Virus record (IMG/VR): IMGVR_UViG_3300027911_000001
Coordinates: 64,001 to 128,000 of that record
From: a virus
DNA: 64,000 nucleotides
Strand: one strand, 5' to 3'
The translations under genes and the position numbers were made by a program. The stretch's first letter is position 1. Every line of letters starts with the position of its first letter. Of this stretch, positions 1 through 64,000 are shown one piece after another. A model generated the notes under the pieces. It saw only the letters and a list, made by a program, of their open reading frames with translations. It had not been told where the DNA came from and searched no databases.

Positions 1-1
1 T

Positions 2-88
2 AAAGTTATGGCGGCCTCTAAGGGACACGACGGGCCTTACTCATTCAAAAAACCTCCTGGAAAAAGAGGAAAGAATAAGTGGAGATAA
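2..88 (+). CDS. C-terminal end of a truncated CDS, function unknown
   Basis: An open frame enters from the left edge and stops at TAA 86-88. The tail of about 29 residues is basic (Lys, Arg and Gly rich, ending KWR). The start lies outside the window unless the ATG at 8 is used, and that ATG has no ribosome binding site visible here. It precedes the nrdB promoter. No function can be assigned from this fragment. Confidence 0.45.
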   Translation, partial: KVMAASKGHDGPYSFKKPPGKRGKNKWR

Positions 89-93
89 ATTTC

Positions 94-122
94 TTGACAG
101 AATTCGCTCAATACTATAGTAT
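94..122 (+). promoter_or_regulatory. sigma70-like promoter of the nrdB operon
   Basis: TTGACA (94-99), a 17-bp spacer and TAGTAT (117-122). The -10 lies inside a perfect 12-bp palindrome, ATACTATAGTAT (111-122). The predicted start near 129 gives a short leader carrying GAAAGG (131-136) before the ATG at 147. Confidence 0.75.
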
Positions 123-146
123 AAAATAAAGAAAGGTTATCTCAAC

Positions 147-1109
147 ATGTCTTTGCTCACTCCTCGTTTAACCTACAAGCCATTCAATTACGAACAGGCA
201 TATAAGTATTGGGAATTGCAGCAGCAATCTCATTGGCTTCATACTGAAATAGCTATGTCCTCCGATATTAATGATTGGAAAACTAATTTAACTGAAGCCG
301 AAAAGAATGTTATTGGTAATATTCTAAAGAGTTTTGTTACGGCTGAGCTTCACATCGAAGACTATTGGAGCGTAAAAGTCAGTAGATGGTTCAAGCACCC
401 TGAAATTCAAATGATGGCCCATACATTTGCTGCATTTGAATCTATTCACGCGGTATCTTACGCCTATCTAAATGATTCTTTGGGTATTGAAGAATATGAT
501 GCGTTCTTGCATGAGCCTACCGCTAAAGCCAAAATAGATAGACTTATGGAGACTAAGGGCAAATCAAAAGAAGAAATCGCTAGATCCTTGGCTATTTTTT
601 CTGCCTTCAATGAAGGAGTTAACCTGTTTAGCTCTTTTGCTATTTTGCTTAGTTTTAGTAGATTCAATAAAATGAAGGGATTAGGACAGATTATAGCCTT
701 TTCAATTAAGGATGAGAGCTTACACAGCGAAGCCGGCTGCTGGCTATTTCGTACATTGGTGAGTGAGTTTCCTGAGATTATGACTGATGAGCTTAAAAAG
801 TCAATTTATCAAGCTGCCAGGGATACTATAGCCCTAGAAGATGCTTTTATAGATAAGGCATTCGAGTTAGGCCCAATAGAAGGATTGGACCCATCAGATT
901 TAAAGGCTTTTATCAGATATAGGGCTAATACCAAGTTAGCTGACTTAGGAATGAAAAAGAAAAACTATACGAATATAAATAAAGAGGCCCTTTTGAGAAT
1001 GGAATGGTTTGATATCTTAAGCGCAGGAGTCAGTCATGCTGATTTTTTCGCCTCTAGAGTAACAGATTACTCCAAGGGCAATATGGATTTTAGCGGGGTA
1101 TGGGAATGA
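147..1109 (+). CDS. nrdB: ribonucleotide reductase small subunit (class I beta, R2)
   Basis: Makes the radical used by NrdA to reduce ribonucleotides to deoxyribonucleotides. The 320 residues carry the di-iron ligand pattern: E67, E98-x-x-H101, E156 and E190-x-x-H193. Y105 is four residues after H101, where the radical tyrosine of class Ia enzymes lies. Length is slightly below the usual 340-380. The start at 147 is supported by GAAAGG upstream and a sigma70-like promoter. It ends in an ATGA overlap with the next gene and pairs with nrdA, so the operon supplies dNTPs for phage replication. Confidence 0.93.
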   Translation: MSLLTPRLTYKPFNYEQAYKYWELQQQSHWLHTEIAMSSDINDWKTNLTEAEKNVIGNILKSFVTAELHIEDYWSVKVSRWFKHPEIQMMAHTFAAFESIHAVSYAYLNDSLGIEEYDAFLHEPTAKAKIDRLMETKGKSKEEIARSLAIFSAFNEGVNLFSSFAILLSFSRFNKMKGLGQIIAFSIKDESLHSEAGCWLFRTLVSEFPEIMTDELKKSIYQAARDTIALEDAFIDKAFELGPIEGLDPSDLKAFIRYRANTKLADLGMKKKNYTNINKEALLRMEWFDILSAGVSHADFFASRVTDYSKGNMDFSGVWE

Positions 1110-1576
1110 AAGTTATTAAGGCTCCCAACCCTATTCCTCTTAAACCTCGTCCTCAGATCTTCTTGGCCGGAAGCATTGAGATGGGCAAAGCCGAAGACTG
1201 GCAAACTAAGTTTACGAGTGCTCTGTCGGATTTAGACGTAACTATTTTAAATCCTCGAAGAGATGATTGGGATTCTAGCTGGGAGCAGAACATTAACAAT
1301 CCTCAATTTAGAGAACAAGTTGAATGGGAATTAGATGCTCTTACTAATAGAGCAGATATTATAGCGATGTATTTTGCTCCAGAAACTATGTCCCCTATTT
1401 CCCTATTAGAGTTAGGATTATTGGCCAAGACAGGTAGAATGGCAGTTTGTTGCCCTGATGGTTTTTGGCGAAAAGGAAATGTAGACGTAGTTTGTGCTAA
1501 ATATGATATCAAAACTGCCAAAACATTAAGCGAATTGATTTGCCTTGTTAGATTTTTGGTTGAGGAAAAACAATGA
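1106..1576 (+). CDS. nucleoside 2-deoxyribosyltransferase-like protein
   Basis: About 156 residues. Motifs match the deoxyribosyltransferase-like fold: FLAGSI near the N-terminus, NPRR about residue 50, an acidic QVEWELDAL helix followed by AD, and SPISLLELGL where the catalytic Glu of the family lies. Such enzymes exchange or hydrolyse bases on deoxynucleosides, which fits its place between nrdB and nrdA. ATG 1106 overlaps the nrdB stop (ATGA); an in-frame ATG at 1100 is the alternative. Exact substrate unknown. Confidence 0.72.
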   Translation: MKVIKAPNPIPLKPRPQIFLAGSIEMGKAEDWQTKFTSALSDLDVTILNPRRDDWDSSWEQNINNPQFREQVEWELDALTNRADIIAMYFAPETMSPISLLELGLLAKTGRMAVCCPDGFWRKGNVDVVCAKYDIKTAKTLSELICLVRFLVEEKQ

Positions 1577-3276
1577 ACCTAGAACAACTTAAAAAAGACG
1601 GCGAAGCTCCTGAATGGATGACAGAAGAGAGTTTAAAGACTTTGCAGGGTGGCTATTTGCTTCCGAATGAAACCCCAAGGGAGATGTATTGGCGTGTAGC
1701 TAATGCCGCTGCAGATTATAGCAATACCCAGGAAAAGAGAAAGATGTATGGTCAGAAATATTTCGACGTTATGTGGAACAATTGGCTGTGCCCTGCATCG
1801 CCAATCGTGTCTAATCTTGGTACTGATCGCGGCTTGCCTATTAGCTGCAATTCCATTCATGTGGATGATAGCGTTGACGGTATCTTTAATAAATCCCATG
1901 AACTGGCAATGCTTTCCAAGAATGGTGCTGGCGTTGGCATCTATATGGGGGATATTCGTGGGCGTGGGGCTAGTATACGGGGTAACGGTAAGTCCGAAGG
2001 TATTATACCGTGGGCTAAAGTCTATGATACGACAACTGTTTCTGTAAGTCAGGGATCGACTCGTAGGGGCGCCTCGGCTGTTTACTTGCCTATTAGGCAC
2101 CCTGACATTGAAGAATTTCTTAATATAAGAAGACCTACAGGAGATATGAATCGCCGATGCTTGAATTTAAATCACGGAGTATGCATAGATAATGAGTGGA
2201 TGTCTGAAGCCAGGGCTGGAGACAAAGAGAAAAGGCTACTTTGGCAGGAAATTCTTAAGGCTAGGGTCGAAACCGGAGAACCTTATTTATTTTTTTCGGA
2301 TAATGTAAATCGTCAAAATCCTGAATGCTATGTTAAAAATGGATTAGAAGTAAAAACTTCAAATATTTGTACTGAGGTGATGCTATATACCGATCCAGAT
2401 CATAGTTTTGTTTGCTGCTTGTCGTCCTTAAATCTGGTCAGATGGGATGAATGGAAAGATACTGATTTACCCGAAATAACAGTTAGATTTCTAGATGCCG
2501 TTTTGCAAGAATATATTGAAAAATCTGAAGGTGTTCCAGGATTAGAGGCCTCTAGAAGATCTGCCATCAAAGGTAGAGCGATAGGAATTGGGGTGTTGGG
2601 GTGGCATACGTATTTACAACAAAATATGATTCCATTTGATAGTTTCCAAGCTATGCAGGCTAATAATTTGATTTTTAAGACAATTAGAGAAAAGTCAGAA
2701 AAAGAGACCAAAGCATTGGCCGAAGAACTAGGAGAACCGGAATGGTGCAAGGGATTCGGACGTCGCAACACTCATCTTTTGGCTGTGGCTCCTACCGTGT
2801 CTAATTCGACTATTTCAGGGGGGCATTCTGCAGGGATTGAGCCTATTGCGGCTAACATATTCTCTCAGAAGTCAGCTAAGGGAACGTTTATTAAAAAGAA
2901 CGGTACTTTAGAGAAGTTACTGGGCGAAAAACAAAAGAATACAACGGATATATGGAAGCTAATCAATGAACAAAATGGCAGTGTACAAGGTTTAGACTGT
3001 CTAACTAATGAAGAAAAGGCTGTTTTTTTAACTGCTAGAGAGATAAACCAGCATGCCATCGTCAAGCAAGCCGCTCAAAGACAGAGATGGATTGACCAGG
3101 GTCAAAGCGTGAACTTATTCTTTGCGGCTAATTCCTCACCCAAGTATATTCATGAGGTGCATATGGCTGCATGGGAAAGTGGTTTAAAATCACTATATTA
3201 TCTTAGGACCGAAGGAGTCATCAAGGGCGATATGGCTTCTAGAGGTAAAGAAGAATGTGCCGCGTGCGAGGCTTAA
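1573..3276 (+). CDS. nrdA: ribonucleotide reductase large subunit (class I alpha, R1)
   Basis: Catalytic subunit of ribonucleotide reductase. Visible residues: first redox Cys C92 in ISCNS, the N264-x-C266-x-E268 active-site triad, the second redox Cys in CCLSSLNL (281-282), the radical-path Tyr pair in SLYYLRT, and a C-terminal CAAC (562-565) that would regenerate the active-site disulfide. At 567 residues it is shorter than the bacterial enzyme (about 760) and starts close to the catalytic barrel, so the N-terminal ATP-cone seems to be absent. That would remove overall dATP inhibition. ATGA overlap with the gene before. Confidence 0.92.
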   Translation: MNLEQLKKDGEAPEWMTEESLKTLQGGYLLPNETPREMYWRVANAAADYSNTQEKRKMYGQKYFDVMWNNWLCPASPIVSNLGTDRGLPISCNSIHVDDSVDGIFNKSHELAMLSKNGAGVGIYMGDIRGRGASIRGNGKSEGIIPWAKVYDTTTVSVSQGSTRRGASAVYLPIRHPDIEEFLNIRRPTGDMNRRCLNLNHGVCIDNEWMSEARAGDKEKRLLWQEILKARVETGEPYLFFSDNVNRQNPECYVKNGLEVKTSNICTEVMLYTDPDHSFVCCLSSLNLVRWDEWKDTDLPEITVRFLDAVLQEYIEKSEGVPGLEASRRSAIKGRAIGIGVLGWHTYLQQNMIPFDSFQAMQANNLIFKTIREKSEKETKALAEELGEPEWCKGFGRRNTHLLAVAPTVSNSTISGGHSAGIEPIAANIFSQKSAKGTFIKKNGTLEKLLGEKQKNTTDIWKLINEQNGSVQGLDCLTNEEKAVFLTAREINQHAIVKQAAQRQRWIDQGQSVNLFFAANSSPKYIHEVHMAAWESGLKSLYYLRTEGVIKGDMASRGKEECAACEA

Positions 3277-3277
3277 T

Positions 3278-3448
3278 ATGACTATAAAAGTAACAAAAGA
3301 AGGGTTTGTCAACATAAAGGATCTAAAGAATCTTATTGACATATCCAAGATAGTGAGTTATTCTGTAAAAGAGGATAAGGGTAATATAAAACTTAAGTTC
3401 TATGATAAGGGAAATAAGCTGGTTAAGCCATATAAGGAAACTAAATGA
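3278..3448 (+). CDS. small basic protein, unknown
   Basis: 56 residues, Lys-rich, starting one base after the nrdA stop (TAATATG). The N-terminal MTIKVTKEGFVNI and later KLKFYDKGN look like a small beta-strand protein. It overlaps the next gene by 4 nt (ATGA). An upstream extension in frame to 3257 exists but lies inside nrdA. No family recognised. Confidence 0.6.
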   Translation: MTIKVTKEGFVNIKDLKNLIDISKIVSYSVKEDKGNIKLKFYDKGNKLVKPYKETK

Positions 3449-3846
3449 TTGTATTTCCAGAAGACAATACTGCTTGGTTTGATATCGACGATACGCTTGC
3501 CATGTGGTCTCCGACCAAAGAGCAAAAGGATCAATACGGTATAGAAGTTACCTGTCCAGCCTCTGTAATCTATGATTCCGATGGCTCTGTAATTGGTTCG
3601 TCGCCAGAATGGAAAGAAAAATTGGTTCCCCATAGAGTTCATATTGAGCAAATAAAGAAACATAAGATGAGAGGACATAAAATTATCTTATGGAGTCAAG
3701 GCGGAGCGACTTGGGCAAAAGCAGTAGCCGAAGCCTTTGGATTAGTAGATTTTGTAGATTTAGTAATTGGTAAACCAACGTGGATTTACGACGATAAGGA
3801 CCCCAGTTTTTGGATGCCCAAGCCTTATTGGTTGGAAGATAAATAA
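3445..3846 (+). CDS. HAD-like phosphatase
   Basis: 133 residues. HAD motif I is D13-I-D15-D-T-L, motif II is the strand ending LWSQGG, and a late YDDKD cluster fits motif IV. The compact cap-less form resembles HAD domains common in phages that act on nucleotide or polynucleotide phosphates. Its place behind nrdA suggests nucleotide metabolism, but the substrate cannot be told. ATGA overlap with the gene before. Confidence 0.75.
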   Translation: MIVFPEDNTAWFDIDDTLAMWSPTKEQKDQYGIEVTCPASVIYDSDGSVIGSSPEWKEKLVPHRVHIEQIKKHKMRGHKIILWSQGGATWAKAVAEAFGLVDFVDLVIGKPTWIYDDKDPSFWMPKPYWLEDK

Positions 3847-3860
3847 TAAAAGGAGAACAA

Positions 3861-4265
3861 ATGAGTAAATTTTTAATGAATAGGTTGGCAAATTCGAATA
3901 ATCATTTCCAGGGTACATACAAACGTGTGTTGGCGGTATGCAGCGCTGGCCTGTTGAGGTCTCCTACTACAGCATTCGTTTTATCCCAAGAGCCCTATAG
4001 CTATAATACTAGAGCTGCTGGCCTTGTAGAAGATTTTGCTTTGGTTCCAGTAGATCAAGTTCTTTTGACTTGGGCACAAGAGATTGTATGCATGAATGAA
4101 GACCAAAAGAAACAGTTGGAAGAAAGACTTTGCAATTTTAAATTAGGCGGCAGACCGGTCATTTCTTTGGATATTCCAGATAGCTATGCTTATAGAGATC
4201 CTGAGTTGGTTGAACTGATTAAGACTAATTATGATACTGCAAAGAAGGCGTTAGATGAAGCGTAG
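3861..4265 (+). CDS. low-molecular-weight protein tyrosine phosphatase-like
   Basis: 134 residues. The P-loop C27-SAGLL-R33-S fits the CX5R(S/T) signature of LMW phosphatases and arsenate reductases, and DIPDSYAYRDP (104-114) offers an Asp-Pro general acid. AAAGGAG lies 7 nt before the ATG. It overlaps the next ORF by 11 nt. The substrate (protein phosphotyrosine or a small molecule) is unknown. Confidence 0.72.
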   Translation: MSKFLMNRLANSNNHFQGTYKRVLAVCSAGLLRSPTTAFVLSQEPYSYNTRAAGLVEDFALVPVDQVLLTWAQEIVCMNEDQKKQLEERLCNFKLGGRPVISLDIPDSYAYRDPELVELIKTNYDTAKKALDEA

Positions 4266-4731
4266 CCAAGCAATAAAGGAAATTTGTGATTTTATTAACG
4301 ATAACGTAAAATATTATTACAAAAATGGTGCTGAATTTGAAGCCCACGAAGCAGATCTCTTATTGTCTCATTTACAAAGAATGGGAATGCAGCCTCCTGA
4401 TATTAAGGAATATGCCTCAAACGGAAATTTATGGAATGTTTCGCCTGGATGGGAACCCGAGAATGATTTAAAAATAAGAAAAGTTTATTTTCGTCCAATC
4501 GTTGTTAGCTTAGGTTTAGTAATTTTAAAGCTAGACGGGGGCTCGATACGCATGGAGCAGCATCCCCTTCACATGAGAATGATCGCGGACTCTATAGATG
4601 GACTAGACGGCTTTGAAGAAGTGGACGAGACAGAATTTTTGGATCTTTGCGAGAAGCAACTATCAGAAGAGGACTTGGGAATCTTCTACGAAGAATATAG
4701 AAAAATGATGGGTTTATATGAAAAGATCTGA
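4255..4731 (+). CDS. MKRS-family small protein, paralogue 1
   Basis: 158 residues, no known family recognised. The N-terminal third (MKRSQAI, hydrophobic helix, LLSHLQRMGMQPP) is shared with the proteins encoded at 4718 and 5194. The C-terminal part is acidic (DETEFLDLCEKQLSEEDLG). It overlaps the phosphatase gene by 11 nt and the next gene by 14 nt, so translation is probably coupled. Confidence 0.65.
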   Translation: MKRSQAIKEICDFINDNVKYYYKNGAEFEAHEADLLLSHLQRMGMQPPDIKEYASNGNLWNVSPGWEPENDLKIRKVYFRPIVVSLGLVILKLDGGSIRMEQHPLHMRMIADSIDGLDGFEEVDETEFLDLCEKQLSEEDLGIFYEEYRKMMGLYEKI

Positions 4732-4993
4732 AGTTATAGAAATTATTCAAGAAGTAATTCAAAAAGGACTGAAAGAATATGGAGCATCTAGCGGCAGGTT
4801 CCAGAGAGTCAATACTCCCGATGAAATACTGAGCGCTTTAGAAGAAGCTGGCATGTTACCTCCTTTTAATAACGAAGAATACATGAAAACTTGGCGTGAT
4901 GGCGCGTCAGGCCATAAATGGGAAAAAGAAGAAATGTCATGGCATGAATATAGGGACGCTTATAATAAAGGATATATAAAAGATGAAGATTAG
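4718..4993 (+). CDS. MKRS-family small protein, paralogue 2
   Basis: 91 residues beginning MKRSEVIEIIQEVI, then EILSALEEAGMLPPF, the same framework as the paralogues at 4255 and 5194. The C-terminus is hydrophilic and aromatic. Start overlaps the previous gene by 14 nt and the end overlaps the next by 11 nt. Function unknown. Confidence 0.65.
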   Translation: MKRSEVIEIIQEVIQKGLKEYGASSGRFQRVNTPDEILSALEEAGMLPPFNNEEYMKTWRDGASGHKWEKEEMSWHEYRDAYNKGYIKDED

Positions 4994-5192
4994 ATGCTTT
5001 GAACAGGATGGCGATAGCCCGTATTATGCTGACATTATTTACAATGGTATGAGCCTATATCCTTCTGATGGAAAAACAAAGGAAGAAGCGCTTAAGAATA
5101 TGATTAAGTTGATTTTTAAAGAATTATGCAATAACGAAAAAGTTAAGGATCGCATAGTTAATGCCACGAGAGACTGGATAGATGTGAGTTAA
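4983..5192 (+). CDS. small protein, unknown
   Basis: 69 residues: an N-terminal beta-like stretch (MKIRCFEQDGDSPYYADIIYNGMSLYPSDGK) followed by a helix (TKEEALKNMIKLIFKEL). The order beta hairpin, EAL-type helix loosely recalls HicB-like folds, but no partner toxin is next to it. Sits between MKRS paralogues 2 and 3 with an 11-nt overlap upstream. Confidence 0.6.
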   Translation: MKIRCFEQDGDSPYYADIIYNGMSLYPSDGKTKEEALKNMIKLIFKELCNNEKVKDRIVNATRDWIDVS

Positions 5193-5193
5193 T

Positions 5194-5541
5194 ATGAAAC
5201 GCTCAGATATGATATCAAAACTAGGAAAGTTTCTTAATGAAGAGTTAAAAATAGTTAGTATAAATGCGGCCCCTATTTTAGATTTTCTTGAAAAAGAGGG
5301 AATGGAGCCTCCTTCCTATAATGTAGACCATGTAAATAGCTTTGGTACATTGGTCGAGTACCCAATTCATGGTTGGGAGACCGAATATACTCAAAAAAAG
5401 ACGATTAAAATATTAGATAAGTTTCTTGATAAATATGAAGGAGCTACCGCTAAACAAATTAGAAAGGCTTGCGGAGTAACCAAAGAACAACGCGCGCAAG
5501 CCAAAGAAGCAGTTAAAGAATTATTTAAAAAGAAGAGGTAG
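5194..5541 (+). CDS. MKRS-family small protein, paralogue 3
   Basis: 115 residues. The N-terminal half (MKRSDMISKLGKFL, ILDFLEKEGMEPPSY) matches the other two MKRS proteins. The C-terminal half is different and strongly basic (KQIRKACGVTKEQRAQAKEAVKELFKKKR), perhaps nucleic-acid binding. The start lies two bases after the previous stop. Confidence 0.65.
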   Translation: MKRSDMISKLGKFLNEELKIVSINAAPILDFLEKEGMEPPSYNVDHVNSFGTLVEYPIHGWETEYTQKKTIKILDKFLDKYEGATAKQIRKACGVTKEQRAQAKEAVKELFKKKR

Positions 5542-5542
5542 T

Positions 5543-5950
5543 ATGGGCTGCGATATTACGATGCATTCTCAAGTCAAAGATCCGCAAGGCAGATGGGTTT
5601 GGTACGATAAGGATATTTACGATCAGCGCAACTACACCTTATTTGGTATATTAAGTGGTGCTAGAGATCATGACGTAGAATATATATCCAAGCTTAAAGG
5701 CTATCCAGAGGATTCCTCAGACAAGCTAAGGCCCTTTAACGGCTGGGATCCAGACGATGTAACAGAATCGGGCGTTTATATAGGTTACGCAGGCACATCT
5801 TATTTGAACCTGACCGAGATTAGGAGCTATGATTGGACAGAAATGCAGGAATCTACCTTTGTCAAAGAGGTAATACCCTATCTGGAAGCAGTTGCAGAGA
5901 AGTATGGCGGTCCAGACAACGTAAGAATTATATTCGGGTATTCGTGTTAA
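5543..5950 (+). CDS. conserved phage protein of the MGCDI type, unknown function
   Basis: 135 residues. The N-terminus MGCDITMHSQVKDPQGRWVWYD and the following YTLFGILSGARDHD resemble a widespread phage family that begins MGCDIH. AGAGG lies 7 nt before the ATG. The biochemical role of that family is unknown to me. Confidence 0.7.
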   Translation: MGCDITMHSQVKDPQGRWVWYDKDIYDQRNYTLFGILSGARDHDVEYISKLKGYPEDSSDKLRPFNGWDPDDVTESGVYIGYAGTSYLNLTEIRSYDWTEMQESTFVKEVIPYLEAVAEKYGGPDNVRIIFGYSC

Positions 5951-5960
5951 GTGAGGAAAA

Positions 5961-6125
5961 ATGACCACTTTTACTAAGCCTAGCTATAAATTTATTCAGG
6001 GAATGATAGATGGAGCCAAATTAGAGTTGAAATATACCTCATGGTATGAATTCGGAAAACGTAATCAAATTAAAGGCTTTATAATGGCCTGTGAGATCGT
6101 TTTAAATGAATTTGGATCATATTAG
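5961..6125 (+). CDS. small protein, unknown
   Basis: 54 residues from ATG 5961 to TAG 6123, with GTGAGGAAAA just before the start. The sequence (MTTFTKPSYKFIQGMIDGAKLELKY ..., ending NEFGSY) is soluble and amphipathic, with a short segment FIMACEIVL. It ends 7 nt before the -35 of the next promoter. Confidence 0.6.
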   Translation: MTTFTKPSYKFIQGMIDGAKLELKYTSWYEFGKRNQIKGFIMACEIVLNEFGSY

Positions 6126-6132
6126 ATTTTTA

Positions 6133-6161
6133 TTGACAACCTCTTACCGATAGTATATCTT
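6133..6161 (+). promoter_or_regulatory. sigma70-like promoter
   Basis: TTGACA (6133-6138), 17-bp spacer, TATCTT (6156-6161). The start is expected near 6168, which makes the leader only about 8 nt, beginning at GAGGG and reaching the ATG at 6176. The spacer contains ATAGTATA, also found at the nrdB promoter. Confidence 0.7.
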
Positions 6162-6175
6162 GTAATAGAGGGCTT

Positions 6176-6457
6176 ATGAAGATTGAACTAGAGATTTCAG
6201 AACAAAACGAAGGCACAGACGCTCCGTATTGGCTTATATTGGATCCTGTACAGAACATGAGAGCGGATTATCACGCCTTAGCCGGTCAAATAACCGGTCC
6301 TTTCTTTAGTAGAGAAGAAGCCCAACGACATTTGGACGTCAGGCGCTATGCGTTTGGCAAAAAAGCGGTCGTTTATTGCTTTTCAGGTTATCATAGCCAC
6401 CAATATAAATCTGCATTTAAAAAAGCTTCTGAGAACAAAAAGCAGGAAACTTTATGA
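6176..6457 (+). CDS. conserved phage protein, unknown
   Basis: 93 residues. GPFFSREEAQRHLDVRRYAFGKKAVVYCFSGY is typical of a small family seen next to nucleotide and small-protein genes in phages. It is first in a new transcription unit behind the promoter at 6133, with GAGGG before the ATG. 4-nt overlap with the next gene. Confidence 0.7.
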   Translation: MKIELEISEQNEGTDAPYWLILDPVQNMRADYHALAGQITGPFFSREEAQRHLDVRRYAFGKKAVVYCFSGYHSHQYKSAFKKASENKKQETL

Positions 6458-6777
6458 GCTTAGATGTAACCTTAACCAAAATTATCGAAACTGAAGTTTT
6501 TTCTGCAAATATAACGCACAATCTCCAAGATATGGCTATGGCCGCAAGGATCTATGATTGCCTATGGAATCCCGAACGAATGGGTATCAAGACGGCAAGA
6601 CAAATGACCGTTCCATTAGCGAAAGGCCTAGCATGGCTTAAGAGTGACCCGGATAGATTCAAGAAATACGACTCCCCTAATGGATGGGGTAAGTACGATA
6701 ATTTTGTACCCTGGATTGAAAAATACCTAGAGGCATGTATAGAAAATCCAGATGCAGAGGTTAGTGTTTCGAGATGA
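6454..6777 (+). CDS. conserved phage protein, unknown
   Basis: 107 residues. MSLDVTLT, EVFSANITHNLQDMA, IYDCLWNPE and the C-terminal YLEACIENPDAEVSVSR match a recurrent phage family of unknown role. Start overlaps the upstream stop by 4 nt, and its own stop overlaps the next start (ATGA at 6774). Confidence 0.72.
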   Translation: MSLDVTLTKIIETEVFSANITHNLQDMAMAARIYDCLWNPERMGIKTARQMTVPLAKGLAWLKSDPDRFKKYDSPNGWGKYDNFVPWIEKYLEACIENPDAEVSVSR

Positions 6778-6872
6778 GCATTCATAATTTTACAAAGTGC
6801 GGTGGATGCGGATATAATCATTATTGTTTAGTTCACAAGATTTGTTTTCACTGTGGATGGGAAAAGAAATGA
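6774..6872 (+). CDS. 32-residue zinc-ribbon miniprotein
   Basis: Translates to MSIHNFTKCGGCGYNHYC..., with CGGC and CFHC (C9, C12, C24, C27) spaced as a minimal zinc ribbon. ATGA overlaps at both ends (6774 with the upstream stop, 6869 with the downstream start) argue that it is a real coupled gene despite its size. Confidence 0.65.
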   Translation: MSIHNFTKCGGCGYNHYCLVHKICFHCGWEKK

Positions 6873-7066
6873 ATATAGTCAAAACAATAGTTTATTGTAA
6901 TGATTATCCAGATTTTAAATGTTGCCATTCTTGTCATTATGATTGGGACGACGGATATGATGAACCCATGGAAACGGAAATAGACGAGAACACAATGGCA
7001 AACGGATGCTGTACTTTTGGTGATTGGATTATTAATAAATTAGAGGTAAAAAATGAGAACTCTTAA
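6869..7066 (+). CDS. small Cys-rich protein, unknown
   Basis: 65 residues starting MNIVKTIVYCNDYPDFKCCHSCHYDW, with further Cys pairs later (NGCCTFGDWI). The likely start is ATG 6869, which overlaps the upstream stop (ATGA); a longer frame from 6824 would run through the zinc-ribbon gene. Probably a metal-binding small protein. Confidence 0.62.
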   Translation: MNIVKTIVYCNDYPDFKCCHSCHYDWDDGYDEPMETEIDENTMANGCCTFGDWIINKLEVKNENS

Positions 7067-7269
7067 GGAAATGGTATCAAATAATCAAAAAGTATATTTC
7101 AGTTATTATAGAGGCGCAGAGCTTTGGTATAAGACAGACTGCGGGTTTTTGTTTCCTGTGCCTATCTCTGATATTGGAGATGCTACTTTTTTTAGCTGAA
7201 GATAAGGCTATGCTTTTTATGCGCTATATTAGAAAATATTTGGATTCTATCAATAAGGAGAAAGAATGA
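7053..7269 (+). pseudogene. conserved small phage protein with a frameshift
   Basis: ATG 7053 opens MRTLKEMVSNNQKVYFSYYRGAELWYKTDC..FPVPISDIGDATF, then a T7 run (7187-7193) leads to TGA 7196. If one T is removed the frame continues LAEDKAMLFMRYIRKYLDSINKEKE and stops at TGA 7267, which overlaps the next ATG (ATGA). I recognise the joined product as a common phage family, so the gene is either broken by a homopolymer indel, recovered by slippage, or affected by a sequencing error. Confidence 0.7.
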
Positions 7270-7529
7270 AAAAGAATGTAACCAAAGTTATCCAACCCGA
7301 AGAGAAGATCCCAACCGAAATCATGGCGGAGAGCATCGTAGAAATATCCGTTGCCATGAAAAGAATTAGCAAAGGAGACCTGAATGAAAAGGCTTTGGTG
7401 ATTTTGATTGCCCATGCGACCAAACTTCCGCAGTACGAGGTGGAAAATGTTCTCCATGCCCTTGAGGATTTGGAAAAACTTTATTTGAAAAGGAGAAATA
7501 ATGAAAAAGGAGAAAGATATGCTATTTAA
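7266..7529 (+). CDS. small helical protein, unknown
   Basis: 87 residues, mostly helical (ESIVEISVAMKRI, LVILIAHATKLPQYEVENVLHALEDLEKLYLKRR). AAGGAG stands 7 nt before the ATG, and the start overlaps the stop of the frameshifted gene. No family recognised. Confidence 0.62.
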   Translation: MKKNVTKVIQPEEKIPTEIMAESIVEISVAMKRISKGDLNEKALVILIAHATKLPQYEVENVLHALEDLEKLYLKRRNNEKGERYAI

Positions 7530-7713
7530 TTTGGTTCAGTATGTAGAGAATTCGACCCCAAGACATAAGAAATTTAAAACTATTAAAGCCGCAAAGAAAT
7601 TTGTGGCCGATTTTAAGAAAAAAAATCCTACCCCGGAAGACGGCAATTGGGTGGATTTTATTATCCATAACGTTGAAGTGATCGAATATCTAGACGAATA
7701 TTACATGGAGTAA
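7501..7713 (+). CDS. small protein, unknown
   Basis: 70 residues. Two starts have good ribosome binding sites: ATG 7501 (AAAGGAG upstream) and ATG 7519 (again AAGGAG upstream), the second giving MLFNLVQYVENST. The Lys-rich middle KTIKAAKKFVADFKKKNP and the end HNVEVIEYLDEYYME suggest a small alpha/beta fold. Confidence 0.62.
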   Translation: MKKEKDMLFNLVQYVENSTPRHKKFKTIKAAKKFVADFKKKNPTPEDGNWVDFIIHNVEVIEYLDEYYME

Positions 7714-7715
7714 CT

Positions 7716-7997
7716 ATGAATCCAGAAAATCCTGTATTTAGAGATGAGCTTTTGGAGCGCATTAGAGAGCTAGAAGCCGTATGTGTCCTTCAGAGAGATG
7801 CGCTGAAGAAGATTTCAGTGCCTAATTTTTCTAGGGTGCCGGATTTTATAGTAGCAGAAAAAGCCCTATCTATCGACGTACCTAAGAGTGTAGTTAGAAT
7901 TGAGCTTGAGCGTAAATTCGTACAGGCTTATCGAAACGAACCGCTTACTGTTCTTAAGGATATTCTAAACGAAATCGATGAATTGGAAAAACAATGA
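7716..7997 (+). CDS. small protein, unknown
   Basis: 93 residues. The N-terminal helix (ELLERIRELEAVCVLQRDALKKI) resembles a short coiled coil, and the C-terminal NEPLTVLKDILNEIDELEKQ is another helix. 4-nt overlap with the following gene. No family recognised. Confidence 0.6.
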   Translation: MNPENPVFRDELLERIRELEAVCVLQRDALKKISVPNFSRVPDFIVAEKALSIDVPKSVVRIELERKFVQAYRNEPLTVLKDILNEIDELEKQ

Positions 7998-8326
7998 AAC
8001 TATTTGGCGATATTTCAGAAGAACACAAAAGGTTATCTTTGGAACTTGAAGAGCTAGAGTCTTATTTCGATAAGAAAGGTCATGCTTTGCCCGGACATAT
8101 AGTAGCCAAGGCATATTTTTGCATGGCTCACGATTGGATCGAATTGGGATTAGATGAAGTCGGTCATGAGCTTTTCTTAAAAGCTGAAAAGGCCTGTCCT
8201 GGATACTTTAAAGGCCCTATGTTGCAACAATGCGCTCAGGACGAAGAGTTTAATTATTTGGTTAACAATGTAACCGCTTTGCTGGTTAGAATGGCTATCG
8301 ATCGTATTGAGGACTCTAAGGAATGA
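7994..8326 (+). CDS. small helical protein, unknown
   Basis: 110 residues, predicted largely helical: EEHKRLSLELEELESYFDKKG, HIVAKAYFCMAHDWIELGLDEVGHELFLKAEKA, then VNNVTALLVRMAIDRIE. The middle pair of helices resembles one tetratricopeptide-like unit, but only one such unit is present. ATGA overlaps at both ends. Confidence 0.6.
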   Translation: MKLFGDISEEHKRLSLELEELESYFDKKGHALPGHIVAKAYFCMAHDWIELGLDEVGHELFLKAEKACPGYFKGPMLQQCAQDEEFNYLVNNVTALLVRMAIDRIEDSKE

Positions 8327-8610
8327 GTGCCACCGTGGAAATAACCTGCACTTATTGTGGATATATGGAAGAAAGGGTTATTTTTAGCCAAAGTCAGTTG
8401 GAGGGCGCTAGATGTGGTAAATGCGGAGACAAAAATTTAAAGTTTAAAAATCCCTCAGAGTCCAAACTAGACACTTATTCTGGTTCTCCCCCTTTTAAAA
8501 AAGATCCTACCGCTAAAGACTTAAAAGAACTTAAAGAAAAGATAGAACAAGAAACCGATGATGGCTTACCATGGAGAATTCAATGGGGCTCAGATAGCGG
8601 GGGAGATTAG
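8323..8610 (+). CDS. zinc-ribbon protein
   Basis: 95 residues. CTYC (about 9-12) and CGKC (about 31-34) form a clear zinc ribbon at the N-terminus, followed by a polar linker and a helix (DLKELKEKIEQET). Such ribbons are common in small phage regulators of transcription or nucleases; no target can be named. Confidence 0.65.
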   Translation: MSATVEITCTYCGYMEERVIFSQSQLEGARCGKCGDKNLKFKNPSESKLDTYSGSPPFKKDPTAKDLKELKEKIEQETDDGLPWRIQWGSDSGGD

Positions 8611-8611
8611 C

Positions 8612-8821
8612 ATGTGTCAGATATGTTTAGAATGGGAAAAAGAGAAGATGACCAATAAGGAAGCCTTGAATGCTATTGGAGAGCTTCTTTCCGATAGTGA
8701 TGAGGAAACTAAGGCCCATTTATTTGATTTGGTTAATAGAGTTATAGATGAAGAGGAACTTGCTGATGACTCAAATACTATATCTTTTAGCGATCTAGAC
8801 GAGGACGATGAATGCCAATGA
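8612..8821 (+). CDS. small conserved phage protein with CxxC N-terminus
   Basis: 69 residues from ATG 8612: MCQICLEWEKEKMTNKEALNAIGELL, then a very acidic C-terminus (DLDEDDECQ). The MCxIC...WE...T..EA..N.GE pattern is a recurrent small phage family. A longer frame from 8558 lies inside the zinc-ribbon gene and is less likely. Confidence 0.65.
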   Translation: MCQICLEWEKEKMTNKEALNAIGELLSDSDEETKAHLFDLVNRVIDEEELADDSNTISFSDLDEDDECQ

Positions 8822-9150
8822 TTTCTTTGGTTATCGCATATACCTGTGCTAAGACTCCTACGGGATATAGCGATGCCTGTTCCCACGCTTTAGAGGCTGG
8901 GTCTAAGCAAAGTCAAATATACCAATATGAAGATGGTCAAGAAAATCGTCTTAAAAGCAATGCAAGGAACGAAGCTATTTACTATCTTGGAAAAGAGCCG
9001 ATTGAATTAGCCGGAGCGGGTCTGTACGTTTATAAGGTCTATAGAGATAAAAGTATCATCTTTAAGTTGCCTAATATGGGCTTATGCAATGATCTAAGTA
9101 ATAAAATAACTCCTAACTCCTATACGCTAAATATAGGGTGGGTATTTTAA
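8818..9150 (+). CDS. small protein, unknown
   Basis: About 110 residues, MISLVIAYTCAKTPTGYSDACSHALEAG..., containing Cys and aromatic residues and ending NIGWVF. ATG 8818 overlaps the previous stop (ATGA); ATG 8812 in the same frame is the alternative. It is followed by TAATG leading into the next gene. Function unknown. Confidence 0.6.
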   Translation: MISLVIAYTCAKTPTGYSDACSHALEAGSKQSQIYQYEDGQENRLKSNARNEAIYYLGKEPIELAGAGLYVYKVYRDKSIIFKLPNMGLCNDLSNKITPNSYTLNIGWVF

Positions 9151-9281
9151 TGAACGTACGCCCACTTACGATTATTGCCATATTTTTGATTTGGATGGTT
9201 TATATTGGTTATGTGGGTAGTAATATAAGTAAATACGTAAAAAATACGTTTAAAAATGGTCATGCGGAGATTAACCAATGA
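9150..9281 (+). CDS. small single-pass membrane protein
   Basis: 43 residues, MNVRPLTIIAIFLIWMVYIGYVGSNI then a basic tail. One hydrophobic segment (about 6-23) with positive charge after it. The start overlaps the previous stop as TAATG and its stop overlaps the next start (ATGA 9278), which supports it as a real gene. Confidence 0.58.
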   Translation: MNVRPLTIIAIFLIWMVYIGYVGSNISKYVKNTFKNGHAEINQ

Positions 9282-9421
9282 GGCGTTTAGGTATTCTGAT
9301 TCTTGTATTTTTTTCAGGTATGTTTTTAGCTGAGATTACTCACGAAACCACACATACACTTGCAATGTTAGACTTGGCCATGGCGGTCAGTTTATTTTTA
9401 CTTGGACTTTCTTACATTTGA
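9278..9421 (+). CDS. small membrane protein with two hydrophobic segments
   Basis: 47 residues. Hydrophobic stretches LGILILVFFSGMFLA and LAMAVSLFLLGLSYI flank a short His/Thr loop. The size and topology would suit a holin or membrane regulator, but no endolysin is adjacent, so that is only a possibility. ATGA overlap with the gene before. Confidence 0.55.
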   Translation: MRRLGILILVFFSGMFLAEITHETTHTLAMLDLAMAVSLFLLGLSYI

Positions 9422-9431
9422 GGAGACATAT

Positions 9432-10301
9432 ATGATTAAGGTAGAAATTGTTTGCGATTCTTCGGCCCCTAGCGGAATTAGGTTGACTACATTTGTACTT
9501 ACCTATCCTAGGTTTATTCATGCAGAGTTCATGACGCATCGCGTGTTTTCTCGTAACGCTTCTAGCTCTAGAGCTATTCCCGTTGCAAAACAGATTCAGA
9601 TGGTTTTGGACAATCCTGCCGTTCCTTTAGCTTTCAGCACTAATCAGAAGGGGATGCAAGGAGGAGCGGCTCTAACTGGACCAGAAGAATACGAAGCTAA
9701 AAAGGCATGGGTTGAAGCTATGTATTTGGCTGTCGATCAGGCTAAAAAATTAGCAGACTTAAATGTACATAAGCAGTATGCAAATCGTTTGCTGGAACCA
9801 TTTTCACATATTACGGTTGTTTGTACCGCGACCGATTGGGATAATTTTTTTGCTCTGCGTTGCCATGAAGCTGCCCAGCCAGAGATTCATGCTTTGGCCG
9901 ATTGTATGTACGATTTATATGTAAACAATAGTCCCAGGGAACTGCTGTGCGGTCAATGGCATTTGCCGTTTATTACACAAGAGGATGAATTAGATACCCA
10001 TTCTGAGCTAGGATGCGGAGAAACTAGAGAAGAACTTATAAGCGCTTTGTTAAAGCGTTCAGTCGCTCGTTGCGCTAGGGTATCCTATCTAAATCACGAC
10101 GGCACAAGCTCTACATTAGCCCAAGACCTAGAGCTGTATGGACGTTTGGTTGGAGCCGCCCCAATACACGCATCCCCAGCGGAGCATCAAGCCCTAGCAT
10201 TGGCCGATTCCACGCATAGATCTGGCAACTTTCGTGGATGGATTCAATATAGAAAAACCCTAGAGAATGAAAACGTAACAGAATTCAAGAAAAATCCATA
10301 A
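9432..10301 (+). CDS. thyX: flavin-dependent thymidylate synthase ThyX-like
   Basis: Converts dUMP to dTMP using FAD and methylene-tetrahydrofolate. From ATG 9432 (GGAG at 9422) it has 289 residues. The ThyX signature RHRxxSxNxxSxR appears as THRVFSRNASSSR (35-47), so the first Arg is replaced by Thr. Downstream, FFALRCHEAAQPEIHALADCMYDLY and the C-terminal HASPAEHQA fit the longer phage branch of the family. It completes dNTP supply together with nrdAB. A frame from 9402 is longer but lacks a binding site. Confidence 0.85.
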   Translation: MIKVEIVCDSSAPSGIRLTTFVLTYPRFIHAEFMTHRVFSRNASSSRAIPVAKQIQMVLDNPAVPLAFSTNQKGMQGGAALTGPEEYEAKKAWVEAMYLAVDQAKKLADLNVHKQYANRLLEPFSHITVVCTATDWDNFFALRCHEAAQPEIHALADCMYDLYVNNSPRELLCGQWHLPFITQEDELDTHSELGCGETREELISALLKRSVARCARVSYLNHDGTSSTLAQDLELYGRLVGAAPIHASPAEHQALALADSTHRSGNFRGWIQYRKTLENENVTEFKKNP

Positions 10302-10306
10302 AAACG

Positions 10307-10314
10307 AATCTTTA
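10307..10314 (+). promoter_or_regulatory. AATCTTTA motif
   Basis: AATCTTTA followed by GATAAGG, 12 nt before the ATG at 10327. One of seven plus-strand intergenic copies in the window. Confidence 0.5.
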
Positions 10315-10326
10315 GATAAGGCAACA

Positions 10327-10581
10327 ATGATTGAAGATCTTGGTAGATTCAACAAAACTGTTAAGGAATATATACAATCTCTCTTTTTAGCAAGAGACGA
10401 AGAGGGTCGTAAAAAAATCCTTGATATTTCCGATGCCAATAAGGTTCCATGTATTATAGTGGCCTATTGGTGCGGTGAAGTATCGGGCTATCCAGACTAT
10501 TTAAAGAAGTCGGTTGATTCGCTGATGAAGTTTTACGACTACAAAGAAATTAAAGGTAAAAGCGAAGGGTGCCCATGGTAA
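10327..10581 (+). CDS. small protein, unknown
   Basis: 84 residues, start supported by AAGG 9 nt upstream. Helical N-terminus (RFNKTVKEYIQSLFLARDEEGRKKIL) followed by VPCIIVAYWCGEVSGYPDYLKKSVDSLMKFYDY. It overlaps the HAD gene by 7 nt, suggesting coupled translation. No family recognised. Confidence 0.6.
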   Translation: MIEDLGRFNKTVKEYIQSLFLARDEEGRKKILDISDANKVPCIIVAYWCGEVSGYPDYLKKSVDSLMKFYDYKEIKGKSEGCPW

Positions 10582-10985
10582 ACGCATGTTTTTTAGATTT
10601 TGATGGAGTTGTCATTGTTAACGGAGTCTTCTCTAAGGCTGCCGTATTCAATTTAAATAGTCTTCTTGAAAAAGAACCAGAACTTAAAATCGTCATATCT
10701 TCTTCTTGGCGCCACAAAGGACTTGAGTTTTGCAAGATTCTTTTAGAAGAAAACGGGATTGACTCTGATAAAGTAATTGGGATGACTGATGCTAAACTTT
10801 CCGAAGAAGGCCGTGGAGGACATATCGAAAGATATCTTTATTCTCACGATGTTGACAAATTTGTCATCCTAGATGATCAAGGACCTAAAGATATGGATAA
10901 TATCTCTTCTTATCTAGTTAAAACTAATCCCTTTGTTGGGCTTACTGCGTCCGATGTGGCTAAAGCCATAAAAATCCTAAAGTAA
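10575..10985 (+). CDS. HAD-domain protein, Swiss Army Knife RNA-repair type
   Basis: About 136 residues from ATG 10575 (in-frame GTG 10569 is the alternative). D8-F-D10-GVV is HAD motif I, ISSSWRHKG is motif II, and FVILDDQG is motif IV. The SSSWR form is characteristic of HAD domains attached to RNA-repair proteins, also found as stand-alone phage proteins. A polynucleotide phosphatase role is possible. It is the last gene before the structured RNA block and ends 2 nt before an inverted repeat. Confidence 0.75.
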   Translation: MVNACFLDFDGVVIVNGVFSKAAVFNLNSLLEKEPELKIVISSSWRHKGLEFCKILLEENGIDSDKVIGMTDAKLSEEGRGGHIERYLYSHDVDKFVILDDQGPKDMDNISSYLVKTNPFVGLTASDVAKAIKILK

Positions 10986-10987
10986 TG

Positions 10988-11012
10988 AACTATCCGGAAC
11001 TTCCGGAAAGTT
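10988..11012. terminator. inverted repeat, possible bidirectional terminator
   Basis: AACT-a-TCCGGAA-c-TTCCGGA-a-AGTT: near-perfect inverted repeat just after the HAD stop (10983-10985) and at the 3' side of the minus-strand RNA array. No T-tract follows on either strand, so it is a candidate only. A second, imperfect hairpin centred on ATGGCCAT (11021-11028) lies beside it. Confidence 0.5.
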
Positions 11013-11037
11013 AACTATAAATGGCCATAATTAACTT

Positions 11038-11253
11038 AAATGGCAGGTCAGACGCGACTCTGACTAATTGACTATTGTGCAGTCTCTTACCCTGCACTCA
11101 TACCTGAGTGAGCGACTCAGGGCATAATTAGGTCAATTGTGTTGGATTGCTCACCATTCACGTACGCATCTAGTGGCTATTTCGTTTACCCAAGTCTGTT
11201 CTGCCGACCTCATAAAGGGACTGCATCGCCACGGCTTACATACTGCTGCCAAA
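11038..11253 (-). ncRNA. structured RNA unit A of a tandem array
   Basis: No plausible gene occupies this block. On the minus strand the unit opens with TGGCAG (11251-11246) and closes with CTGCCA (11046-11041), a 6-bp terminal helix. Directly abutting its 3' strand is GTCAG/CTGAC (11047-11064), a 5-bp hairpin with an 8-nt loop. Next to that, AATTGAC/GTCAATT (11066-11072 with 11132-11138) encloses two perfect hairpins, 11077-11097 (6 bp, 9-nt loop) and 11103-11121 (7 bp, 5-nt loop), a three-way junction. Strand is inferred from the abutting promoter. No known RNA family recognised. Confidence 0.65.
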
Positions 11254-11268
11254 CTCTTTATATCATAA
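11254..11268 (-). promoter_or_regulatory. TATGATATA promoter of RNA unit A
   Basis: Minus strand TTATGATATAAAGAG. The TATGATATA box ends exactly 7 nt before TGGCAG, the first helix strand of unit A. Confidence 0.6.
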
Positions 11269-11453
11269 ATGGGCAGGCCAGTCACTACTCTGGCTATGAG
11301 AAGGTTAACCCACGACCTCTCAGGGATGCCTAGGCAGGCTTATTTGAATGGTCCCTATATGTCTCCAGTGGCGGTTTATGGGGACTACCCCGATTATTAG
11401 TAGACCTCTATAGATCGATACCGTTACCCACAGCTTTCCATATCGCTGCCAAA
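11267..11453 (-). ncRNA. structured RNA unit B of a tandem array
   Basis: Minus-strand unit homologous in layout to unit A. The terminal helix is GGCAG/CTGCC (11250-type position 11446-11450 with 11272-11276). Abutting it is GCCAG/CTGGC (11277-11294), again 5 bp with an 8-nt loop. Further internal hairpins are 11298-11321 (7 bp with one bulged A), 11322-11356 (AGGGA/TCCCT enclosing GCCT/AGGC) and GGGG/CCCC around 11380-11391. The unit has little primary sequence in common with A outside the ends, but its ends align base for base. Confidence 0.63.
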
Positions 11454-11454
11454 T

Positions 11455-11468
11455 CCATTATATCACAA
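11455..11468 (-). promoter_or_regulatory. TGTGATATA promoter of RNA unit B
   Basis: Minus strand TTGTGATATAATGG. The box ends 7 nt before TGGCAG of unit B and begins about 4 nt after the terminal helix of unit C. Confidence 0.58.
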
Positions 11469-11471
11469 TTT

Positions 11472-11648
11472 AATTGGCGGGTTGGATTGTTTACCAACAC
11501 TGAATTCCCTACGTTTCTCCATGGCTTCCATAGGGTTCAAACTAGCTTGTCCCAGTTCACAAGATAAAAGCCGTCAAAAATATATGGGCCATACTTCTAG
11601 CTGTCAACCCACATAAGTCACGCGTACCGTTCCCGCGCAGCCGCCAAA
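11472..11648 (-). ncRNA. structured RNA unit C of a tandem array
   Basis: First unit in the direction of transcription. The terminal helix TTGGCGG/CCGCCAA is 7 bp (5' strand near 11647-11641, 3' strand 11480-11474). Abutting it is GTTGG/CCAAC (11481-11498), 5 bp with an 8-nt loop. Internal hairpins: CCCTA/TAGGG (11507-11535) and CTTGT/ACAAG (11546-11563). Compared with A and B the terminal helix carries a compensatory A-T to G-C change, which supports pairing. Confidence 0.63.
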
Positions 11649-11663
11649 CCTTATATATCACAA
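11649..11663 (-). promoter_or_regulatory. TGTGATATA promoter of RNA unit C
   Basis: Minus strand TTGTGATATATAAGG. It overlaps the stop codon of the lipoprotein gene (TGA, 11660-11658) and ends 7 nt before TGGCGG of unit C. Confidence 0.6.
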
Positions 11664-11879
11664 TTTGTTAAATGGGTTCTTTTCTTTGCTAATATCTCCA
11701 GGGCTTCCGTCAAAGTTATGGACAGCGTCTAGCTTATCACAGTATTTTGCGTAAAAATCTTCTTTATTTTCTGAAGACCCCCAAACACCCCTGATGCCAT
11801 CTCTACAGCCTTGATCATATTCAGAAATACTAGCGCATCCAGATAATATTAAAAATACTAACATCGTTACAGTTTTCAT
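11658..11879 (-). CDS. small lipoprotein
   Basis: 73 residues: MKTVTMLVFLILSGCASIS is a lipoprotein signal with lipobox LSGC (Cys 15). The mature part of about 59 residues is polar with two Cys, including YDQGCRDGIRGVWGSS. Inferred to be anchored in the host envelope (Ser after Cys would favour the outer membrane in enterobacteria). AAGGAG lies before the ATG. Last gene of the envelope operon and directly upstream of the RNA array. Confidence 0.68.
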   Translation of the reverse strand: MKTVTMLVFLILSGCASISEYDQGCRDGIRGVWGSSENKEDFYAKYCDKLDAVHNFDGSPGDISKEKNPFNKL

Positions 11880-11888
11880 TTTTTCTCC

Positions 11889-12164
11889 TTAGAATTTATA
11901 CTTATTACTACGTTTTTTATTCCCGCCATCAATCGATTTCATAGTAGGAAAGTCTCTCGGTTTTTTACACCACATACAATAATACAACCTTATCTTATAT
12001 CTAATCATTTTATGGAAACCAAGCTTACATCTTAGTTTCTTGTAAAGGCTAAATATAAAACCTTCTTCGACGAAAATAGATAGAGGCACGGCAATAACTA
12101 CCAAAAGGAAAATTAATCCTGTTATCATTAGTACGTTATGTATGAATTCTACTCTATCGCTCAT
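11889..12164 (-). CDS. membrane protein with C-terminal Cys motif
   Basis: 91 residues from ATG 12164, which overlaps the upstream stop (TAATG). A strong hydrophobic segment (VLMITGLIFLLVVIAVPLSIF, about 11-31) is followed by a basic cytoplasmic tail with YYCMWCKKP, a CxxC pair. A longer frame to 12227 exists inside the upstream gene. Function unknown. Confidence 0.6.
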   Translation of the reverse strand: MSDRVEFIHNVLMITGLIFLLVVIAVPLSIFVEEGFIFSLYKKLRCKLGFHKMIRYKIRLYYCMWCKKPRDFPTMKSIDGGNKKRSNKYKF

Positions 12165-12745
12165 TAATGTTTCGGGCACCACTTTGAATGCATTGTTGAT
12201 TTTGTAGCTTCTGCTCCGCACTCGCACACAGGCTCTACTTTGGCTTGTGTAAGTTTATCGAACTCTCTAATTAAGTCCCCTTTTTCTTTAATCTTAGCGC
12301 TTACGTTTCCAAAAACATTGACGGGAAATGTAGTGCCTGTTGTGCTTATATTACCGACATTCGCGCCTCTGATAGTTCCAGAAAGTTGGATCCAAACTTC
12401 ATTCTTGTCGTCCCATTGCCATGTAGAGTCCACTAGTCCATTTGCATCCCTAAGATCAAAGTAATATCCGTCATATGGAGGTCTAGCGGAACTAACGAAT
12501 CCGTCAGGATAGGTATATTTTTTAGTAGGAGCCGTTACTGAGCCACTCACCGGAATTGCGTTTTGCATTAAGAGCTTCATTTGAAGCTGCATAGTATGCA
12601 TAGACAATGCCGCTATTTCAAGAATAGCTCGGGCAGACTGTTTAGCGCTCACGTCATGGTTATAGTAATATGGACATCTAGCCTCATACAAAGCTAACAT
12701 TTGGTTAAGAATTTCTTTTTGGGTTTGCACTTCAAATTCTTTCAT
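12164..12745 (-). CDS. conserved phage protein with C-terminal zinc motif
   Basis: 193 residues. Helical N-terminus (EILNQMLALYEARCPYYYNHD, LEIAALSMHTMQLQMKLLMQ), a beta-rich middle with aromatic and Gly residues, and a C-terminal CECGAEATKSTMHSKWC-type cluster that could bind zinc. The arrangement recalls proteins seen near virion genes, but I do not recognise a function. AAAGG stands before the ATG. Confidence 0.58.
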   Translation of the reverse strand: MKEFEVQTQKEILNQMLALYEARCPYYYNHDVSAKQSARAILEIAALSMHTMQLQMKLLMQNAIPVSGSVTAPTKKYTYPDGFVSSARPPYDGYYFDLRDANGLVDSTWQWDDKNEVWIQLSGTIRGANVGNISTTGTTFPVNVFGNVSAKIKEKGDLIREFDKLTQAKVEPVCECGAEATKSTMHSKWCPKH

Positions 12746-12756
12746 TTTTTACCTTT

Positions 12757-12984
12757 CTAACGGGTTCCACAGTCAAAGGCCGAATATAACGTTTCATCAG
12801 AATTAATCCAATAAATGCATCCCGTATGTTTATCTTTTTTATCCATGTAAGTAAACTCTTGATAACGATTTATGTATTTATCATTTACGTACAAAACATT
12901 CTCTCCAAGTTGATCGCATGGACGATACTTGCCTGTCCAAGAATTGGGGCAATTCAATACTAATAATGCAATAAAACCTGACAT
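12757..12984 (-). CDS. small protein, possibly exported
   Basis: 75 residues. The N-terminus MSGFIALLVLNCPNSW is hydrophobic and could be a weak signal, with Cys residues spread through the rest (CPNSW, RPCDQ, TGCIYW, FDCGTR). Four Cys in a short possibly periplasmic protein would allow two disulfides. Lies between the PagL-like gene and the zinc-motif gene in the same operon. Confidence 0.55.
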   Translation of the reverse strand: MSGFIALLVLNCPNSWTGKYRPCDQLGENVLYVNDKYINRYQEFTYMDKKDKHTGCIYWINSDETLYSAFDCGTR

Positions 12985-12993
12985 ACGGCTCCT

Positions 12994-13485
12994 TCACCAT
13001 TTATGGCTAAGTTCAAAAATAAGAAAATCTCTACCATGGTTAGGTGAACAAAAGCTAGCGCAAGAGATATGTTCATACTGGAATCCAGCGCCATCTCCCT
13101 TTTTATCCCTAACCCCTAAATAAAGTTCCCCATTGAATTGGGGAAAAGAACTTCCAAGCTGCGTGTCTGGAGTACTAATGGCAGCTAAACTCCATCCGCT
13201 TCTTACTTCTACAGGATCCAGACTTATCTCTACCCCTGGACCGCTAGAAACCCAAAATCCAGCTTTTCTAGTTAAGTCAGACGATCCTTCGCCCCAGTAG
13301 CCACCCTTATATTGCCAATATATGCCTGACCATAAAGTGGAGCGATACCCTAACTCGAAATATTTGTTTTGGCCAAGAAAGCTATCTGCATCGTGAAATA
13401 TACCTAATCCATATCCCAAGAAAGCCTCTTCTCCATAAGATAAGTTACTTAAAAAGATAGATAGTGTTAATAACAGTATTCTCAT
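12994..13485 (-). CDS. PagL-like lipid A deacylase / outer-membrane beta barrel
   Basis: 163 residues with signal peptide MRILLLTLSIFLSNLSYGEE, alternating beta-strand pattern and a terminal aromatic (W163) as in outer-membrane barrels. H139-x-S141 followed by D153 reproduces the PagL catalytic spacing (His, +2 Ser, +12 acidic; the usual Glu is Asp here), and SPNHGRDF matches the PNxG loop. PagL enzymes remove an acyl chain from lipid A. Length agrees with PagL (about 150 mature). Inferred to alter the host outer membrane. The catalytic claim rests on motif spacing only. Confidence 0.62.
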   Translation of the reverse strand: MRILLLTLSIFLSNLSYGEEAFLGYGLGIFHDADSFLGQNKYFELGYRSTLWSGIYWQYKGGYWGEGSSDLTRKAGFWVSSGPGVEISLDPVEVRSGWSLAAISTPDTQLGSSFPQFNGELYLGVRDKKGDGAGFQYEHISCASFCSPNHGRDFLIFELSHKW

Positions 13486-13688
13486 TAGTTTTTCCTAATA
13501 TCCTTCAGTTCTTTTTTAAGTCTAGCTGTTTGCTGAACAAAAAAATCGTCTAACCCACCGTTTTTACTAGATATAGCTCTTTCAGAAAGCTTAATTAACG
13601 TTAACAAGAATTCTTTTTCTGATCTAGATGAATTAGTCTTCTTTTTAGCGGTCTTATTCTTTTTGGCCATTATTTTTGCTATCCTCAT
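13485..13688 (-). CDS. small basic helical protein
   Basis: About 67 residues, Lys-rich N-terminus (MAKKNKTAKKKTNSSR) and helices EKEFLLTLIKLSERAI and QQTARLKKELKDIRK. The first base of ATG 13688 coincides with the start predicted from the promoter at 13694, so the mRNA may be leaderless. ATG 13670, with GAGGAT about 11 nt upstream, is the alternative start. First gene of the minus-strand envelope operon. Confidence 0.55.
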   Translation of the reverse strand: MRIAKIMAKKNKTAKKKTNSSRSEKEFLLTLIKLSERAISSKNGGLDDFFVQQTARLKKELKDIRKN

Positions 13689-13693
13689 ATTTA

Positions 13694-13722
13694 ACACTAC
13701 ATGACCGGTTAGGATTGGTCAA
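13694..13722 (-). promoter_or_regulatory. sigma70-like promoter of the envelope operon
   Basis: Minus strand TTGACC (13722-13717), 17-bp spacer, TAGTGT (13699-13694). Predicted start at about 13687. Confidence 0.6.
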
Positions 13723-13763
13723 GAACTATTTTTTATTCTTGTTTTATGAAAGATTACGGATAG

Positions 13764-13777
13764 TTATGATATATTGG
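13764..13777 (+). promoter_or_regulatory. TATGATATA late-type promoter of the tail operon
   Basis: TTATGATATATTGG without a recognisable -35 box. AATCTTTAG lies 32 nt downstream of the box start (13797-13805) and the tape-measure ATG is at 13852. Confidence 0.6.
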
Positions 13778-13796
13778 ATATATGGCTTAAAATCTG

Positions 13797-13805
13797 AATC
13801 TTTAG
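13797..13805 (+). promoter_or_regulatory. AATCTTTA motif
   Basis: AATCTTTAG in the predicted 5' leader of the tape-measure mRNA, at about +18 from the inferred start. Confidence 0.5.
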
Positions 13806-13851
13806 TCTATAAGGTTAATTAGGGCTAAAAAAGATAAGGTATCGAAATTAA

Positions 13852-16125
13852 ATGGAAAAGAAACTTAAAATCAGTCTTGACCTAGATGATAAAGCGTTTA
13901 GCTCAGCTGTCAAACGCATGCAAGATCAGCTTAGCAAGATTCAAACTGAACCTAGGCTTCTTCAGCAACAACAACAAATAAGTCAGAAAATGCAATCTAT
14001 GGGGCTCGGCACATTGCCAGGCGCTCCCGGTGATCGTCAAATTGAGCAAGCGCAACAGAGAGCAAAACAGCAAACCGATAAGGTTTTCGAAGAAACCAAA
14101 CGTAAACTTGATATTATCAAAAGACTTGAATCTGATTTAAATAAAGAAAAAATGAGCGGTCTAGCTACTGAAGAAAGAAAGCTCAAAATCGAAGAACGTC
14201 TTGCCGATCTAAAAAAACAAGAACTAAGAACTACAGGCGAACTAAAAGTTTTAACCGGTCCACAAGGAGTTGGCGGAGCCGGCGGCGGAATGGGCGCTAT
14301 TCCATTTAAGGGTATTGCTCAGGGTCTAACGGCTCTTGGTACCGCCAGCATGGTTATTTCTAATATCCAAAGCAACCTGATGCGTCGTCAAATAGAAACT
14401 GCTTCGGCTACAGGAAGCGCCACGCAGGGAACTTTTGGTAAGGAGCTTGGATCTGTATATTCTGGACAACAAGGCCTAGAGATGGCCTTCATGCCTGAAA
14501 AAGCTAAAGCTACTAAAATGGCCGTAGAATCCATGAAAGGCGCTGCCTCTAGAGATTGGATGAAAGCCCTAGGTAGCATAGTTTTAGAAACTGTCGCCGG
14601 TGCCGCAGGTGGAGCTATGGCAGGAACAGCGTTGCCTGTAGTTGGAAATATAGCTGGCGGTATTATTGGCGGACTCGGCGGCTTAGGCCATGCTCTTTCT
14701 AATAAAGACACATATAATACTCTTTCTTTTTCTAGGGAAGCTACCGAAGCCGTAAACGCTAGACGCGCTAAAGAATTTGCAGAAAATTATAATGAGTCTT
14801 ACGAAGGTCTTAAGAATCAAAACCCACTTAAAAGGATGGCAGCAGAAGAGTACAATCAAAACGCCACAAGAAATTTAGAATTCCAAAGATCCTTGGGTCT
14901 AGACTATTCCTCTTTCCATGGTCCTGGCGGTTTTAGAGAAAAAGCGATCAATTCCGGATTTACCGACCAAATGGCTATGCAGATGTCAGGTCAAATAATG
15001 AGCGCTGGAGGTTCAACTAGAATGGGCAGAGAATCCATGCTAGGCTTGAAGGCAGCTAGAGGAATGGACATCACAAATGCCGGACAAATCTTAGGAAACT
15101 TATCTCAAACGTTGGGTAGTTCTGATTCGTCTAAACAAGCATTTATTAAAATGATCGCCGAAGGGAATAAACTCGGCTTAGATTCTAGCGAATACAGAGA
15201 AGAGAATAGAAAATTTTTAGAAGCCACTACACAAGTAATTTCTAAAAGTGAGACGGGCAATCAGTCAGATATCGAGAGCATGGTTAAGCGTTTTGGTGGA
15301 TTTATAGCGGAACCTACCAATAGAGGTATTCAGGCTGCACAAACTGCCTATCAAGCTTTTAACGATATCACTTCATCTAATACTGGCCCCTCAGGCGTCA
15401 TGCGTGCTGCTGGATTTTTACAAGACTCTGTAATCGGTAAAATGTCTGCCACTGATAGGGCAGCTCTTTCCGCTATACCCGCAGATCAGTTGGCGGAGGA
15501 TCATCCGTCTGTTAAGGCTTTGGCTAGTAAATACCACACTTCTGAAAAAGATATCGTTAGTCGCGTACGAAAGGCAGGAGCCGGAGCTATCCATAGGTTA
15601 CCTGAAGGAGACAGATTAACTAAAAGCTTGATTAGTAAGCGTGGAGATATGGAAAAAACCACCAGCCCAATGATGAAAGAGAGACTGGCTAAAGAAATTC
15701 AGGAGGAACAGCAAAGTCTTTCCTTGACTCTATTGGCCGAACATCCCGAACTAGGCAAGAGTACAAAAACCCTAAACTCTTTTATACAAGGTACTACCCA
15801 AGCGACTGAAGCCGGTAGGAATAAGTTCTTTGAGCAAATGGCCGATAAGAAACTAGAAGGCGGAGAAACTGGTAGAGTCGAAGACGAAACTATCAAGGGA
15901 ATGGCCGAAAGTTCTAGGCTTATGCTGACCACATTTAGAGAGTTTAAAGATCAAATAGTGCCAACCGCAGACGCAATTGGTAAATTTAACGATAGATTAA
16001 AGCAAACGGTAGATATTATTATGAAAATGCCAGAATCGGAACGTTCTGGATTATTACAACGCCTATACTCCAATTTAACTGGTGGAAATGACAAGTCTAG
16101 CACGCAGCCTCAGGGCGGTAAATAA
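13852..16125 (+). CDS. tail tape measure-like protein
   Basis: 757 residues. A helical, Gln-rich N-terminus (about 1-130) is followed by a Gly/Ala-rich hydrophobic region (about 140-280, including GAAGGAMAGTALPVVGN) and a long helical C-terminus. This layout and the position directly before the hub gene fit a tape measure, which sets tail length and helps DNA pass the membrane. It is short for a long contractile tail, so tail length may be modest or another tape protein may exist outside the window. 1-nt overlap with the next gene. Confidence 0.68.
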   Translation: MEKKLKISLDLDDKAFSSAVKRMQDQLSKIQTEPRLLQQQQQISQKMQSMGLGTLPGAPGDRQIEQAQQRAKQQTDKVFEETKRKLDIIKRLESDLNKEKMSGLATEERKLKIEERLADLKKQELRTTGELKVLTGPQGVGGAGGGMGAIPFKGIAQGLTALGTASMVISNIQSNLMRRQIETASATGSATQGTFGKELGSVYSGQQGLEMAFMPEKAKATKMAVESMKGAASRDWMKALGSIVLETVAGAAGGAMAGTALPVVGNIAGGIIGGLGGLGHALSNKDTYNTLSFSREATEAVNARRAKEFAENYNESYEGLKNQNPLKRMAAEEYNQNATRNLEFQRSLGLDYSSFHGPGGFREKAINSGFTDQMAMQMSGQIMSAGGSTRMGRESMLGLKAARGMDITNAGQILGNLSQTLGSSDSSKQAFIKMIAEGNKLGLDSSEYREENRKFLEATTQVISKSETGNQSDIESMVKRFGGFIAEPTNRGIQAAQTAYQAFNDITSSNTGPSGVMRAAGFLQDSVIGKMSATDRAALSAIPADQLAEDHPSVKALASKYHTSEKDIVSRVRKAGAGAIHRLPEGDRLTKSLISKRGDMEKTTSPMMKERLAKEIQEEQQSLSLTLLAEHPELGKSTKTLNSFIQGTTQATEAGRNKFFEQMADKKLEGGETGRVEDETIKGMAESSRLMLTTFREFKDQIVPTADAIGKFNDRLKQTVDIIMKMPESERSGLLQRLYSNLTGGNDKSSTQPQGGK

Positions 16126-18002
16126 TGTCAAATACGAATGCCTACTCTTATAACCTAAATCCATCAGGAAACGGCCAGGATGAAAATGGACTTGTAAGCC
16201 AGTCCAGTCCTTGTTGGGTTTTGACCTTTGTTCAATGGCAACAAAGAGACACTCTGAGAACTGTACCGTCGGGCGGCGTTGACTATACTACCGTTAGAAA
16301 TCATCCGGTAGTAGTGGAAAATGACTGTGTTCAGGTAACTACTACATCTAATAAAAATACTCTTACTCCTTCCATGTCTGCGGCTCTATTGATGACGGAT
16401 ATAAATTATGAAACAGAGATAGCGCCTGGAGATTTCGTCATAGTAAACATGCTTAACTATCCTAGCGAAGCCAGAAGAGTTGCAAATAAGGCTAGGGCTA
16501 ATCAACCTATCAATGGACCTAAAGATGGCTTCAAAGGCGTATTCAAAATTCAAAGCGTCAGAAGATCATTGGGAATTATAGACCAAGCTTCGGGGACAAA
16601 AGCGCAGATTTTTAAGATTGATGGGTACGCTTTCACGGAATTCAATAATACTATTTACTTTAACCAAAATCTTGTAGACCAATCTGAGCAAAACAACGTA
16701 AATCTATGGTTCACCAATCTGGCCGGCGCGTGGTCTTCCATGGTTAGAGCTAAGGGGCTGACGAACGTTCAAGATATATTGCAGTTTTTAATAGAGGCCT
16801 TGGTGGGCGACGGTATTGGGGATAATGGCAGGTTTGTTAAGGGAATAGTGAAGAGTCCAAATACTCTATTCTTTATCCCCGGTCTATTAGGTAAACTATT
16901 GAATGTCGATCAAGCTGTGGCAGCAAAAGATATCTACAACTATCTTTTTGGTATTCAAAGTTATAATGCCAATGCTAGCCAAACGGCTTCAAGCGGCCTG
17001 AATCCTGTTATAAGCGAAGATGACGGAAGATTTTTCGTAACCAATACTAAATGTAAGGGCGAGACAGTTACTAAGCCAGAATACTGGAATCAAGTACAGG
17101 TTTGGTCTATTTTAAATCAATTTTCGAATGCTCCTATTAATGAACTTTTTACTTGTTTTAGGCTTTCTCCTGACGGAGACGTAATGCCAACCGTAGTATT
17201 TAGACAGATTCCATTCACAAACGATGATTTTGTCGCTAACCAATTTCCTGTGACTAGATTTATGAATCTGCCAAGATGGAATTTAAATCCAGCCCTAGTT
17301 TACAGCTTCGATCTTGGAAGAGATGAATCTGCTCGAATCAACTTTGTGCAATATTTTGGCAGGTCTACATTTGGGCCTGAGGGGTATAGCTTAAACGAAG
17401 AGACGGCCCAAAAAAATTATCTTTATGACGTGGATGACGTAAAAAGAAGTGGATTAAGGCCTTATGTTGTTACTTCTTTATTCGACGAACCGGTGGTCGA
17501 AGGTCAAAAAACCGTATATCAGAGCGTTTCTTGGGCCAAGATAATGGGAGATTGCTTAATAGGCGGCCATCTTAAGATGAATGGAACTATAGAATGTGTT
17601 GGAATAGTAGACCCAATAGCCGTAGGCGATAACTTACAGTTTGATGGAGTAGTTTATCACATAGAGCAAATTACCCACAATTCTCAAATATCTGTAGGCG
17701 ATGGCAAGAAACACTTTACTACCACTTTAAGTGTAAGCCATGGAATAAGTATAAATTCTACTAAGTCAGCGCTCAAATATGCTGAAATGGTATATTCTAA
17801 CGCTTACGATTATAGACAAAATGATTACAACAATAAGAAGATTTTGCCAGGTGTTTCAGAAAGTCAAGATATTGTTTATAGAAATGCCCCATCAAATCCA
17901 GATACGCCACACCCAGGAAACAATCCGTTCCAACAACCAAATACAGGAACCAATATAAATAGCCCCCAAAGAACTGGTGGCGGGGAGAATAGCGATACAT
18001 GA
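16125..18002 (+). CDS. baseplate hub protein (gp27-like)
   Basis: 625 residues. It lies between the tape measure and the spike. A middle stretch with alternating beta-strands and a C-terminal MNGTIECVGIVDPIAVGDNL..GVVYHIEQITH..., typical of hub proteins of contractile tails that form a trimeric ring holding the spike. The last 60 residues are a Pro/Asn-rich tail. 4-nt overlap with the spike gene suggests equal expression. Assignment rests on order and local motif resemblance. Confidence 0.68.
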   Translation: MSNTNAYSYNLNPSGNGQDENGLVSQSSPCWVLTFVQWQQRDTLRTVPSGGVDYTTVRNHPVVVENDCVQVTTTSNKNTLTPSMSAALLMTDINYETEIAPGDFVIVNMLNYPSEARRVANKARANQPINGPKDGFKGVFKIQSVRRSLGIIDQASGTKAQIFKIDGYAFTEFNNTIYFNQNLVDQSEQNNVNLWFTNLAGAWSSMVRAKGLTNVQDILQFLIEALVGDGIGDNGRFVKGIVKSPNTLFFIPGLLGKLLNVDQAVAAKDIYNYLFGIQSYNANASQTASSGLNPVISEDDGRFFVTNTKCKGETVTKPEYWNQVQVWSILNQFSNAPINELFTCFRLSPDGDVMPTVVFRQIPFTNDDFVANQFPVTRFMNLPRWNLNPALVYSFDLGRDESARINFVQYFGRSTFGPEGYSLNEETAQKNYLYDVDDVKRSGLRPYVVTSLFDEPVVEGQKTVYQSVSWAKIMGDCLIGGHLKMNGTIECVGIVDPIAVGDNLQFDGVVYHIEQITHNSQISVGDGKKHFTTTLSVSHGISINSTKSALKYAEMVYSNAYDYRQNDYNNKKILPGVSESQDIVYRNAPSNPDTPHPGNNPFQQPNTGTNINSPQRTGGGENSDT

Positions 18003-18952
18003 ATAATTTCTTAGATAACGGCACCGTTCTTCCTTCTGGCTTATTGAATGAGTCCATGTCTTCTAGACTTGAAGGCTTTAATAAAAGTTATAGAGATACC
18101 CCTCTTAGGGCCGGTGTCATTGTAGCTTCTTATTCTGTAAATGATCCCGAAAATAGAACTAAGCTAGCTACGGAGTACGATGTTACGACCGTGCAACAAA
18201 ACGAAGATCGCGGCGCTACTACTATCAATTATAGAAAATGTCTATCTAGCGATGCCTTGGGCGGAATAGCTGACTTTTTTGAAATGAATTTTAGGCAAAA
18301 AACCCAACAGACCTATAGTGGGCAGGCGGTGAGATTTGCCGGTCAAAACGGAAGCATTGTTCTTTTGCTTTGTTTAGATGGAACGTCTAATAAAGCCATG
18401 ATAGTAGGTGGATTCCCTCATCCAGATAGAGAAACTGCCCTAGTAGATACCCAACCGAGACTTCAGGGCGAATATAATGGCGTCAATATAGCCATAAATC
18501 CTGATGGGTCAACTTCTTTAACTTTTAAAGGTGCCACGGACAATGATGGAAATGTTATAGATCCTAGTCAAGGGACAACAAAAGTACAAATATCAACCGA
18601 TGGAAGCTTTAGTGTCACAAACCAGGCAACAACCTTAAATATGGCTAAGAGTGGCGTTATTACTATTACTGCTAAGGGCGATATAGATATAAACACTCAG
18701 GCTAACAACAATGTGACTATTTCTGGAAATTCTACAACTAATGTTACGGGAAACTCTGTATTAAATGTTAGCGGCGATTGTGATATAACTGCTAAGGGTA
18801 AGGTTATGGTCACTGCACCGGAAATCGATTTGAACGGAAATAGTTCGGATCCGGGTAAAGGGGTCATAGATTCTAATGGAACCTATTCGGTAGTGGATTT
18901 CATAACTGGCGTCCCGGTACTGCCAAGTCCCACAGTTTTTATCGATGTATAG
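17999..18952 (+). CDS. baseplate central spike protein (gp5/gpV-like)
   Basis: 317 residues. An OB-fold-like region (SGQAVRFAGQNGSIVLLLC..NKAMIVGGFPHP, about 105-140) is followed by a repetitive beta-helix (VTISGNSTTNVTGNSVLNVSGDCDITAKGKV, about 230-270), the plan of membrane-piercing spikes. No lysozyme domain between them. The end (VPVLPSPTVFIDV) has no metal-binding HxH tip, so the tip may be a separate protein. Confidence 0.75.
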   Translation: MNNFLDNGTVLPSGLLNESMSSRLEGFNKSYRDTPLRAGVIVASYSVNDPENRTKLATEYDVTTVQQNEDRGATTINYRKCLSSDALGGIADFFEMNFRQKTQQTYSGQAVRFAGQNGSIVLLLCLDGTSNKAMIVGGFPHPDRETALVDTQPRLQGEYNGVNIAINPDGSTSLTFKGATDNDGNVIDPSQGTTKVQISTDGSFSVTNQATTLNMAKSGVITITAKGDIDINTQANNNVTISGNSTTNVTGNSVLNVSGDCDITAKGKVMVTAPEIDLNGNSSDPGKGVIDSNGTYSVVDFITGVPVLPSPTVFIDV

Positions 18953-18965
18953 TTAAGGAGCAATT

Positions 18966-19682
18966 GTGCCAGTAAGTCCTTCCGCATTCGCCGCTATAGT
19001 AAAAGCCGATGTAGATAGTAGATTTGCTACAGTTCTAGGTCGAGGCATTCATCCATTGGCTCAGCATAATCCTTCCTATTATATACTTTTTGCTAATGCT
19101 GTCGGAACGGGAATAATTAGCGCCGGTCCTACTATAGCGTTTGTAACCAATGATACGGGTCAGCAAGGCTCTCCATTAGTCGAGGGAATCGGAACCGGAG
19201 TTGGCATTATCACAGACCCTACATTTTTTGTTCAAGACTTGTATACCAGGATAAGAAACTACGTGATAGCTGATTTTGGCCACACTCTTCACGATCCATA
19301 TCCGCCTGGACCCTCCAACTACTCAGGGCAATATCTTTTGGCATTGTGTAATGGGATTAATGATGCGTTTTTAAGTTATTATCCTACAGCCTGGACCCTT
19401 AATTCTGTTCATCCCCAAATATACATGGGCACAGGCCTCATTATAGATGGTCAATTTAGCGGACTATCCGCTACAGCAATAGCGGCAGCTATAGTTGCAG
19501 CTGCACCTAGTTTCGTAGGTCGTTTCTGGCCCAGGTTTGCTCAAGCCGTTTCGGAAAGCTATGTATTGCTCATAGAACAGCATTCCACGGGTACTGTCAC
19601 TATTACTGGATCTTGTTCTCCCGGACTAACTCAAGTTTGCGGAATTGGCGGCACTGGAAACGGTACCGGAGCTGCGACCTAA
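18966..19682 (+). CDS. virion-associated protein, unknown
   Basis: 238 residues with a GTG start (AAGGAG 6 nt upstream decides it). Ala, Gly and Thr rich, with ATAIAAAIVAAAPSFVGRFWPRFAQAVSESYVLLIEQHSTGTVTITG near the C-terminus and a Gly-rich tail. Located between spike and a membrane protein; probably a baseplate or tail accessory protein. No family recognised. Confidence 0.6.
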   Translation: MPVSPSAFAAIVKADVDSRFATVLGRGIHPLAQHNPSYYILFANAVGTGIISAGPTIAFVTNDTGQQGSPLVEGIGTGVGIITDPTFFVQDLYTRIRNYVIADFGHTLHDPYPPGPSNYSGQYLLALCNGINDAFLSYYPTAWTLNSVHPQIYMGTGLIIDGQFSGLSATAIAAAIVAAAPSFVGRFWPRFAQAVSESYVLLIEQHSTGTVTITGSCSPGLTQVCGIGGTGNGTGAAT

Positions 19683-19688
19683 TCTTTA
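19681..19688 (+). promoter_or_regulatory. AATCTTTA motif
   Basis: AATCTTTA starts on the last bases of the previous stop codon and lies 14 nt before ATG 19703. Confidence 0.48.
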
Positions 19689-19702
19689 ACTAGGGGTATT
19701 TT

Positions 19703-20245
19703 ATGACTTTTTGGGAATTCTTTAGTCGCATGTTTCCGTATTATATGTTGGGCGCATTTACCTTCTATGCTGTATGGAATTCCAAATATAGATATCTACT
19801 TGCTTTCAAATTGAAGCCCTTTTTAAAGTTTTGCGGATTTTTAGCCATGATATCTGTCTATAGATATATTATGCTAAGAATAGAAGTTATGAATGGTGCT
19901 ATTAATCCAGCTCTATCTACCGTGAAATCCTTACCATTGGGCGTGACCTTGTTTGTAGGCTGGGAAGACATGGCTCATGCCGTTCCTATTGTTCTTTTAA
20001 GGCGATTCCTAGGCAATAGTAAATGGCTCATTCCCGCTAGGCTCATAGTTCTGGCCGCTGTGATGCTAGAATTCGGATTAGGGCACAGATATCAGGGAAA
20101 TTTAGCTGCTGCTATTTTGTCTCTTTATATTTTAGTGTCCATAAGATATGGCGTTAAGGTCGGTTTTGGTACTGTTATGGCCTGTCACGTAATGTATGAC
20201 TTGGCTACGTTGTCGGTTGCTAAATATGCCCTATCGGGTTTTTAG
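19703..20245 (+). CDS. CPBP-like intramembrane protease / Abi-type membrane protein
   Basis: 180 residues with several hydrophobic segments. Conserved polar residues sit in membrane segments as in the CPBP (Rce1/Abi) family: E88-D89 (motif 1, without the usual Arg), F124-x-x-x-H128 (motif 2) and H162-x-x-x-D166 (motif 3). Family members are glutamic intramembrane proteases, some linked to bacteriocin immunity. Finding one in a tail operon is unusual. Activity is inferred from motif spacing alone; an inactive membrane protein is possible. Confidence 0.5.
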   Translation: MTFWEFFSRMFPYYMLGAFTFYAVWNSKYRYLLAFKLKPFLKFCGFLAMISVYRYIMLRIEVMNGAINPALSTVKSLPLGVTLFVGWEDMAHAVPIVLLRRFLGNSKWLIPARLIVLAAVMLEFGLGHRYQGNLAAAILSLYILVSIRYGVKVGFGTVMACHVMYDLATLSVAKYALSGF

Positions 20246-20265
20246 AAAAAGCTCAATAATTAAGA

Positions 20266-20275
20266 TATGATATAA
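20266..20275 (+). promoter_or_regulatory. TATGATATA late-type promoter
   Basis: TATGATATAA followed by TAGG; predicted start near 20281, leaving a leader of about 12 nt before ATG 20293. Confidence 0.55.
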
Positions 20276-20292
20276 TAGGTACGTGAGCAACC

Positions 20293-20556
20293 ATGAGCAC
20301 TAAAAATCCTTTCGTAAGCTATACCGTAGAAGAGATTCTGAATGCAGAACGCGATTCTTTTGTCGTTCAGATCGGGTATGACTTGTACAGGAATAAGAAA
20401 AAAGAGCATATTTTTTCTCGAGCCGAAGCGGAAAAGCATTATAACCTTATTTTAAGAAATATCCTGCATTCCATTGCTCACGGAGATGCCAAGCAAAGGA
20501 CTTCGGCCACCAGATGTCTTTCTGGCCTTAGTATTTTACCCTTCAGATTCCAATAA
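20293..20556 (+). CDS. small protein, unknown
   Basis: 87 residues with helices EEILNAERDSFVVQIGYDLYRNKKK and FSRAEAEKHYNLILRNILHSIAHG. It has its own late-type promoter and no clear ribosome binding site. The 3' end overlaps the convergent minus-strand gene by 21 nt. No family recognised. Confidence 0.58.
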   Translation: MSTKNPFVSYTVEEILNAERDSFVVQIGYDLYRNKKKEHIFSRAEAEKHYNLILRNILHSIAHGDAKQRTSATRCLSGLSILPFRFQ

Positions 20557-20901
20557 TTCGCGAATTTGACCGTCATGCGTAAGAGCCAAGTAATAGCCTA
20601 AAATGTACCTATTCTTAGGATGCAGTCCTTCGTTTTCTTCATATAAATTTAAAATACTTTCTACTGCATCTAAGATACTTCTAGCAAAACACCAATGACC
20701 CTCGGCATGTTTTTTATTGCATCCCATGTTTTTAGTTTTATGCAAAAAATATAGTGCTGCGGCTTCTCTGCATATTTCTAGGTCATTGAGGTAATCTAAA
20801 AGCTCTAAATAGTTATCTAAATCACCCCACGCTCTACTTTCGTGTTTGATAAGCTCATTATAAACAAATATGATGTTTTTTGTTTCGTAGGAATCAATCA
20901 T
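20536..20901 (-). CDS. small helical protein, unknown
   Basis: About 121 residues from ATG 20901; TTG 20937 and GTG 20919 upstream in frame are alternatives that would overlap the lipoprotein gene. Predicted all helical (IIFVYNELIKHESRAW, NYLELLDYLNDLEICREAAALYFLHKTK, ILDAVESILNLYEENEG), reminiscent of a helical repeat. Downstream partner of the metalloprotease lipoprotein gene on the minus strand. Confidence 0.55.
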   Translation of the reverse strand: MIDSYETKNIIFVYNELIKHESRAWGDLDNYLELLDYLNDLEICREAAALYFLHKTKNMGCNKKHAEGHWCFARSILDAVESILNLYEENEGLHPKNRYILGYYLALTHDGQIRELLESEG

Positions 20902-20905
20902 GGCT

Positions 20906-21481
20906 TTAATACGGCTCACATCTCTCGAAAAGTTCAATAATGTAGTCGCTATAATGTGTGGTGGTGCAATAGTCGTCTAAAATTACCGGAAACATAAATG
21001 ACAATGGGCAGCCATCTTCGTACCTACCGGCTCTGGGTCCTCTAGTGAATGACCATTCGATATCTTCTCTAATTTTTTGAATTTTGGTTTCCGGATACAT
21101 TATTCCATTACCGTAGTCATGTTTTCTGCCACAATAACAATGGTCCGCTTCGTGTAGGATTAGGGCAAGCCGACTTATTTCTGAAGATCTATACCACCAA
21201 TCGGAATCGATGTCAATTTCGCGCCATCCCCAACCATAAGTACATAGCCCAATTACGTTTCCATTGTTTATCTCTTTAAAACCAACGGTTACGTCTTTAT
21301 CAAAGGCAATTCCTTGGATCTTGGCTAAATCCTTATATTCCTTGATGAGCTTAGCAGCTTTGGGATCGACACCTTTATATTCAGGGGCTAATTTTGGAGG
21401 AAATTCTGAGCATCCGGTCAAACCTAAAATGGGTAAAATTGCAATAAAAACAATAGCTAATGCCTTAAACCTATGCTTCAT
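20906..21481 (-). CDS. lipoprotein zinc metalloprotease with metzincin-like motif
   Basis: 191 residues. The signal MKHRFKALAIVFIAILPILGLTGC ends in lipobox LTGC (C24). H110-E-x-x-H114-x-x-x-G118-x-x-H121 closely resembles the metzincin site (one residue longer than HExxHxxGxxH), and IMYP (M128) stands where a Met-turn would be. Six or more further Cys suggest disulfides. It would be tethered to the host envelope, facing the periplasm or outside. Possible roles are cleaving host surface proteins or aiding exclusion or lysis; none is shown. Late-type promoter immediately upstream. Confidence 0.62.
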   Translation of the reverse strand: MKHRFKALAIVFIAILPILGLTGCSEFPPKLAPEYKGVDPKAAKLIKEYKDLAKIQGIAFDKDVTVGFKEINNGNVIGLCTYGWGWREIDIDSDWWYRSSEISRLALILHEADHCYCGRKHDYGNGIMYPETKIQKIREDIEWSFTRGPRAGRYEDGCPLSFMFPVILDDYCTTTHYSDYIIELFERCEPY

Positions 21482-21483
21482 AT

Positions 21484-21499
21484 TATGATATATATCATA
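21484..21499. promoter_or_regulatory. palindromic divergent late-type promoter
   Basis: TATGATATATATCATA is a perfect 16-bp palindrome, so the late box is readable in both directions: plus toward 21535 and minus toward the lipoprotein gene, whose ATG (21481) is about 3 nt from the predicted minus-strand start. Confidence 0.55.
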
Positions 21500-21513
21500 T
21501 GTGCCAAAATCGC

Positions 21514-21522
21514 AATCTTTAG
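21514..21522 (+). promoter_or_regulatory. AATCTTTA motif
   Basis: AATCTTTAG at about +16 of the predicted transcript for the gene at 21535, 30 nt from the start of the TATGATATA box. Confidence 0.5.
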
Positions 21523-21534
21523 AATAGGACTAAT

Positions 21535-24183
21535 ATGGGTATTTTTGACAATGGTACTGGCAATTTAGGTATAGGAAGCGCTATTAGCGATCTGAGCAAT
21601 CAGGCCGCAGCGGCTTTCGGTCTATCGTCCGGAAATACACAGAAACAAAGTCCAAAACCATTGCCTTGGACTTCTGAAGGCGGTTCTCCTTCCACTAGCC
21701 CCTTTTATGCGCCGTTCAATATTCAACCCGAACGATGGAACCAACTATTCCCTTATAGGCTTATGGTTATCGATACCCTGAATAACAACAGGCTCGTCGG
21801 TAAAGGAAACTCTGACAGTATAGTTAAAGTGGTTGCAGGGCAACAACAAGGAAGCGCTACGCTAATATTTGAGCCGTTGGGATACAATTGGATATTTAAT
21901 TTACCGATTACTCCTCAACAACTTAGCATAACGGATCAATACGCCATAAATACTTCCGCTACCTTAAGAGGCGTTTTAGAAGAGCATAACGGTGTCATAT
22001 TTAAATCTATTAGTGCGTCTGGTACAATGGGCGTGTGGCCTTATAGAGAAAATCTTACGAAGCCTCCACAAAGTCCTTCGATTATCCAATCGTTATTTGG
22101 GGGTACACTTTCTGCCGTAAGTGGATTGATCGATCAGGTTGCTAGTGTAGTTAATACCTTTACCACGAATAGCCCTCACAGTAAACCCAACACTATTGGA
22201 CCCACAGATCCAGGATCTCAGTTTGGTCCAACCAGTAGCGGATATTATCAAGCTTTATATTTACAACAATTTTTAGAACAATATGCTGAAGCGAAAAGAA
22301 ATCCCGCTAATTCTGGATGGCGTTTAGTTTTCGATATACCAAAACAGAATCAGTCCTATGTAGTTACTCCAATGGCGTTTACTTGGCAACAGTCTGCCCA
22401 AAAGCCCATGGAGATAATGTATCAATTACAATTTAAGGGCTGGCGCAGAATTAATTTGATGGAGATTCCTCAAAATCCATCTCCTGCATCTGCATACCAA
22501 ATCACTCCTGGAATTTTACAAAGAATTCTAAATGGTATTACAGAAGCCAGGCTTGTATGTAGCTCCGCTATAGGGGTTATTGGTGCGGTAAGAGCCGATG
22601 TAGACGGGGTCTTTAACGTATTGAGCCAAACGGCCCTTTTTGTAAAGGATTTGCTTGGGGTCGGAGCTGCTGCTTCTGATTTGCCTTCCAGTATTGCGAG
22701 AGATTTTAATTCAGCTATCCAACAATATACTTTTAGTAATTCTAGCGCTATACTTGCATCGACTTCTACTCCTGGGGCAGCGGCTGCTGTCAAAACTATA
22801 CTGGCTGCCACAAATCAAAGAAATGGTATCACTCAAACTGCAGCAAGCGGCGGACAACTTGGGCCTACGATTGCCAATGCACAGCAAACCAATAATGCTA
22901 CTGCCGTGTTGAACAATCCCAATGCGAACGTGGACTTATTGGATCAAGTACCTTTAAGTCAATTGTCCCTAAATACAGCACAGCAAAATAAAGTCAATAA
23001 AATATTGTCAAATACTTCCTTAACTGTTGCTCAATTGAAAGCTAATGCTGAAAATATTCTTTCTTTATCGGTACAATTAAGCGATTATTTCGGCGCTGGA
23101 AGTACGGTTTACAATCAATTGTATAATTTAACTCCTCCTCCTACTAGAATTCAACCAATGAGCGTTAATGAATTTCTTATTCTTGAGGCTTTATATGAAT
23201 TCGTACAAGGTGTTTATTTTTTAACGGCAAGTACGCAGGTTACCGATTTGAATTTAATCAATTCTTTGAACTATGTGTCTGGATTAGCAAATGCTTCCGG
23301 GATACCGTTTGATATTCCCTCTAGCAAAACATATATACCCGTTCCTTTTGGCTTAAATCTAGAACAAATTGCTGCTAGATATCTTGGCGACCCTCAAAGA
23401 TGGATTGAAATTGCTACGCTTAATAATCTAGAAGAACCCTACATAGATCAAACTGGATTTCGTTTGACGCTCCTTTCAAATGCTATCGGAAGACAAGTCG
23501 TAATTTCTAGCAGTCAAAATCTTTATATTGGACAAACAGTTACCCTAAAAAGCTTAACACAGGTTCCTGTATCCAGGCAAATTACTAACATAACTCCTTT
23601 GCCTAATGGGAACAGTTTTTTGGTATCGGTTAATGGCGATCCAGATCTTGGAACTTTTACCACTGCTGATAGCGCTTATCTACAAGCCTATCTTCCCAAT
23701 ACGGTGAACAGCCAACAAAAAATATTTATCCCTTCTGATTTGCCCGAGCCTGTATATGCTGGTCAAGCGAATGTAATACCTCCTGGACTTGCCCAAAACG
23801 ATCCATTAACAGGTTTAAGCGGGGTCGATATTTTATTAACAGAATCCGGAGATCTAGCTATTGATCAATATGGCGATTTTATGATCGCGTACGGTCTAAC
23901 CAATTTGGTTCAAGCTCTGAGAACTTTATTCAGAACTGTATTGAATTCATCCTTATTGGATCCAAATTACGGTTTGGGCGTGTCTGCAGGCACGAGTATT
24001 TCTGATCTTAATGTGCAACAGCTTTATCAACAAATAAATCAACAAGTAACCCAAGACCCTAGATTTGCCAATGTTGTTAGTTTACAAATAAATGCAAATC
24101 CGCCAGTCTTGAGTATAAATGTCGGAGTGGCACTTCCAGGTAATAACGGAGTTCTGCCGTTGAGCTTTGATTTGGCATCGTAA
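21535..24183 (+). CDS. baseplate wedge fusion: LysM/gp53-like plus gp25-like
   Basis: 882 residues. The N-terminal half (about 70-340) is a beta-rich virion domain. About 599-640 (IPVPFGLNLEQIAARYLGDPQRWIEIATLNNL) is LysM-like as in T4 gp53. The last 120 residues (about 762-882: GDLAIDQYGDFMIAYGLTNLVQALRTLFRTVLNSS...) match the gp25/GPW family that initiates the sheath. T4 encodes these two wedge parts as separate genes. AGGA before the ATG. Confidence 0.8.
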   Translation: MGIFDNGTGNLGIGSAISDLSNQAAAAFGLSSGNTQKQSPKPLPWTSEGGSPSTSPFYAPFNIQPERWNQLFPYRLMVIDTLNNNRLVGKGNSDSIVKVVAGQQQGSATLIFEPLGYNWIFNLPITPQQLSITDQYAINTSATLRGVLEEHNGVIFKSISASGTMGVWPYRENLTKPPQSPSIIQSLFGGTLSAVSGLIDQVASVVNTFTTNSPHSKPNTIGPTDPGSQFGPTSSGYYQALYLQQFLEQYAEAKRNPANSGWRLVFDIPKQNQSYVVTPMAFTWQQSAQKPMEIMYQLQFKGWRRINLMEIPQNPSPASAYQITPGILQRILNGITEARLVCSSAIGVIGAVRADVDGVFNVLSQTALFVKDLLGVGAAASDLPSSIARDFNSAIQQYTFSNSSAILASTSTPGAAAAVKTILAATNQRNGITQTAASGGQLGPTIANAQQTNNATAVLNNPNANVDLLDQVPLSQLSLNTAQQNKVNKILSNTSLTVAQLKANAENILSLSVQLSDYFGAGSTVYNQLYNLTPPPTRIQPMSVNEFLILEALYEFVQGVYFLTASTQVTDLNLINSLNYVSGLANASGIPFDIPSSKTYIPVPFGLNLEQIAARYLGDPQRWIEIATLNNLEEPYIDQTGFRLTLLSNAIGRQVVISSSQNLYIGQTVTLKSLTQVPVSRQITNITPLPNGNSFLVSVNGDPDLGTFTTADSAYLQAYLPNTVNSQQKIFIPSDLPEPVYAGQANVIPPGLAQNDPLTGLSGVDILLTESGDLAIDQYGDFMIAYGLTNLVQALRTLFRTVLNSSLLDPNYGLGVSAGTSISDLNVQQLYQQINQQVTQDPRFANVVSLQINANPPVLSINVGVALPGNNGVLPLSFDLAS

Positions 24184-24185
24184 GT

Positions 24186-24195
24186 TATGATATAT
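24186..24195 (+). promoter_or_regulatory. TATGATATA late-type promoter
   Basis: TATGATATAT starting 3 nt after the previous stop codon; leader of about 18 nt with AAGGAA before ATG 24219. Confidence 0.58.
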
Positions 24196-24218
24196 AAAGA
24201 GAAATTAAGGAATTAAAA

Positions 24219-27200
24219 ATGGCAACTACTCCAAATATACCAGCCCCAGAATCTTATGATCAACTCCTTGGTGGGATGATAGCCCAATATGCTAGCGCAA
24301 CGGGAATTCCTTCTAATTCCGTAGGATCTGCCTCTCTATCCTTGCTTAAGGTAATGGCTTTATCTGTTTCTAGAGCTAGCGGAGACGTATTTCAAACTGT
24401 TCTTAATTCCAGTCTTCAATATGCTACTAATAGCAGCTTGCAAGCAATAGCCACAGAATTTGGGATCCCAATCACTCCCTCTCAGGTTGCTACTGGATTT
24501 GTAAATGTTATAGATACTTCTTTTCAAAAGGTAAGTACTTCCGTATATCCCGGCGTCACCGCATCTAACGCCGGCTCCGTAGTTATTTATGCTGGATCTA
24601 ATGTAGGTTTCCCGTCCTCGGGCAATATTTATATTGGTCGTGGAACAAACAATAGTGAAGGTCCGTTACCTTATTCGTCTATTGTTGCCGTAGGAAACTA
24701 TTTTCAGTTTAATCTTTCTAGCCCTACACAAAAATTTCACAATTTTAACGAGTCTATCATTCTTTCTCAGGGTGGAAACAGAACCGTACCTATTAATACC
24801 ATTGTTGTATCTCCTTCGAACGGATTACAGCCCGCCCAACAGTATACGGTTACCCAAACTGGAACTATTTTAGACGGTGAAACCACAGTTACCAATGTGC
24901 CAATCACTGCACTTATTCCTGGTGCTGCTGGAAATGTTCCGGCTAACGCTATAAGTCAATTTGCCGCTCCTCCATTTGTGAACGCTACTTGCTCTAACCC
25001 TGTACCTACTAACGGAGGTACAGATCCCGAAACCAATGATCAGTTGCGAACTCAGATCCAAAATGTTTTTTCTTCTATTGGACTTGGAACCGCAACTGCT
25101 TTGAAAAACAGTCTTATTGGAGCTACATCTACAACCGAAGCTGCCACGATCACGTCAGATTCTTTGGTAAATAATTTAAATGGAAGTTCCACTATATTCA
25201 TTTCTACCGGAGGATCTACTCCATACGAAGCAAAAACGGCAGGCGTTGCAATCGAGCACATTATTGATTCGGCTATTGGAGGAGAACAATTCTTCCAATT
25301 AGCTACCGGAGGATCTCAAGCTCCAGTAGCAAAGGCATTCGTCCAATCTTCTTTTGGTAGTCCATTTGCTATCCAAGGCGGATATGTTTTGGCTGTTACT
25401 GTTGGTGGAGTTACTACCCAACATGCTTTTCAAACTTCCGATTTTCAAGCTCCGGGCGCAGCCACAGCTTATGAAATTTGTGCTTCTATCAATGCTGATA
25501 CGCTCATTAATTTTGAGGCTACTACGGCAGGCGGCGGTGTATATGTAGTTCTTAGATCTAAGGCAGAAGCCAAAGAGGCTATTCAGGTAACGGTTCCGTC
25601 TTCTCCAACTTTGGTAGATGCCAATAACTACATGGGTTTCCCTACAACCCTAAATGAGACCTTAAGGTTATATAAAGATGGCGTGCTTTTATTAGAAGAT
25701 GGACTTACCGCTTCTATTTTTTCTAATCCTCAAGGAATATGGTCAAATACCATCACCAATGGGGACACTATCATCATCTCTGTCGATGGCACTTCTTATA
25801 TTACTTATACTATTCTAAACTCTGATTTTATTGCGACTGGTTTATATAATACAGTAAGCTCATCGAATTCCCTAGCTTCTTGGGCTGAAGTATTGAATAA
25901 TAAAATTACAGGAATCACGGCAACAGTATCGGGCTCGCAACTTGAAATCACCAGCAATTTAGGTGTAAGCGATAGAGCGCAAGTAATAATTGATCCTTCT
26001 TCTACTCTAGTTACCAAAAGCATGTTTAGTGTTTCAGAAGGCTTGTCTGCTACCGGAGCTACCGCTGACTATGTTTTAGATAGAAATACGGCTCAATTTG
26101 AATTATCTGTACCTCTTGTACAGGGAGATTCTCTGACCGCCGGCATTCAAAGTACTAGAGGAATGGTTACGAGTTCCCTAATCAATGGCGGATCTATCAA
26201 TTTTGCTTCGGAAGGTTATATTTGGATAGCCATAGACGAACCCGTTACTGTAATTCCTACAGGAGTTACGGGCGGTAGCTTTTTAACAGTTTCGGTTAGT
26301 GGAAGTACGGTAAAGTATAAATCAAGCACTACATCGGCTTTTGCAAATGTGAATCCCGGAGATTATGTCATCATTTGGTCTGCGGAATTAAACGCTGCCA
26401 ATAGATTAGAGGGACGCGTACATTCTATAACGACTACGTCTGCTGCTAATGATACCCTAAATCTTATAGTTACCTCTGCAGAAGCTGCTTCGGTAGTACC
26501 CGAAGCTAGCGTAGTTTATAAGTCGGGTTTCGTTGTAGCAAGGATGGAGTACGCTCCTCAGAAATTCAATGTACCAGTAGGTATTCACAGTTTAGATGCT
26601 GTAGCTTTATATTTACAAGCTCAAACCGATTCTCTTACATTCGGAGTTTCCGTAGAAGAGTTCTTGACCATAAGCACTAGAACTCTTAATACTTTGGGCG
26701 AAGTGTTTATCGTAACCGCAGACGCTTCTGGACAACAAGCTGGGTTTATTCCTAGCCAAAGCAACAAAAGTAGTTATCCTATTTTGGCTTATCAAGATAC
26801 CGTTAGTTCTTACTTACCCGCTTTCTTTCACAGTAAGGTATCGGCTGGAGTTTTTGCTGAACCGCCAGATACCTTTCTTTCTTCTATGACTTCTACGATC
26901 TCTTTATCCGGTAGAGATCTTGACGAAATTATTACGTTTTTAAATCCGTACGGCGGAATAGATGATGAGCAGCCTTCTGGAGAAGCAGTACAAGAAACCA
27001 CCGTATCCGGAACAGCGGTTGGATTTACTAAAGATCCAGACGTAAGACGAATCAGAGTAAACGATAGGTATTTCTTGTCTAGCCCTCTTTCCTTCGGTAA
27101 TAAGGATTCCCTGGTTGCTATTATAGATAATTTTCCGGTAACGAATACTTTTCAAGTCCCGCTTTATAGAACTGCCTTAACCAATACTAGCTATGGTGTT

Positions 27201-29501
27201 GATGCTAATAGCTTTAATGCCTATGACAAGGATTTGGCTCCAACCGGTAGCTTTATAACTTCTTTTGGCGCTAATTTTAGTTTCAATAACTATGAAGTAT
27301 TAATGCAAGCAAAAAAGACCTTGAGCAGTACGACCGCTCAAAGTTCTATTTTATATAGATCTGTTGCATGGGGCTCTACTGGGCAAGAAATAATCGTAAG
27401 TTATATTTATTCTGGATCGGCTGTAGCTTTGAATTACTCTGTTACTATTACTGATACTATAAATATCAACATTACTATTCCTCCTACTACGTCTGCTACT
27501 ACGGTAGCTGCTTTTGTAGCCGCAAATCTAGCTGCCTATGTAACCGCCACGGTTGTGGACGATGGTTCTGGCGGCACTCCTGGGAGCGGAATAATTACTG
27601 CAAATGCCAGCGCTCAACTTCTAGACGGACAAAACTGGCTACTTTCCAGCGATGTCTCTGGATCGCCTCAATTTGTATTTAAAAAACCGTTATCTCTCCC
27701 AAGCGATGTAGGGTATGCCTTTAATAATGGAGAGACTGTAATTTTTACACCTACCACAGTAGACCAAGTGTATGAATTTGTCAATGTGTTGGCTGTAAGC
27801 GGTATTACCACGGCTAGCGTTATCCAGGCTGTAAATAGAGATTCAGAACTAGAAATATCTAGCGATACGTATGGTTCTGGAGGATATATTCAAGTTGCCG
27901 GCGGATCTGCTAATGGATATTCTTTTCCTGTCATTAACTCAGCTTTAAATATAAAGAATCAATATTCCGCAATATCTGCGTCAAATATTTCTTCTAGCAA
28001 TGTATTGAGCGATCAGTGGTTTTTCTTACAGGCAGCCAATGTACAACAAAAGCAAACTCTTCTTGGAGTCAATACCGATGTTACGTTCGTGCCAAATACT
28101 CCTTCGACTGGATTTACTACTGTTACCTTGACAGGTAGAACGCTCACACAAAGATATTTCGGAAGCCCAAGGGTCATTAGCGGGCTAAATGGATTGTCTT
28201 TTAGAGTAGAAGCTCAGGGAGAATTAGTATGTTTTAGCTATGTGGGAAGCACTTCTAGCCCTCAATATCTAACTTTTCCTGTAAACTTCAATAGCACTAA
28301 TGGCGATACCTTTACGGTAGCACTGGTCCCAAACTCTAGCGATGCTCAGTATACTATTACCGGTGGAACTACCACCTTTGCCAATATTCCTATTGGAAAT
28401 CTTATAACCATTAATATTCCTGCGTCTCCTGTTAACAGCGGAACTTTTATGGTTACAGGAAGCTCTTCTACTGTCCTTCAAGTAACAAATATAAACGCCG
28501 CCGCACTAGGAAGTACCGTGGTGACTGCAGGAACTACATTTACTGCAACTACAGGCGTTATGGAAGGCGATTCCGTAATCATAGGCGCTCCATTTAGTGC
28601 CCCAAATCAAGGAACCTATAGGGTTATAAGGACGTTCAACGATAGCTTCTGGATAAAAAATACTGATTTTATTGAAGAAGAAAAAACTATAACTGGGAGC
28701 ACTTTCAAATTCTATGAATACGAAGCCACGATTCCTGGTGATCAGCTAGTTATTTCTGGAAATGCTTTTGGGACTACTAATGCTGGCACATATGTTATCA
28801 GTTCTGTTATAGATCAAAACAACATAGTCATAACAGGAGTATTGACATCGGTAGTTAGCTTGAACCTAAATGGCCTACTGTCATCGTTCTATGTAAATGA
28901 GGGCGTTGCTTATACTGGTTACAAACACACCTATTTAATGGCTCTACAGCCCGGCACGACCAATTTGAATGAAATCTTATTTGATACCTATCTACAATAT
29001 GAGAAGATTAATCAAAGCGCCGGGGTCGAAGTTACCGCTCTAAACAAATTGAACTTTGGACTATCTGTTTCGCAAGGATTAGATGGATATAAATATAATA
29101 CTGGATTGCTTCAGACGGCAAATCAAATCATTTATGGTAATCCAGAAGACCCTCTTACGTATCCGGGTGTGGCCGCTGCTGGAAGCGATATATTTGTGAG
29201 AGAGCCTCTGGCGTTAGTGGTCAACTTAGCTATTGATGTTAGATTACAAACGGGCGCTCCATTTAGCGCAGTATCGCAGCAGATCCAAAGCAATGTGTCC
29301 AGTTTGGTAAATTCGAATCCAGTAGGACAGTCGATTGCGTTGGGGGCCATAGTAGCAGTTTGCATGGCAGTCCCAGGAGTTTTATCTGTAGCTATTTCGA
29401 GTCCTCTATATAGTCCAACGGATGATTTGATTGCAGTACAGCCTTCCGAGCAAACGTTCGTATTGGATTCTAGTAACATTTCAGTTTCATTGATAGGATA
29501 A
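24219..29501 (+). CDS. giant baseplate J-like wedge protein
   Basis: 1760 residues; usual J proteins have 300-500 and T4 gp6 about 660. The N-terminus (ASASLSLLKVMALSVSRASGDVFQTVLNSS-like, residues 35-70) and the stretch around 200-330 (PGAAGNVPANAISQF, NGGTDPETNDQLR) are typical of baseplate J. The C-terminus (EPLALVVNLAIDVRLQTGAPFSAV..., last 110 residues) is the family end. About 1300 residues of Thr/Ser-rich beta-repeat material are inserted between. Forms the ring joining wedges to hub and sheath. Confidence 0.78.
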   Translation: MATTPNIPAPESYDQLLGGMIAQYASATGIPSNSVGSASLSLLKVMALSVSRASGDVFQTVLNSSLQYATNSSLQAIATEFGIPITPSQVATGFVNVIDTSFQKVSTSVYPGVTASNAGSVVIYAGSNVGFPSSGNIYIGRGTNNSEGPLPYSSIVAVGNYFQFNLSSPTQKFHNFNESIILSQGGNRTVPINTIVVSPSNGLQPAQQYTVTQTGTILDGETTVTNVPITALIPGAAGNVPANAISQFAAPPFVNATCSNPVPTNGGTDPETNDQLRTQIQNVFSSIGLGTATALKNSLIGATSTTEAATITSDSLVNNLNGSSTIFISTGGSTPYEAKTAGVAIEHIIDSAIGGEQFFQLATGGSQAPVAKAFVQSSFGSPFAIQGGYVLAVTVGGVTTQHAFQTSDFQAPGAATAYEICASINADTLINFEATTAGGGVYVVLRSKAEAKEAIQVTVPSSPTLVDANNYMGFPTTLNETLRLYKDGVLLLEDGLTASIFSNPQGIWSNTITNGDTIIISVDGTSYITYTILNSDFIATGLYNTVSSSNSLASWAEVLNNKITGITATVSGSQLEITSNLGVSDRAQVIIDPSSTLVTKSMFSVSEGLSATGATADYVLDRNTAQFELSVPLVQGDSLTAGIQSTRGMVTSSLINGGSINFASEGYIWIAIDEPVTVIPTGVTGGSFLTVSVSGSTVKYKSSTTSAFANVNPGDYVIIWSAELNAANRLEGRVHSITTTSAANDTLNLIVTSAEAASVVPEASVVYKSGFVVARMEYAPQKFNVPVGIHSLDAVALYLQAQTDSLTFGVSVEEFLTISTRTLNTLGEVFIVTADASGQQAGFIPSQSNKSSYPILAYQDTVSSYLPAFFHSKVSAGVFAEPPDTFLSSMTSTISLSGRDLDEIITFLNPYGGIDDEQPSGEAVQETTVSGTAVGFTKDPDVRRIRVNDRYFLSSPLSFGNKDSLVAIIDNFPVTNTFQVPLYRTALTNTSYGVDANSFNAYDKDLAPTGSFITSFGANFSFNNYEVLMQAKKTLSSTTAQSSILYRSVAWGSTGQEIIVSYIYSGSAVALNYSVTITDTININITIPPTTSATTVAAFVAANLAAYVTATVVDDGSGGTPGSGIITANASAQLLDGQNWLLSSDVSGSPQFVFKKPLSLPSDVGYAFNNGETVIFTPTTVDQVYEFVNVLAVSGITTASVIQAVNRDSELEISSDTYGSGGYIQVAGGSANGYSFPVINSALNIKNQYSAISASNISSSNVLSDQWFFLQAANVQQKQTLLGVNTDVTFVPNTPSTGFTTVTLTGRTLTQRYFGSPRVISGLNGLSFRVEAQGELVCFSYVGSTSSPQYLTFPVNFNSTNGDTFTVALVPNSSDAQYTITGGTTTFANIPIGNLITINIPASPVNSGTFMVTGSSSTVLQVTNINAAALGSTVVTAGTTFTATTGVMEGDSVIIGAPFSAPNQGTYRVIRTFNDSFWIKNTDFIEEEKTITGSTFKFYEYEATIPGDQLVISGNAFGTTNAGTYVISSVIDQNNIVITGVLTSVVSLNLNGLLSSFYVNEGVAYTGYKHTYLMALQPGTTNLNEILFDTYLQYEKINQSAGVEVTALNKLNFGLSVSQGLDGYKYNTGLLQTANQIIYGNPEDPLTYPGVAAAGSDIFVREPLALVVNLAIDVRLQTGAPFSAVSQQIQSNVSSLVNSNPVGQSIALGAIVAVCMAVPGVLSVAISSPLYSPTDDLIAVQPSEQTFVLDSSNISVSLIG

Positions 29502-29504
29502 TAA

Positions 29505-31439
29505 ATGTCGATAGTAACTCCTCAATCAGAAGCTCTTAGATTACGACAATATCTTAATCCGGCCATACGCGGACCAAACACAGATGCTGTACTCAGTGCT
29601 TTAGCTGTAGGCTCTAGTTACCTAATTAACAGTGTGTATGCGGTCAATCAAAATTTATTTATCACGACTGCTAGCGCACAATACCTCGACCTACTTTTGG
29701 CTTCCTACGGAATCACCAGACCTCCACAAATCGGTATTTCTGATGATGCTTTTAGGCAAATTGGTATTCAGGTCAAAAACAGAAAACAGGTTAGAGATCT
29801 AATAAACAACCTATTAGATATCATATTTGGGGATGAATACTGCAAAGCGACCAACTCATCTTCCGCTGTAGAGCCATACAATTTGGCCGATGGAGATACC
29901 CTGATTGTAAGTTTTGATGGCGGCACTCCCATTACTATTCCCTTTCAAGCAGCTAATTTTACAAATATAGCAGCTGCAAAAGCGGTTGAAGTAGTCGATG
30001 CTATTGTGGCCTACTTAAGTAGTCAAGGCCTTAACGGTTTAGCGGATGTAAAAAATAATGGATTAGGAAACTATGTAGAACTAGTTAGCGGAACCATAGG
30101 TCCAAGATCTACAGTGACTGTATTAGGCGGAAGCGCTCAAAATATTCTGTTGTTTCCGGCTCCTGTATCAGCCGGAGGAAACGCCTCTACGCAATGGACC
30201 CTTAGCATTCAAGCAGATGGCAGAATAAGATTTACATGGAGCGGTGGAGCGGATCCTAATGTTGGTAAGCTATCTCCTGGGAACTATGTTAATATATACG
30301 GTGGAGGATTTGCTTCTTCTACAAACATAGGTACATTTACCATTGTAGATGCTGTTGGCGGTGTAGCCGGAAGCGCTTATTTTGATGTATACAATCCGAT
30401 CGGTACTACTGGTGTCGTTACTCAAGGAACGGACAGCGCTGTATTATTTTTTGATCCTATTAAGCAAACCCTGCAGACCAAGGGTTACTATGCCGCCCTT
30501 TATCAAACTACGTCTAGGGTTCTACAAATATTCATGCCCGCCACAACACAGGTTGTGTCTAGATCTAGAATAGGTTCGGCGCATTTGCACGATCCTCCTA
30601 GAGGTACCTATACCTTTAACTCACAGCCAACATTTGGGGATAGTTTCGGAATAACTTCTCTTATAAATATCGTAGCTGGAGTTGACTTCACTATCGGCGG
30701 CAGTATTATTCAGACCGTCAACAATATGATAGCGGCCATAAATAATTTGAATTTTGGTCTAACTGCTATTTTAAATAGCAATAATGTTGTTTTAATTTAT
30801 AATAATAGCCTAGCAAACACATTAGCTATGACGTATACTGGATCAGCAAGCATTGTCTCAGATCTAGTACAGGCCAGCAACGTATCAATAGAACCAAATC
30901 AACCTGGACCCTACATCTACGATACCACGCAAAGCTTTACGGTTGCTGCCGTTCATTCTACTTTAACTGCAGACGTAAATGCTTCCACAGGCAATGTCGT
31001 TTTAGTTAAAGATAGCTCAGGATTTACTAACGGCACAAGTTCGGTAGTATTTGATTACGGTGGCAGCACTCAAGAATTGGCCAGTGTTATAGCTGTGCCT
31101 TCGAGTACTAGTATCCTATTAAGCCCAGTTAATAGTTTGCAGTTCGATCATCCTATCGGACAAGAGATTAGATTGTTACAGAGTAAGTCTCCTCCTGTTG
31201 TAGCTAAGAACGGCACAAGTTATCCGTTTTATATTACTGACGTCGTGGGGGGCCGAAGCTATTGCCAAGATTTAATCAATCAGGTTGTGGCTGCAGGTAT
31301 AACAATTAATTTTGTCATACTTTACCCCAATGATATTGGGTTGGGCGGGGCCGGAACCACACATTCAGAAATCAAGTACGTTTATGGACCAGATCCAATA
31401 TCTGTACAATATCCTGTTAACGACCTAGGGGGAAATTAA
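29505..31439 (+). CDS. second baseplate wedge protein, J-related
   Basis: 644 residues. The N-terminus (SALAVGSSYLINSVYAVNQNLFITTASAQYLDLLLASYGI) resembles the start of J-type proteins, and the middle has the same Thr/Ser-rich beta repeats as the giant J protein before it. The C-terminal GGRSYCQDLINQVVAAGITINFVILYPNDIG looks like the J C-terminal domain. It may replace T4 gp7 or pair with the giant protein as a heterodimer. 3 nt downstream of the preceding gene. Confidence 0.65.
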   Translation: MSIVTPQSEALRLRQYLNPAIRGPNTDAVLSALAVGSSYLINSVYAVNQNLFITTASAQYLDLLLASYGITRPPQIGISDDAFRQIGIQVKNRKQVRDLINNLLDIIFGDEYCKATNSSSAVEPYNLADGDTLIVSFDGGTPITIPFQAANFTNIAAAKAVEVVDAIVAYLSSQGLNGLADVKNNGLGNYVELVSGTIGPRSTVTVLGGSAQNILLFPAPVSAGGNASTQWTLSIQADGRIRFTWSGGADPNVGKLSPGNYVNIYGGGFASSTNIGTFTIVDAVGGVAGSAYFDVYNPIGTTGVVTQGTDSAVLFFDPIKQTLQTKGYYAALYQTTSRVLQIFMPATTQVVSRSRIGSAHLHDPPRGTYTFNSQPTFGDSFGITSLINIVAGVDFTIGGSIIQTVNNMIAAINNLNFGLTAILNSNNVVLIYNNSLANTLAMTYTGSASIVSDLVQASNVSIEPNQPGPYIYDTTQSFTVAAVHSTLTADVNASTGNVVLVKDSSGFTNGTSSVVFDYGGSTQELASVIAVPSSTSILLSPVNSLQFDHPIGQEIRLLQSKSPPVVAKNGTSYPFYITDVVGGRSYCQDLINQVVAAGITINFVILYPNDIGLGGAGTTHSEIKYVYGPDPISVQYPVNDLGGN

Positions 31440-31440
31440 T

Positions 31441-31869
31441 ATGGCATCACTTCCAGTCGTCATTACCGGAGCGCAAATAGAAATTTATTGGAATGAAAAA
31501 CTCTATAAAGAGATTGCGGACATTTCCTTTACCGTAGATTATGGAGAGGATGAGATTTTCGGTATTGATTCTCCGTACGCTCAAGAAATAGCTGGAAATA
31601 AAATTATGATTAGCGGGCAAGTCAATGGGTTCCGATTGAAATTATCAAATGGTTTGCAAGCTAAAAACCTTCGACCATTGTTTACTGATGTTAGTGCTGC
31701 GCCTTATATTAGCTTAAGAGTAAGTGATCGTTCTACGAAAGAAGATATTTTATTTGTTCCTCAAGCAAAAGTTACTTCTGAAAATCATACGATTCCAGCC
31801 AGGGGAACTTATAAATTAAACTTCAGTTTTAAGGGGATGATTCCTCTTTTTGCTCTCGATCGCGCTTAG
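31441..31869 (+). CDS. tail or baseplate structural protein
   Basis: 142 residues, all beta (VVITGAQIEIYWNEKLYKEIADISFTVDYGEDEIFGID, then NKIMISGQVNGFRLKL). The pattern is like phage tail-tube-initiator or small completion proteins. Coupled to the wedge gene by 1 nt spacing. The 3' end overlaps the convergent exonuclease gene by 41 nt. Confidence 0.58.
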   Translation: MASLPVVITGAQIEIYWNEKLYKEIADISFTVDYGEDEIFGIDSPYAQEIAGNKIMISGQVNGFRLKLSNGLQAKNLRPLFTDVSAAPYISLRVSDRSTKEDILFVPQAKVTSENHTIPARGTYKLNFSFKGMIPLFALDRA

Positions 31870-32437
31870 GGAATTCTTCACCTTTTAAAAGCTCCAGCAA
31901 TCTTCTATACATATGGAATGTATTCACGCTATCATCTGTGGCATTATGTTTACGACCTTCAAATTTTAATCCGACCTTAAGCATACTTTTAGCTAAACCG
32001 CCTTGTATAGGTCTTCCATTTGCAAATCTCCACGAAACAAACAATGTTTTTGCATCAATCCAACGCCTACCAAAACACCATCCCTCAAAGTTTGGATTTT
32101 CTGTTTTTAATTGTTTAAACAGTTCTTGATTATCTCCGCCTCCCCAAGTGGCCGGATTTACGAATGATTTGTGTCTTACGTGCATTTCTTTTAATATTCC
32201 ATAGGCTTCTTCTAACGTATATCCATTATCTACATCTTCTTGACGTATACCGGTTAAGTTAATAATAAAAGGCGTAAGCTCTTCATTAGGATTAACAAAA
32301 ACTGATAGTTTCTCCAGTATCTCGCCGGTCCTTATATTACCAACACAGGCCCCTATTTGAATTATTTTACAGCTAGGTTGAGCCATTTCAAGATCTAAAG
32401 AAGTGAAGATTTCTATTGGATTAAATTTATGTTGCAT
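31829..32437 (-). CDS. DEDDh 3'-5' exonuclease
   Basis: About 202 residues from ATG 32437; ATG 32464 in frame is the alternative. SLDLEM gives the first Asp-x-Glu, GGGDNQELF the second Asp region, and RKHNATDDS the His...Asp pair, as in the RNase T / DnaQ exonuclease fold. Acts on DNA or RNA 3' ends. It is separate from the replication exonuclease at 61265, and lies on the minus strand inside the structural region, so it may have another role. Confidence 0.72.
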   Translation of the reverse strand: MQHKFNPIEIFTSLDLEMAQPSCKIIQIGACVGNIRTGEILEKLSVFVNPNEELTPFIINLTGIRQEDVDNGYTLEEAYGILKEMHVRHKSFVNPATWGGGDNQELFKQLKTENPNFEGWCFGRRWIDAKTLFVSWRFANGRPIQGGLAKSMLKVGLKFEGRKHNATDDSVNTFHMYRRLLELLKGEEFPKRDREQKEESSP

Positions 32438-32750
32438 CTTTACTATTCTTAATAGCTTCTTCATCGATCAAAGCATAGCCTGGCTTAATAGCATCGCCAA
32501 GACTCTCGTTTGGGCCATAGTCTAAAAGTACCCAACCTACTGTGGCTTGAATACTTTTGCTTGGAGCGTAAGGTCGCTCCTTTTTAGCTAACTTGGTAAC
32601 GTTATTTCTCAATTCTTTATAGTCCTGAGCCGAAAAATACAAATGGCCGGGATATCCTTGTTTTTTTTCTTTATCTACTGCTCCAAGCTCTACAAGGATG
32701 TCGGCTGGGTGTTTCTTTAAAAGGCTCTTATTTAATTTAATTGATTTCAT
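32427..32750 (-). CDS. small protein, unknown
   Basis: 107 residues, basic N-terminus (MKSIKLNKSLLKKHPADILVELGAVDKEKKQ) and YFSAQDYKELRNNVTKLAKKERPYAP. Good start: GGAG 10 nt before ATG 32750, behind the promoter at 32772. Overlaps the exonuclease gene by 11 nt or more. No family recognised. Confidence 0.6.
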   Translation of the reverse strand: MKSIKLNKSLLKKHPADILVELGAVDKEKKQGYPGHLYFSAQDYKELRNNVTKLAKKERPYAPSKSIQATVGWVLLDYGPNESLGDAIKPGYALIDEEAIKNSKDAT

Positions 32751-32771
32751 ATATATTAATCTCCAGTTATA

Positions 32772-32800
32772 ACGATACTATAGCTGATAGGAAATGTCAA
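32772..32800 (-). promoter_or_regulatory. sigma70-like promoter
   Basis: Minus strand TTGACA (32800-32795), 17-bp spacer, TATCGT (32777-32772). Drives the minus-strand pair 32427-32750 and the exonuclease. Confidence 0.68.
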
Positions 32801-32810
32801 CAAAAATAAG

Positions 32811-32820
32811 AATCTTTAAG
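32811..32820 (+). promoter_or_regulatory. AATCTTTA motif
   Basis: AATCTTTAAG only 4 nt before the ATG at 32823; no Shine-Dalgarno is visible for this gene. Confidence 0.45.
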
Positions 32821-32822
32821 TT

Positions 32823-33560
32823 ATGAGTATTAAAGACGATTTTGCTGACTATTGGGATAATAACGGCTTATTGACTCCTTCTCCTAGGCAATCAAGCTCT
32901 GATAATGGGCCTCTTTTTACTAGCGATTTTTATATCATATTAAAAAAGAATGGTCAGCTAACGGAACAAGATAAGTTAGATTATGCCCAAAAGATCGAGT
33001 CATGTATAGGGCCGGAAGGTTTACTAAACCGTGTTCCTGTCGGTCACTTAGCTAGCTTAGAAGGCCCCGACGATGTGTATGGGGTTACCGATGCCTGCAT
33101 TGAGCTTGGTAATACGAGTATCCCAAGGAAACTTTTGTGGGATTGCGTAAAATACTTTGGGTCATTTAATAATATCAATCCAGGAAAATGGACATCTAGG
33201 TCTTTTTTAATTAGACAACCTCAACTTTTATGCGCCATCGTAAACGCTTCATTCCCGTCATTTTTAAATCCCTTACATTGGTTGGTTAGACTTTCATGTG
33301 CTCCACTATATTGGGTAGCGGCTATTTCTATCGCTATTTCTTGTATGGGTACAGACATAGGCAATACCGATTCTAGGATGCTTGCATGGCATCTTCAGAA
33401 TAATACCAAAAAAACAAGCATTTTATGCTGGCTAGCCAGTTTAGTTTGGAATAAGCGTTTAGCTAACGATTACAAAAATAAAATGAAGGATGTATCAGGA
33501 ATCTACTTTAGCCCTAATGGTCTAAACAATAATCCGTACTCAAAATATTGGACCGATTAG
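32823..33560 (+). CDS. conserved phage protein, unknown, possibly membrane-associated
   Basis: 245 residues. FTSDFYIILKKNGQL, ESCIGPEGLLNRVPVGH, GPDDVYGV and NPLHWLVRLSCAPLYWVAAISIAISCMGTD are reminiscent of a conserved protein of large myoviruses; the last stretch contains one hydrophobic segment (about 155-175). Role unknown. No ribosome binding site, but AATCTTTAAG directly precedes the ATG. Its stop overlaps the convergent gene by 4 nt. Confidence 0.62.
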   Translation: MSIKDDFADYWDNNGLLTPSPRQSSSDNGPLFTSDFYIILKKNGQLTEQDKLDYAQKIESCIGPEGLLNRVPVGHLASLEGPDDVYGVTDACIELGNTSIPRKLLWDCVKYFGSFNNINPGKWTSRSFLIRQPQLLCAIVNASFPSFLNPLHWLVRLSCAPLYWVAAISIAISCMGTDIGNTDSRMLAWHLQNNTKKTSILCWLASLVWNKRLANDYKNKMKDVSGIYFSPNGLNNNPYSKYWTD

Positions 33561-33787
33561 TCTTCCCTTGGAATAGGCTTTGATTCTAGTCTCTTGACAT
33601 TTATAGGGCAAGCGTCTAAGTCTTCTTTGCTTTGCGGTAAACGGCAATTATAGCTTAAGCCTACCCAGATATCGCCGTTTCTTAATAGAACCCAAGTATC
33701 CTCTTTATCTTTTTGTACTATAGTGCCTGCCTGGGTGGTTTCGCAAATAACAACATCGCCTATTTCCATTTTATCTTCTCTTCTCAT
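33557..33787 (-). CDS. small SH3-like protein, unknown
   Basis: 76 residues (MEIGDVVICETTQAGTIVQKDKEDTWVLLRNGDIWVG): a short beta-barrel pattern. ATG 33787 overlaps the previous stop (ATGA); ATG 33769 gives a shorter protein and has a purine-rich leader. Paired with the zinc-ribbon gene upstream. Confidence 0.58.
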   Translation of the reverse strand: MRREDKMEIGDVVICETTQAGTIVQKDKEDTWVLLRNGDIWVGLSYNCRLPQSKEDLDACPINVKRLESKPIPRED

Positions 33788-34161
33788 ATTTTGGTGTCTT
33801 TAATTATGCCTTTAACTTCTGGGGTGTAACGCTGGCTCTTAGTTCTATTATCGCAGGAGCTGCACTTACGAAAATAGTATGTAGAGCCAACCTTATTAAA
33901 AACGAAGATCTCTAGGTATCCTCCAGAACACTTTCTACAACTCCAGGCCTCTTTCATCTTTTCCAATACATCTTTGCCAGTATCTGGTATAAGCTTATGA
34001 GAATATTCATCAATAGCTTCTTTTACGGAATCGTACCTATCCAAATCTACTCTTGCTAATTCCTTCCTTAAACGTCCAACCTCTCGTTTTAATTTGGCAT
34101 TTTCTTGTAATAGTCGCTGTTCTCTAGATAGACCTTTTCTATTGGTTCTGCTTTTACCCAA
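33784..34161 (-). CDS. coiled-coil plus zinc-ribbon protein
   Basis: 125 residues with a TTG start at 34161; GGAGG (34175-34171) 9 nt upstream decides it. A basic N-terminus and a coiled coil (LLQENAKLKREVGRLRKELARVDLDRYDSV) precede a zinc ribbon CRKC...CSSC (about 76-102). The plan suits a nucleic-acid-binding or RNA polymerase-associated regulator; not proven. It has its own sigma70-like promoter in the divergent region before the tail-fibre operon. Confidence 0.62.
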   Translation of the reverse strand: MGKSRTNRKGLSREQRLLQENAKLKREVGRLRKELARVDLDRYDSVKEAIDEYSHKLIPDTGKDVLEKMKEAWSCRKCSGGYLEIFVFNKVGSTYYFRKCSSCDNRTKSQRYTPEVKGIIKDTKI

Positions 34162-34182
34162 GTTGAGCTACCTCCACACTAG

Positions 34183-34212
34183 ACTATATCATAGTAAAGA
34201 TTGGCCTGTCAA
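34183..34212 (-). promoter_or_regulatory. sigma70-like promoter with embedded late-type box
   Basis: Minus strand TTGACA (34212-34207), 18-bp spacer, TATAGT (34188-34183). The spacer includes AATCTTTA and the -10 overlaps TATGATATAG (34193-34184), so both promoter types coincide here. Confidence 0.65.
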
Positions 34213-34270
34213 TAACTTAACAAAAACCTACTTATCTTTTTGATATTGTTAGTATTTTAGTTAAAAAAGA

Positions 34271-34280
34271 TATGATATAT
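34271..34280 (+). promoter_or_regulatory. TATGATATA late-type promoter of the fibre operon
   Basis: TATGATATAT; AATCTTTAAG follows at 34299-34308, 28 nt from the box start, and the ATG is at 34343 with GGAG upstream. Confidence 0.6.
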
Positions 34281-34298
34281 ACCCTTTGTAATAATACG

Positions 34299-34308
34299 AA
34301 TCTTTAAG
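34299..34308 (+). promoter_or_regulatory. AATCTTTA motif
   Basis: AATCTTTAAG at about +14 of the predicted fibre-operon transcript. Confidence 0.5.
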
Positions 34309-34342
34309 TAAGAAACCGTAAACCGATCGGCGGAGATTTTTA

Positions 34343-37276
34343 ATGGCAATTACACGCAGAGTTAACCAATTGAGCCAGATGAGGGAAGACGTTCCTGATC
34401 TTAAGGCCATAGAATCCGCTGCTAGCGCTGATTTTGACCTCCTTGCCCAATCCCTTATATCTGGCGCTTCTTCGCCGTATGTAATTAACGGATTTGCTAT
34501 AAATATGGCCGCTAATCCTATTGGCGGTGCCGCCTCCAACCTACAGGTCGTGGTCGCTAATGGAGCCCTACTCCATACCACGGCGTCCCAATCAGGTACA
34601 TTTTATTTAGTCCCTTCTACTGCGGCTCCTGTTACCCTTAACGCCGCTACAGTCTCCAATGTTAGCGGAGCCTTTGTTCCTAACGCCAATAACTACATTG
34701 GCTTAGATTATTATCGTTTTCAGGACGCATCTACGGACGTTCAACGTGAGCTTTGGGATCCTTCCACTAATCAAGAAGATTCCATTATTGCTCCGGCTGC
34801 TATAGTTTTAAATTATGAACTTGTAATCTCCTCTACTCTTTGGGCATCAAACATTCTTCCTATAGCGGTCGTATTGACTGATTCTGGAAACAATGTCGTC
34901 TCTATTACTGATGCTCGCCCACTCTTATTTAGACTTGGCACAGGCGGATCAAGTCCAAATCCATTCAACACTTATTCTTGGCCTGAAGGAACTTCTGAGA
35001 ATCCGGTAACCACCTTTAGTAATGGGTCTAACCCATTTTATGGTGGCGATAAGGCCATCACAGACTTAAAAGACTGGATCGATGCTGTAGAGACTCAGAT
35101 TCTATATTTAGGCGGTGGCCCCTATTGGTATTCTCCCGCATCTCTAGGACCTACCGGCTCTATTGCTCAACTTAGAGAAGATGCCGTAAACACTATTCTT
35201 ACTTCTAATGGAAACATAAGTCACGGTGTTGTGCCTGACACTTCACCGGTACTGACTACTACCGGAAATGTTACCCTAGGCAGCAACCAAATTACAAGTT
35301 TGGCCTCTATAGCTGGTGTTGTAAGCGGTCAATATATTACAGGGGAAGCGTTCCCTGGTGGCACCACGGTTTTATCTGTCGGCGGTTCTATTGTTACTAT
35401 GTCTGCTCAAGCTTCGGACACTGTAACCGGCGAAACGGTCTCTTTTACTAATCCAGTAGCCACTCAGCCGGGCCAAGTCAATTGGTCCAATGTTTTAAAT
35501 TTTAAAGTTATCAGCTCGAGTTTAGATTATCAAATTGCCGCAAATCCAAGCGGAAATACAGTTACTCTTGCCGATGGACAAGTTGCTTATATTTCTCTTT
35601 CTAGAGATGCTATAATCGCTCCAAATTTAATTTGGACTAACGGTAGTCCTACTGTAAGTTCCGTAGGCAGCATTTCTTGGACTGGCAGTTTACTGGCAGG
35701 TGATTGGCTAAAATTATCTTCCGCAACCCACGCTGGTTACTATAAAATCTTAACCGTAGATTCGGCTTCGTCAGTCACCCTGACCTCAAATTTTGGAGGA
35801 GTGTCCACCGGTAGCGGCGGTGCTCCATCCATGTATAGTTTTGGAACCTACAATCTTCCAGGCGTAGGCGCTGGAGCTAGACAGATTGTTATTGCCGCTA
35901 GAGCTTCTGTCCCATTATCCCCAAATACTTCTTGGTTATTGTCACGTAATGATGACGGCGGCGCACTGCCCCGCGTCTATGTTAGATGGTTAGGATTAGA
36001 CCTTTCTTATGGAGTCTCTGAAAACGTTTCAGGACCTCAAATTCAAAATCTTTTAATCTATACTGGAAGCCAGTCAGAAAATTCTACAGCCCCCCAATAT
36101 GTGCAAGCTTATAGTGTATGGGAAGGTAATTCAAATAGTGTTCAGCCTCAAATAATTACTGCAACTACTGGCGCTGCATCTACGATGGTATCTGGTCAGT
36201 ATTGGTTAATATATTCTTCAAATAACGCTAGACTATATTATGTTTGGGTTAAAAAAGATGGTTCGGGTAGCGACCCTAATCCTATAGCTAACTCTACAGG
36301 CATCGAATGGGATATTACGACTGGTCAAACCAACGCTCAAACCGCAGCGACATTGGTTACTGCTCTGAATAGCACTTTCTATAAAGACTTCTCTGCTTCT
36401 AATGTTTCTAACTTAGTTACCATAACAAACAATTCTGCAGGCACGGCAGCTTCTCCATCAAACGTTAGCGTTGGAGCCCCATTTGCACTTGCAACAGCTC
36501 AAACAGGCGTAGGCAGCGGTAACTTTACAATTCAAGATGGCGATAATTTAACTCTTGGTATAAAAAAATTAGACGAAGATATTGGCGTAATCCTATCTTC
36601 CATTAATGCTCCTACTTATGACGAAGTAGTGGAGATTGTGGCTTCTGGTGCGACCCCTCCGACTTCCTTAAATGGTCCTATTGCCCCTGGAACAAATATT
36701 ACATTGCCTAATAATACCAGGAACGGAAACGTAGCACAGTACTATGCCGTTGGATCTGGAAGATTAGGCGTATACCTAAATGGTCAATTTTTAGATGAAG
36801 AAAGCACGGCCTATACAGAAGTTGGAGCTATTGGCGCTCCAAGCAATCAAATTCAAATCCAAATTCAACTATTGGTAAACGATGAACTAGAGTTTCGTTT
36901 TTCTGGTTCTGGCGGTAGCGGCAAGCAAGGCGCTCAAGGCCCGGCAGGACCAACTGGCCCGACTGGACCGCAAGGCATCAATGCATTTGGGAATGTCGTC
37001 AGCGTATCTACCAAAACCGGCCCTTATACCCTTTTGGCCAGCGACTTTGTCATTTTGGGAGATTGTACTTCGGGTGCTTTTTCTTTAACTTTACCTACCG
37101 CAGCGGCAGGAGTAGGAAGAATTTTCTTTATTAAAAAGATCGATTCTACAGCAAATGTTTTGACCATACAGGCAAATGGAGCAGAGCTTATTGACGGACT
37201 TAATACTAAACCGCTCTCTTCACAATGGCTATCCGTTACTTTGGTTTCCAACGGTACGAGCTGGTTTTTACTTTAA
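34343..37276 (+). CDS. tail fibre / appendage protein with collagen-like segment
   Basis: 977 residues. The N-terminal 100 residues (RRVNQLSQMREDVPDLKAIESAASADFDLLAQSLI) resemble a virion-attachment domain. A long Ser/Thr-rich beta region follows, then a Gly-x-Y run at about 860-880 (GAQGPAGPTGPTGPQG), which would form a collagen-like triple helix. The last 95 residues repeat a beta domain ending in SNGTSWFLL, as in many fibre tips. It is the first of four fibre/adhesin genes. Confidence 0.72.
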   Translation: MAITRRVNQLSQMREDVPDLKAIESAASADFDLLAQSLISGASSPYVINGFAINMAANPIGGAASNLQVVVANGALLHTTASQSGTFYLVPSTAAPVTLNAATVSNVSGAFVPNANNYIGLDYYRFQDASTDVQRELWDPSTNQEDSIIAPAAIVLNYELVISSTLWASNILPIAVVLTDSGNNVVSITDARPLLFRLGTGGSSPNPFNTYSWPEGTSENPVTTFSNGSNPFYGGDKAITDLKDWIDAVETQILYLGGGPYWYSPASLGPTGSIAQLREDAVNTILTSNGNISHGVVPDTSPVLTTTGNVTLGSNQITSLASIAGVVSGQYITGEAFPGGTTVLSVGGSIVTMSAQASDTVTGETVSFTNPVATQPGQVNWSNVLNFKVISSSLDYQIAANPSGNTVTLADGQVAYISLSRDAIIAPNLIWTNGSPTVSSVGSISWTGSLLAGDWLKLSSATHAGYYKILTVDSASSVTLTSNFGGVSTGSGGAPSMYSFGTYNLPGVGAGARQIVIAARASVPLSPNTSWLLSRNDDGGALPRVYVRWLGLDLSYGVSENVSGPQIQNLLIYTGSQSENSTAPQYVQAYSVWEGNSNSVQPQIITATTGAASTMVSGQYWLIYSSNNARLYYVWVKKDGSGSDPNPIANSTGIEWDITTGQTNAQTAATLVTALNSTFYKDFSASNVSNLVTITNNSAGTAASPSNVSVGAPFALATAQTGVGSGNFTIQDGDNLTLGIKKLDEDIGVILSSINAPTYDEVVEIVASGATPPTSLNGPIAPGTNITLPNNTRNGNVAQYYAVGSGRLGVYLNGQFLDEESTAYTEVGAIGAPSNQIQIQIQLLVNDELEFRFSGSGGSGKQGAQGPAGPTGPTGPQGINAFGNVVSVSTKTGPYTLLASDFVILGDCTSGAFSLTLPTAAAGVGRIFFIKKIDSTANVLTIQANGAELIDGLNTKPLSSQWLSVTLVSNGTSWFLL

Positions 37277-37291
37277 TAGAGGAAATGATAA

Positions 37292-39859
37292 ATGAGTTAT
37301 TCGCCGTTTTTCTTTAATCAAAATCAATCCTCTCAAGTCTTAAAGGGCTCTGTTTCCGGAACGCTTACATTTCAAGCCGCTTCCACCACTGCTACCTACG
37401 CCCTTATTTGGCCATCAGCACAAGCTTCCGGGGTCCAAATTTTACAAAATGACGGATCTGGGAATCTTAGTTGGGTAAGCAATCCAGGAGGCAGCGTAAC
37501 GTCTATTTCTATAGCGTCCACCAATGGGTTTGCCGGAAGTTCTTCTGGCGGCACTACCCCTACTCTAACCCTATCAACAACCATAACAGGTTTATTAAAG
37601 GGTAATGGTACTGCGATTTCAGCCGCTATCTCGGGCACGGATTATTTGGCCGGAACTTCCGGATTAGGTACAGGAATTCTAAAATCTACCACTGGGACTG
37701 GCGCTCTAACGATTGCCGTTGCTGGAGATTTTCCCACCTTAAATCAAAACACTACTGGATCCGCTGGAAGTATATCCGGCACGAATACCATTACAAATAG
37801 TAATTTAGCTCAGATGCCTGCCCATACTTATAAGGGCAACAATACTGGAAGTACGTCGAACGCTGCGGATATTACAGGTACCCAATTAACTGCCGATCTT
37901 GATCTGTTTACGACTAGCCTACAAGGAGTCGTTCCTGGATCGGGCGGCGGTTCTACAAATTTTTTAAGAGCTGACGGAACTTGGGCGGCTCCTGCCGGCG
38001 CAGGTATTACATTAGCAGCAGTTGGGTCTACTCCAAACGCAAATGCTGCCAGTATTTCTGGAAGTACGCTAAATTTACAGCCAGCAGACGCAACAAATCC
38101 TGGTGTAGTTTCTAATACAACCCAATCTTTTGCAGGTGCTAAAACATTTATTACCGATACCACTGTTTCGGCGAATTCATCTGGCGGACTTACTTTTTTA
38201 GTACAAAATACAAACAATGTAAGCGGAAGCGCGGACGCTCATTTAAGAGTGCAAGTTCAACAAGGCGGAGGAGACCCTCACCTTTGGTGGAGCGTGCAAG
38301 GATTAAGCGCATCTACTTGGACCGCTGGAGTTCATCAAGCCGGGGGCAGTCAGTTCAGAATATCTAATAGCGGTCAGCCCGGCACATCAGATATGATGGT
38401 GATGAATAATGGAACCGGTAATACTGCGTTCACCGGGACATTAGCTGCTTCAAATCTTTCTGGAACAAATACCGGCGATCAAACTATAACTCTTACTGGC
38501 GATATCACAGGATCGGGTACAGGTTCGTTCGCAACAACAATTGCTAATAATGCCGTAACAAATGCTAAAGCTGCTCAAATGGCAGCCAATACCATCAAGG
38601 GTAATAATACCGGATCTACAGCAAATGCTTTAGATTTGACAGTAAGCCAAGTTCAAACGATGCTCGGTACTTCTGGTACAAATACAGGAGATGTCACTCT
38701 TACAGCGGTTGGATCGACTCCTTCTGCTAATGGCGCGTCATTATCTGGACAAGCTTTAACTTTACAGCCTGCTGATGGAACTCATCCAGGACTTATCACT
38801 TCGGCAGCACAAACAATTGGTGGGGCTAAAACATTTGCTTCCACAATTTCTGCCTCCAATCTATCCGGAACAAATACCGGCGACCAAACAATAACTTTAA
38901 CTGGGGATATAACAGGTAGTGGAACGGGATCTTTTGCTACTACGCTAGCTACTGTTAACGCAAATGTTGGATCTTTTGGAACTGCTTCTTCTGTTGGAAC
39001 CTTTACCGTCAACGCAAAGGGATTGGTTACAGCCGCCTCTAATACGTCTATACTAATCACAGAATCCCAAGTAACTAATTTGGTCTCAGATTTAGCCGGC
39101 AAGCAAGCTACTGGAAATTATATTACAGCCCTAACGGGAGATGCCACTGCTTCGGGGCCGGGATCCGCAGCTCTTACTCTTGCCACTGTTAATGCGAATG
39201 TTGGTTCATTTACCTATGCTTCTATAACTGTTAACGCGAAAGGTTTAATAACCGCCGCTTCAAATGGCACGGCTCCATTAACAAACCCAATGACTACATT
39301 GGGCGACATAATATACGAAAACGCAACTCCTGCGGCTACAAGACTTGCTGGAAATACCAGCGCTACCAAAAACTTTTTAACTCAAACGGGTAACGGAACA
39401 ATATCAGCTGCTCCAGTCTGGGGAACGATTGCCGCTGGCGATGTACCGACACTAAATCAAAATACCTCGGGATCAGCTGGGAGCGTTTCTGGCACTAATG
39501 TGGTCACTAATAGTAATTTATCTCAAATGGCAACGCTCACCATTAAAGGTAATAATACTGGTGGAACAGCAAACGCTGCAGATTTAACCGCTGCTCAAGT
39601 ATTGACGATGTTGGGAATATTTGCAGGCACGACCGCCATTTCTAACGGCGGCACATCAGTATCCGTTACATTCAGTACTGCTTATGCTAATACTTCTTAT
39701 AGTGTAACAGCCAACTTTTTAAACACTACTGATTCCAATACACAATTTCAGCCTATAACTATTACGGCTCAAAGTACTACTGGATTTACGGCTACATGGA
39801 ATGCCCCAGTACCAACCGCCAACTATTTGTTATCTTGGCAAGCAAATAAGAATAATTAA
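37292..39859 (+). CDS. tail fibre protein with internal repeats and C-terminal lectin-like domain
   Basis: 855 residues of beta-repeat fibre shaft. Units such as GNNTGSTxNAxD and SGTNTGDQTITLTGDITGSG recur two to four times, a low-complexity pattern common in trimeric fibres. The last 80 residues (about 776-855: TAISNGGTSVSVTFSTAYANTSYSV...FTATWNAPVPTANYLLSW) resemble the H-type lectin fold, and the same unit forms most of the next protein. GAGG before the ATG. Confidence 0.75.
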   Translation: MSYSPFFFNQNQSSQVLKGSVSGTLTFQAASTTATYALIWPSAQASGVQILQNDGSGNLSWVSNPGGSVTSISIASTNGFAGSSSGGTTPTLTLSTTITGLLKGNGTAISAAISGTDYLAGTSGLGTGILKSTTGTGALTIAVAGDFPTLNQNTTGSAGSISGTNTITNSNLAQMPAHTYKGNNTGSTSNAADITGTQLTADLDLFTTSLQGVVPGSGGGSTNFLRADGTWAAPAGAGITLAAVGSTPNANAASISGSTLNLQPADATNPGVVSNTTQSFAGAKTFITDTTVSANSSGGLTFLVQNTNNVSGSADAHLRVQVQQGGGDPHLWWSVQGLSASTWTAGVHQAGGSQFRISNSGQPGTSDMMVMNNGTGNTAFTGTLAASNLSGTNTGDQTITLTGDITGSGTGSFATTIANNAVTNAKAAQMAANTIKGNNTGSTANALDLTVSQVQTMLGTSGTNTGDVTLTAVGSTPSANGASLSGQALTLQPADGTHPGLITSAAQTIGGAKTFASTISASNLSGTNTGDQTITLTGDITGSGTGSFATTLATVNANVGSFGTASSVGTFTVNAKGLVTAASNTSILITESQVTNLVSDLAGKQATGNYITALTGDATASGPGSAALTLATVNANVGSFTYASITVNAKGLITAASNGTAPLTNPMTTLGDIIYENATPAATRLAGNTSATKNFLTQTGNGTISAAPVWGTIAAGDVPTLNQNTSGSAGSVSGTNVVTNSNLSQMATLTIKGNNTGGTANAADLTAAQVLTMLGIFAGTTAISNGGTSVSVTFSTAYANTSYSVTANFLNTTDSNTQFQPITITAQSTTGFTATWNAPVPTANYLLSWQANKNN

Positions 39860-39860
39860 T

Positions 39861-39876
39861 TATGATATATAATAGG
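39861..39876 (+). promoter_or_regulatory. TATGATATA late-type promoter
   Basis: TATGATATATAATAGG starts 2 nt after the previous stop; predicted leader only about 8 nt before ATG 39884, beginning near AGGA. Confidence 0.58.
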
Positions 39877-39883
39877 ATGTATT

Positions 39884-40738
39884 ATGCCACTTAAACCATT
39901 ATCTAGCCGACAAGTTGCCAACTACGATGCCCTAGGTAATATTGGGTCACCGGCTGACGATACTTTAGACGATATATTAGCTAGGATTAATGCTATTTTA
40001 GGTGGAATCACCGGCAACGCTATCTACATAGCCAAAGAAGTTGCTCTAACCTCTGGGCTTGGAACTACAAGTCTGACCGTTTCGATTCCCGTTCAGCAAG
40101 ATACTTCATATGTAATCTATGCAATTTTTGAAAATACGTCAGACTCCTTTCCTCAGTTTCAACAAATTACCGTAACTAACAAAACAACCACAGGTTTTAC
40201 CTTTAAATGGAATGCCCCCTTAAGTAGCAATAACTACACTATTTCTTATATCGTACCATTCAAGGCGTTTATTACGGGGGAATCTACCTTAAGTTTAAGC
40301 GCTACGTCTCAAAGCGTTCCCGTTTTGCAGAATGGATCAACTTATGGTATCATTTCCTCTTTAGAAAATTATACGGATTCTTTTCCACAATTTCAAACCT
40401 CAGTAGTTACGGCTCAAAGTAGTAGCGCTTTCAGTTCCAATTGGAACGTGCCTACAGACTCGGCAAATTATGTAGAAAGTTACACTCTACCGCCTCCTGC
40501 TGGCAAGGTATCTATAGGATCTGCTCAAACTTCCGTAACTGTTACATTGCCTATTAACTACAATACTTCAAGTTACGCTGTCGCTTTGACTATGGCTAAT
40601 AGCACTGATCCATCGGTTCAATTTCAGCCAATGTTGGTTACGGCCAAGACAGGCACGACGTTTGTGGTCAGCTGGAATGTGCCTACGGCGTCTGCCAATT
40701 ATTCATTGTACTATTATGTGATAAGTTTGACTCCATAA
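39884..40738 (+). CDS. triple H-type-lectin-like adhesin
   Basis: 284 residues. After an N-terminal attachment segment (LSSRQVANYDALGN.., 1-45) there are three copies of an 80-residue beta-sandwich: each has a V/L-rich strand, Y/S-x-V-x-x-x-x-x-N-x-T/S-D, FPQFQ or VQFQP, and a W-N-x-P ending. This is the unit at the C-terminus of the fibre at 37292. The repeats probably bind surface sugars. Its own late-type promoter allows separate expression. Confidence 0.72.
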   Translation: MPLKPLSSRQVANYDALGNIGSPADDTLDDILARINAILGGITGNAIYIAKEVALTSGLGTTSLTVSIPVQQDTSYVIYAIFENTSDSFPQFQQITVTNKTTTGFTFKWNAPLSSNNYTISYIVPFKAFITGESTLSLSATSQSVPVLQNGSTYGIISSLENYTDSFPQFQTSVVTAQSSSAFSSNWNVPTDSANYVESYTLPPPAGKVSIGSAQTSVTVTLPINYNTSSYAVALTMANSTDPSVQFQPMLVTAKTGTTFVVSWNVPTASANYSLYYYVISLTP

Positions 40739-40779
40739 GTGTATGGTTTTAAAAGAGTTTTTGTGTTTTTATAAATGTT

Positions 40780-40800
40780 AATCTTTAATGATATATAGGG
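40780..40800 (+). promoter_or_regulatory. late-type promoter with overlapping AATCTTTA motif
   Basis: AATCTTTA (40780-40787) runs directly into ATGATATATAGGG (40788-40800). Here the motif precedes the box instead of following it. The ATG is at 40817 with AAAGGAG. Confidence 0.5.
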
Positions 40801-40816
40801 TTTAAAGGAGTTTTCA

Positions 40817-43387
40817 ATGGGAAGTTTTAGATTTGGGGCATTAGTTGAGCAATTGGCTACTGTCGCTACGGCAGCAGGCACTACGACTTTAGTCAATACC
40901 AGTAAACAAAATCAAGTTTTTACTGGAAGTACGACTCAGACCATTGTTTTACCTGATGCGACTACAATGTCTATCGGGCAATTCTATAATATTTATAATC
41001 AAAGTACGGGTAATTTAACGCTGCAATTTAACGGCGGAGCAGCCTTTACTGATGCTAGCGGAGCAAACTATTCTACTATTTCTCCAAAATCTTCTCTAAC
41101 CATTACCGTTCAAACTATCGGAACTTCAGCTGGAACATGGGCCGTTACATCTTCCGCTTCTGGCGGAACATCAGCTTCTTCTGGTAAAAACTACATTTCG
41201 AATTATGTTCCTAGTTTAGGTAGCGGTAATCCCAATCCCGGAAATGGCAATTTTGAATCAGGCTCTACTGCGGGATGGTCATTGGCCCATTCTGCCTTAT
41301 CTAGCCTAATCCCCAGCTCTACAGCTACTCCTGGATCTGCATTTAGTTCTTCGAGCGGTGGAACAGCTGCTAACGGTAACTTATCCTTTACGATCGTATC
41401 TTCTGGCCAACTTGCCGGATTATATTCTGGAGATTTAGCTTCAAGCTCAGCTTCTACCGCTGGAGATATGCTCATATCCAACGCTTTCTTTATTGATTCT
41501 GAAGATCAATCAAAATCAATGAGTATTCAATTGTACTATAAGGCCAATTCTGGCGCTTCCAATTTGAATTTTAGCGGCACCTCTTCCAACAGCTATGCCG
41601 TGTATATATACGATGTCACTAACGCTGTTTGGATTCAACCTGCAGGCGTATACAATCTGATTCAAGGTTCTGGCGCTGGAGTCTTGAACGCAACGTTTCA
41701 AACTTCATCTAATGGCACCAATTACCAACTTGCTTTAATAAATATCAATGCATCTGCTGGCGCATTCGCGTTATATGTAGACAATTTTTTCGTAGGTCCT
41801 AGCAGTTCTTTCGGAATTGGAACAGCTAAGGCTCCTACCGTTCAAGTTCTGACCGCAAGTTCTGGAACATATACGACTCCTGCTGGCGTGTCATATATCC
41901 AAGTTAAAATGGTTGGCGGCGGCGGCGGCGGCGGATGTAGCGGTACTGGCGGAGGATCTGCGGCTAACGGTGGAGGAAATACGACGTTTGGCGCAGCTAC
42001 CGCTGGCGGCGGAGCCGGCGGAGCGCAAAGAGGCGGCGGACCGGGCTCAGGCGGCTCTAATACTCCGGCTTACACCACTTTAGTAAATTTAACTGGCGGA
42101 ACCGGTAGCGGCGGCGCATTTACTAATGCAACATCGGTGGGAATGACCGGAGGCAATGGTGCTAGTGGTCCGTTTGGAAGCGCTGGCGGCGGCGGCTCTG
42201 GATCTGGATCTGCTCCGGGAGCATCAGCAGAAAACTATAGCGGATCGGGCGGTGGCGGGGCAGGCACTGGTGATGTATCAAGCAGTGGAGCTGGCGGCGG
42301 CGGTTGCGCAGGCGGCTATTTAGAATTTATTATAACGAATCCCGCAACTACATATTCATTTACTACGGGATCCGGCGGATCTGGCGGATCTGCTGGAACT
42401 AGCGGTGCCGCAGGTGGTAACGGCGGTAACGGTGCCATCTACGTTGAAGAATTTTACTTAAATACGTCAGGCGGATCGGGCAGCGGACCAGTCGTTGCTT
42501 TTGATATATTGCCTCAAAAAATTCCAACAGGTACCTTAAATGGTTCTTTTAACTTAACCACTTGGGCAGCTAATCAGGTTGACAAGGATACAGCGGCGGG
42601 ATATAACGCTTCTAATGGAACATATACTGTTCCTATCTCTGGATTTTATTCTGTTTCCGTTCTAATAGAACTTGCTGGAACAATTTCTAATACATCGGTT
42701 GCTGTTGTAGAAGTTCTTGTTAATAACGTTGAGGCTTTTACAAACTCCAATCTATCTGATGGATCAAGATCTTCGTTACCGGTATTTGCATCTAAAATTA
42801 TTTTCTGTAATGCTGGAGATGCAATTACAGTAAAAACTCAGGCTGCTAATATAACCGGCCCTAGTTATACTAATGGATCTGGATCCGGATATAGCGGATC
42901 TTACCTATCGATTAATATGGTAGGCGGTTCTGGCGCAGGATCAAGTCCTAGTATTGGTAGCGTTAATTGTAAATATCAAAATACAGCGGGGACAACCATA
43001 GCAGGCCAAGCAACTGTTCCATTTGCAACAAAAGTATATGATAGCAACAATGCTTTTAATGGCTCTACTGGTGTTTTTACAGCGCCTGTTAGCGGTAAAT
43101 ACAGAATTAGCTTCAATCTATTTGCAGCTCCAAGCTTAACGTCAACCCAATACATATCGGCATATACCTTATGTACTTCTGTCCCAGAAGGGTTGTCGGC
43201 TCAAGCAGATTTAGTCGCTATTCAATTCGGCTCTAGCACTGCTCAAAATCATGCGTTGTCATCGACCAAAACTTATTGGTTAAATGCCGGAGATACTTTG
43301 GCAATACAAGCCGCTAGCGATGTTTCCACTACTTTATCCGCAACCGCTGGAAGAAATGTAATCTGTATTGAGTTAGTAGGAAGCTAA
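40817..43387 (+). CDS. glycine-rich adhesin with two C1q-like domains
   Basis: 856 residues. The N-terminal beta domain (1-350) leads to a glycine-rich region (about 368-550) with poly-Gly runs and VKMVGGGGGGG...GNGAIYVEEFY framing, like polyglycine-sandwich receptor-binding tips of T-even type adhesins. Two C-terminal units of about 150 residues (near 560-715 and 716-856), each with a Y/F-x-V-P-x-SG-x-Y pattern and G(D)xxxVxxQ, resemble C1q/TNF-type trimerisation domains. Probably the main host-range determinant. Confidence 0.72.
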   Translation: MGSFRFGALVEQLATVATAAGTTTLVNTSKQNQVFTGSTTQTIVLPDATTMSIGQFYNIYNQSTGNLTLQFNGGAAFTDASGANYSTISPKSSLTITVQTIGTSAGTWAVTSSASGGTSASSGKNYISNYVPSLGSGNPNPGNGNFESGSTAGWSLAHSALSSLIPSSTATPGSAFSSSSGGTAANGNLSFTIVSSGQLAGLYSGDLASSSASTAGDMLISNAFFIDSEDQSKSMSIQLYYKANSGASNLNFSGTSSNSYAVYIYDVTNAVWIQPAGVYNLIQGSGAGVLNATFQTSSNGTNYQLALININASAGAFALYVDNFFVGPSSSFGIGTAKAPTVQVLTASSGTYTTPAGVSYIQVKMVGGGGGGGCSGTGGGSAANGGGNTTFGAATAGGGAGGAQRGGGPGSGGSNTPAYTTLVNLTGGTGSGGAFTNATSVGMTGGNGASGPFGSAGGGGSGSGSAPGASAENYSGSGGGGAGTGDVSSSGAGGGGCAGGYLEFIITNPATTYSFTTGSGGSGGSAGTSGAAGGNGGNGAIYVEEFYLNTSGGSGSGPVVAFDILPQKIPTGTLNGSFNLTTWAANQVDKDTAAGYNASNGTYTVPISGFYSVSVLIELAGTISNTSVAVVEVLVNNVEAFTNSNLSDGSRSSLPVFASKIIFCNAGDAITVKTQAANITGPSYTNGSGSGYSGSYLSINMVGGSGAGSSPSIGSVNCKYQNTAGTTIAGQATVPFATKVYDSNNAFNGSTGVFTAPVSGKYRISFNLFAAPSLTSTQYISAYTLCTSVPEGLSAQADLVAIQFGSSTAQNHALSSTKTYWLNAGDTLAIQAASDVSTTLSATAGRNVICIELVGS

Positions 43388-43504
43388 TTGAAAGATCTTA
43401 GAGGTCTAGCCCTAGTTGGTCTATGTTTACTGGCTATGTATATGATTGGCTCTGGAATCATGGACATGCTTAGGGCGATCGGCAGCGCTATTTGCCCGCA
43501 TTAA
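43388..43504 (+). CDS. small membrane protein with TTG start
   Basis: 38 residues, TTG directly after the adhesin stop; AGGA 7 nt before the TTG supports it. LALVGLCLLAMYMIGSGIM is one hydrophobic segment, followed by DMLRAIGSAICPH. Size and place at the end of the structural operon would suit a holin-like or fibre-associated peptide, but neither is shown. Confidence 0.48.
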   Translation: MKDLRGLALVGLCLLAMYMIGSGIMDMLRAIGSAICPH

Positions 43505-43508
43505 AATG

Positions 43509-43745
43509 TTAGTCATCTAATGCTTTTGCCCATTCTTTCATTTCCTTGATTTGATCTTCTAAAGAGGATATAACTTGGTCTTTTTCCATTAGCGTTTTTT
43601 TCAATTTGGGAACTTCTTTATCATAAGCGCTTTTCCAAGTAAGCGCTAGCATTTCGAAGTCTTTTACGTTTTGCTCTGATGTTGCAAGATCTTCTTTTAG
43701 TTTTGTGATCTCATCATGACACCACGGACAAATGTCGCTACTCAT
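43509..43745 (-). CDS. small coiled-coil protein with CxxC
   Basis: About 78 residues from ATG 43745. CPWC near the N-terminus, then a long coiled coil (EITKLKEDLATSEQNVKDFEML, KKTLMEKDQVISSLEDQIKEMKEW). A longer frame to 43784 runs within the upstream gene. Function unknown. Confidence 0.55.
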   Translation of the reverse strand: MSSDICPWCHDEITKLKEDLATSEQNVKDFEMLALTWKSAYDKEVPKLKKTLMEKDQVISSLEDQIKEMKEWAKALDD

Positions 43746-44097
43746 TCGGCACCTTCTTTGGACTATTTTTCTTTCCAACTTCAATGATATATCTGGGAAA
43801 GTTTTCTTTAGATTGAAGTAAATCTATTAATTCTTGCCTATGAGTTTCGGGTAAGTTATCTGCAAAATCATACAGATCTTTTAAAACAATTGAATAGGCA
43901 TTACACAGTGCTGTTCCCATGGGTGTCAGGTGAGCATCCCAATCCGAAGCAATGTTTTTGACTCTAGAATTGATAGATAGTAAGTCTATTCTTAGGGGTT
44001 CTTTTTCTTCCTCTTGCTCTCTAAGATCATCTGGACAACCCGCAAAATTACATGGCTTTTCGTCAGTACATAGGCCGCATTCTCTAAATTTTGTCAT
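43738..44097 (-). CDS. Cys-rich small protein, unknown
   Basis: 119 residues. The N-terminal cluster CGLCTDEKPCNFAGC may bind zinc; the rest is helical and acidic (LPETHRQELIDLLQSKENFP). Overlaps the aminotransferase gene by 14 nt and the next gene by 8 nt. Confidence 0.58.
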   Translation of the reverse strand: MTKFRECGLCTDEKPCNFAGCPDDLREQEEEKEPLRIDLLSINSRVKNIASDWDAHLTPMGTALCNAYSIVLKDLYDFADNLPETHRQELIDLLQSKENFPRYIIEVGKKNSPKKVPNE

Positions 44098-45073
44098 TTT
44101 TTAAAATTTCCTTTACCATTTTCTTAGTGTCTTCTCTACTGTTAGCTAGGTTAACTCTAACACTATCATAATCAGCTCCACAGGCTCTTCCGTCCATAAA
44201 TTGGACCGAGGCTTTTTCAAATAAATCCCTTAGTCCTTGGTCTACTTCTGCAAAGTAAAACATCCCTACTTTTGGCATGGGTTGATCAGAAAATAAACGG
44301 CTTAATTTCATAAACTCATCTTTGTTATCTTCTATTAGGCGCTTAGATTTGTCCAAATAAGTAGACCAATTGACCTCTTTGATCATCTTATTGGCTAACC
44401 ATTGGTCAGCCTGACTAACCCCCACAGTATCGTAAGAGACATATCTAACTGCTGAATCATAAACCTCTTTGCTCTCAGTCGCTAACCATCCAATACGAAT
44501 TCCATTTATCCCCGATATCTTAGCAAAACTACCAACCATAGCTAAATGTTTTGGGTAACTGCAGTTATTTGGAATATTATATGTAGGGCTATGATAGCAA
44601 GAATCCCAAATATTGGTGATTGCATTCCAAATAGACCCATCTTCGTTTTCGTGTATGGCGCCTGTTGGATTCGCAGGAGAATCTATAAGTCTTATTGCTT
44701 TTTTATTATATTCTAAAGCATCATCATTTTTTAAAATAAGCCCATTTTTGTTAGCTATGCCTGGATAAAAGGGGAAATAAAGCTTCCTACACGCTAAATA
44801 TTCGGTATACGTCTCCTTCATGGCATGAATTGCTGCATTTATGGCCTGCGTAGCCCCGCTCGTAATAACCAAATATTGATAATCTAAACCGGTAAGCGCT
44901 CTAATGAAGGCCTGAGCGTTGCTAACCAATTCTGGATTTCCAGCGTGAGGGGGATATCCGAATGTTTCGATTGGCGGCCTTAAAAGTAAAAGAAATGGAT
45001 TTTCTTGAGTCATTAGGGCTCTTAGACCACGAGTGTCTCCCCAGCCAAATAAGTGTTTATATTGTTTATCCAT
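44084..45073 (-). CDS. PLP-dependent class I/II aminotransferase-like enzyme
   Basis: 329 residues with the fold-type I landmarks in order: ITSGATQ (70-76) for phosphate and ring contact, DSPANPTG (131-138) with the conserved Asn, D157 and Y160/Y165 region, GSFAKISGINGIRIGW (181-196) with K185 as the Schiff-base lysine, and a late RVNLAN with the carboxylate Arg. Length is short for the family (about 380-400). Substrate unknown; transaminase or C-S lyase activity is possible. Phages rarely carry such enzymes, and it sits among small zinc-binding proteins, not in a metabolic operon. Confidence 0.8.
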   Translation of the reverse strand: MDKQYKHLFGWGDTRGLRALMTQENPFLLLLRPPIETFGYPPHAGNPELVSNAQAFIRALTGLDYQYLVITSGATQAINAAIHAMKETYTEYLACRKLYFPFYPGIANKNGLILKNDDALEYNKKAIRLIDSPANPTGAIHENEDGSIWNAITNIWDSCYHSPTYNIPNNCSYPKHLAMVGSFAKISGINGIRIGWLATESKEVYDSAVRYVSYDTVGVSQADQWLANKMIKEVNWSTYLDKSKRLIEDNKDEFMKLSRLFSDQPMPKVGMFYFAEVDQGLRDLFEKASVQFMDGRACGADYDSVRVNLANSREDTKKMVKEILKNDKI

Positions 45074-45269
45074 CTATTAGATTCCCGCTTTTATCGGTTG
45101 GCCATTCATAATGTTTTTCATTTCCGTACGGACTCACGAATTCATTGCATTCTGGACAAGATTCGCCACTAGGTGAAGCACAGTCTCTAGATTTGTCTTG
45201 CCATTCATTAAGGCATTCTTCACATTTAAAGAACCTATAACCAGGACCCCAATCAGTCTTGTGTTTCAT
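45066..45269 (-). CDS. zinc-ribbon small protein
   Basis: 67 residues: CEEC (about 16-19) and CPEC (about 38-41) form a zinc ribbon in a Trp-rich, acidic background (FKCEECLNEWQDKSRDC). Overlaps its neighbours by 8 and 17 nt. Confidence 0.6.
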   Translation of the reverse strand: MKHKTDWGPGYRFFKCEECLNEWQDKSRDCASPSGESCPECNEFVSPYGNEKHYEWPTDKSGNLIDG

Positions 45270-45471
45270 TTTTAATGCCCAATTTATCTTTCTCTTCCTT
45301 AGTTATACATTTCTCGCAACAATCGTAAGTACGAGCATAACCAGCGAAGAATCCAAAATGGGTCACTTCTTCTTGCCAGATATTTCTACATCGATTACAG
45401 TATACAGAACAAAGCTCCGTTGTCTCTTTTAATTGTTGTGCCCACAATTGCGTGAGTTTATATCCCCTCAT
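45253..45471 (-). CDS. zinc-ribbon small protein
   Basis: 72 residues, probable start ATG 45471 overlapping the upstream stop (TGATG); GTG 45474 also possible. CNRC and CCEKC pairs indicate zinc binding, with an aromatic stretch FGFFAGYARTYDC between. One of several adjacent zinc-ribbon genes. Confidence 0.6.
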   Translation of the reverse strand: MRGYKLTQLWAQQLKETTELCSVYCNRCRNIWQEEVTHFGFFAGYARTYDCCEKCITKEEKDKLGIKNETQD

Positions 45472-45581
45472 CACTTTCTCCTAAATACAGCTCTAGTTAC
45501 CCCAATTAGGGTATCTCCGGCTATCATAGCCAAAAAGAAAGTTAGAAATGGATGATTGGCCATAAATTCATAGATGTTCAT
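45471..45581 (-). CDS. small membrane protein
   Basis: 36 residues, MNIYEFMANHPFLTFFLAMIAGDTLIGVTRAVFRRK: one hydrophobic segment (about 12-28) and a basic end. AAGGA stands 7 nt before the ATG. The stop overlaps the next start. I recognise this as a type of single-pass peptide often found in phages; role unknown. Confidence 0.6.
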   Translation of the reverse strand: MNIYEFMANHPFLTFFLAMIAGDTLIGVTRAVFRRK

Positions 45582-45582
45582 A

Positions 45583-46194
45583 CTATTCCTTTGTTTTTGC
45601 TTCTGTTGCCTCGTTATCATACTTAACATACATTTCAAATAAAGACAAGCGTTTTCTTTTCTGTGGCGTAATTCCTAATGGGGCCAAAAGCTTTTCGTAG
45701 CCTTGAACTACCTCCCAGGCTTCATCCTCGGTTAGCCCTATATCTTCGTTAGCCTCTGCTTCAACAAAGTGCTTGGTACCGCCTGATTCGTCAATAACGC
45801 TGTAAAAAACAATGTTTCCTTTTTCGAAGTAGTATATATCGCAGAGCTTTGTAATTGAGAAGGATCTCTTGTATCCTAATCCTTCACAAAAAGCATTTAC
45901 TAGATCCGACGTATTTAAATCAACTCTTAGATTTACTTCTGTCCTAACTACGTTATTTGCTTCCTTACGCTTCTTCTTAAAAGTCAGCTCCGCCCGCTTG
46001 TCACTGGTTGATTCTGGAGGCATCCTATATCTTAAAAAGTCATCCTTTCCTCTAACATAATATACATCTTTAGACTCTACATATAAAAAACTAGTGGGGT
46101 TTAAGCTTTTAGCCAAGGCCTTAAACTCCAACCTATCGATTCCGCTAGCATCGAATTTTAGTTCAATTTCTGTATAGTGTTTTACTTCACTCAT
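45583..46194 (-). CDS. CYTH-domain phosphohydrolase
   Basis: 203 residues. The signature E9-I-E11-L-K13 starts the triphosphate tunnel fold. RYRMPPES, ELTFKKKRKE, RTEVN, DIYYFEKGNIVFYSVID and HFVEAEAN supply the usual alternating basic and acidic strands. CYTH enzymes hydrolyse triphosphates (thiamine triphosphate, inorganic triphosphate, RNA 5' ends) or act as adenylate cyclases. In a phage, RNA 5'-triphosphate or an alarmone could be the target; not decided by sequence. Confidence 0.75.
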   Translation of the reverse strand: MSEVKHYTEIELKFDASGIDRLEFKALAKSLNPTSFLYVESKDVYYVRGKDDFLRYRMPPESTSDKRAELTFKKKRKEANNVVRTEVNLRVDLNTSDLVNAFCEGLGYKRSFSITKLCDIYYFEKGNIVFYSVIDESGGTKHFVEAEANEDIGLTEDEAWEVVQGYEKLLAPLGITPQKRKRLSLFEMYVKYDNEATEAKTKE

Positions 46195-46700
46195 TAGGCG
46201 TCACTATTATACACTTTCTCCAGTTCATCAACCCTGGCAATCTTGTAAACCATAAATCTTTGGTTGCAAGTTACGCCGGCATCTCTAAGGTTGCAGAGTT
46301 TATTTAAGCTTACGCCGTTTTTAATTTCTTCACTAAAAGTCTTTTTGATATCATCAATTTCTTGTGCTAAAAAATCTTCTTTAATTTGTTTATATGCTTC
46401 GACATGTGCCGTTACTTGTTGCATATTATCTACAGCTTTTTCGCTAAACATCTTATTTGCGCTTGGCATATATCCGCAAATATCGCAAACTTGTTCTTCT
46501 ACTAAGGATTCCCCTTTATAAATATGGGCTTTAACCCAATTATGGGTTCCCTTTTTACAAAGCTTACTTTGGTCTACTTCACGGGGTCCATTTTCCTTTA
46601 AAATTTTTCTAGTCTCAAGCCAGATATAAATTTGCTCTAATACTCTTGGTCCAAAAAACCCGACTGAAATTCCAGATACCCAATAAATTAACAATAACAT
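46194..46700 (-). CDS. membrane-anchored Cys-motif protein
   Basis: 168 residues: one N-terminal hydrophobic segment (MLLLIYWVSGISVGFFG), a short linker, CKKGTHNW...CDICGYMP zinc-like cluster (about 48-76), then long helices (QVTAHVEAYKQIKEDFLAQEIDDIKKTF). Start overlaps the upstream stop region. Function unknown. Confidence 0.58.
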   Translation of the reverse strand: MLLLIYWVSGISVGFFGPRVLEQIYIWLETRKILKENGPREVDQSKLCKKGTHNWVKAHIYKGESLVEEQVCDICGYMPSANKMFSEKAVDNMQQVTAHVEAYKQIKEDFLAQEIDDIKKTFSEEIKNGVSLNKLCNLRDAGVTCNQRFMVYKIARVDELEKVYNSDA

Positions 46701-46702
46701 AT

Positions 46703-47200
46703 TTATGTTTTCCTGTGTTTCTCTTTAAGCTTATCCCATTTAATTTTCTTATCGTTTTCCGTGGGATACCTACCTGTTTCATAGTAATACTCGTACTGCC
46801 ATATATCAAGGTCTTTTTGTCTATGGAGTATGTATAAGGGAAACTTACAGTTAGTATCCTTATAGATGTCCTCCCAATATACAGCGCTATCTATTTCCCA
46901 ATCTAGAAGCCTCTTCCTGTGATGTTTCTTATTCTCTTCTGAATCCAGAGCTTCTTCTATCTTTGGATCAAATTTTCTTTTATTGTCTATCCAGGCCTTG
47001 TGATGCCCTAGTTCATGTATGAGATCCAAAACAGTGCTAAGCTTAGAAGCATTAGCCCTAACAAAAAAGGTAATTTCCGTTCCATCGATAGTCCATTGCG
47101 CTATATCTTTAGAGTACTTAACATAAGGCTTAAAACGAACAGACAGGCCCATTCCTTGAGCGTATTTTATTAGTCTGTTGATCTCGTCGTCCCTAACCAT
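46703..47200 (-). CDS. ImmA/IrrE-like metallopeptidase
   Basis: 165 residues with H62-E-x-x-H66 in LIHELGHH and a third-ligand candidate E102 in DWEIDSAVYW, the plan of ImmA/IrrE (COG2856-type) peptidases. Bacterial members cleave repressors; a phage copy could act on host regulators or on antitoxins. No HTH partner is adjacent. 1-nt overlap with the primase gene. Confidence 0.7.
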   Translation of the reverse strand: MVRDDEINRLIKYAQGMGLSVRFKPYVKYSKDIAQWTIDGTEITFFVRANASKLSTVLDLIHELGHHKAWIDNKRKFDPKIEEALDSEENKKHHRKRLLDWEIDSAVYWEDIYKDTNCKFPLYILHRQKDLDIWQYEYYYETGRYPTENDKKIKWDKLKEKHRKT

Positions 47201-48063
47201 TACTTTTTACTCTCCGCGTGCTTAAAAGCGCTTGATATCGTTGTTAACCATTCTTTACGTTTAAAGTCTCTTTCTTCAACATAGTACCGATCTAGCAATT
47301 CTATGGCATCATCTTCGCTTAAGCCAGATAAGGCTAAATCCATGGCTAATGCGTAGAAGGCCTTATTTCTGCCTTTGGAAAAATCAATCCCTACACTCAA
47401 CTGTTTTTTAGCCCACTTACTGACGTTATCGTAGTTAGCGACGTTTGTCAAGTTTTCTTTTTTGACTCTTTCTTGGGGTTTTAAATGTTCCCATCTATTA
47501 AGCCAAGCTAAAAAGTCCTCCACTTTGACCCTATCTTTTATCTCTAATAAGCGCTGTTTCTTGCCCGTATCAGGCCTAATAACTCCCGGAATACGTACGG
47601 ATCGACTAGGGTTTTTACAGTTTTGGTCAAATAAGGACGATATATTTAAAGCCCATAAGTATAAATTTCGGTAGGTTTTCTCATCTAGGTCTTTGTCAAG
47701 GGTAACCAAAGTATGGACTGACTTATTGCCGCTAAATATAGTGGCCGTATAAGGCATCCGGAGGGCCTTTAAATGGTCTAATTGCTGTTTTAGGCCTCCT
47801 GTGTCTTGTTCGAATAAGAAGGTGCGAAATGAGGTACATGCCTCATCGTTACGGTAGCCCTTAATAGGGTTTATGGCCAATAAAACAAGGTCTTCTTGGG
47901 TAACAGTCTTGTTTTTAACCTTAGGATTTGGGCTTACCAGGGTGATTTGGCCGCTAACCAACGAGGATATTGGTATGCTATGGTAAGCCCATTTAGAGTC
48001 CGAGACTACTACTTCTTCATCTGGATTAAAGCATAGATCTAGAATTGTCTTTAGATCGCTCAT
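47200..48063 (-). CDS. primase of the archaeo-eukaryotic (PrimPol-like) type
   Basis: 287 residues. FLFEQDTGG (about 84-90, acidic catalytic motif), SGNKSVHTLV (the sxH motif) and RSVRIPGVIRPDTGKKQ fit the AEP primase core. The C-terminal NKAFYALAMDLALSGLSEDDAIELL...EWLTTISSAFKHA is a helical domain as in PriCT-type extensions. Proposed to make primers for the PolIII-type polymerase. Start ATG 48063 coincides with the predicted transcription start. Confidence 0.65.
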   Translation of the reverse strand: MSDLKTILDLCFNPDEEVVVSDSKWAYHSIPISSLVSGQITLVSPNPKVKNKTVTQEDLVLLAINPIKGYRNDEACTSFRTFLFEQDTGGLKQQLDHLKALRMPYTATIFSGNKSVHTLVTLDKDLDEKTYRNLYLWALNISSLFDQNCKNPSRSVRIPGVIRPDTGKKQRLLEIKDRVKVEDFLAWLNRWEHLKPQERVKKENLTNVANYDNVSKWAKKQLSVGIDFSKGRNKAFYALAMDLALSGLSEDDAIELLDRYYVEERDFKRKEWLTTISSAFKHAESKK

Positions 48064-48069
48064 AGTATA

Positions 48070-48098
48070 TAGTTAACACACAGCCTGTTGTTTGTCAA
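48070..48098 (-). promoter_or_regulatory. sigma70-like promoter of the primase gene
   Basis: Minus strand TTGACA (48098-48093), 17-bp spacer, TAACTA (48075-48070). It lies in the last codons of the homing endonuclease gene. Predicted start at the A of ATG 48063, so leaderless. Confidence 0.5.
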
Positions 48099-49308
48099 GA
48101 TATTTAAAGGAAAAACCGTGTATTTTATTTGTTTTGCCCCTACAAACACTTTTAATAGATGAGACATGGGCTCCTATCTCTTTAGCCGCTTCTGACGCCG
48201 ATGTAAAAATCTTGTTATTTTCTAAACATATTACTTGTTTTTTTACGCTTTTTGAGGGCTCCATATGCTCGCAACATTCTTTTAACCAACCGTTTTTACA
48301 CGCGGAGGCGTAAGCGGACGCAGATTGTTTTTTCCAATCTGACCTTTTACAAAACAATCCAGCGTCTTGTTTGCACATTTCATATGTCCAATATATATCC
48401 GTACGACGTATTTTAGACATATGCTCGCAACATTCTTTTAACCAACCATATTTACTCGCAGTCCCATAAGAACTCGGGGAATTTCTACACCAAGAGGTCC
48501 TTGTTATATATTTTAATGCTTCTTCTTTACATCGTTCTTTCGTCCAGTATCCCTTGGGCTTTGAAAATATAGTCATGTGCTTTGTAAATTCTTTTATCCA
48601 TCCATTTCTCCTAGCTGAATTGTACGCGCCTGGGGATTTTTTATTCCATTCACTGATAAAATCATATTTTAGGGAGTCTTTTTTGCATTCTTCATAAGTC
48701 CAAACAAGGATGCTGCCGCCTAAATTCCCTCCCTTAACTTTATTCAAGATAGTCCATCCTTTTTGTGCGTATTCTTCAATAAGCTGTATTTCTTTTTTTC
48801 CGGCCATTTCTTTAGGATAAAAAATATCGTAAGTTTTAAAAATATATTTTATTCCTAATTTTTCCTTATACCATTTACTACGATTTTTATGATTTAGATA
48901 TCTTTCTTTATAGTTAAACGTAAGTCCTATATAGACAGAATTATCTTCAAATTCAAACGCGTATAGCCCTCTCTTGAAGCTATTCCCCTGTATTTCCATA
49001 TGAGAACAAACTTCATCAATCCATCCATTTCTGTAGCTTATAGAGGATGCGCTTACAGAATAAACAGAAAAGTCCGTCCTCGTTTTGAACTTCAGCGCTT
49101 CTGTTTTACATCTATCCTTAGTCCAATAGCCGTCGTAATTTTTGCCGGCATTCATGTGGGAGGTTATTTCTTCAAGCCATTTATTTCTACGCGCAGCTTG
49201 ATAAGCTCCCACATTTGCTGCCTTAAATCTTGACTTTGCGTCATACTTCAATGCGATGTCTTTGCATCTATCCTTAGTCCAATAGCTATGGGGCTTTTTA
49301 TCGCTCAT
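48073..49308 (-). mobile_element. GIY-YIG homing endonuclease with flanking DNA-binding repeats
   Basis: 411-residue free-standing homing nuclease. Two 52-residue repeats (YWTKDRCKxEALK...NGWxxEx..HM) come first, then the GIY-YIG domain (about 112-200: GLYAFEFEDNSVYIGLT..R...H), then three more repeats, then a NUMOD1-type helix-turn-helix (about 355-405, IFTSASEAAKEIGAHVSSIKSVCRGK). It spreads by cutting cognate sites lacking it. Repeats 4 and 5 share long identical DNA (near 48262 and 48418), a sign of recent duplication. Inserted between the primase gene and the gene at 49338. Confidence 0.82.
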
Positions 49309-49311
49309 ATA

Positions 49312-49341
49312 GTGATATTAAACGATCATAAAGCTAGTCAA
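49312..49341 (-). promoter_or_regulatory. sigma70-like promoter of the homing endonuclease
   Basis: Minus strand TTGACT (49341-49336, overlapping the upstream TGA stop), 18-bp spacer, TATCAC (49317-49312). Predicted start near 49306, essentially at the ATG (49308). Confidence 0.5.
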
Positions 49342-49793
49342 GTGAAAATATCCGTTGATGTGGCAATATCTGTCTTAGGAATAACCGCTTCAGAAACAGC
49401 CGTTCCAGACATTCTATCGATGGCCCCAAAAGTCTCTATTACTTCGTCGCGTTGCTTCTTTTCTTGTGCCGCTTTTTGTTCTTCTTGAAATTTAGCAATA
49501 GCCGCCATAACTTTGTCTCTTTCTGCCTTCATTTCTTCCATACGAGCCTTTAGCGTTTCAACGGTATATCTAATAACAGTAAACTTTGGAATCTCTCCGC
49601 CATTCGGACCAATGTGCATGGTTTGTACCTTTTTGGTACCTTCTATGGTTTTGCCATCCTTGCTTAGGACTGCGGCATCTTCCAATACAGCTGTTGTTTC
49701 TCCGTTCTCTAATACTTTTCTCCATTTGGATTTGCTTCCAAAAACTTCTAGTGATAGTGCGGACATTTCTTCATTTTCTTGTCTAGTAGGCAT
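49338..49793 (-). CDS. coiled-coil protein, unknown
   Basis: 151 residues. A beta-like N-terminal part (SKWRKVLENGETTAVLEDAAVLSKDGKTIEGTKKVQTMHIG) is followed by a coiled coil (ETLKARMEEMKAERDKVMAAIAKFQEEQKAAQEKKQRDEV). Directly downstream of the helicase gene, so a replication accessory role is possible, not shown. Confidence 0.6.
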   Translation of the reverse strand: MPTRQENEEMSALSLEVFGSKSKWRKVLENGETTAVLEDAAVLSKDGKTIEGTKKVQTMHIGPNGGEIPKFTVIRYTVETLKARMEEMKAERDKVMAAIAKFQEEQKAAQEKKQRDEVIETFGAIDRMSGTAVSEAVIPKTDIATSTDIFT

Positions 49794-49795
49794 AT

Positions 49796-50932
49796 TTACT
49801 CCTTGGTTTCGGGTTTAGGTTCAGCAATTAAAGCTTCAAGGCCATTTCTCTCTTTGGCATCGTTTTTTGAATTAACCATCTTTTTAAACTGGTCGGTATA
49901 AGGAATAAAATGTCCCCTATCAAAACCCGTCTTAATAGTTCCGCCCTCAAAACTAGGTAGAAAACGATTCTTATGGACAATCCATTTAGTCATTAAGTTT
50001 TCTTTATCTGCCACAATCTCAAGAGCTACCGTGCAGGGCGTAATTAGAGTCTTGCATCCCTTGATTCTTTCTTCAAAACTCTTAGTACCTTCATGGTCGT
50101 TTGGCCAAAGCTGAGACATTACCACGAACACTCCAGGATAAAAGTTTTTGTAATAATCGAACATGCTAATCATTTCGAGCATTATCAAATCCTGCTTCAT
50201 ATTTGGATTCTTTTTGGATATGTTCACTTTTTGAGCATAATCCAATATTACCATGTCGTAAACAGTATCAGTTTTAACTAAATTTTCCATTATGGACCGA
50301 ATACCCTCGACACTGGTTGTCCTATTGTGCTTATCCTCTCCGATGACCGTAACACCCTTTTTGGCCCAAATTTCAATGTATTTTGATAGTTCCAAAACCT
50401 GATCTTCGTTGAATTCATTCTGTTTATTAAAATTATATCCCTTATAGAGGCATGTAAGCCTAGCATAAACCTGGCTAGGTCTTTCTTCAGGACTAATGAC
50501 TAATACTTTTCTGTTGGATCCAGTCGTAGGGTTCTTTTGTTTAATGGTGCTTAAGACTAAATTGGCTACTGCGGTACTTTTACCCTTACCTGATATTCCA
50601 CCGCATAGAATGATATTTCCAGGCCAACAACTAACGTGGTCCTTGAAACATTCGTTCATAAACATCATGGAACTTTTGGTGCCACGAAAATAACCTTCGT
50701 TTTCTTCAACTATGCTAGTAATTTCTTCATCAGTCATTATGCCAACATTGGCATTTTTAGATTTGGCAATATCTTCTTCATTTTTAACAATTTTTTGATA
50801 TTCTTGCTCGTATTTATAAGTATCGACAAAAAGCCTTTTCTCTTGGAGGGCTTCCTTTTTCTTAGAAAGTTCCTTTGCTTTTATGGCATCCTGCTCGATG
50901 CCTTCTTGATATTTTTTTAAAGCATCACTCAT
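49796..50932 (-). CDS. replicative DNA helicase, DnaB-like
   Basis: 378 residues. RecA-type core: Walker A GGISGKGKST (111-120), SPEE with catalytic Glu (about 147-150), Walker B VILDYAQ with D231, and the Gln motif VMSQLW (271-276), as in DnaB/T4 gp41 helicases. The N-terminal 100 residues are charged helices in place of the usual DnaB N-domain. Unwinds DNA at the fork, 5' to 3'. 8-nt overlap with the gene before. Confidence 0.85.
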   Translation of the reverse strand: MSDALKKYQEGIEQDAIKAKELSKKKEALQEKRLFVDTYKYEQEYQKIVKNEEDIAKSKNANVGIMTDEEITSIVEENEGYFRGTKSSMMFMNECFKDHVSCWPGNIILCGGISGKGKSTAVANLVLSTIKQKNPTTGSNRKVLVISPEERPSQVYARLTCLYKGYNFNKQNEFNEDQVLELSKYIEIWAKKGVTVIGEDKHNRTTSVEGIRSIMENLVKTDTVYDMVILDYAQKVNISKKNPNMKQDLIMLEMISMFDYYKNFYPGVFVVMSQLWPNDHEGTKSFEERIKGCKTLITPCTVALEIVADKENLMTKWIVHKNRFLPSFEGGTIKTGFDRGHFIPYTDQFKKMVNSKNDAKERNGLEALIAEPKPETKE

Positions 50933-51521
50933 CTGAATCTTCCAATTCTTTCATACTCTTCTCAAAATCGTCATCCCATACGACTTCCTGGTGTAAACCA
51001 TGTTGTTTGATGAAATCATCGGTAATTTCAAATTCTGGTTTCTTATCTACGGCATTTTTTACCGCTTGATCAATTTCGATTAGATCCTGATCGATATCTA
51101 ATAAATCGTCATCTTCCTTAGCATTATCATCGTCAGGAGTATCTGTTGAACTACGTAATTTTTTAGTATCCTCGGCTTTTTGAGCCATGGCTTGTATTTT
51201 AGCTTGCATTTCAGGAGTTACTACATCTTTTCTGATCTTAACGGTATCGTAATAGATGATAATAGCAGCCTCTAAGGCATTTAAAACCATAGAAATCCAT
51301 ATTTTTAGTTTACTTTTATGGTGATTTGGATTTACACAAGCATGCACGATCAAACGTCTTCTGTTAGTTGTAAGATCTTCTTTTTCGAATTGATGGTCTT
51401 TTAGATTGCCTAATAAGGTGATAAGCGCTTCGATTCGTTCAGACCTATCGCTGGGCAAGCGATCGTCGTAAGATAATATCCAGGCTCTTACGATTTCTTC
51501 AAAAGTAGGTGCTTCGGCCAT
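50925..51521 (-). CDS. acidic protein next to the helicase, possible loader
   Basis: 198 residues. N-terminal helices (PTFEEIVRAWILSYDDRLPSDRSERIEALITLLGNL) and a very acidic C-terminal half (DTPDDDNAKEDDDLLDIDQDLIEIDQ). Its place beside helicase and RecA-like genes matches that of helicase loaders such as T4 gp59, but no sequence match is visible. Confidence 0.5.
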   Translation of the reverse strand: MAEAPTFEEIVRAWILSYDDRLPSDRSERIEALITLLGNLKDHQFEKEDLTTNRRRLIVHACVNPNHHKSKLKIWISMVLNALEAAIIIYYDTVKIRKDVVTPEMQAKIQAMAQKAEDTKKLRSSTDTPDDDNAKEDDDLLDIDQDLIEIDQAVKNAVDKKPEFEITDDFIKQHGLHQEVVWDDDFEKSMKELEDSDE

Positions 51522-51522
51522 T

Positions 51523-52404
51523 TTACTCTCCAGCGTTTTCTAGATATTCTTTAGCTATCTTAACTTCTTCCCTAAGCTCAGGGTTATTCCAGTTCTTATC
51601 AAAGAATTCCTTAACAATCTTAACTTTGGTCTTTTTAGACGATTTTTTAAAGAGCCATTCTTCTGTATTTGTCTCTTTATAATCCAAGAACTGTTCTGGG
51701 TTTAGGCTCCAGATATTGTTACTCGGATCCATATCGCTATTAGTTATATCATTAGTTGAAAGAGCCTTCTTCCTGATAGGCACGCAAACGTACCATTTCT
51801 TTTTATATCTATAAACTGGGCCTTCTTGATTTTTAAAATTCTTCTTAACGGTCTTAAATACCCCAGAATTCAAAGGATGGTAATCATAAGCTGAATGATT
51901 CTCTAAGAGATCCTCGATATCCAAAGGGGGCTGTTTTGTACCTGTGAATACCAAAAACTCTTCGGCTACTAAGCCCTTTATGTTTTTGGCCTTTTGTTTA
52001 CATACCCTAACAAGGTCTTGAAGTCGTTGTTTCAAAAAACATGTAAAGTCGGCTTTATTTTTATTTAAAATATCTTCTTTTTCACATTTTCTTTGATTTA
52101 ACTTTTTGAATAATTTCTTGAACTTAGCAAGCTTTTTGGCTTTTCTTTCTAAAGCAAAAAGTCCAATATAGGTAGCCAAATAGATCTTAGAGGTGCTCAT
52201 TACATCTTCCCAATCTAATCCTACCATAATGAACAGACTTTTGTAAACATTAAAAGTGCTAGTTGCAAAGTTTTCTATGATAGCATTGTATGGGTCCATT
52301 TCGCTTCTAGTAGCTACATGGGTTATACTTTTTAGATATTTGTGCCTTAAGTAGCACAGCTCAAAGGATTCCTTATAAAAAATCCTTTTTTCTTTAGTTT
52401 CCAT
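51523..52404 (-). CDS. helical basic protein; candidate late sigma factor
   Basis: 293 residues, no family firmly recognised. About 40-95 (NAIIENFATSTFNVYKSLFIMVGLDWEDVMSTSKIYLATYIGLFALERKAK) resembles sigma region 2 in hydrophobic pattern and position of the DxED turn. It is followed by Lys-rich helices and a C-terminal helical part. Since the structural genes use promoters lacking a -35 box, a dedicated late sigma factor is expected, and this is the best candidate in the window. Inference only. Confidence 0.35.
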   Translation of the reverse strand: METKEKRIFYKESFELCYLRHKYLKSITHVATRSEMDPYNAIIENFATSTFNVYKSLFIMVGLDWEDVMSTSKIYLATYIGLFALERKAKKLAKFKKLFKKLNQRKCEKEDILNKNKADFTCFLKQRLQDLVRVCKQKAKNIKGLVAEEFLVFTGTKQPPLDIEDLLENHSAYDYHPLNSGVFKTVKKNFKNQEGPVYRYKKKWYVCVPIRKKALSTNDITNSDMDPSNNIWSLNPEQFLDYKETNTEEWLFKKSSKKTKVKIVKEFFDKNWNNPELREEVKIAKEYLENAGE

Positions 52405-52422
52405 TGATTATCCCTTTGATGC

Positions 52423-53472
52423 TTACTTATTATCCAGTTTACGAACTTCTTCTAAAATTGCCTTGGCTAGCTTAGGATCGTCTTTGATAGCTAAGGCTGC
52501 TTCCTTTTTACCATTAAATTTCTTATCTTCAAACTGATAGGTCCTATTGTTTTCAGTTTTAAGAACGCCTAAATTTTTTGCAAGCCAGAAGATCTCTTCA
52601 TGTTGGTTAATGATGCCTTGATCGTAACTCAACGTGAATACGCCAGCTCTACCAGCTTGTCCGATAGATGATTGTTCCATCTTAACAAAAACTTTGTGTC
52701 CATTAAGAAGCTTATTGCCCCTGGCGTCTTTCATATCTTCTTCTTCAAATGTCTTACCTTCGATATCTTGTTTATCTTCTGCGGCACCTGCACGCTTCAA
52801 GGATATGTAGTATTCAAAAGCATGCTTTGTATACCAAGAAGCGCTCATCTTTTCTTTAGGACCGTAGCTTCCGGCATCTAAATTGGCAGCCATTTGAGCC
52901 GTCCCGATCAAAAGAATTTTATTCTTTTTACAAAATGGAATAAGCTTACCTAAGCCATTTTTTAGGGTTAGAGCTTGATCCCCCATTAAGTGATTGGCTA
53001 CAGAATCGGTATCTCCCCTTTTGATCCCCATAATACCGTTTAAAGAGTCTATAGCGATCATGCGAAGCGGCATTCCATCCTGTACCATAGTCTTTATGTC
53101 GCCTTCGACCCTATCAAAAATTTCTGTAGCTTGATTTGTGTCGTAAATGATAGATCTTTCTTGATCTATTCCAGGAATAGCCTGATGTTGGAGCTGGCCT
53201 CTCATTTCGGTATTGAAATAGATTGAAATTCCTTCTTTGTCTCTGGCTTGCATTTCTTTAATTAAGGCATAGATAGAAAGCGACTTTCCAGCTTTGGGCT
53301 CAGAAAAGAAAAGGATAGAAGAATTCTTAGGAATCCCATTTGCTTTATTCGCAAATATCCAGTCAAAATATGGGCTTGGGGTATATAGACAGTTCTCCGG
53401 AGCGAAACTATCGTATTCGTAATCCACTGCGTCATCATATGCTTTAAGTTGTTTAAGCCACTTGTTTCCCAT
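52423..53472 (-). CDS. RecA/UvsX-like recombinase
   Basis: 349 residues. Walker A SEPKAGKSL (57-65), Walker B MIAIDSLNG with D142, and GTAQMAANLDAGSYGPKEKMSASWYTKHAFEYYISLKR in the loop L1/L2 zone, as in T4 UvsX and RecA. Forms filaments on ssDNA for strand exchange and recombination-dependent replication. Lies next to the ssDNA-binding protein gene, a usual pairing. The C-terminus is shorter than in RecA. Confidence 0.85.
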   Translation of the reverse strand: MGNKWLKQLKAYDDAVDYEYDSFAPENCLYTPSPYFDWIFANKANGIPKNSSILFFSEPKAGKSLSIYALIKEMQARDKEGISIYFNTEMRGQLQHQAIPGIDQERSIIYDTNQATEIFDRVEGDIKTMVQDGMPLRMIAIDSLNGIMGIKRGDTDSVANHLMGDQALTLKNGLGKLIPFCKKNKILLIGTAQMAANLDAGSYGPKEKMSASWYTKHAFEYYISLKRAGAAEDKQDIEGKTFEEEDMKDARGNKLLNGHKVFVKMEQSSIGQAGRAGVFTLSYDQGIINQHEEIFWLAKNLGVLKTENNRTYQFEDKKFNGKKEAALAIKDDPKLAKAILEEVRKLDNK

Positions 53473-53483
53473 TTTGTTTTCCT

Positions 53484-53996
53484 TTATTTTTTACCGCTTG
53501 TTATGTGTAAATTTTTATCTGCTAGCCCTGATCGAGATAACATGTACATTTCCTGTTTCATGTAAGATGTTACATTTTCCAATACCTTAACCTTACCTTC
53601 AAAATTCGAAATAATAGCCTTAAGTTGATTAATCCTATCTAATGCTGCGACATAACTTGGGTCTTTAATCAAAAAAGCATCCCTTAGATCAGAACTTCCT
53701 GCACTTTTAGGTTTCCCCTCTAGGTATTCAGCGTACGACCCAAGTATTACTTCCGCCTTAGACTGTTCTTTGGCTTTTTCCGCGAGCAAAAGCTGATATC
53801 CTAAGTTACTTAAATGTTGCTTCAACATCCTATAACTACTGTTAAACTCATGCGAAAGCTCAGTATACGTAGATGGATTAACTGTTTTAGCCTCAATAAG
53901 CCTAGATTCTGCTTCTCTTATAATGCCCATATCAAGTCTAAGCTCTGGAGACTTGCCGAAAGCACTTAAAACTATGGCTTGCTCAGTATCGCTCAT
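53484..53996 (-). CDS. coiled-coil protein between SSB and RecA genes
   Basis: 170 residues, mostly helical: RLDMGIIREAESRLIEAKTVNPSTYTELSHEF, LLLAEKAKEQSKAEVILGSYAEYLEG and LDRINQLKAIISNFEGKVKVLENVTSYMKQEM. The position suggests a recombination mediator or loader role, but no UvsY match can be seen. AAAGGAT before the ATG. Confidence 0.52.
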   Translation of the reverse strand: MSDTEQAIVLSAFGKSPELRLDMGIIREAESRLIEAKTVNPSTYTELSHEFNSSYRMLKQHLSNLGYQLLLAEKAKEQSKAEVILGSYAEYLEGKPKSAGSSDLRDAFLIKDPSYVAALDRINQLKAIISNFEGKVKVLENVTSYMKQEMYMLSRSGLADKNLHITSGKK

Positions 53997-54015
53997 TTTT
54001 ATCCTTTAAGAATGT

Positions 54016-54069
54016 GCGGGTCTCTCCCCGCCTGTCACGATTTCACTCGTCGCCAGAGAGCGACTCTGG
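54016..54069 (-). ncRNA. three consecutive hairpins in the intergenic region after the SSB gene
   Basis: GCGGG/CCCGC (54016-54031), ACGA/TCGT (54037-54050) and CCAGAG/CTCTGG with a 5-nt loop (54053-54069) fill most of the 88-nt gap. On the minus strand the last shows GAGTCGCTC, a sequence also in two hairpins of RNA unit A. May be a leader, a processing site or a weak terminator; there is no T-tract. Confidence 0.45.
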
Positions 54070-54084
54070 ATTCTCTGTGTTAAT

Positions 54085-55152
54085 TTAGAGTGTGCCGTTA
54101 TTAAGAGCGTCCATAAACTCGGCATCGCTAAGTTGAGTTACATCTTGGGTTTTAGCCTTTGGGGTAACCTTGGTTTCCGTAGCTTTCTTTGTAGAAGAAG
54201 GAGTTACTGGAGTCACAACGGTAGTTTTAGCTGCTACAGCAACGGTATCCTCTACGAAATTAACCATAGTATCCGTAGTTTGTTTAGCAGAAGTGGTCTC
54301 TGCTGTAGAACTATCATCGCTATCGTCATCGCCGCCATGATCATCGTCCGATGCCGTAGGAGTAGCTGCAGCATTTTTAGCAAATAGGGTATCTAGGTAA
54401 GTAGACTTCCCTGTACCAAGGTCAGAAGTTTTCACAATTTCTGCTACTTGTTCTGCTGTTGGTCTAAAAAATAGCTTATCTAGCTCAGCCGCTTCGGTTT
54501 TAAGTCTAGAGACGATTTCATCATTAAGAGAATGCGAAACGTCTTTCTTAACCTTCCCAATTCCAGGTACAGAAATCTCTTCTTGAAGAACGCTAACCCC
54601 AAAACTAGTTTCATTATTGGTTCCAGTTCTAGTAAAAACGAAATACCTACCATCTTCCGGGCTAAGAGGGTATACTTCAGAGGCCTCTAACTTCTTGATT
54701 AGAGCGTCTAAGACCACCTTACATTTGTGGCGGATTTGAAGAACTCCAATATTGCCATTAGCATCAATGACATTCAGATGATGGGCACTATCTAGGTTAT
54801 AAAGACCTTCTCGACCAACTAGAGGATTTAAGCGATCCACAACAGCCTTATTGCCTGTCTTTTTAGCTTCTTCGAGCTTGGCCTTCAAAGTTTCCAAACG
54901 CTCCTTGGCTGCATCTGGAATTTCAACCATTTTGGTTTCTCGATTTTTCTTCTCAGGACTAGCAAATGGCTTCTTTTTGCCATCTGTAGTCGAATAACCC
55001 CAATGTACGCCATAATGTACGGACCAACGGTTTGAGTCCGCTAGATCGCCAATTCCTGGTAAAATACGATAAACTTGATCTCCGTCTTTTAGTTTAAAGA
55101 TTTTACGTTTAGTATAGCCCCCATTACCGCCTCGTCCATTACCAATTTTCAT
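54085..55152 (-). CDS. single-stranded DNA-binding protein (gp32-like)
   Basis: 355 residues. The N-terminus IFKLKDGDQVYRILPGIGDL...WSVHYGVHWGY is typical of phage SSB proteins of the T4 gp32 type; YNLDSAHHLNVIDANGNIGVLQIRHKCKVVLDALI and DGRYFVFTRTG continue the core. An acidic linker (DDDHGGDDDSDDSS, about 268-282) and a Thr/Lys-rich tail end in SDAEFMDALNNG, suited to protein contacts. Protects ssDNA and organises the replication and recombination proteins. Confidence 0.8.
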   Translation of the reverse strand: MKIGNGRGGNGGYTKRKIFKLKDGDQVYRILPGIGDLADSNRWSVHYGVHWGYSTTDGKKKPFASPEKKNRETKMVEIPDAAKERLETLKAKLEEAKKTGNKAVVDRLNPLVGREGLYNLDSAHHLNVIDANGNIGVLQIRHKCKVVLDALIKKLEASEVYPLSPEDGRYFVFTRTGTNNETSFGVSVLQEEISVPGIGKVKKDVSHSLNDEIVSRLKTEAAELDKLFFRPTAEQVAEIVKTSDLGTGKSTYLDTLFAKNAAATPTASDDDHGGDDDSDDSSTAETTSAKQTTDTMVNFVEDTVAVAAKTTVVTPVTPSSTKKATETKVTPKAKTQDVTQLSDAEFMDALNNGTL

Positions 55153-55153
55153 T

Positions 55154-55351
55154 TTACTTTCCTTTCTTTCTTTTTACAATTGAAGTTTTAATTTCATAAA
55201 ATTGAGGATTAGAAGCTGTCAACTCATGTACAGGCCTATCTCTAGCTTCATGCACAGCATCTTTTAGTTCATCGAATAGAACCCAATATCCATTGGATTC
55301 GGCTCCATTTTCTTCTTCCCAAAAACCGTATTGCTTTAGTGATGGTTTCAT
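55154..55351 (-). CDS. small protein, unknown
   Basis: 65 residues (MKPSLKQYGFWEEENGAESNGYWVLFDELKDAVHEARDRPVHELTASNPQFYEIKTSIVKRKKGK). AGGG precedes the ATG, and a sigma70-like promoter lies upstream, so it leads the SSB transcription unit. Confidence 0.6.
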   Translation of the reverse strand: MKPSLKQYGFWEEENGAESNGYWVLFDELKDAVHEARDRPVHELTASNPQFYEIKTSIVKRKKGK

Positions 55352-55362
55352 TTGTTTCCCTA

Positions 55363-56139
55363 CTATCTATTCTTACACAATCTAGATATATTTGTCAAGA
55401 CATTTTTTACATTCTTAGAGCTAATTTCTTTAATTGTAAATGTTCCTTGAACTGATCTTACTTTATCTGCACCTTCTCCAGCTACAACCAAAAAAGATCT
55501 TGCGCCGATTCGACCCAATGTGCCGATTAAGTCTAGAGCTAATGATTCGTCATCAGTAGTCATAACAATAGGAGTGAGTTTATCTTGATGATCGATTTCG
55601 ATAGCTTGCTCTGATAGAGAATTGATTACATGTAGACCAATGATTTCAGATCCAACTTGTTCATTAACTGCTTGTTTTAACAGGTTCACAAAATCTTCCT
55701 TACTTTTCATAGGACGATTATAATCATTTTTCATAAGAAGCATAGGATACTCAACGATACCAAGTTCATTGGCCTTATCTTCCAAATGCCTAGCAATGAT
55801 CTCAAATAAATTTCCGGTAGGCGCTCTATTTGCATAAAGTTCTTCTGGCAATCTGTTAGCTAAGTCTTTATAGAAGCCTTCTGGATCGGAAGAAAAACAC
55901 TTAAATTCTTTGGTGGCCGTCTCTTGGAAAGTTCCCTTGTCTGAGCCTAAAACTAGAATAAAAGTGGCACTTAACCTAAGTTGTGTTGTATATTCGTCCT
56001 TTAAAGTTTTGTATCGATCCCTAGCATTTCGTCGTCGTCCCTCTCTTCCAGCATAGGTTTCCGGTGGTCCTGCCGTAATATCCTCATTGATATAGGGCCT
56101 AATTTTATTAATTTCCTGCAATACTTTACTTAGCGACAT
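55363..56139 (-). CDS. conserved protein of the replication region, unknown
   Basis: 258 residues. Alpha/beta composition with STFILVLGSDKGTF, IARHLEDKANELGIVEYPMLLMKND and IEIDHQDKLTPIVMTTDDESLALDLIGTLGRIGARSFLVVAGEG. No catalytic motif recognised. Its place between SSB and polymerase genes suggests a replication accessory factor. Confidence 0.55.
   Translation of the reverse strand: MSLSKVLQEINKIRPYINEDITAGPPETYAGREGRRRNARDRYKTLKDEYTTQLRLSATFILVLGSDKGTFQETATKEFKCFSSDPEGFYKDLANRLPEELYANRAPTGNLFEIIARHLEDKANELGIVEYPMLLMKNDYNRPMKSKEDFVNLLKQAVNEQVGSEIIGLHVINSLSEQAIEIDHQDKLTPIVMTTDDESLALDLIGTLGRIGARSFLVVAGEGADKVRSVQGTFTIKEISSKNVKNVLTNISRLCKNR
55370..55398 (-). promoter_or_regulatory. sigma70-like promoter before the SSB unit
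   Basis: Minus strand TTGACA (55398-55393), 17-bp spacer, TAAGAA (55375-55370) preceded by TG at the extended -10 position. Lies in the end of the gene at 55363. Confidence 0.55.
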
Positions 56140-56140
56140 T

Positions 56141-56464
56141 CTATTTCTCCTTTATTCTATTTTCTACTTGTTCAATTAACATTTCTGTTCTCAATTTTCT
56201 ATCCTTTAAATTCTGTAATCTCTCTATGTCGTGCTTTACGTCATTAACTTCCGACATAGGGACAGCGTCTTTAAACAAATCTTGCGGGGATGCCCATTCT
56301 TCTACAGTGATAGTGCATTTAACGATACCACAGCTTTCCCAGCATTTACTGTGCTCTTTTAAGTCCTCCATACTTCCAAAAACTACATTTCCTCCCATGG
56401 CCTCGCCCAGTTCGTGTTGGAAATCGACCCCATCCATATAGATGGTCTTGCTTGGCTTATTCAT
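56141..56464 (-). CDS. small protein, unknown
   Basis: 107 residues. MNKPSKTIYMDGVDFQHELGEAMGG, a Cys pair around KCWESCGIVKC, and a C-terminal coiled coil (DVKHDIERLQNLKDRKLRTEMLIEQVENRIKEK). 1-nt overlap with the gene before. Confidence 0.58.
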   Translation of the reverse strand: MNKPSKTIYMDGVDFQHELGEAMGGNVVFGSMEDLKEHSKCWESCGIVKCTITVEEWASPQDLFKDAVPMSEVNDVKHDIERLQNLKDRKLRTEMLIEQVENRIKEK

Positions 56465-56706
56465 TAGATGACCCTCAAATATTTTTTAATCTCAGTTAAA
56501 GACTTGAATCTTTTTTCAAAGATTTTTGCTTCTTGTTTACCTTGATAGTTATCTTGGAAGGATTTCTGGACCTTAAGCCTACCGTCCGCAGAAGAAAAAT
56601 CTACAAAGATACGCTTAGAGATCTCGTTTACACTAACCTGTAAAATAGCATCTTTGCCTAGTTTCTTACTTTTAATTACTTTATTCTGAAATGGGTTATC
56701 TTGCAT
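56464..56706 (-). CDS. small basic protein, unknown
   Basis: 80 residues, Lys-rich (KVIKSKKLGKDAILQVSVNEISKRIFVDFSSADGRLKVQKSFQ), beta then helix. Overlaps the subtilase gene by 11 nt, so it is translated from the same message. Confidence 0.55.
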   Translation of the reverse strand: MQDNPFQNKVIKSKKLGKDAILQVSVNEISKRIFVDFSSADGRLKVQKSFQDNYQGKQEAKIFEKRFKSLTEIKKYLRVI

Positions 56707-57418
56707 TGAGTATTTCCCTTATTAGTTTACCTGTTCTTTTAGCTGTTGCTTGACTGGTTCCAGACATAGAGTGATAATATCCGCCTGGAGTAGTAGAGAT
56801 GACACTTTGCCCAATCTCTGAAGCGTTAACTAAGGATCCAAAATTGGACGTCTTGGCTAATGTGCCATCTCTTTCTGAATTACTAACTACGATCTCATTT
56901 TTTAAGAAATAAGATGCTGGATAATAATAATACCCATCTTTGTTCAACTCTTTACCGTCATTACCTGCCGCAACTACGAAGGTGACTTCTGGATGGTTTT
57001 TAATTAAATAATACTCGTCTCCATGGAATTCTGGACCACCGCTAGAAAAGTTCACTATATTGGCCCCATTTTTAATGGCTTCTTTAATAGCTAAAACTTC
57101 TCTTCTTATATTTTGAGATGCGGTAGCATCATCTGTATAATACTTATATATCAATAAACAAAATCCCGGATTGGGACCGTAATTCATAGCGATCGTGCTA
57201 ACGATCCCAGCAATATGGGTTCCGTGGCCATTATTATCCGCGATGCCTTTTCCAGTAAAGTCTTTATGTCCGGCAGAACATAGGCTAGCTTGAAATCTTG
57301 GATCATTTAAATCAAGCCCTGTGTCAATCACAGCAACTCTAAGCAACTTTTGCTCGGTTTTGGCAATTGACGCGGTAAAGGCCAATATCAGTAAGGCTAT
57401 ATAGAACATTTGCTTCAT
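56696..57418 (-). CDS. secreted subtilisin-like serine protease
   Basis: 240 residues from ATG 57418: signal peptide MKQMFYIALLILAFTASIAK, then a compact S8 domain with D32 (VIDTGLD), H65 (NNGHGTH), oxyanion N153 (AAGND) and S222 (SGTSQA). No prodomain between signal and catalytic part, unlike most secreted subtilases. Inferred to work in the host periplasm. The frame extends upstream to 57454, but that part contains the -10 box, so 57418 is the real start and the mRNA appears leaderless. Confidence 0.82.
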   Translation of the reverse strand: MKQMFYIALLILAFTASIAKTEQKLLRVAVIDTGLDLNDPRFQASLCSAGHKDFTGKGIADNNGHGTHIAGIVSTIAMNYGPNPGFCLLIYKYYTDDATASQNIRREVLAIKEAIKNGANIVNFSSGGPEFHGDEYYLIKNHPEVTFVVAAGNDGKELNKDGYYYYPASYFLKNEIVVSNSERDGTLAKTSNFGSLVNASEIGQSVISTTPGGYYHSMSGTSQATAKRTGKLIREILNAR

Positions 57419-57425
57419 ATTATAT

Positions 57426-57454
57426 ACTCTATCAAATATATTGACATGTGTCAA
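57426..57454 (-). promoter_or_regulatory. sigma70-like promoter of the subtilase gene
   Basis: Minus strand TTGACA (57454-57449), 17-bp spacer, TAGAGT (57431-57426). Predicted start about 57419, next to ATG 57418. Confidence 0.7.
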
Positions 57455-57462
57455 TAAAAATC

Positions 57463-60400
57463 TTATGTTTCTACAAAAATACTTAGAACGGCCATCTCGT
57501 TAGATTTCATAGCCCTTTTTTTCATGAAAATCGTACATATAGAGCCTTTTTTTACGCCTTCTGGATATTCAAGTTCACCAGAATCATAACTAGGCCACAG
57601 GACTTTTTCAACAATAGTCCCGTTACCACAATCTACAATCATCTTTAGCGCTCTTTTGGTTCCCTTGGAATAGGAAAACTCTTTGGCTTCGATTATGTAA
57701 CAAGTCACAGCTACATATATATCTCTTTCCACTTGAGAGCCTTCTAGCTTATCTAGGCGCCCTAGCACGCTGCCATCAACTAAAAGAACCGACTTGCCCC
57801 AGATAGGATCTATAACCTTACCTTGATTTGTGTTTTCGTCTAATATTTTGCTGTATTTTTTACCCAAATCATGCAGATCGATAGGCATCGTTGGCAAGAC
57901 TTGCTTTTTCATAGCTGCATCTTTAAGAGGATGTAGGTCAATATATTCTTGCGGGACCTTACCTTCCTTTGGTTGCAAGGCCCTCATTTTTTTCAGCTTT
58001 TGATCGGCTTCTGCTTTTTTATCTCTAAACTTTTTAATTTCGACGGCATTTTCATAAGCCTTAAGTTTTTCAATTAAAGAAGAGCTGGGAGGAAATAGAC
58101 TATCCATAATGCCAACGTGAATCAGCTTATGAGACAAAGAAGGTCCCGCAACGTCTTTGTCTACAAAATCTTGGATGTCTTTATATGGACGATTAGCGAC
58201 GATAGGCTCGATAGTTTTTTCACCGATACCTCTTATAATACCAAGTTTTGCTCTAATTTTATGATTAGTATAATCAGGAACCATTTGATCGCTAGATAAG
58301 TTAATATCAGGAGGAGCTACCAAATGTTTTGTATGTGGCCAGAATTTCCCTGTAACTTCTTTTTCATCTGCATTTGTTAATACCGCAGCCCACCACGCCA
58401 AAGGATAATTATGGCGCAAAAACATGCAGGCATATGTAATATATGCATAACTAACAGCATGGCTCTTATTGAAAGAATAACGTCCGAAAGTTTCGATACG
58501 ATTCCATAACATCTCGGCCTCTTCTTTGCTCATAAGCTTAGAAGCACCGGCAATGAATTTAGGGCGTTGATTTGCTAATTCAACAGCCTTTTTCTTACCA
58601 ATATTTTCTCTTAGGATCTCAGCTTCTTGTCCTGAAAATCCACCGATTTCTTTTGCAATCTTGGTAATTTGTTCTTGATAAACTAAAACAGAATATGTCT
58701 CTGGGATAAGCTTATCTAAGATCTTAATATCCTCATAAGAATTTCCATTCCTACGATAGACGTATTCTTGGGCCATATTCCTGCCCGTATTTTCGTCGAT
58801 GAAATCTAACGGACCTGGGCGAACCAAGGATAAAATGACAGCTAAATCATCGATACTTTTAGGTAGAATGTCTTTTACGAAAGGGATCATTGACTTTGTA
58901 TTGATCTGAAAACATGTCTCAGTATCACCATTCCACACAGATTTAAAGGCTTCCTCATCGGAAGGCAAATCCCAAACATAGGTGTCTTTGGTGCCATGCA
59001 TAAAATGCCCAACGCGATATAATTGATTTTCTTCTTTATTAATCAAATCTAAACAAACTCTGATATCAGCCAATTGGTGAATAACTAGTAGGTCGTATTT
59101 GACGAGCCCGCTTTCTTCGCAAGCTTTAGCTTCCGGCTGCGTAATGTTGCCTTCTTTGGTTGGAACGGTGTTATAAATGGGCTCATTGCTAAGAATGAAA
59201 GCGCTGGCATGGCGACTTACAGATCTAACCAATCCTAAGGATTTCTTAACAACTTCCCATTCCTTTGGGTAGTCTGTGGAATATTTTTGTAGATCTTCGT
59301 TTTGCTCAATTAAACCAGGATGAACGTTGCCGTCATCATCCTCATAACCAAACACATACTTTTGGTCTGAGACTCCCTGGGGAGGCTGCGGTAAGCCTTC
59401 CGACAATAGAGCTATCTTTGGGGATACCTTACCATTAAAATATCGATCTACGTCCTTGATAGCGCTTTTGAGCCTTACGGTAGTCCGAGTAGATACCTGG
59501 GCGGCCTTGCTACCCCAGCGTTTATAAAGGTAACCAGAATGACCGTCTTCGCCCACCAAAAGCTCTCTAGACTCTAAATCTGAGTCGATATCAGCTAATG
59601 CATTTCTATTAATACGATCCATAGAATAGAACCGTGAGAAAGATAGCTCGTGTCTAAATGGATTAACCTGCGTAATACCTAATAGGTAAACCAATAGAGA
59701 ACCGGCTGCAGAACCTCGTCCAGGGCCTGTAAGCTGCCCATTTTCCTTGTAATGATCTAAGATGTCGCATATAGGCAGGAAATAGGCAGTCATATCCATT
59801 TTACCATTTCGATGAATAACGTCTAGTTCTTCCTTTAGTCTAGCCTCATAAATAGGGTCTCCCCATTTCATACGACCGTTTTTCTCTATCTTGGCCATGA
59901 TTTGTTTTATGGGCTCTTCAGCGCCTACATCGGCTAATTTCCATGTGTACTTTAGCTCAAAGCCATCAAAAAGCCTAGCCCAGGAGTCGTTATTTGCTAA
60001 TATTTTAGCGGTTTCTTCCATTGGAAGTCCCATATATTGATCTAGGTACTCGATAATCTCCAAATTAGTTTTCATGTGTTGGTTGGCAGCAATACGGCTC
60101 TTGCCCTCCAAAACTACATTTTGGACTGGTTTGTCATTTTTATTAGCATAATACGCATAATCTGATACCAAAACAGGGACCGTGTATCGTCTAGCAAGAG
60201 CATAAAGGAATTTATTAACCTTTAGGGTTACATCAAAAGGAAGAGGCAGAAAGCCTTCGTGAGTGCCCACCGACAAAATATCTTTGCCTACTTCAGAGTA
60301 AACCCCATTTGCTACTTTGGAAACAACTCTGGTATGGCCAGGACGATCAACCAGATCTGAAGCCTTGATTTTTCTTGCTCTATCTGTAGTCAAAAAATCA

Positions 60401-61014
60401 GTAGCAAGCAATGCATCCTTGGTTTTGTCAGTATATACAATTTCAACCACTCTTGCAAACTTTTTGCTCCATGGTTCAGCGATCATTGCAACTCTAAGTC
60501 TACCAGGGAAAAGGGAGTTTAGTTTTTCAAATAGTTTAAGTCCAATATTGGCGTCTGAGGCTAAGAAAGCTTTGCCTACTATGTCATGTTCACCGCCAAT
60601 AACAATATTGATTTTGTGCTTAGATAAGATTTCTAAATCGGTCCAGGTCAAAAGGTTCTGCTTTTCATCTCTAATATTTATGGTTTGAAAATCTGTCCTG
60701 GAAATCAATTGGCAAAGCGCCTGATAAGCATCTTGGTTTTCAGCATAAGCTGTAATTAGGAAATATTTGCAACGATCGGCTTTTGTGCCCGAAGTTATCG
60801 GACATGAGGGATCTTTAAAATATAGCTGAATCCCTAAGATGGGCTTAATACCACTCTTCTTGGCAGCGCTATAAGTCTTCAAAGCTGAATACAGATATCC
60901 AAGATCTGTGCAAGCGAAATGGGTGCGTTTTAATTCCTTGGCACGGTCCAAAAGAACCTGGAGTGTGCTTGCGCTTAGATAGGACTCAGGCATACTGTGA
61001 CAAGACACGTTCAT
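57463..61014 (-). CDS. dnaE: DNA polymerase III alpha subunit (family C, DnaE-like)
   Basis: 1183 residues, normal DnaE length. PGRGSAAGS (431-439) is the nucleotide-binding motif and D475-I-D477-S-D479 holds the catalytic Asp pair. YAYITYACMFLRHNYPLAWWAAVLTNAD is the helix-hairpin region of the fingers. The N-terminal PHP domain is present but its metal sites are altered: CHSM replaces HxHS and CTDLG replaces TDHG, so it is probably inactive. Proofreading would come from the exonuclease encoded at 61265. A 4-nt overlap joins the small gene before. Confidence 0.92.
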   Translation of the reverse strand: MNVSCHSMPESYLSASTLQVLLDRAKELKRTHFACTDLGYLYSALKTYSAAKKSGIKPILGIQLYFKDPSCPITSGTKADRCKYFLITAYAENQDAYQALCQLISRTDFQTINIRDEKQNLLTWTDLEILSKHKINIVIGGEHDIVGKAFLASDANIGLKLFEKLNSLFPGRLRVAMIAEPWSKKFARVVEIVYTDKTKDALLATDFLTTDRARKIKASDLVDRPGHTRVVSKVANGVYSEVGKDILSVGTHEGFLPLPFDVTLKVNKFLYALARRYTVPVLVSDYAYYANKNDKPVQNVVLEGKSRIAANQHMKTNLEIIEYLDQYMGLPMEETAKILANNDSWARLFDGFELKYTWKLADVGAEEPIKQIMAKIEKNGRMKWGDPIYEARLKEELDVIHRNGKMDMTAYFLPICDILDHYKENGQLTGPGRGSAAGSLLVYLLGITQVNPFRHELSFSRFYSMDRINRNALADIDSDLESRELLVGEDGHSGYLYKRWGSKAAQVSTRTTVRLKSAIKDVDRYFNGKVSPKIALLSEGLPQPPQGVSDQKYVFGYEDDDGNVHPGLIEQNEDLQKYSTDYPKEWEVVKKSLGLVRSVSRHASAFILSNEPIYNTVPTKEGNITQPEAKACEESGLVKYDLLVIHQLADIRVCLDLINKEENQLYRVGHFMHGTKDTYVWDLPSDEEAFKSVWNGDTETCFQINTKSMIPFVKDILPKSIDDLAVILSLVRPGPLDFIDENTGRNMAQEYVYRRNGNSYEDIKILDKLIPETYSVLVYQEQITKIAKEIGGFSGQEAEILRENIGKKKAVELANQRPKFIAGASKLMSKEEAEMLWNRIETFGRYSFNKSHAVSYAYITYACMFLRHNYPLAWWAAVLTNADEKEVTGKFWPHTKHLVAPPDINLSSDQMVPDYTNHKIRAKLGIIRGIGEKTIEPIVANRPYKDIQDFVDKDVAGPSLSHKLIHVGIMDSLFPPSSSLIEKLKAYENAVEIKKFRDKKAEADQKLKKMRALQPKEGKVPQEYIDLHPLKDAAMKKQVLPTMPIDLHDLGKKYSKILDENTNQGKVIDPIWGKSVLLVDGSVLGRLDKLEGSQVERDIYVAVTCYIIEAKEFSYSKGTKRALKMIVDCGNGTIVEKVLWPSYDSGELEYPEGVKKGSICTIFMKKRAMKSNEMAVLSIFVET

Positions 61015-61268
61015 TCAGAATCCTTTGGTTTTCTAGAATTCATTTTTTCAAGCATTAGCATTACTTTGGTATGCCTATCAGACATATACTTATCGTATTT
61101 CTTATAATCACGATAAAAATCTATACAAAAAATATGAGTCAGTAGAATAATGTGAATGGTAAATCCACCGCCAGGAATCTTTTTATGGTGCTTAAACCAA
61201 GAAAGACCCCATTTAATATTGCAATCTGGTTCGTGGAAATTACCTACTAATTCAAATTTAACTTTCAT
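61011..61268 (-). CDS. small protein between exonuclease and polymerase
   Basis: 85 residues, His-rich and aromatic (WGLSWFKHHKKIPGGGFTIHIILLTHIFCIDFYRDYKKYDKYMSDRH). Coupled by ATGA overlaps on both sides (61265-61268 and 61011-61014), so it is made together with the polymerase and exonuclease. Could be a theta-like linker subunit, but no similarity is visible. Confidence 0.62.
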   Translation of the reverse strand: MKVKFELVGNFHEPDCNIKWGLSWFKHHKKIPGGGFTIHIILLTHIFCIDFYRDYKKYDKYMSDRHTKVMLMLEKMNSRKPKDSE

Positions 61269-61909
61269 TCTGACTCCAGCAATGAGATCAGGTCCACCTG
61301 TTGGCTTCCGCCGTCTTTTTTGCTAGCCATTAGTTCCAAAAGCTTCTTGTAGACTTCGACTGTGGCTAAGGTGTCAGCTTTAGCTGTATGGGCTTGACCC
61401 ATGGAAATATCGAAATACTTAACCATACTTACAAGGGTTCCAGTATCTGGCGGTAGCCACTGGGCATCTTTTAGAAAGTTCACGACTACTTTTGGATCTA
61501 CTTGATTATAGCTAATCATGGAATCCCATTCTTTAAATGGCAAAACGTAAGCTTGTACGAATGCTACGTCGAATCCTAGATTATATCCCAAAGCTCTTAG
61601 GTTGCTATATTTTCCAGATTTCTTCAAATGTCTTTTTAACATTTCTGTTATTTTTACTTTAGCTTCAGAATAAGTGATAGTTTCTGGATCTTCCAGATGT
61701 TGATTAATATTGATTCCATTTACTTTTAGAGCCTGTTCTTCTGCCAAAGGGAGGCGCCCATCATTAGGCTTAAGTTTTAAATCTAGTTCTTCAACTACTT
61801 TAAAATCTTCAGTAACTACAGCCATGTACAATGTGAGTAAATCGGAAGTCAAAGGGCTAAACCCTCCGGTCTCGCTATCCATCGCAATAAAAAATCCTGG
61901 GTTTGACAT
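61265..61909 (-). CDS. dnaQ: DnaQ-like proofreading exonuclease (DEDDh)
   Basis: 214 residues. D11-S-E13 (AMDSETGG), D114 (GYNLGFD) and H174...D179 (AHTAKAD) are the DEDDh catalytic residues of epsilon-type exonucleases. The C-terminal QQVDLISLLESE resembles a short peptide for contact with a clamp or polymerase. Coupled with the DnaE gene, so it is probably its proofreading subunit. Confidence 0.85.
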   Translation of the reverse strand: MSNPGFFIAMDSETGGFSPLTSDLLTLYMAVVTEDFKVVEELDLKLKPNDGRLPLAEEQALKVNGININQHLEDPETITYSEAKVKITEMLKRHLKKSGKYSNLRALGYNLGFDVAFVQAYVLPFKEWDSMISYNQVDPKVVVNFLKDAQWLPPDTGTLVSMVKYFDISMGQAHTAKADTLATVEVYKKLLELMASKKDGGSQQVDLISLLESE

Positions 61910-62091
61910 TAAGTTTGCCTCAAGAATTCTGGAGAATAGATGTGGGGCTCTTCTTTGTTGCTGAAATATTCATCCATTTGCGCCGATAATCCGATAAAAG
62001 GGTAGACTTCATCGGTATATTTCATATCCTTATCAAGTTCGTCTGCCATTTTTTTGAAACCTGACATAACATCTTCGTCTCGATTTTTCAT
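61909..62091 (-). CDS. small acidic protein, unknown
   Basis: 60 residues from ATG 62091, with AAAGGA about 8 nt upstream; the longer frame to 62145 is inside the gene before. MKNRDEDVMSGFKKMADELDKDMKYTDEVYPFIGLSAQMDEYF... is acidic. Its stop overlaps the exonuclease start by 1 nt. Confidence 0.58.
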   Translation of the reverse strand: MKNRDEDVMSGFKKMADELDKDMKYTDEVYPFIGLSAQMDEYFSNKEEPHIYSPEFLRQT

Positions 62092-62092
62092 A

Positions 62093-62917
62093 CTATTTCC
62101 TTTGATCGCACTTTTCGCAATAATCATATTGCTCAGTGAAACCATGGTAATTCTTCCAAGAATGGTCGCAAGTTTTTACAGTCTTAGGCGAATCAAACCA
62201 TTCCGTTACTGTGATCCTGCCTTCTCCTCCAGGTCCATCGCATTTGCTACCACCAGAACCGCCCGATCCTCCGCCCCCAATCATTCGAACATAATAGCTC
62301 ATTCCATTGGAAGCATTTGCAGTAGGAAGGGTCACCGTAATAATACCGTTACCTGCTAAAAAAGGAGCATCGTCTTTTTCTTCTTTACAGGAAGAGTCTA
62401 AGTCATTTAAAAACACCGAGTAATCTTGAAGCCTTTCTCTAAAAGTCACATCGTCCTCAACCTCTTTAGAGATAATACTAGCTACATTTCTAAACATGCC
62501 AAGCCATTTTCTCCCCAAATCGTCCAGTTGTTGGCCCTGGGCGACATCTAAAACGTCATCAAATACATATTCTAGCAGACTTCCGAAAGGCTTGCTTAAG
62601 ATAACTTCTTGAAGAGTCCCTTCTAAAAATAAACGAAGCATATGCGTAACAGTGCTTTCCCATAAGGTTTCGGGTTGGAGACCGGTGAGAGTCTTATACT
62701 GGAAGACTTCGCTAAAACGTTGAGCATTTTCAAAAATAGTAACGTTGATTGCATATTTTGTAGCGTCTACAGCATGATCCGGCGCAAGAGAGGTAACAAG
62801 CGACTTATAAGTTTGCGGATCAACAATCATAGCCCTACCGTCGTCTTCTGTATTAAAATCACGGTCTAAAGGTGATTTTGGCACTATCCATTTAAAATGT
62901 TTGATTTCTTGGCTCAT
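62093..62917 (-). CDS. unknown protein with glycine-rich segment and zinc-like C-terminus
   Basis: 274 residues. A helical N-terminal part (about 35-180) is followed by a fibre-like beta stretch (NGIITVTLPTANASNGMSYYVRMIGGGG), a glycine-rich run (about 214-234) and a C-terminal Cys/His cluster (CDHSW, CEKC, about 250-270). The beta and glycine-rich part looks like the tail adhesin at 40817 (VKMVGGGG...IYVEEF). Not a usual replication protein. ATGA overlap with the RNase H gene. Confidence 0.58.
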   Translation of the reverse strand: MSQEIKHFKWIVPKSPLDRDFNTEDDGRAMIVDPQTYKSLVTSLAPDHAVDATKYAINVTIFENAQRFSEVFQYKTLTGLQPETLWESTVTHMLRLFLEGTLQEVILSKPFGSLLEYVFDDVLDVAQGQQLDDLGRKWLGMFRNVASIISKEVEDDVTFRERLQDYSVFLNDLDSSCKEEKDDAPFLAGNGIITVTLPTANASNGMSYYVRMIGGGGSGGSGGSKCDGPGGEGRITVTEWFDSPKTVKTCDHSWKNYHGFTEQYDYCEKCDQRK

Positions 62918-63528
62918 CTGAATCTTTCCTTCCTAATCTCAATAGAACTACCACGCTTACCGTGGATATCTTTACTATAGTCTTCTACTAAGTTACTTGT
63001 CAAGTCAATAATTTTTAATTCGTCGCCGTACCAAAGACAAACGATCCCTTCTTTTCTGGTGCCAATCTTGGTTTCTTTAGTCTTTTCAATGGGTTTACTT
63101 TCTATTCCAAGCCTAGCCTCATTAGCAAGCTTATCACAGCGCTCATTATGCTCGTGACCCGCATGCCCCTTTACCCATTTGGTCTTTACGTTTAAGCGTT
63201 TAACCAAAAATTGGAGCTGCTTGAACTTATCTATCTTATTTTGTTGTTTAAATCTATAGGTTCCGCTAGCCCATCCCAAAACGATCTGGGAGTCGGAGCA
63301 TAGCGTAACGTCTGGGTCTTTATAAATTGCCGGGTATGCGATTATATGTTTTAAAACTTCTGCTAAACCCATTATGGCGCCCATCAACTCTGCATCGTTA
63401 TTTGACGCCCCAGACATATGTCCAGAACCCTCAGAAAGCTTTTCTCCATCAATAACTATGACATATCCATAGCCACCCGGCTTGGTCGGAACAGTCGCCG
63501 AACCGTCTGAGTAGACCAGGATTTCCAC
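62914..63528 (-). CDS. rnhA: ribonuclease H type I
   Basis: 204 residues. Catalytic D8 (YSDGS), E47 (NNDAEL), D79 (CSDSQ) and the late HNERCDKLAN with the fourth Asp; WVKGHAGHEHNE holds the family His. Cuts RNA in RNA-DNA hybrids and removes primers. About 50 extra residues follow the catalytic core (ESKPIEKTKETK...), a basic tail of unknown role. Confidence 0.88.
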   Translation of the reverse strand: MEILVYSDGSATVPTKPGGYGYVIVIDGEKLSEGSGHMSGASNNDAELMGAIMGLAEVLKHIIAYPAIYKDPDVTLCSDSQIVLGWASGTYRFKQQNKIDKFKQLQFLVKRLNVKTKWVKGHAGHEHNERCDKLANEARLGIESKPIEKTKETKIGTRKEGIVCLWYGDELKIIDLTSNLVEDYSKDIHGKRGSSIEIRKERFR

Positions 63529-63767
63529 TAGGTAACTTCCTTTTTAAGCATCTCCACGGCTTCTAGATAGATCTTTTCTACTTCTTCTTCGCTTAGCATC
63601 AAAAGCCTAGCAATGGTCTTATCCTTGATCTCACCTTGATTTTGAGATAAATACTTAATCAATGAGTTACCGTTTTTGGCACTTCTGATAAAGTCTGGAT
63701 CCTCTAAGATCTTTTTCTTTAAGAAATCGTTAAACACTGCGCTTACCAAATTTCCCTTGGAGTACAT
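63528..63767 (-). CDS. small helical protein, unknown
   Basis: 79 residues from ATG 63767 (AAGGAG 7 nt upstream). Helices NLVSAVFNDFLKKKILEDPDFIRSAKNGNSLIKYLS and DKTIARLLMLSEEEVEKIYLEAVEMLKKE: the second part looks like a short HTH-like pair. The frame extends to 63797 but the binding site favours 63767. 1-nt overlap with the RNase H start. Confidence 0.58.
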   Translation of the reverse strand: MYSKGNLVSAVFNDFLKKKILEDPDFIRSAKNGNSLIKYLSQNQGEIKDKTIARLLMLSEEEVEKIYLEAVEMLKKEVT

Positions 63768-63993
63768 TGTTGTCTCCTTGTTTTGATAACTTATCATAGG
63801 CCTCTCTGTTCTGTTTTATGTAACTTTCAATTTCAAGACTAGCTTTATCATTTAAAGAAAGATCGTTTTTTAATTGACCAAGCCTAACTTTGGTCTTTTT
63901 TAAGTTTTCTTTTGATTTTTTATATTCTTCAGCAATAGCAACAGTTTTGTTCTTTTTCAAAAAATCAATATTCTCTTGAAGTTTTCTTTCCAT
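63730..63993 (-). CDS. small coiled-coil protein
   Basis: 87 residues, almost entirely charged coiled coil (RKLQENIDFLKKNKTVAIAEEYKKSKENLKKTKVRLGQLKNDL...). Start ATG 63993 at the right edge; its binding site would lie mostly outside the window. Overlaps the next gene by about 38 nt. Function unknown. Confidence 0.55.
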   Translation of the reverse strand: MERKLQENIDFLKKNKTVAIAEEYKKSKENLKKTKVRLGQLKNDLSLNDKASLEIESYIKQNREAYDKLSKQGDNNVLQGKFGKRSV

Positions 63994-64000
63994 ACTAGAT

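Follow-up and report, generated by a model that had tools for sequence, protein, structure and literature searches.

The large phage T4 encodes two non-coding RNAs, C and D (species 1 and 2 RNA), which lie head to tail on one strand, 6 nt apart and beside tRNA genes, and have no assigned function. The packaging RNA (pRNA) of phi29, 174 nt in length, belongs to small podoviruses, and the GOLLD and ROOL RNAs, which are much larger than the units described below, are linked to phages. These two ornate large RNAs are structured non-coding RNAs whose cellular role is not established (PMC12286853). Here we describe a head-to-tail arrangement of three units, U1, U2 and U3, that share one strand of an uncultivated virus record 164,830 nt in length; bases 64001-128000 of the record (64,000 nt) are hereafter called the window. 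By comparison with other phages, at least U2 and U3 are members of a family of folded phage RNAs that had not been described before.

Organisation of the array

The block at positions 11038-11663 of the window carries the three units on its minus strand, each closed by a terminal helix (P1) and so delimited to 174 (U1), 183 (U2) and 213 nt (U3). Every unit is preceded by a TRTGATATA-type box that ends exactly 7 nt before the sequence TGGC(G/A)G, and the inter-unit gaps, of 21 and 17 nt, contain the box of the next unit. The original prediction of a tandem array of three minus-strand units with this spacing was confirmed in its coordinates and boxes; its description of the block as gene-free also held, as no credible ORF was found in 11038-11663 and the sole ORF (64 aa, antisense, 11139-11333) was judged mechanical. 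The genome (164,830 nt) contains approximately 30 boxes of this kind, in most cases 17-90 nt ahead of a gene, so that about 0.06 would be expected by chance per strand of 626 nt, versus the three present (Poisson probability about 3e-5).

U1 (11474-11647, minus strand) follows the extended -10-like box TGTGATATA (11654-11662, minus strand), and its P1 pairs TTGGCGG (11647-11641) with CCGCCAA (11480-11474); the last hairpin is formed by GTTGG (11498-11494), the loop TAAACAAT and CCAAC (11485-11481). U2 (11270-11452, minus strand) is preceded by the box TGTGATATA(AT) at 11459-11467 on the same strand, with TATAAT at 11462-11457 and TG one base upstream. Its P1, TTGGCAG/CTGCCCA (11452-11446/11276-11270, six of seven positions paired), is accompanied by P2 (ATATG, 11443-11439, with CATAT, 11361-11357), P3 (GTGG, 11431-11428, with CCAC, 11371-11368) and P4 (GCCAG, 11294-11290, with CTGGC, 11281-11277, and loop AGTAGTGA), and the conserved internal-loop strand GAAAGCT (11432-11438) faces the partner strand TGGAGA (11367-11362). 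U3 (11040-11252, minus strand) has the box TATGATATA (11259-11267, minus strand), a P1 of TTGGCAG/CTGCCAT (11252-11246/11046-11040), also with six of seven positions paired, P2 at 11243-11237/11168-11162, P3 formed by GTGGC (11232-11228) and GCCAC (11177-11173), and P4 formed by GTCAG (11064-11060) and CTGAC (11051-11047) with the loop AGTCGCGT. A descriptor search located in all three units a 5-bp hairpin with an 8-nt loop abutting the 3' strand of the terminal helix, a feature absent from the original description.

Single-sequence folding gave z-scores of -2.1, -0.1 and -2.6 against shuffled sequences for the three units, which by itself is weak evidence for the RNAs of the array; since these values are only moderately better than those of shuffles, the case for structure was made by comparison.

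Among the neighbouring genes, one encoding a HAD_SAK_2 phosphatase-like protein, named after RNA-repair proteins, converges on the array (10569-10985), and a gene for a PagL-like lipid A deacylase is located at 12994-13485. No relatives of the flanking 193-aa protein of the window were found.

Homologous RNAs and their conserved structure

Twenty-one relatives were collected through one conserved protein, the closest cultivated relative by the DnaE-like polymerase being Myxococcus phage Mx1 (34% identity). Searching the block against the whole records of the relatives returned three recurrent short, weak matches, corresponding to the 5' core of U2, its 3' partner and the last hairpin, and inspection of these sites in the relatives revealed full homologous RNAs. 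The conserved core derived from the weak matches, GGCGUGGAAAGCUGUGG...CCACUGGAGACACGC, was found in 20 IMG/VR contigs and in one MAG contig among 84,980 genomes; the latter is very probably a phage because it carries a portal-like protein and a ThyX very similar to that of the window. A looser, core-only pattern yielded nine further loci, at which 62 of 63 P1 positions pair though P1 is not part of the pattern. In all, the collection comprises no fewer than 49 units, spread over about 38 contigs of uncultivated phages. An initial pattern (box plus TTTGGCRG) had produced 15 matches in IMG/VR with no recognisable homologue. Every searched relative of at least 150 kb gives a match, one of them marginal (G005, E 0.1), and the complete-looking unit-bearing records are 150-177 kb in length. 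No family unit was found in Mx1 or T4, nor did the covariance model match the whole T4 genome at E<=1. The distant relative Mx1 (OR576727.2, L044:1-796) has an annotated TROVE (Ro-like) protein and several tRNAs; a relationship of the units to the Y RNA/Ro system was considered and dropped, there being no TROVE gene in the source genome.

The family members are about 130-240 nt long and share four helices, which were supported in 25 units and then in 39. P1 is exactly 7 bp long, with Watson-Crick pairs in 33-40 of 40 units at positions inside the helix and in 14 of 40 just outside it, and its sequence varies freely across the family yet always pairs. A linker of 2 nt separates P1 from P2, and P4 abuts P1 with a spacer of 0 nt (each in 38 of 39 units). 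The arm comprising P2 and P3 contains a purine-rich internal loop, with the strands GAAAGCU (25/39) and UGGAGA (28/39), while P4 is a 5-bp hairpin whose loop is AGU(A/C)GCGN in most units and 8 nt long in 35 of 39. Two hypervariable insertions, 19-69 and 30-126 nt long, contain additional hairpins that are not conserved. In a subfamily (L078, L118, L108:500-737 and L114:729-920) the second of these regions is itself conserved, GAGAAGACAATACTCGG...CGAGGGTAATC...TTGAACCTCAGTA, and may form a pseudoknot.

In the alignment of 39 units, 98.0% of helix cells are paired, and two-sided changes occupy 178 cells versus 43.2 +/- 6.3 in shuffled alignments, a test that is inflated by related sequences. 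Pairing falls to 24-53% in slid-partner controls, and two-sided changes were observed in all seven pairs of P1 and all four pairs of P3. This alignment favours structure because it was fitted to the model; a MAFFT alignment made without the sequences of this genome gave the same picture of covariation. The family represented by U2 and U3 is thus almost certainly a real family of structured RNAs.

Membership of the individual units was assessed with a covariance model, R2, built only from other phages and containing no sequence of this genome. R2 recovered U2 with 79.2 bits (E 7.9e-16) and U3 with 29.1 bits (E 1.4e-4), the next-best match in the window having an E-value of 2.8, and a fourth copy, outside the array at genome position 146-364, scored 95.5 bits (E 2e-19); all of these E-values come from a short calibration and are rough. 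With the model R1, which includes U3, this unit scored 79.7 bits. P1, P2 and P3 with their internal loop, and P4 are present in both units, U2 being a clear member also in the alignment and U3 a member with a diverged core. The held-out model thus placed U2 and U3 among the RNAs of other phages, and on this comparative evidence the two are structured RNAs. The claim that all three units form one RNA family stands for U2 and U3. U1 reached only 7.3 bits with R1 and 6.2 bits with the held-out R2; its match, the best in its own stretch, ends exactly at 11647 and 11474. It keeps the promoter, the 7-bp P1 and the 5-bp P4 hairpin and lacks the P2/P3 core, and is regarded as a candidate diverged or degenerate copy.

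Transcription signals, genomic context and possible role

Across 40 units, -10-like hexamers are enriched upstream of P1, with z-scores of 6.5 at 4-9 nt, 3.3 at 0-3 nt and no more than 1.4 further away; the best -10 element is located 4-9 nt before P1 in 24 of them, compared with 11.5 +/- 2.7 in shuffled sequences. Some of them, for instance that of L110, are accompanied by a consensus TTGACA at 17 nt. The T-run after P1 averages 3.5 nt versus 2.1 +/- 0.15, and T-runs are weak in the source genome. With -10 elements at the RNA start and T-runs following the RNA, each unit looks like a transcription unit of its own. For most units these signals support a dedicated -10 element about 6 nt before P1, a T-run after it, and a primary transcript that would begin and end near P1. 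Independent transcription of the units is likely; the separate initiation anticipated in the original prediction is supported and separate termination is probable, both being predictions from sequence. The proposed late expression does not follow from the promoter sequence, as the TRTGATATA box is spread over the genome and is found upstream of many non-structural genes as well as the structural ones. Its presence ahead of many kinds of genes, sometimes with a TTGACA -35 element, suggests a general extended -10 promoter.

The units sit between mostly unrelated genes, often close to them and on the same strand, and in several phages only 5-20 nt separate a unit from the stop codon before it, with the next gene starting just beyond the unit. 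This placement is compatible, too, with a cis-acting element or one transcribed together with its neighbour, for instance an intergenic leader that folds into a riboswitch-like or terminator/processing structure for the gene downstream: many units fill the space from a stop codon to the ribosome-binding site that follows on that strand, the combination of P1 and a subsequent T-run is reminiscent of an intrinsic terminator, and the junction between a UvsX-like recombinase gene and the following gene is occupied by a unit in three relatives, a fourth having a unit upstream of the same downstream gene. However, in the source genome the same two genes are 18 nt apart (window 52404-52423) with no unit between them, which indicates that units are gained and lost, and head-to-tail arrays with their own -10 element at the RNA start would be unusual for leaders. 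The otherwise mostly unrelated downstream genes, and the convergent orientation of the gene next downstream of the array in the window, favour action in trans over action in cis, the latter being decidedly unlikely.

The presence or absence of a unit at the same junction in related phages could also reflect the spread of a selfish or mobile RNA element, or of a ribozyme, between intergenic sites, and the tandem copies and the P1 sequences sometimes shared by copies within one genome fit this idea. Nevertheless, P1 differs between most copies, unlike a fixed terminal repeat, genes for a transposase or endonuclease are not consistently present beside the units, and no match to known ribozymes was found in Rfam, making such an element very unlikely. 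In one related phage, a site comparable to that of the array holds eight tRNA genes on the minus strand (L006:3097-4029); the same conserved gene is situated about 6-7 kb downstream of this cluster and of the array.

The two hypervariable insertions in a constant frame would be expected of small antisense RNAs in which a conserved frame presents variable target-recognition arms. This is a very improbable explanation, since the variable parts are themselves structured and their longest matches in the phage's own genome, the only one searched, are 12-14 nt, against shuffled means of 12.4-12.8.

The best explanation of the locus, to which we assign a probability of about one half, is that it consists of tandem RNA genes, with U2 and U3 in the new family, whose products are stable, trans-acting, protein-binding RNAs. 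Being flush-ended and compact, these RNAs would be stable; their conserved internal loop and P4 loop would bind a protein of the host or the phage, so that they act in trans as a decoy or as the scaffold of a ribonucleoprotein, and the variable arms would provide copy-specific features. The mechanism itself is put forward tentatively, and a constant P1 length is not in itself a sign of protein binding.

Comparison with tRNA and other described RNAs

The 7-bp closing stem, the 2-nt linker, the 5-bp last arm and the absence of a spacer reproduce the acceptor/T-arm layout of tRNA (RF00005), and P4 placed flush on P1 builds a stack of 7+5 bp, of the same dimensions as the stacked acceptor stem and T-arm of a tRNA. 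Unlike tRNAs, the family members have an 8-nt loop without the T-loop consensus, no anticodon arm and no encoded CCA, are about 2-3 times longer, and are not recognised by ARAGORN or the Rfam tRNA models. For lack of a T-loop, CCA and anticodon arm, assignment of the units to tRNA was rejected, although they may still work like a tRNA mimic. ARAGORN identified no tRNA or tmRNA gene in the window; a permissive run for intron-containing tRNAs or tmRNAs returned noise with only unidentified tags, and the combination of a tRNA-like domain and a tag-peptide frame typical of tmRNA was not found in the units.

The variable part of one unit (L090:1501-1703) holds a tRNA-like D-arm/T-arm piece (GGAGTAGCTCAG...GTGGGTTCGAGTCCCAC) and that of another (L103:1501-1659, GGGGTTCAAATCCC) holds the T-arm GGGGUUCAAAUCCC, which suggests recombination with tRNA genes. 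The 7/2/5/0 geometry and these fragments make tRNA mimicry a natural hypothesis, and a specific version of the trans-acting explanation is a tRNA-derived decoy that imitates the top half of tRNA and occupies a host factor directed at tRNA, for example a defence nuclease that cleaves tRNAs or an enzyme that binds them. The layout is kept in 38 of 39 units, and a true tRNA gene (L111:474-545, an Rfam tRNA match separate from the unit) is found 48 nt upstream of one unit. With a P4 loop that is not a T-loop and no CCA, however, the resemblance may be only geometric, and we consider the decoy unlikely. It is rather doubtful that a widespread class of phage RNAs copies the acceptor/T-arm dimensions and captures a host or phage protein via its fixed purine-rich loop; if true, the capture RNA could be a counter-defence decoy with hypervariable arms diversifying in an arms race. 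The tRNA-like geometry makes mimicry of tRNA-binding sites a concrete and testable hypothesis.

The Rfam search of the array region proposed in the original prediction was extended to the whole window and found no family (of 4227, Rfam 15) at or above the gathering threshold; at E<=10 the block had only a chance match of 10.7 bits, and in the relatives all matches were outside the units. The view that no described RNA class underlies the array is consistent with the absence of Rfam, tRNA and tmRNA matches in the window. The block had no match among approximately 50,000 named phage genomes by blastn, a check insensitive to diverged members, nor did the DNA of the source genome match named phages. 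Searches of plasmids, including Bdellovibrio plasmid pBdHM1, found no unit, and literature searches found no description of the family.

The phi29 pRNA resembles the family in being phage-encoded, closed by a terminal helix and of similar length, while GOLLD and ROOL share with it the character of structured non-coding RNAs without an established cellular role. A structural or packaging RNA of the virion, like pRNA or the RNA cages of the GOLLD/ROOL type, would account for the presence of units in every related phage of at least 150 kb, one only marginally, for the stable compact fold, and for the use of the same box by the array and the structural genes of the source phage. In contrast to pRNA and GOLLD/ROOL, the units have no Rfam match; they differ from pRNA further in occurring in complete-looking records of 150-177 kb and in lacking interlocking-loop complementarity, as loop-loop complementarity among the four copies is limited to short chance stretches. 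Copy number and location also vary, and other copies have sigma-70-like promoters, so that a virion RNA is highly improbable.

In sequence and architecture the U2/U3 family has no counterpart among the Rfam families, named phages and papers searched. Having no such match, it represents an unexplored part of phage biology; its model can be used for annotation, and the invariant internal loop and hairpin loop provide a defined target in the search for a binding partner. RNAs C and D of T4 differ from the family in their lengths of 139 and 119 nt and in having no conserved core, and RNA C carries a true T-arm, which the family lacks; with filters off, their best score against the covariance model was 6.7 bits, from a stretch of 20 nt, which does not indicate homology. 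The broader kind to which they belong, phage-encoded stable RNAs without an assigned role, nevertheless has precedents in these two RNAs, and a stricter reader could regard the family as a new member of that loose kind.
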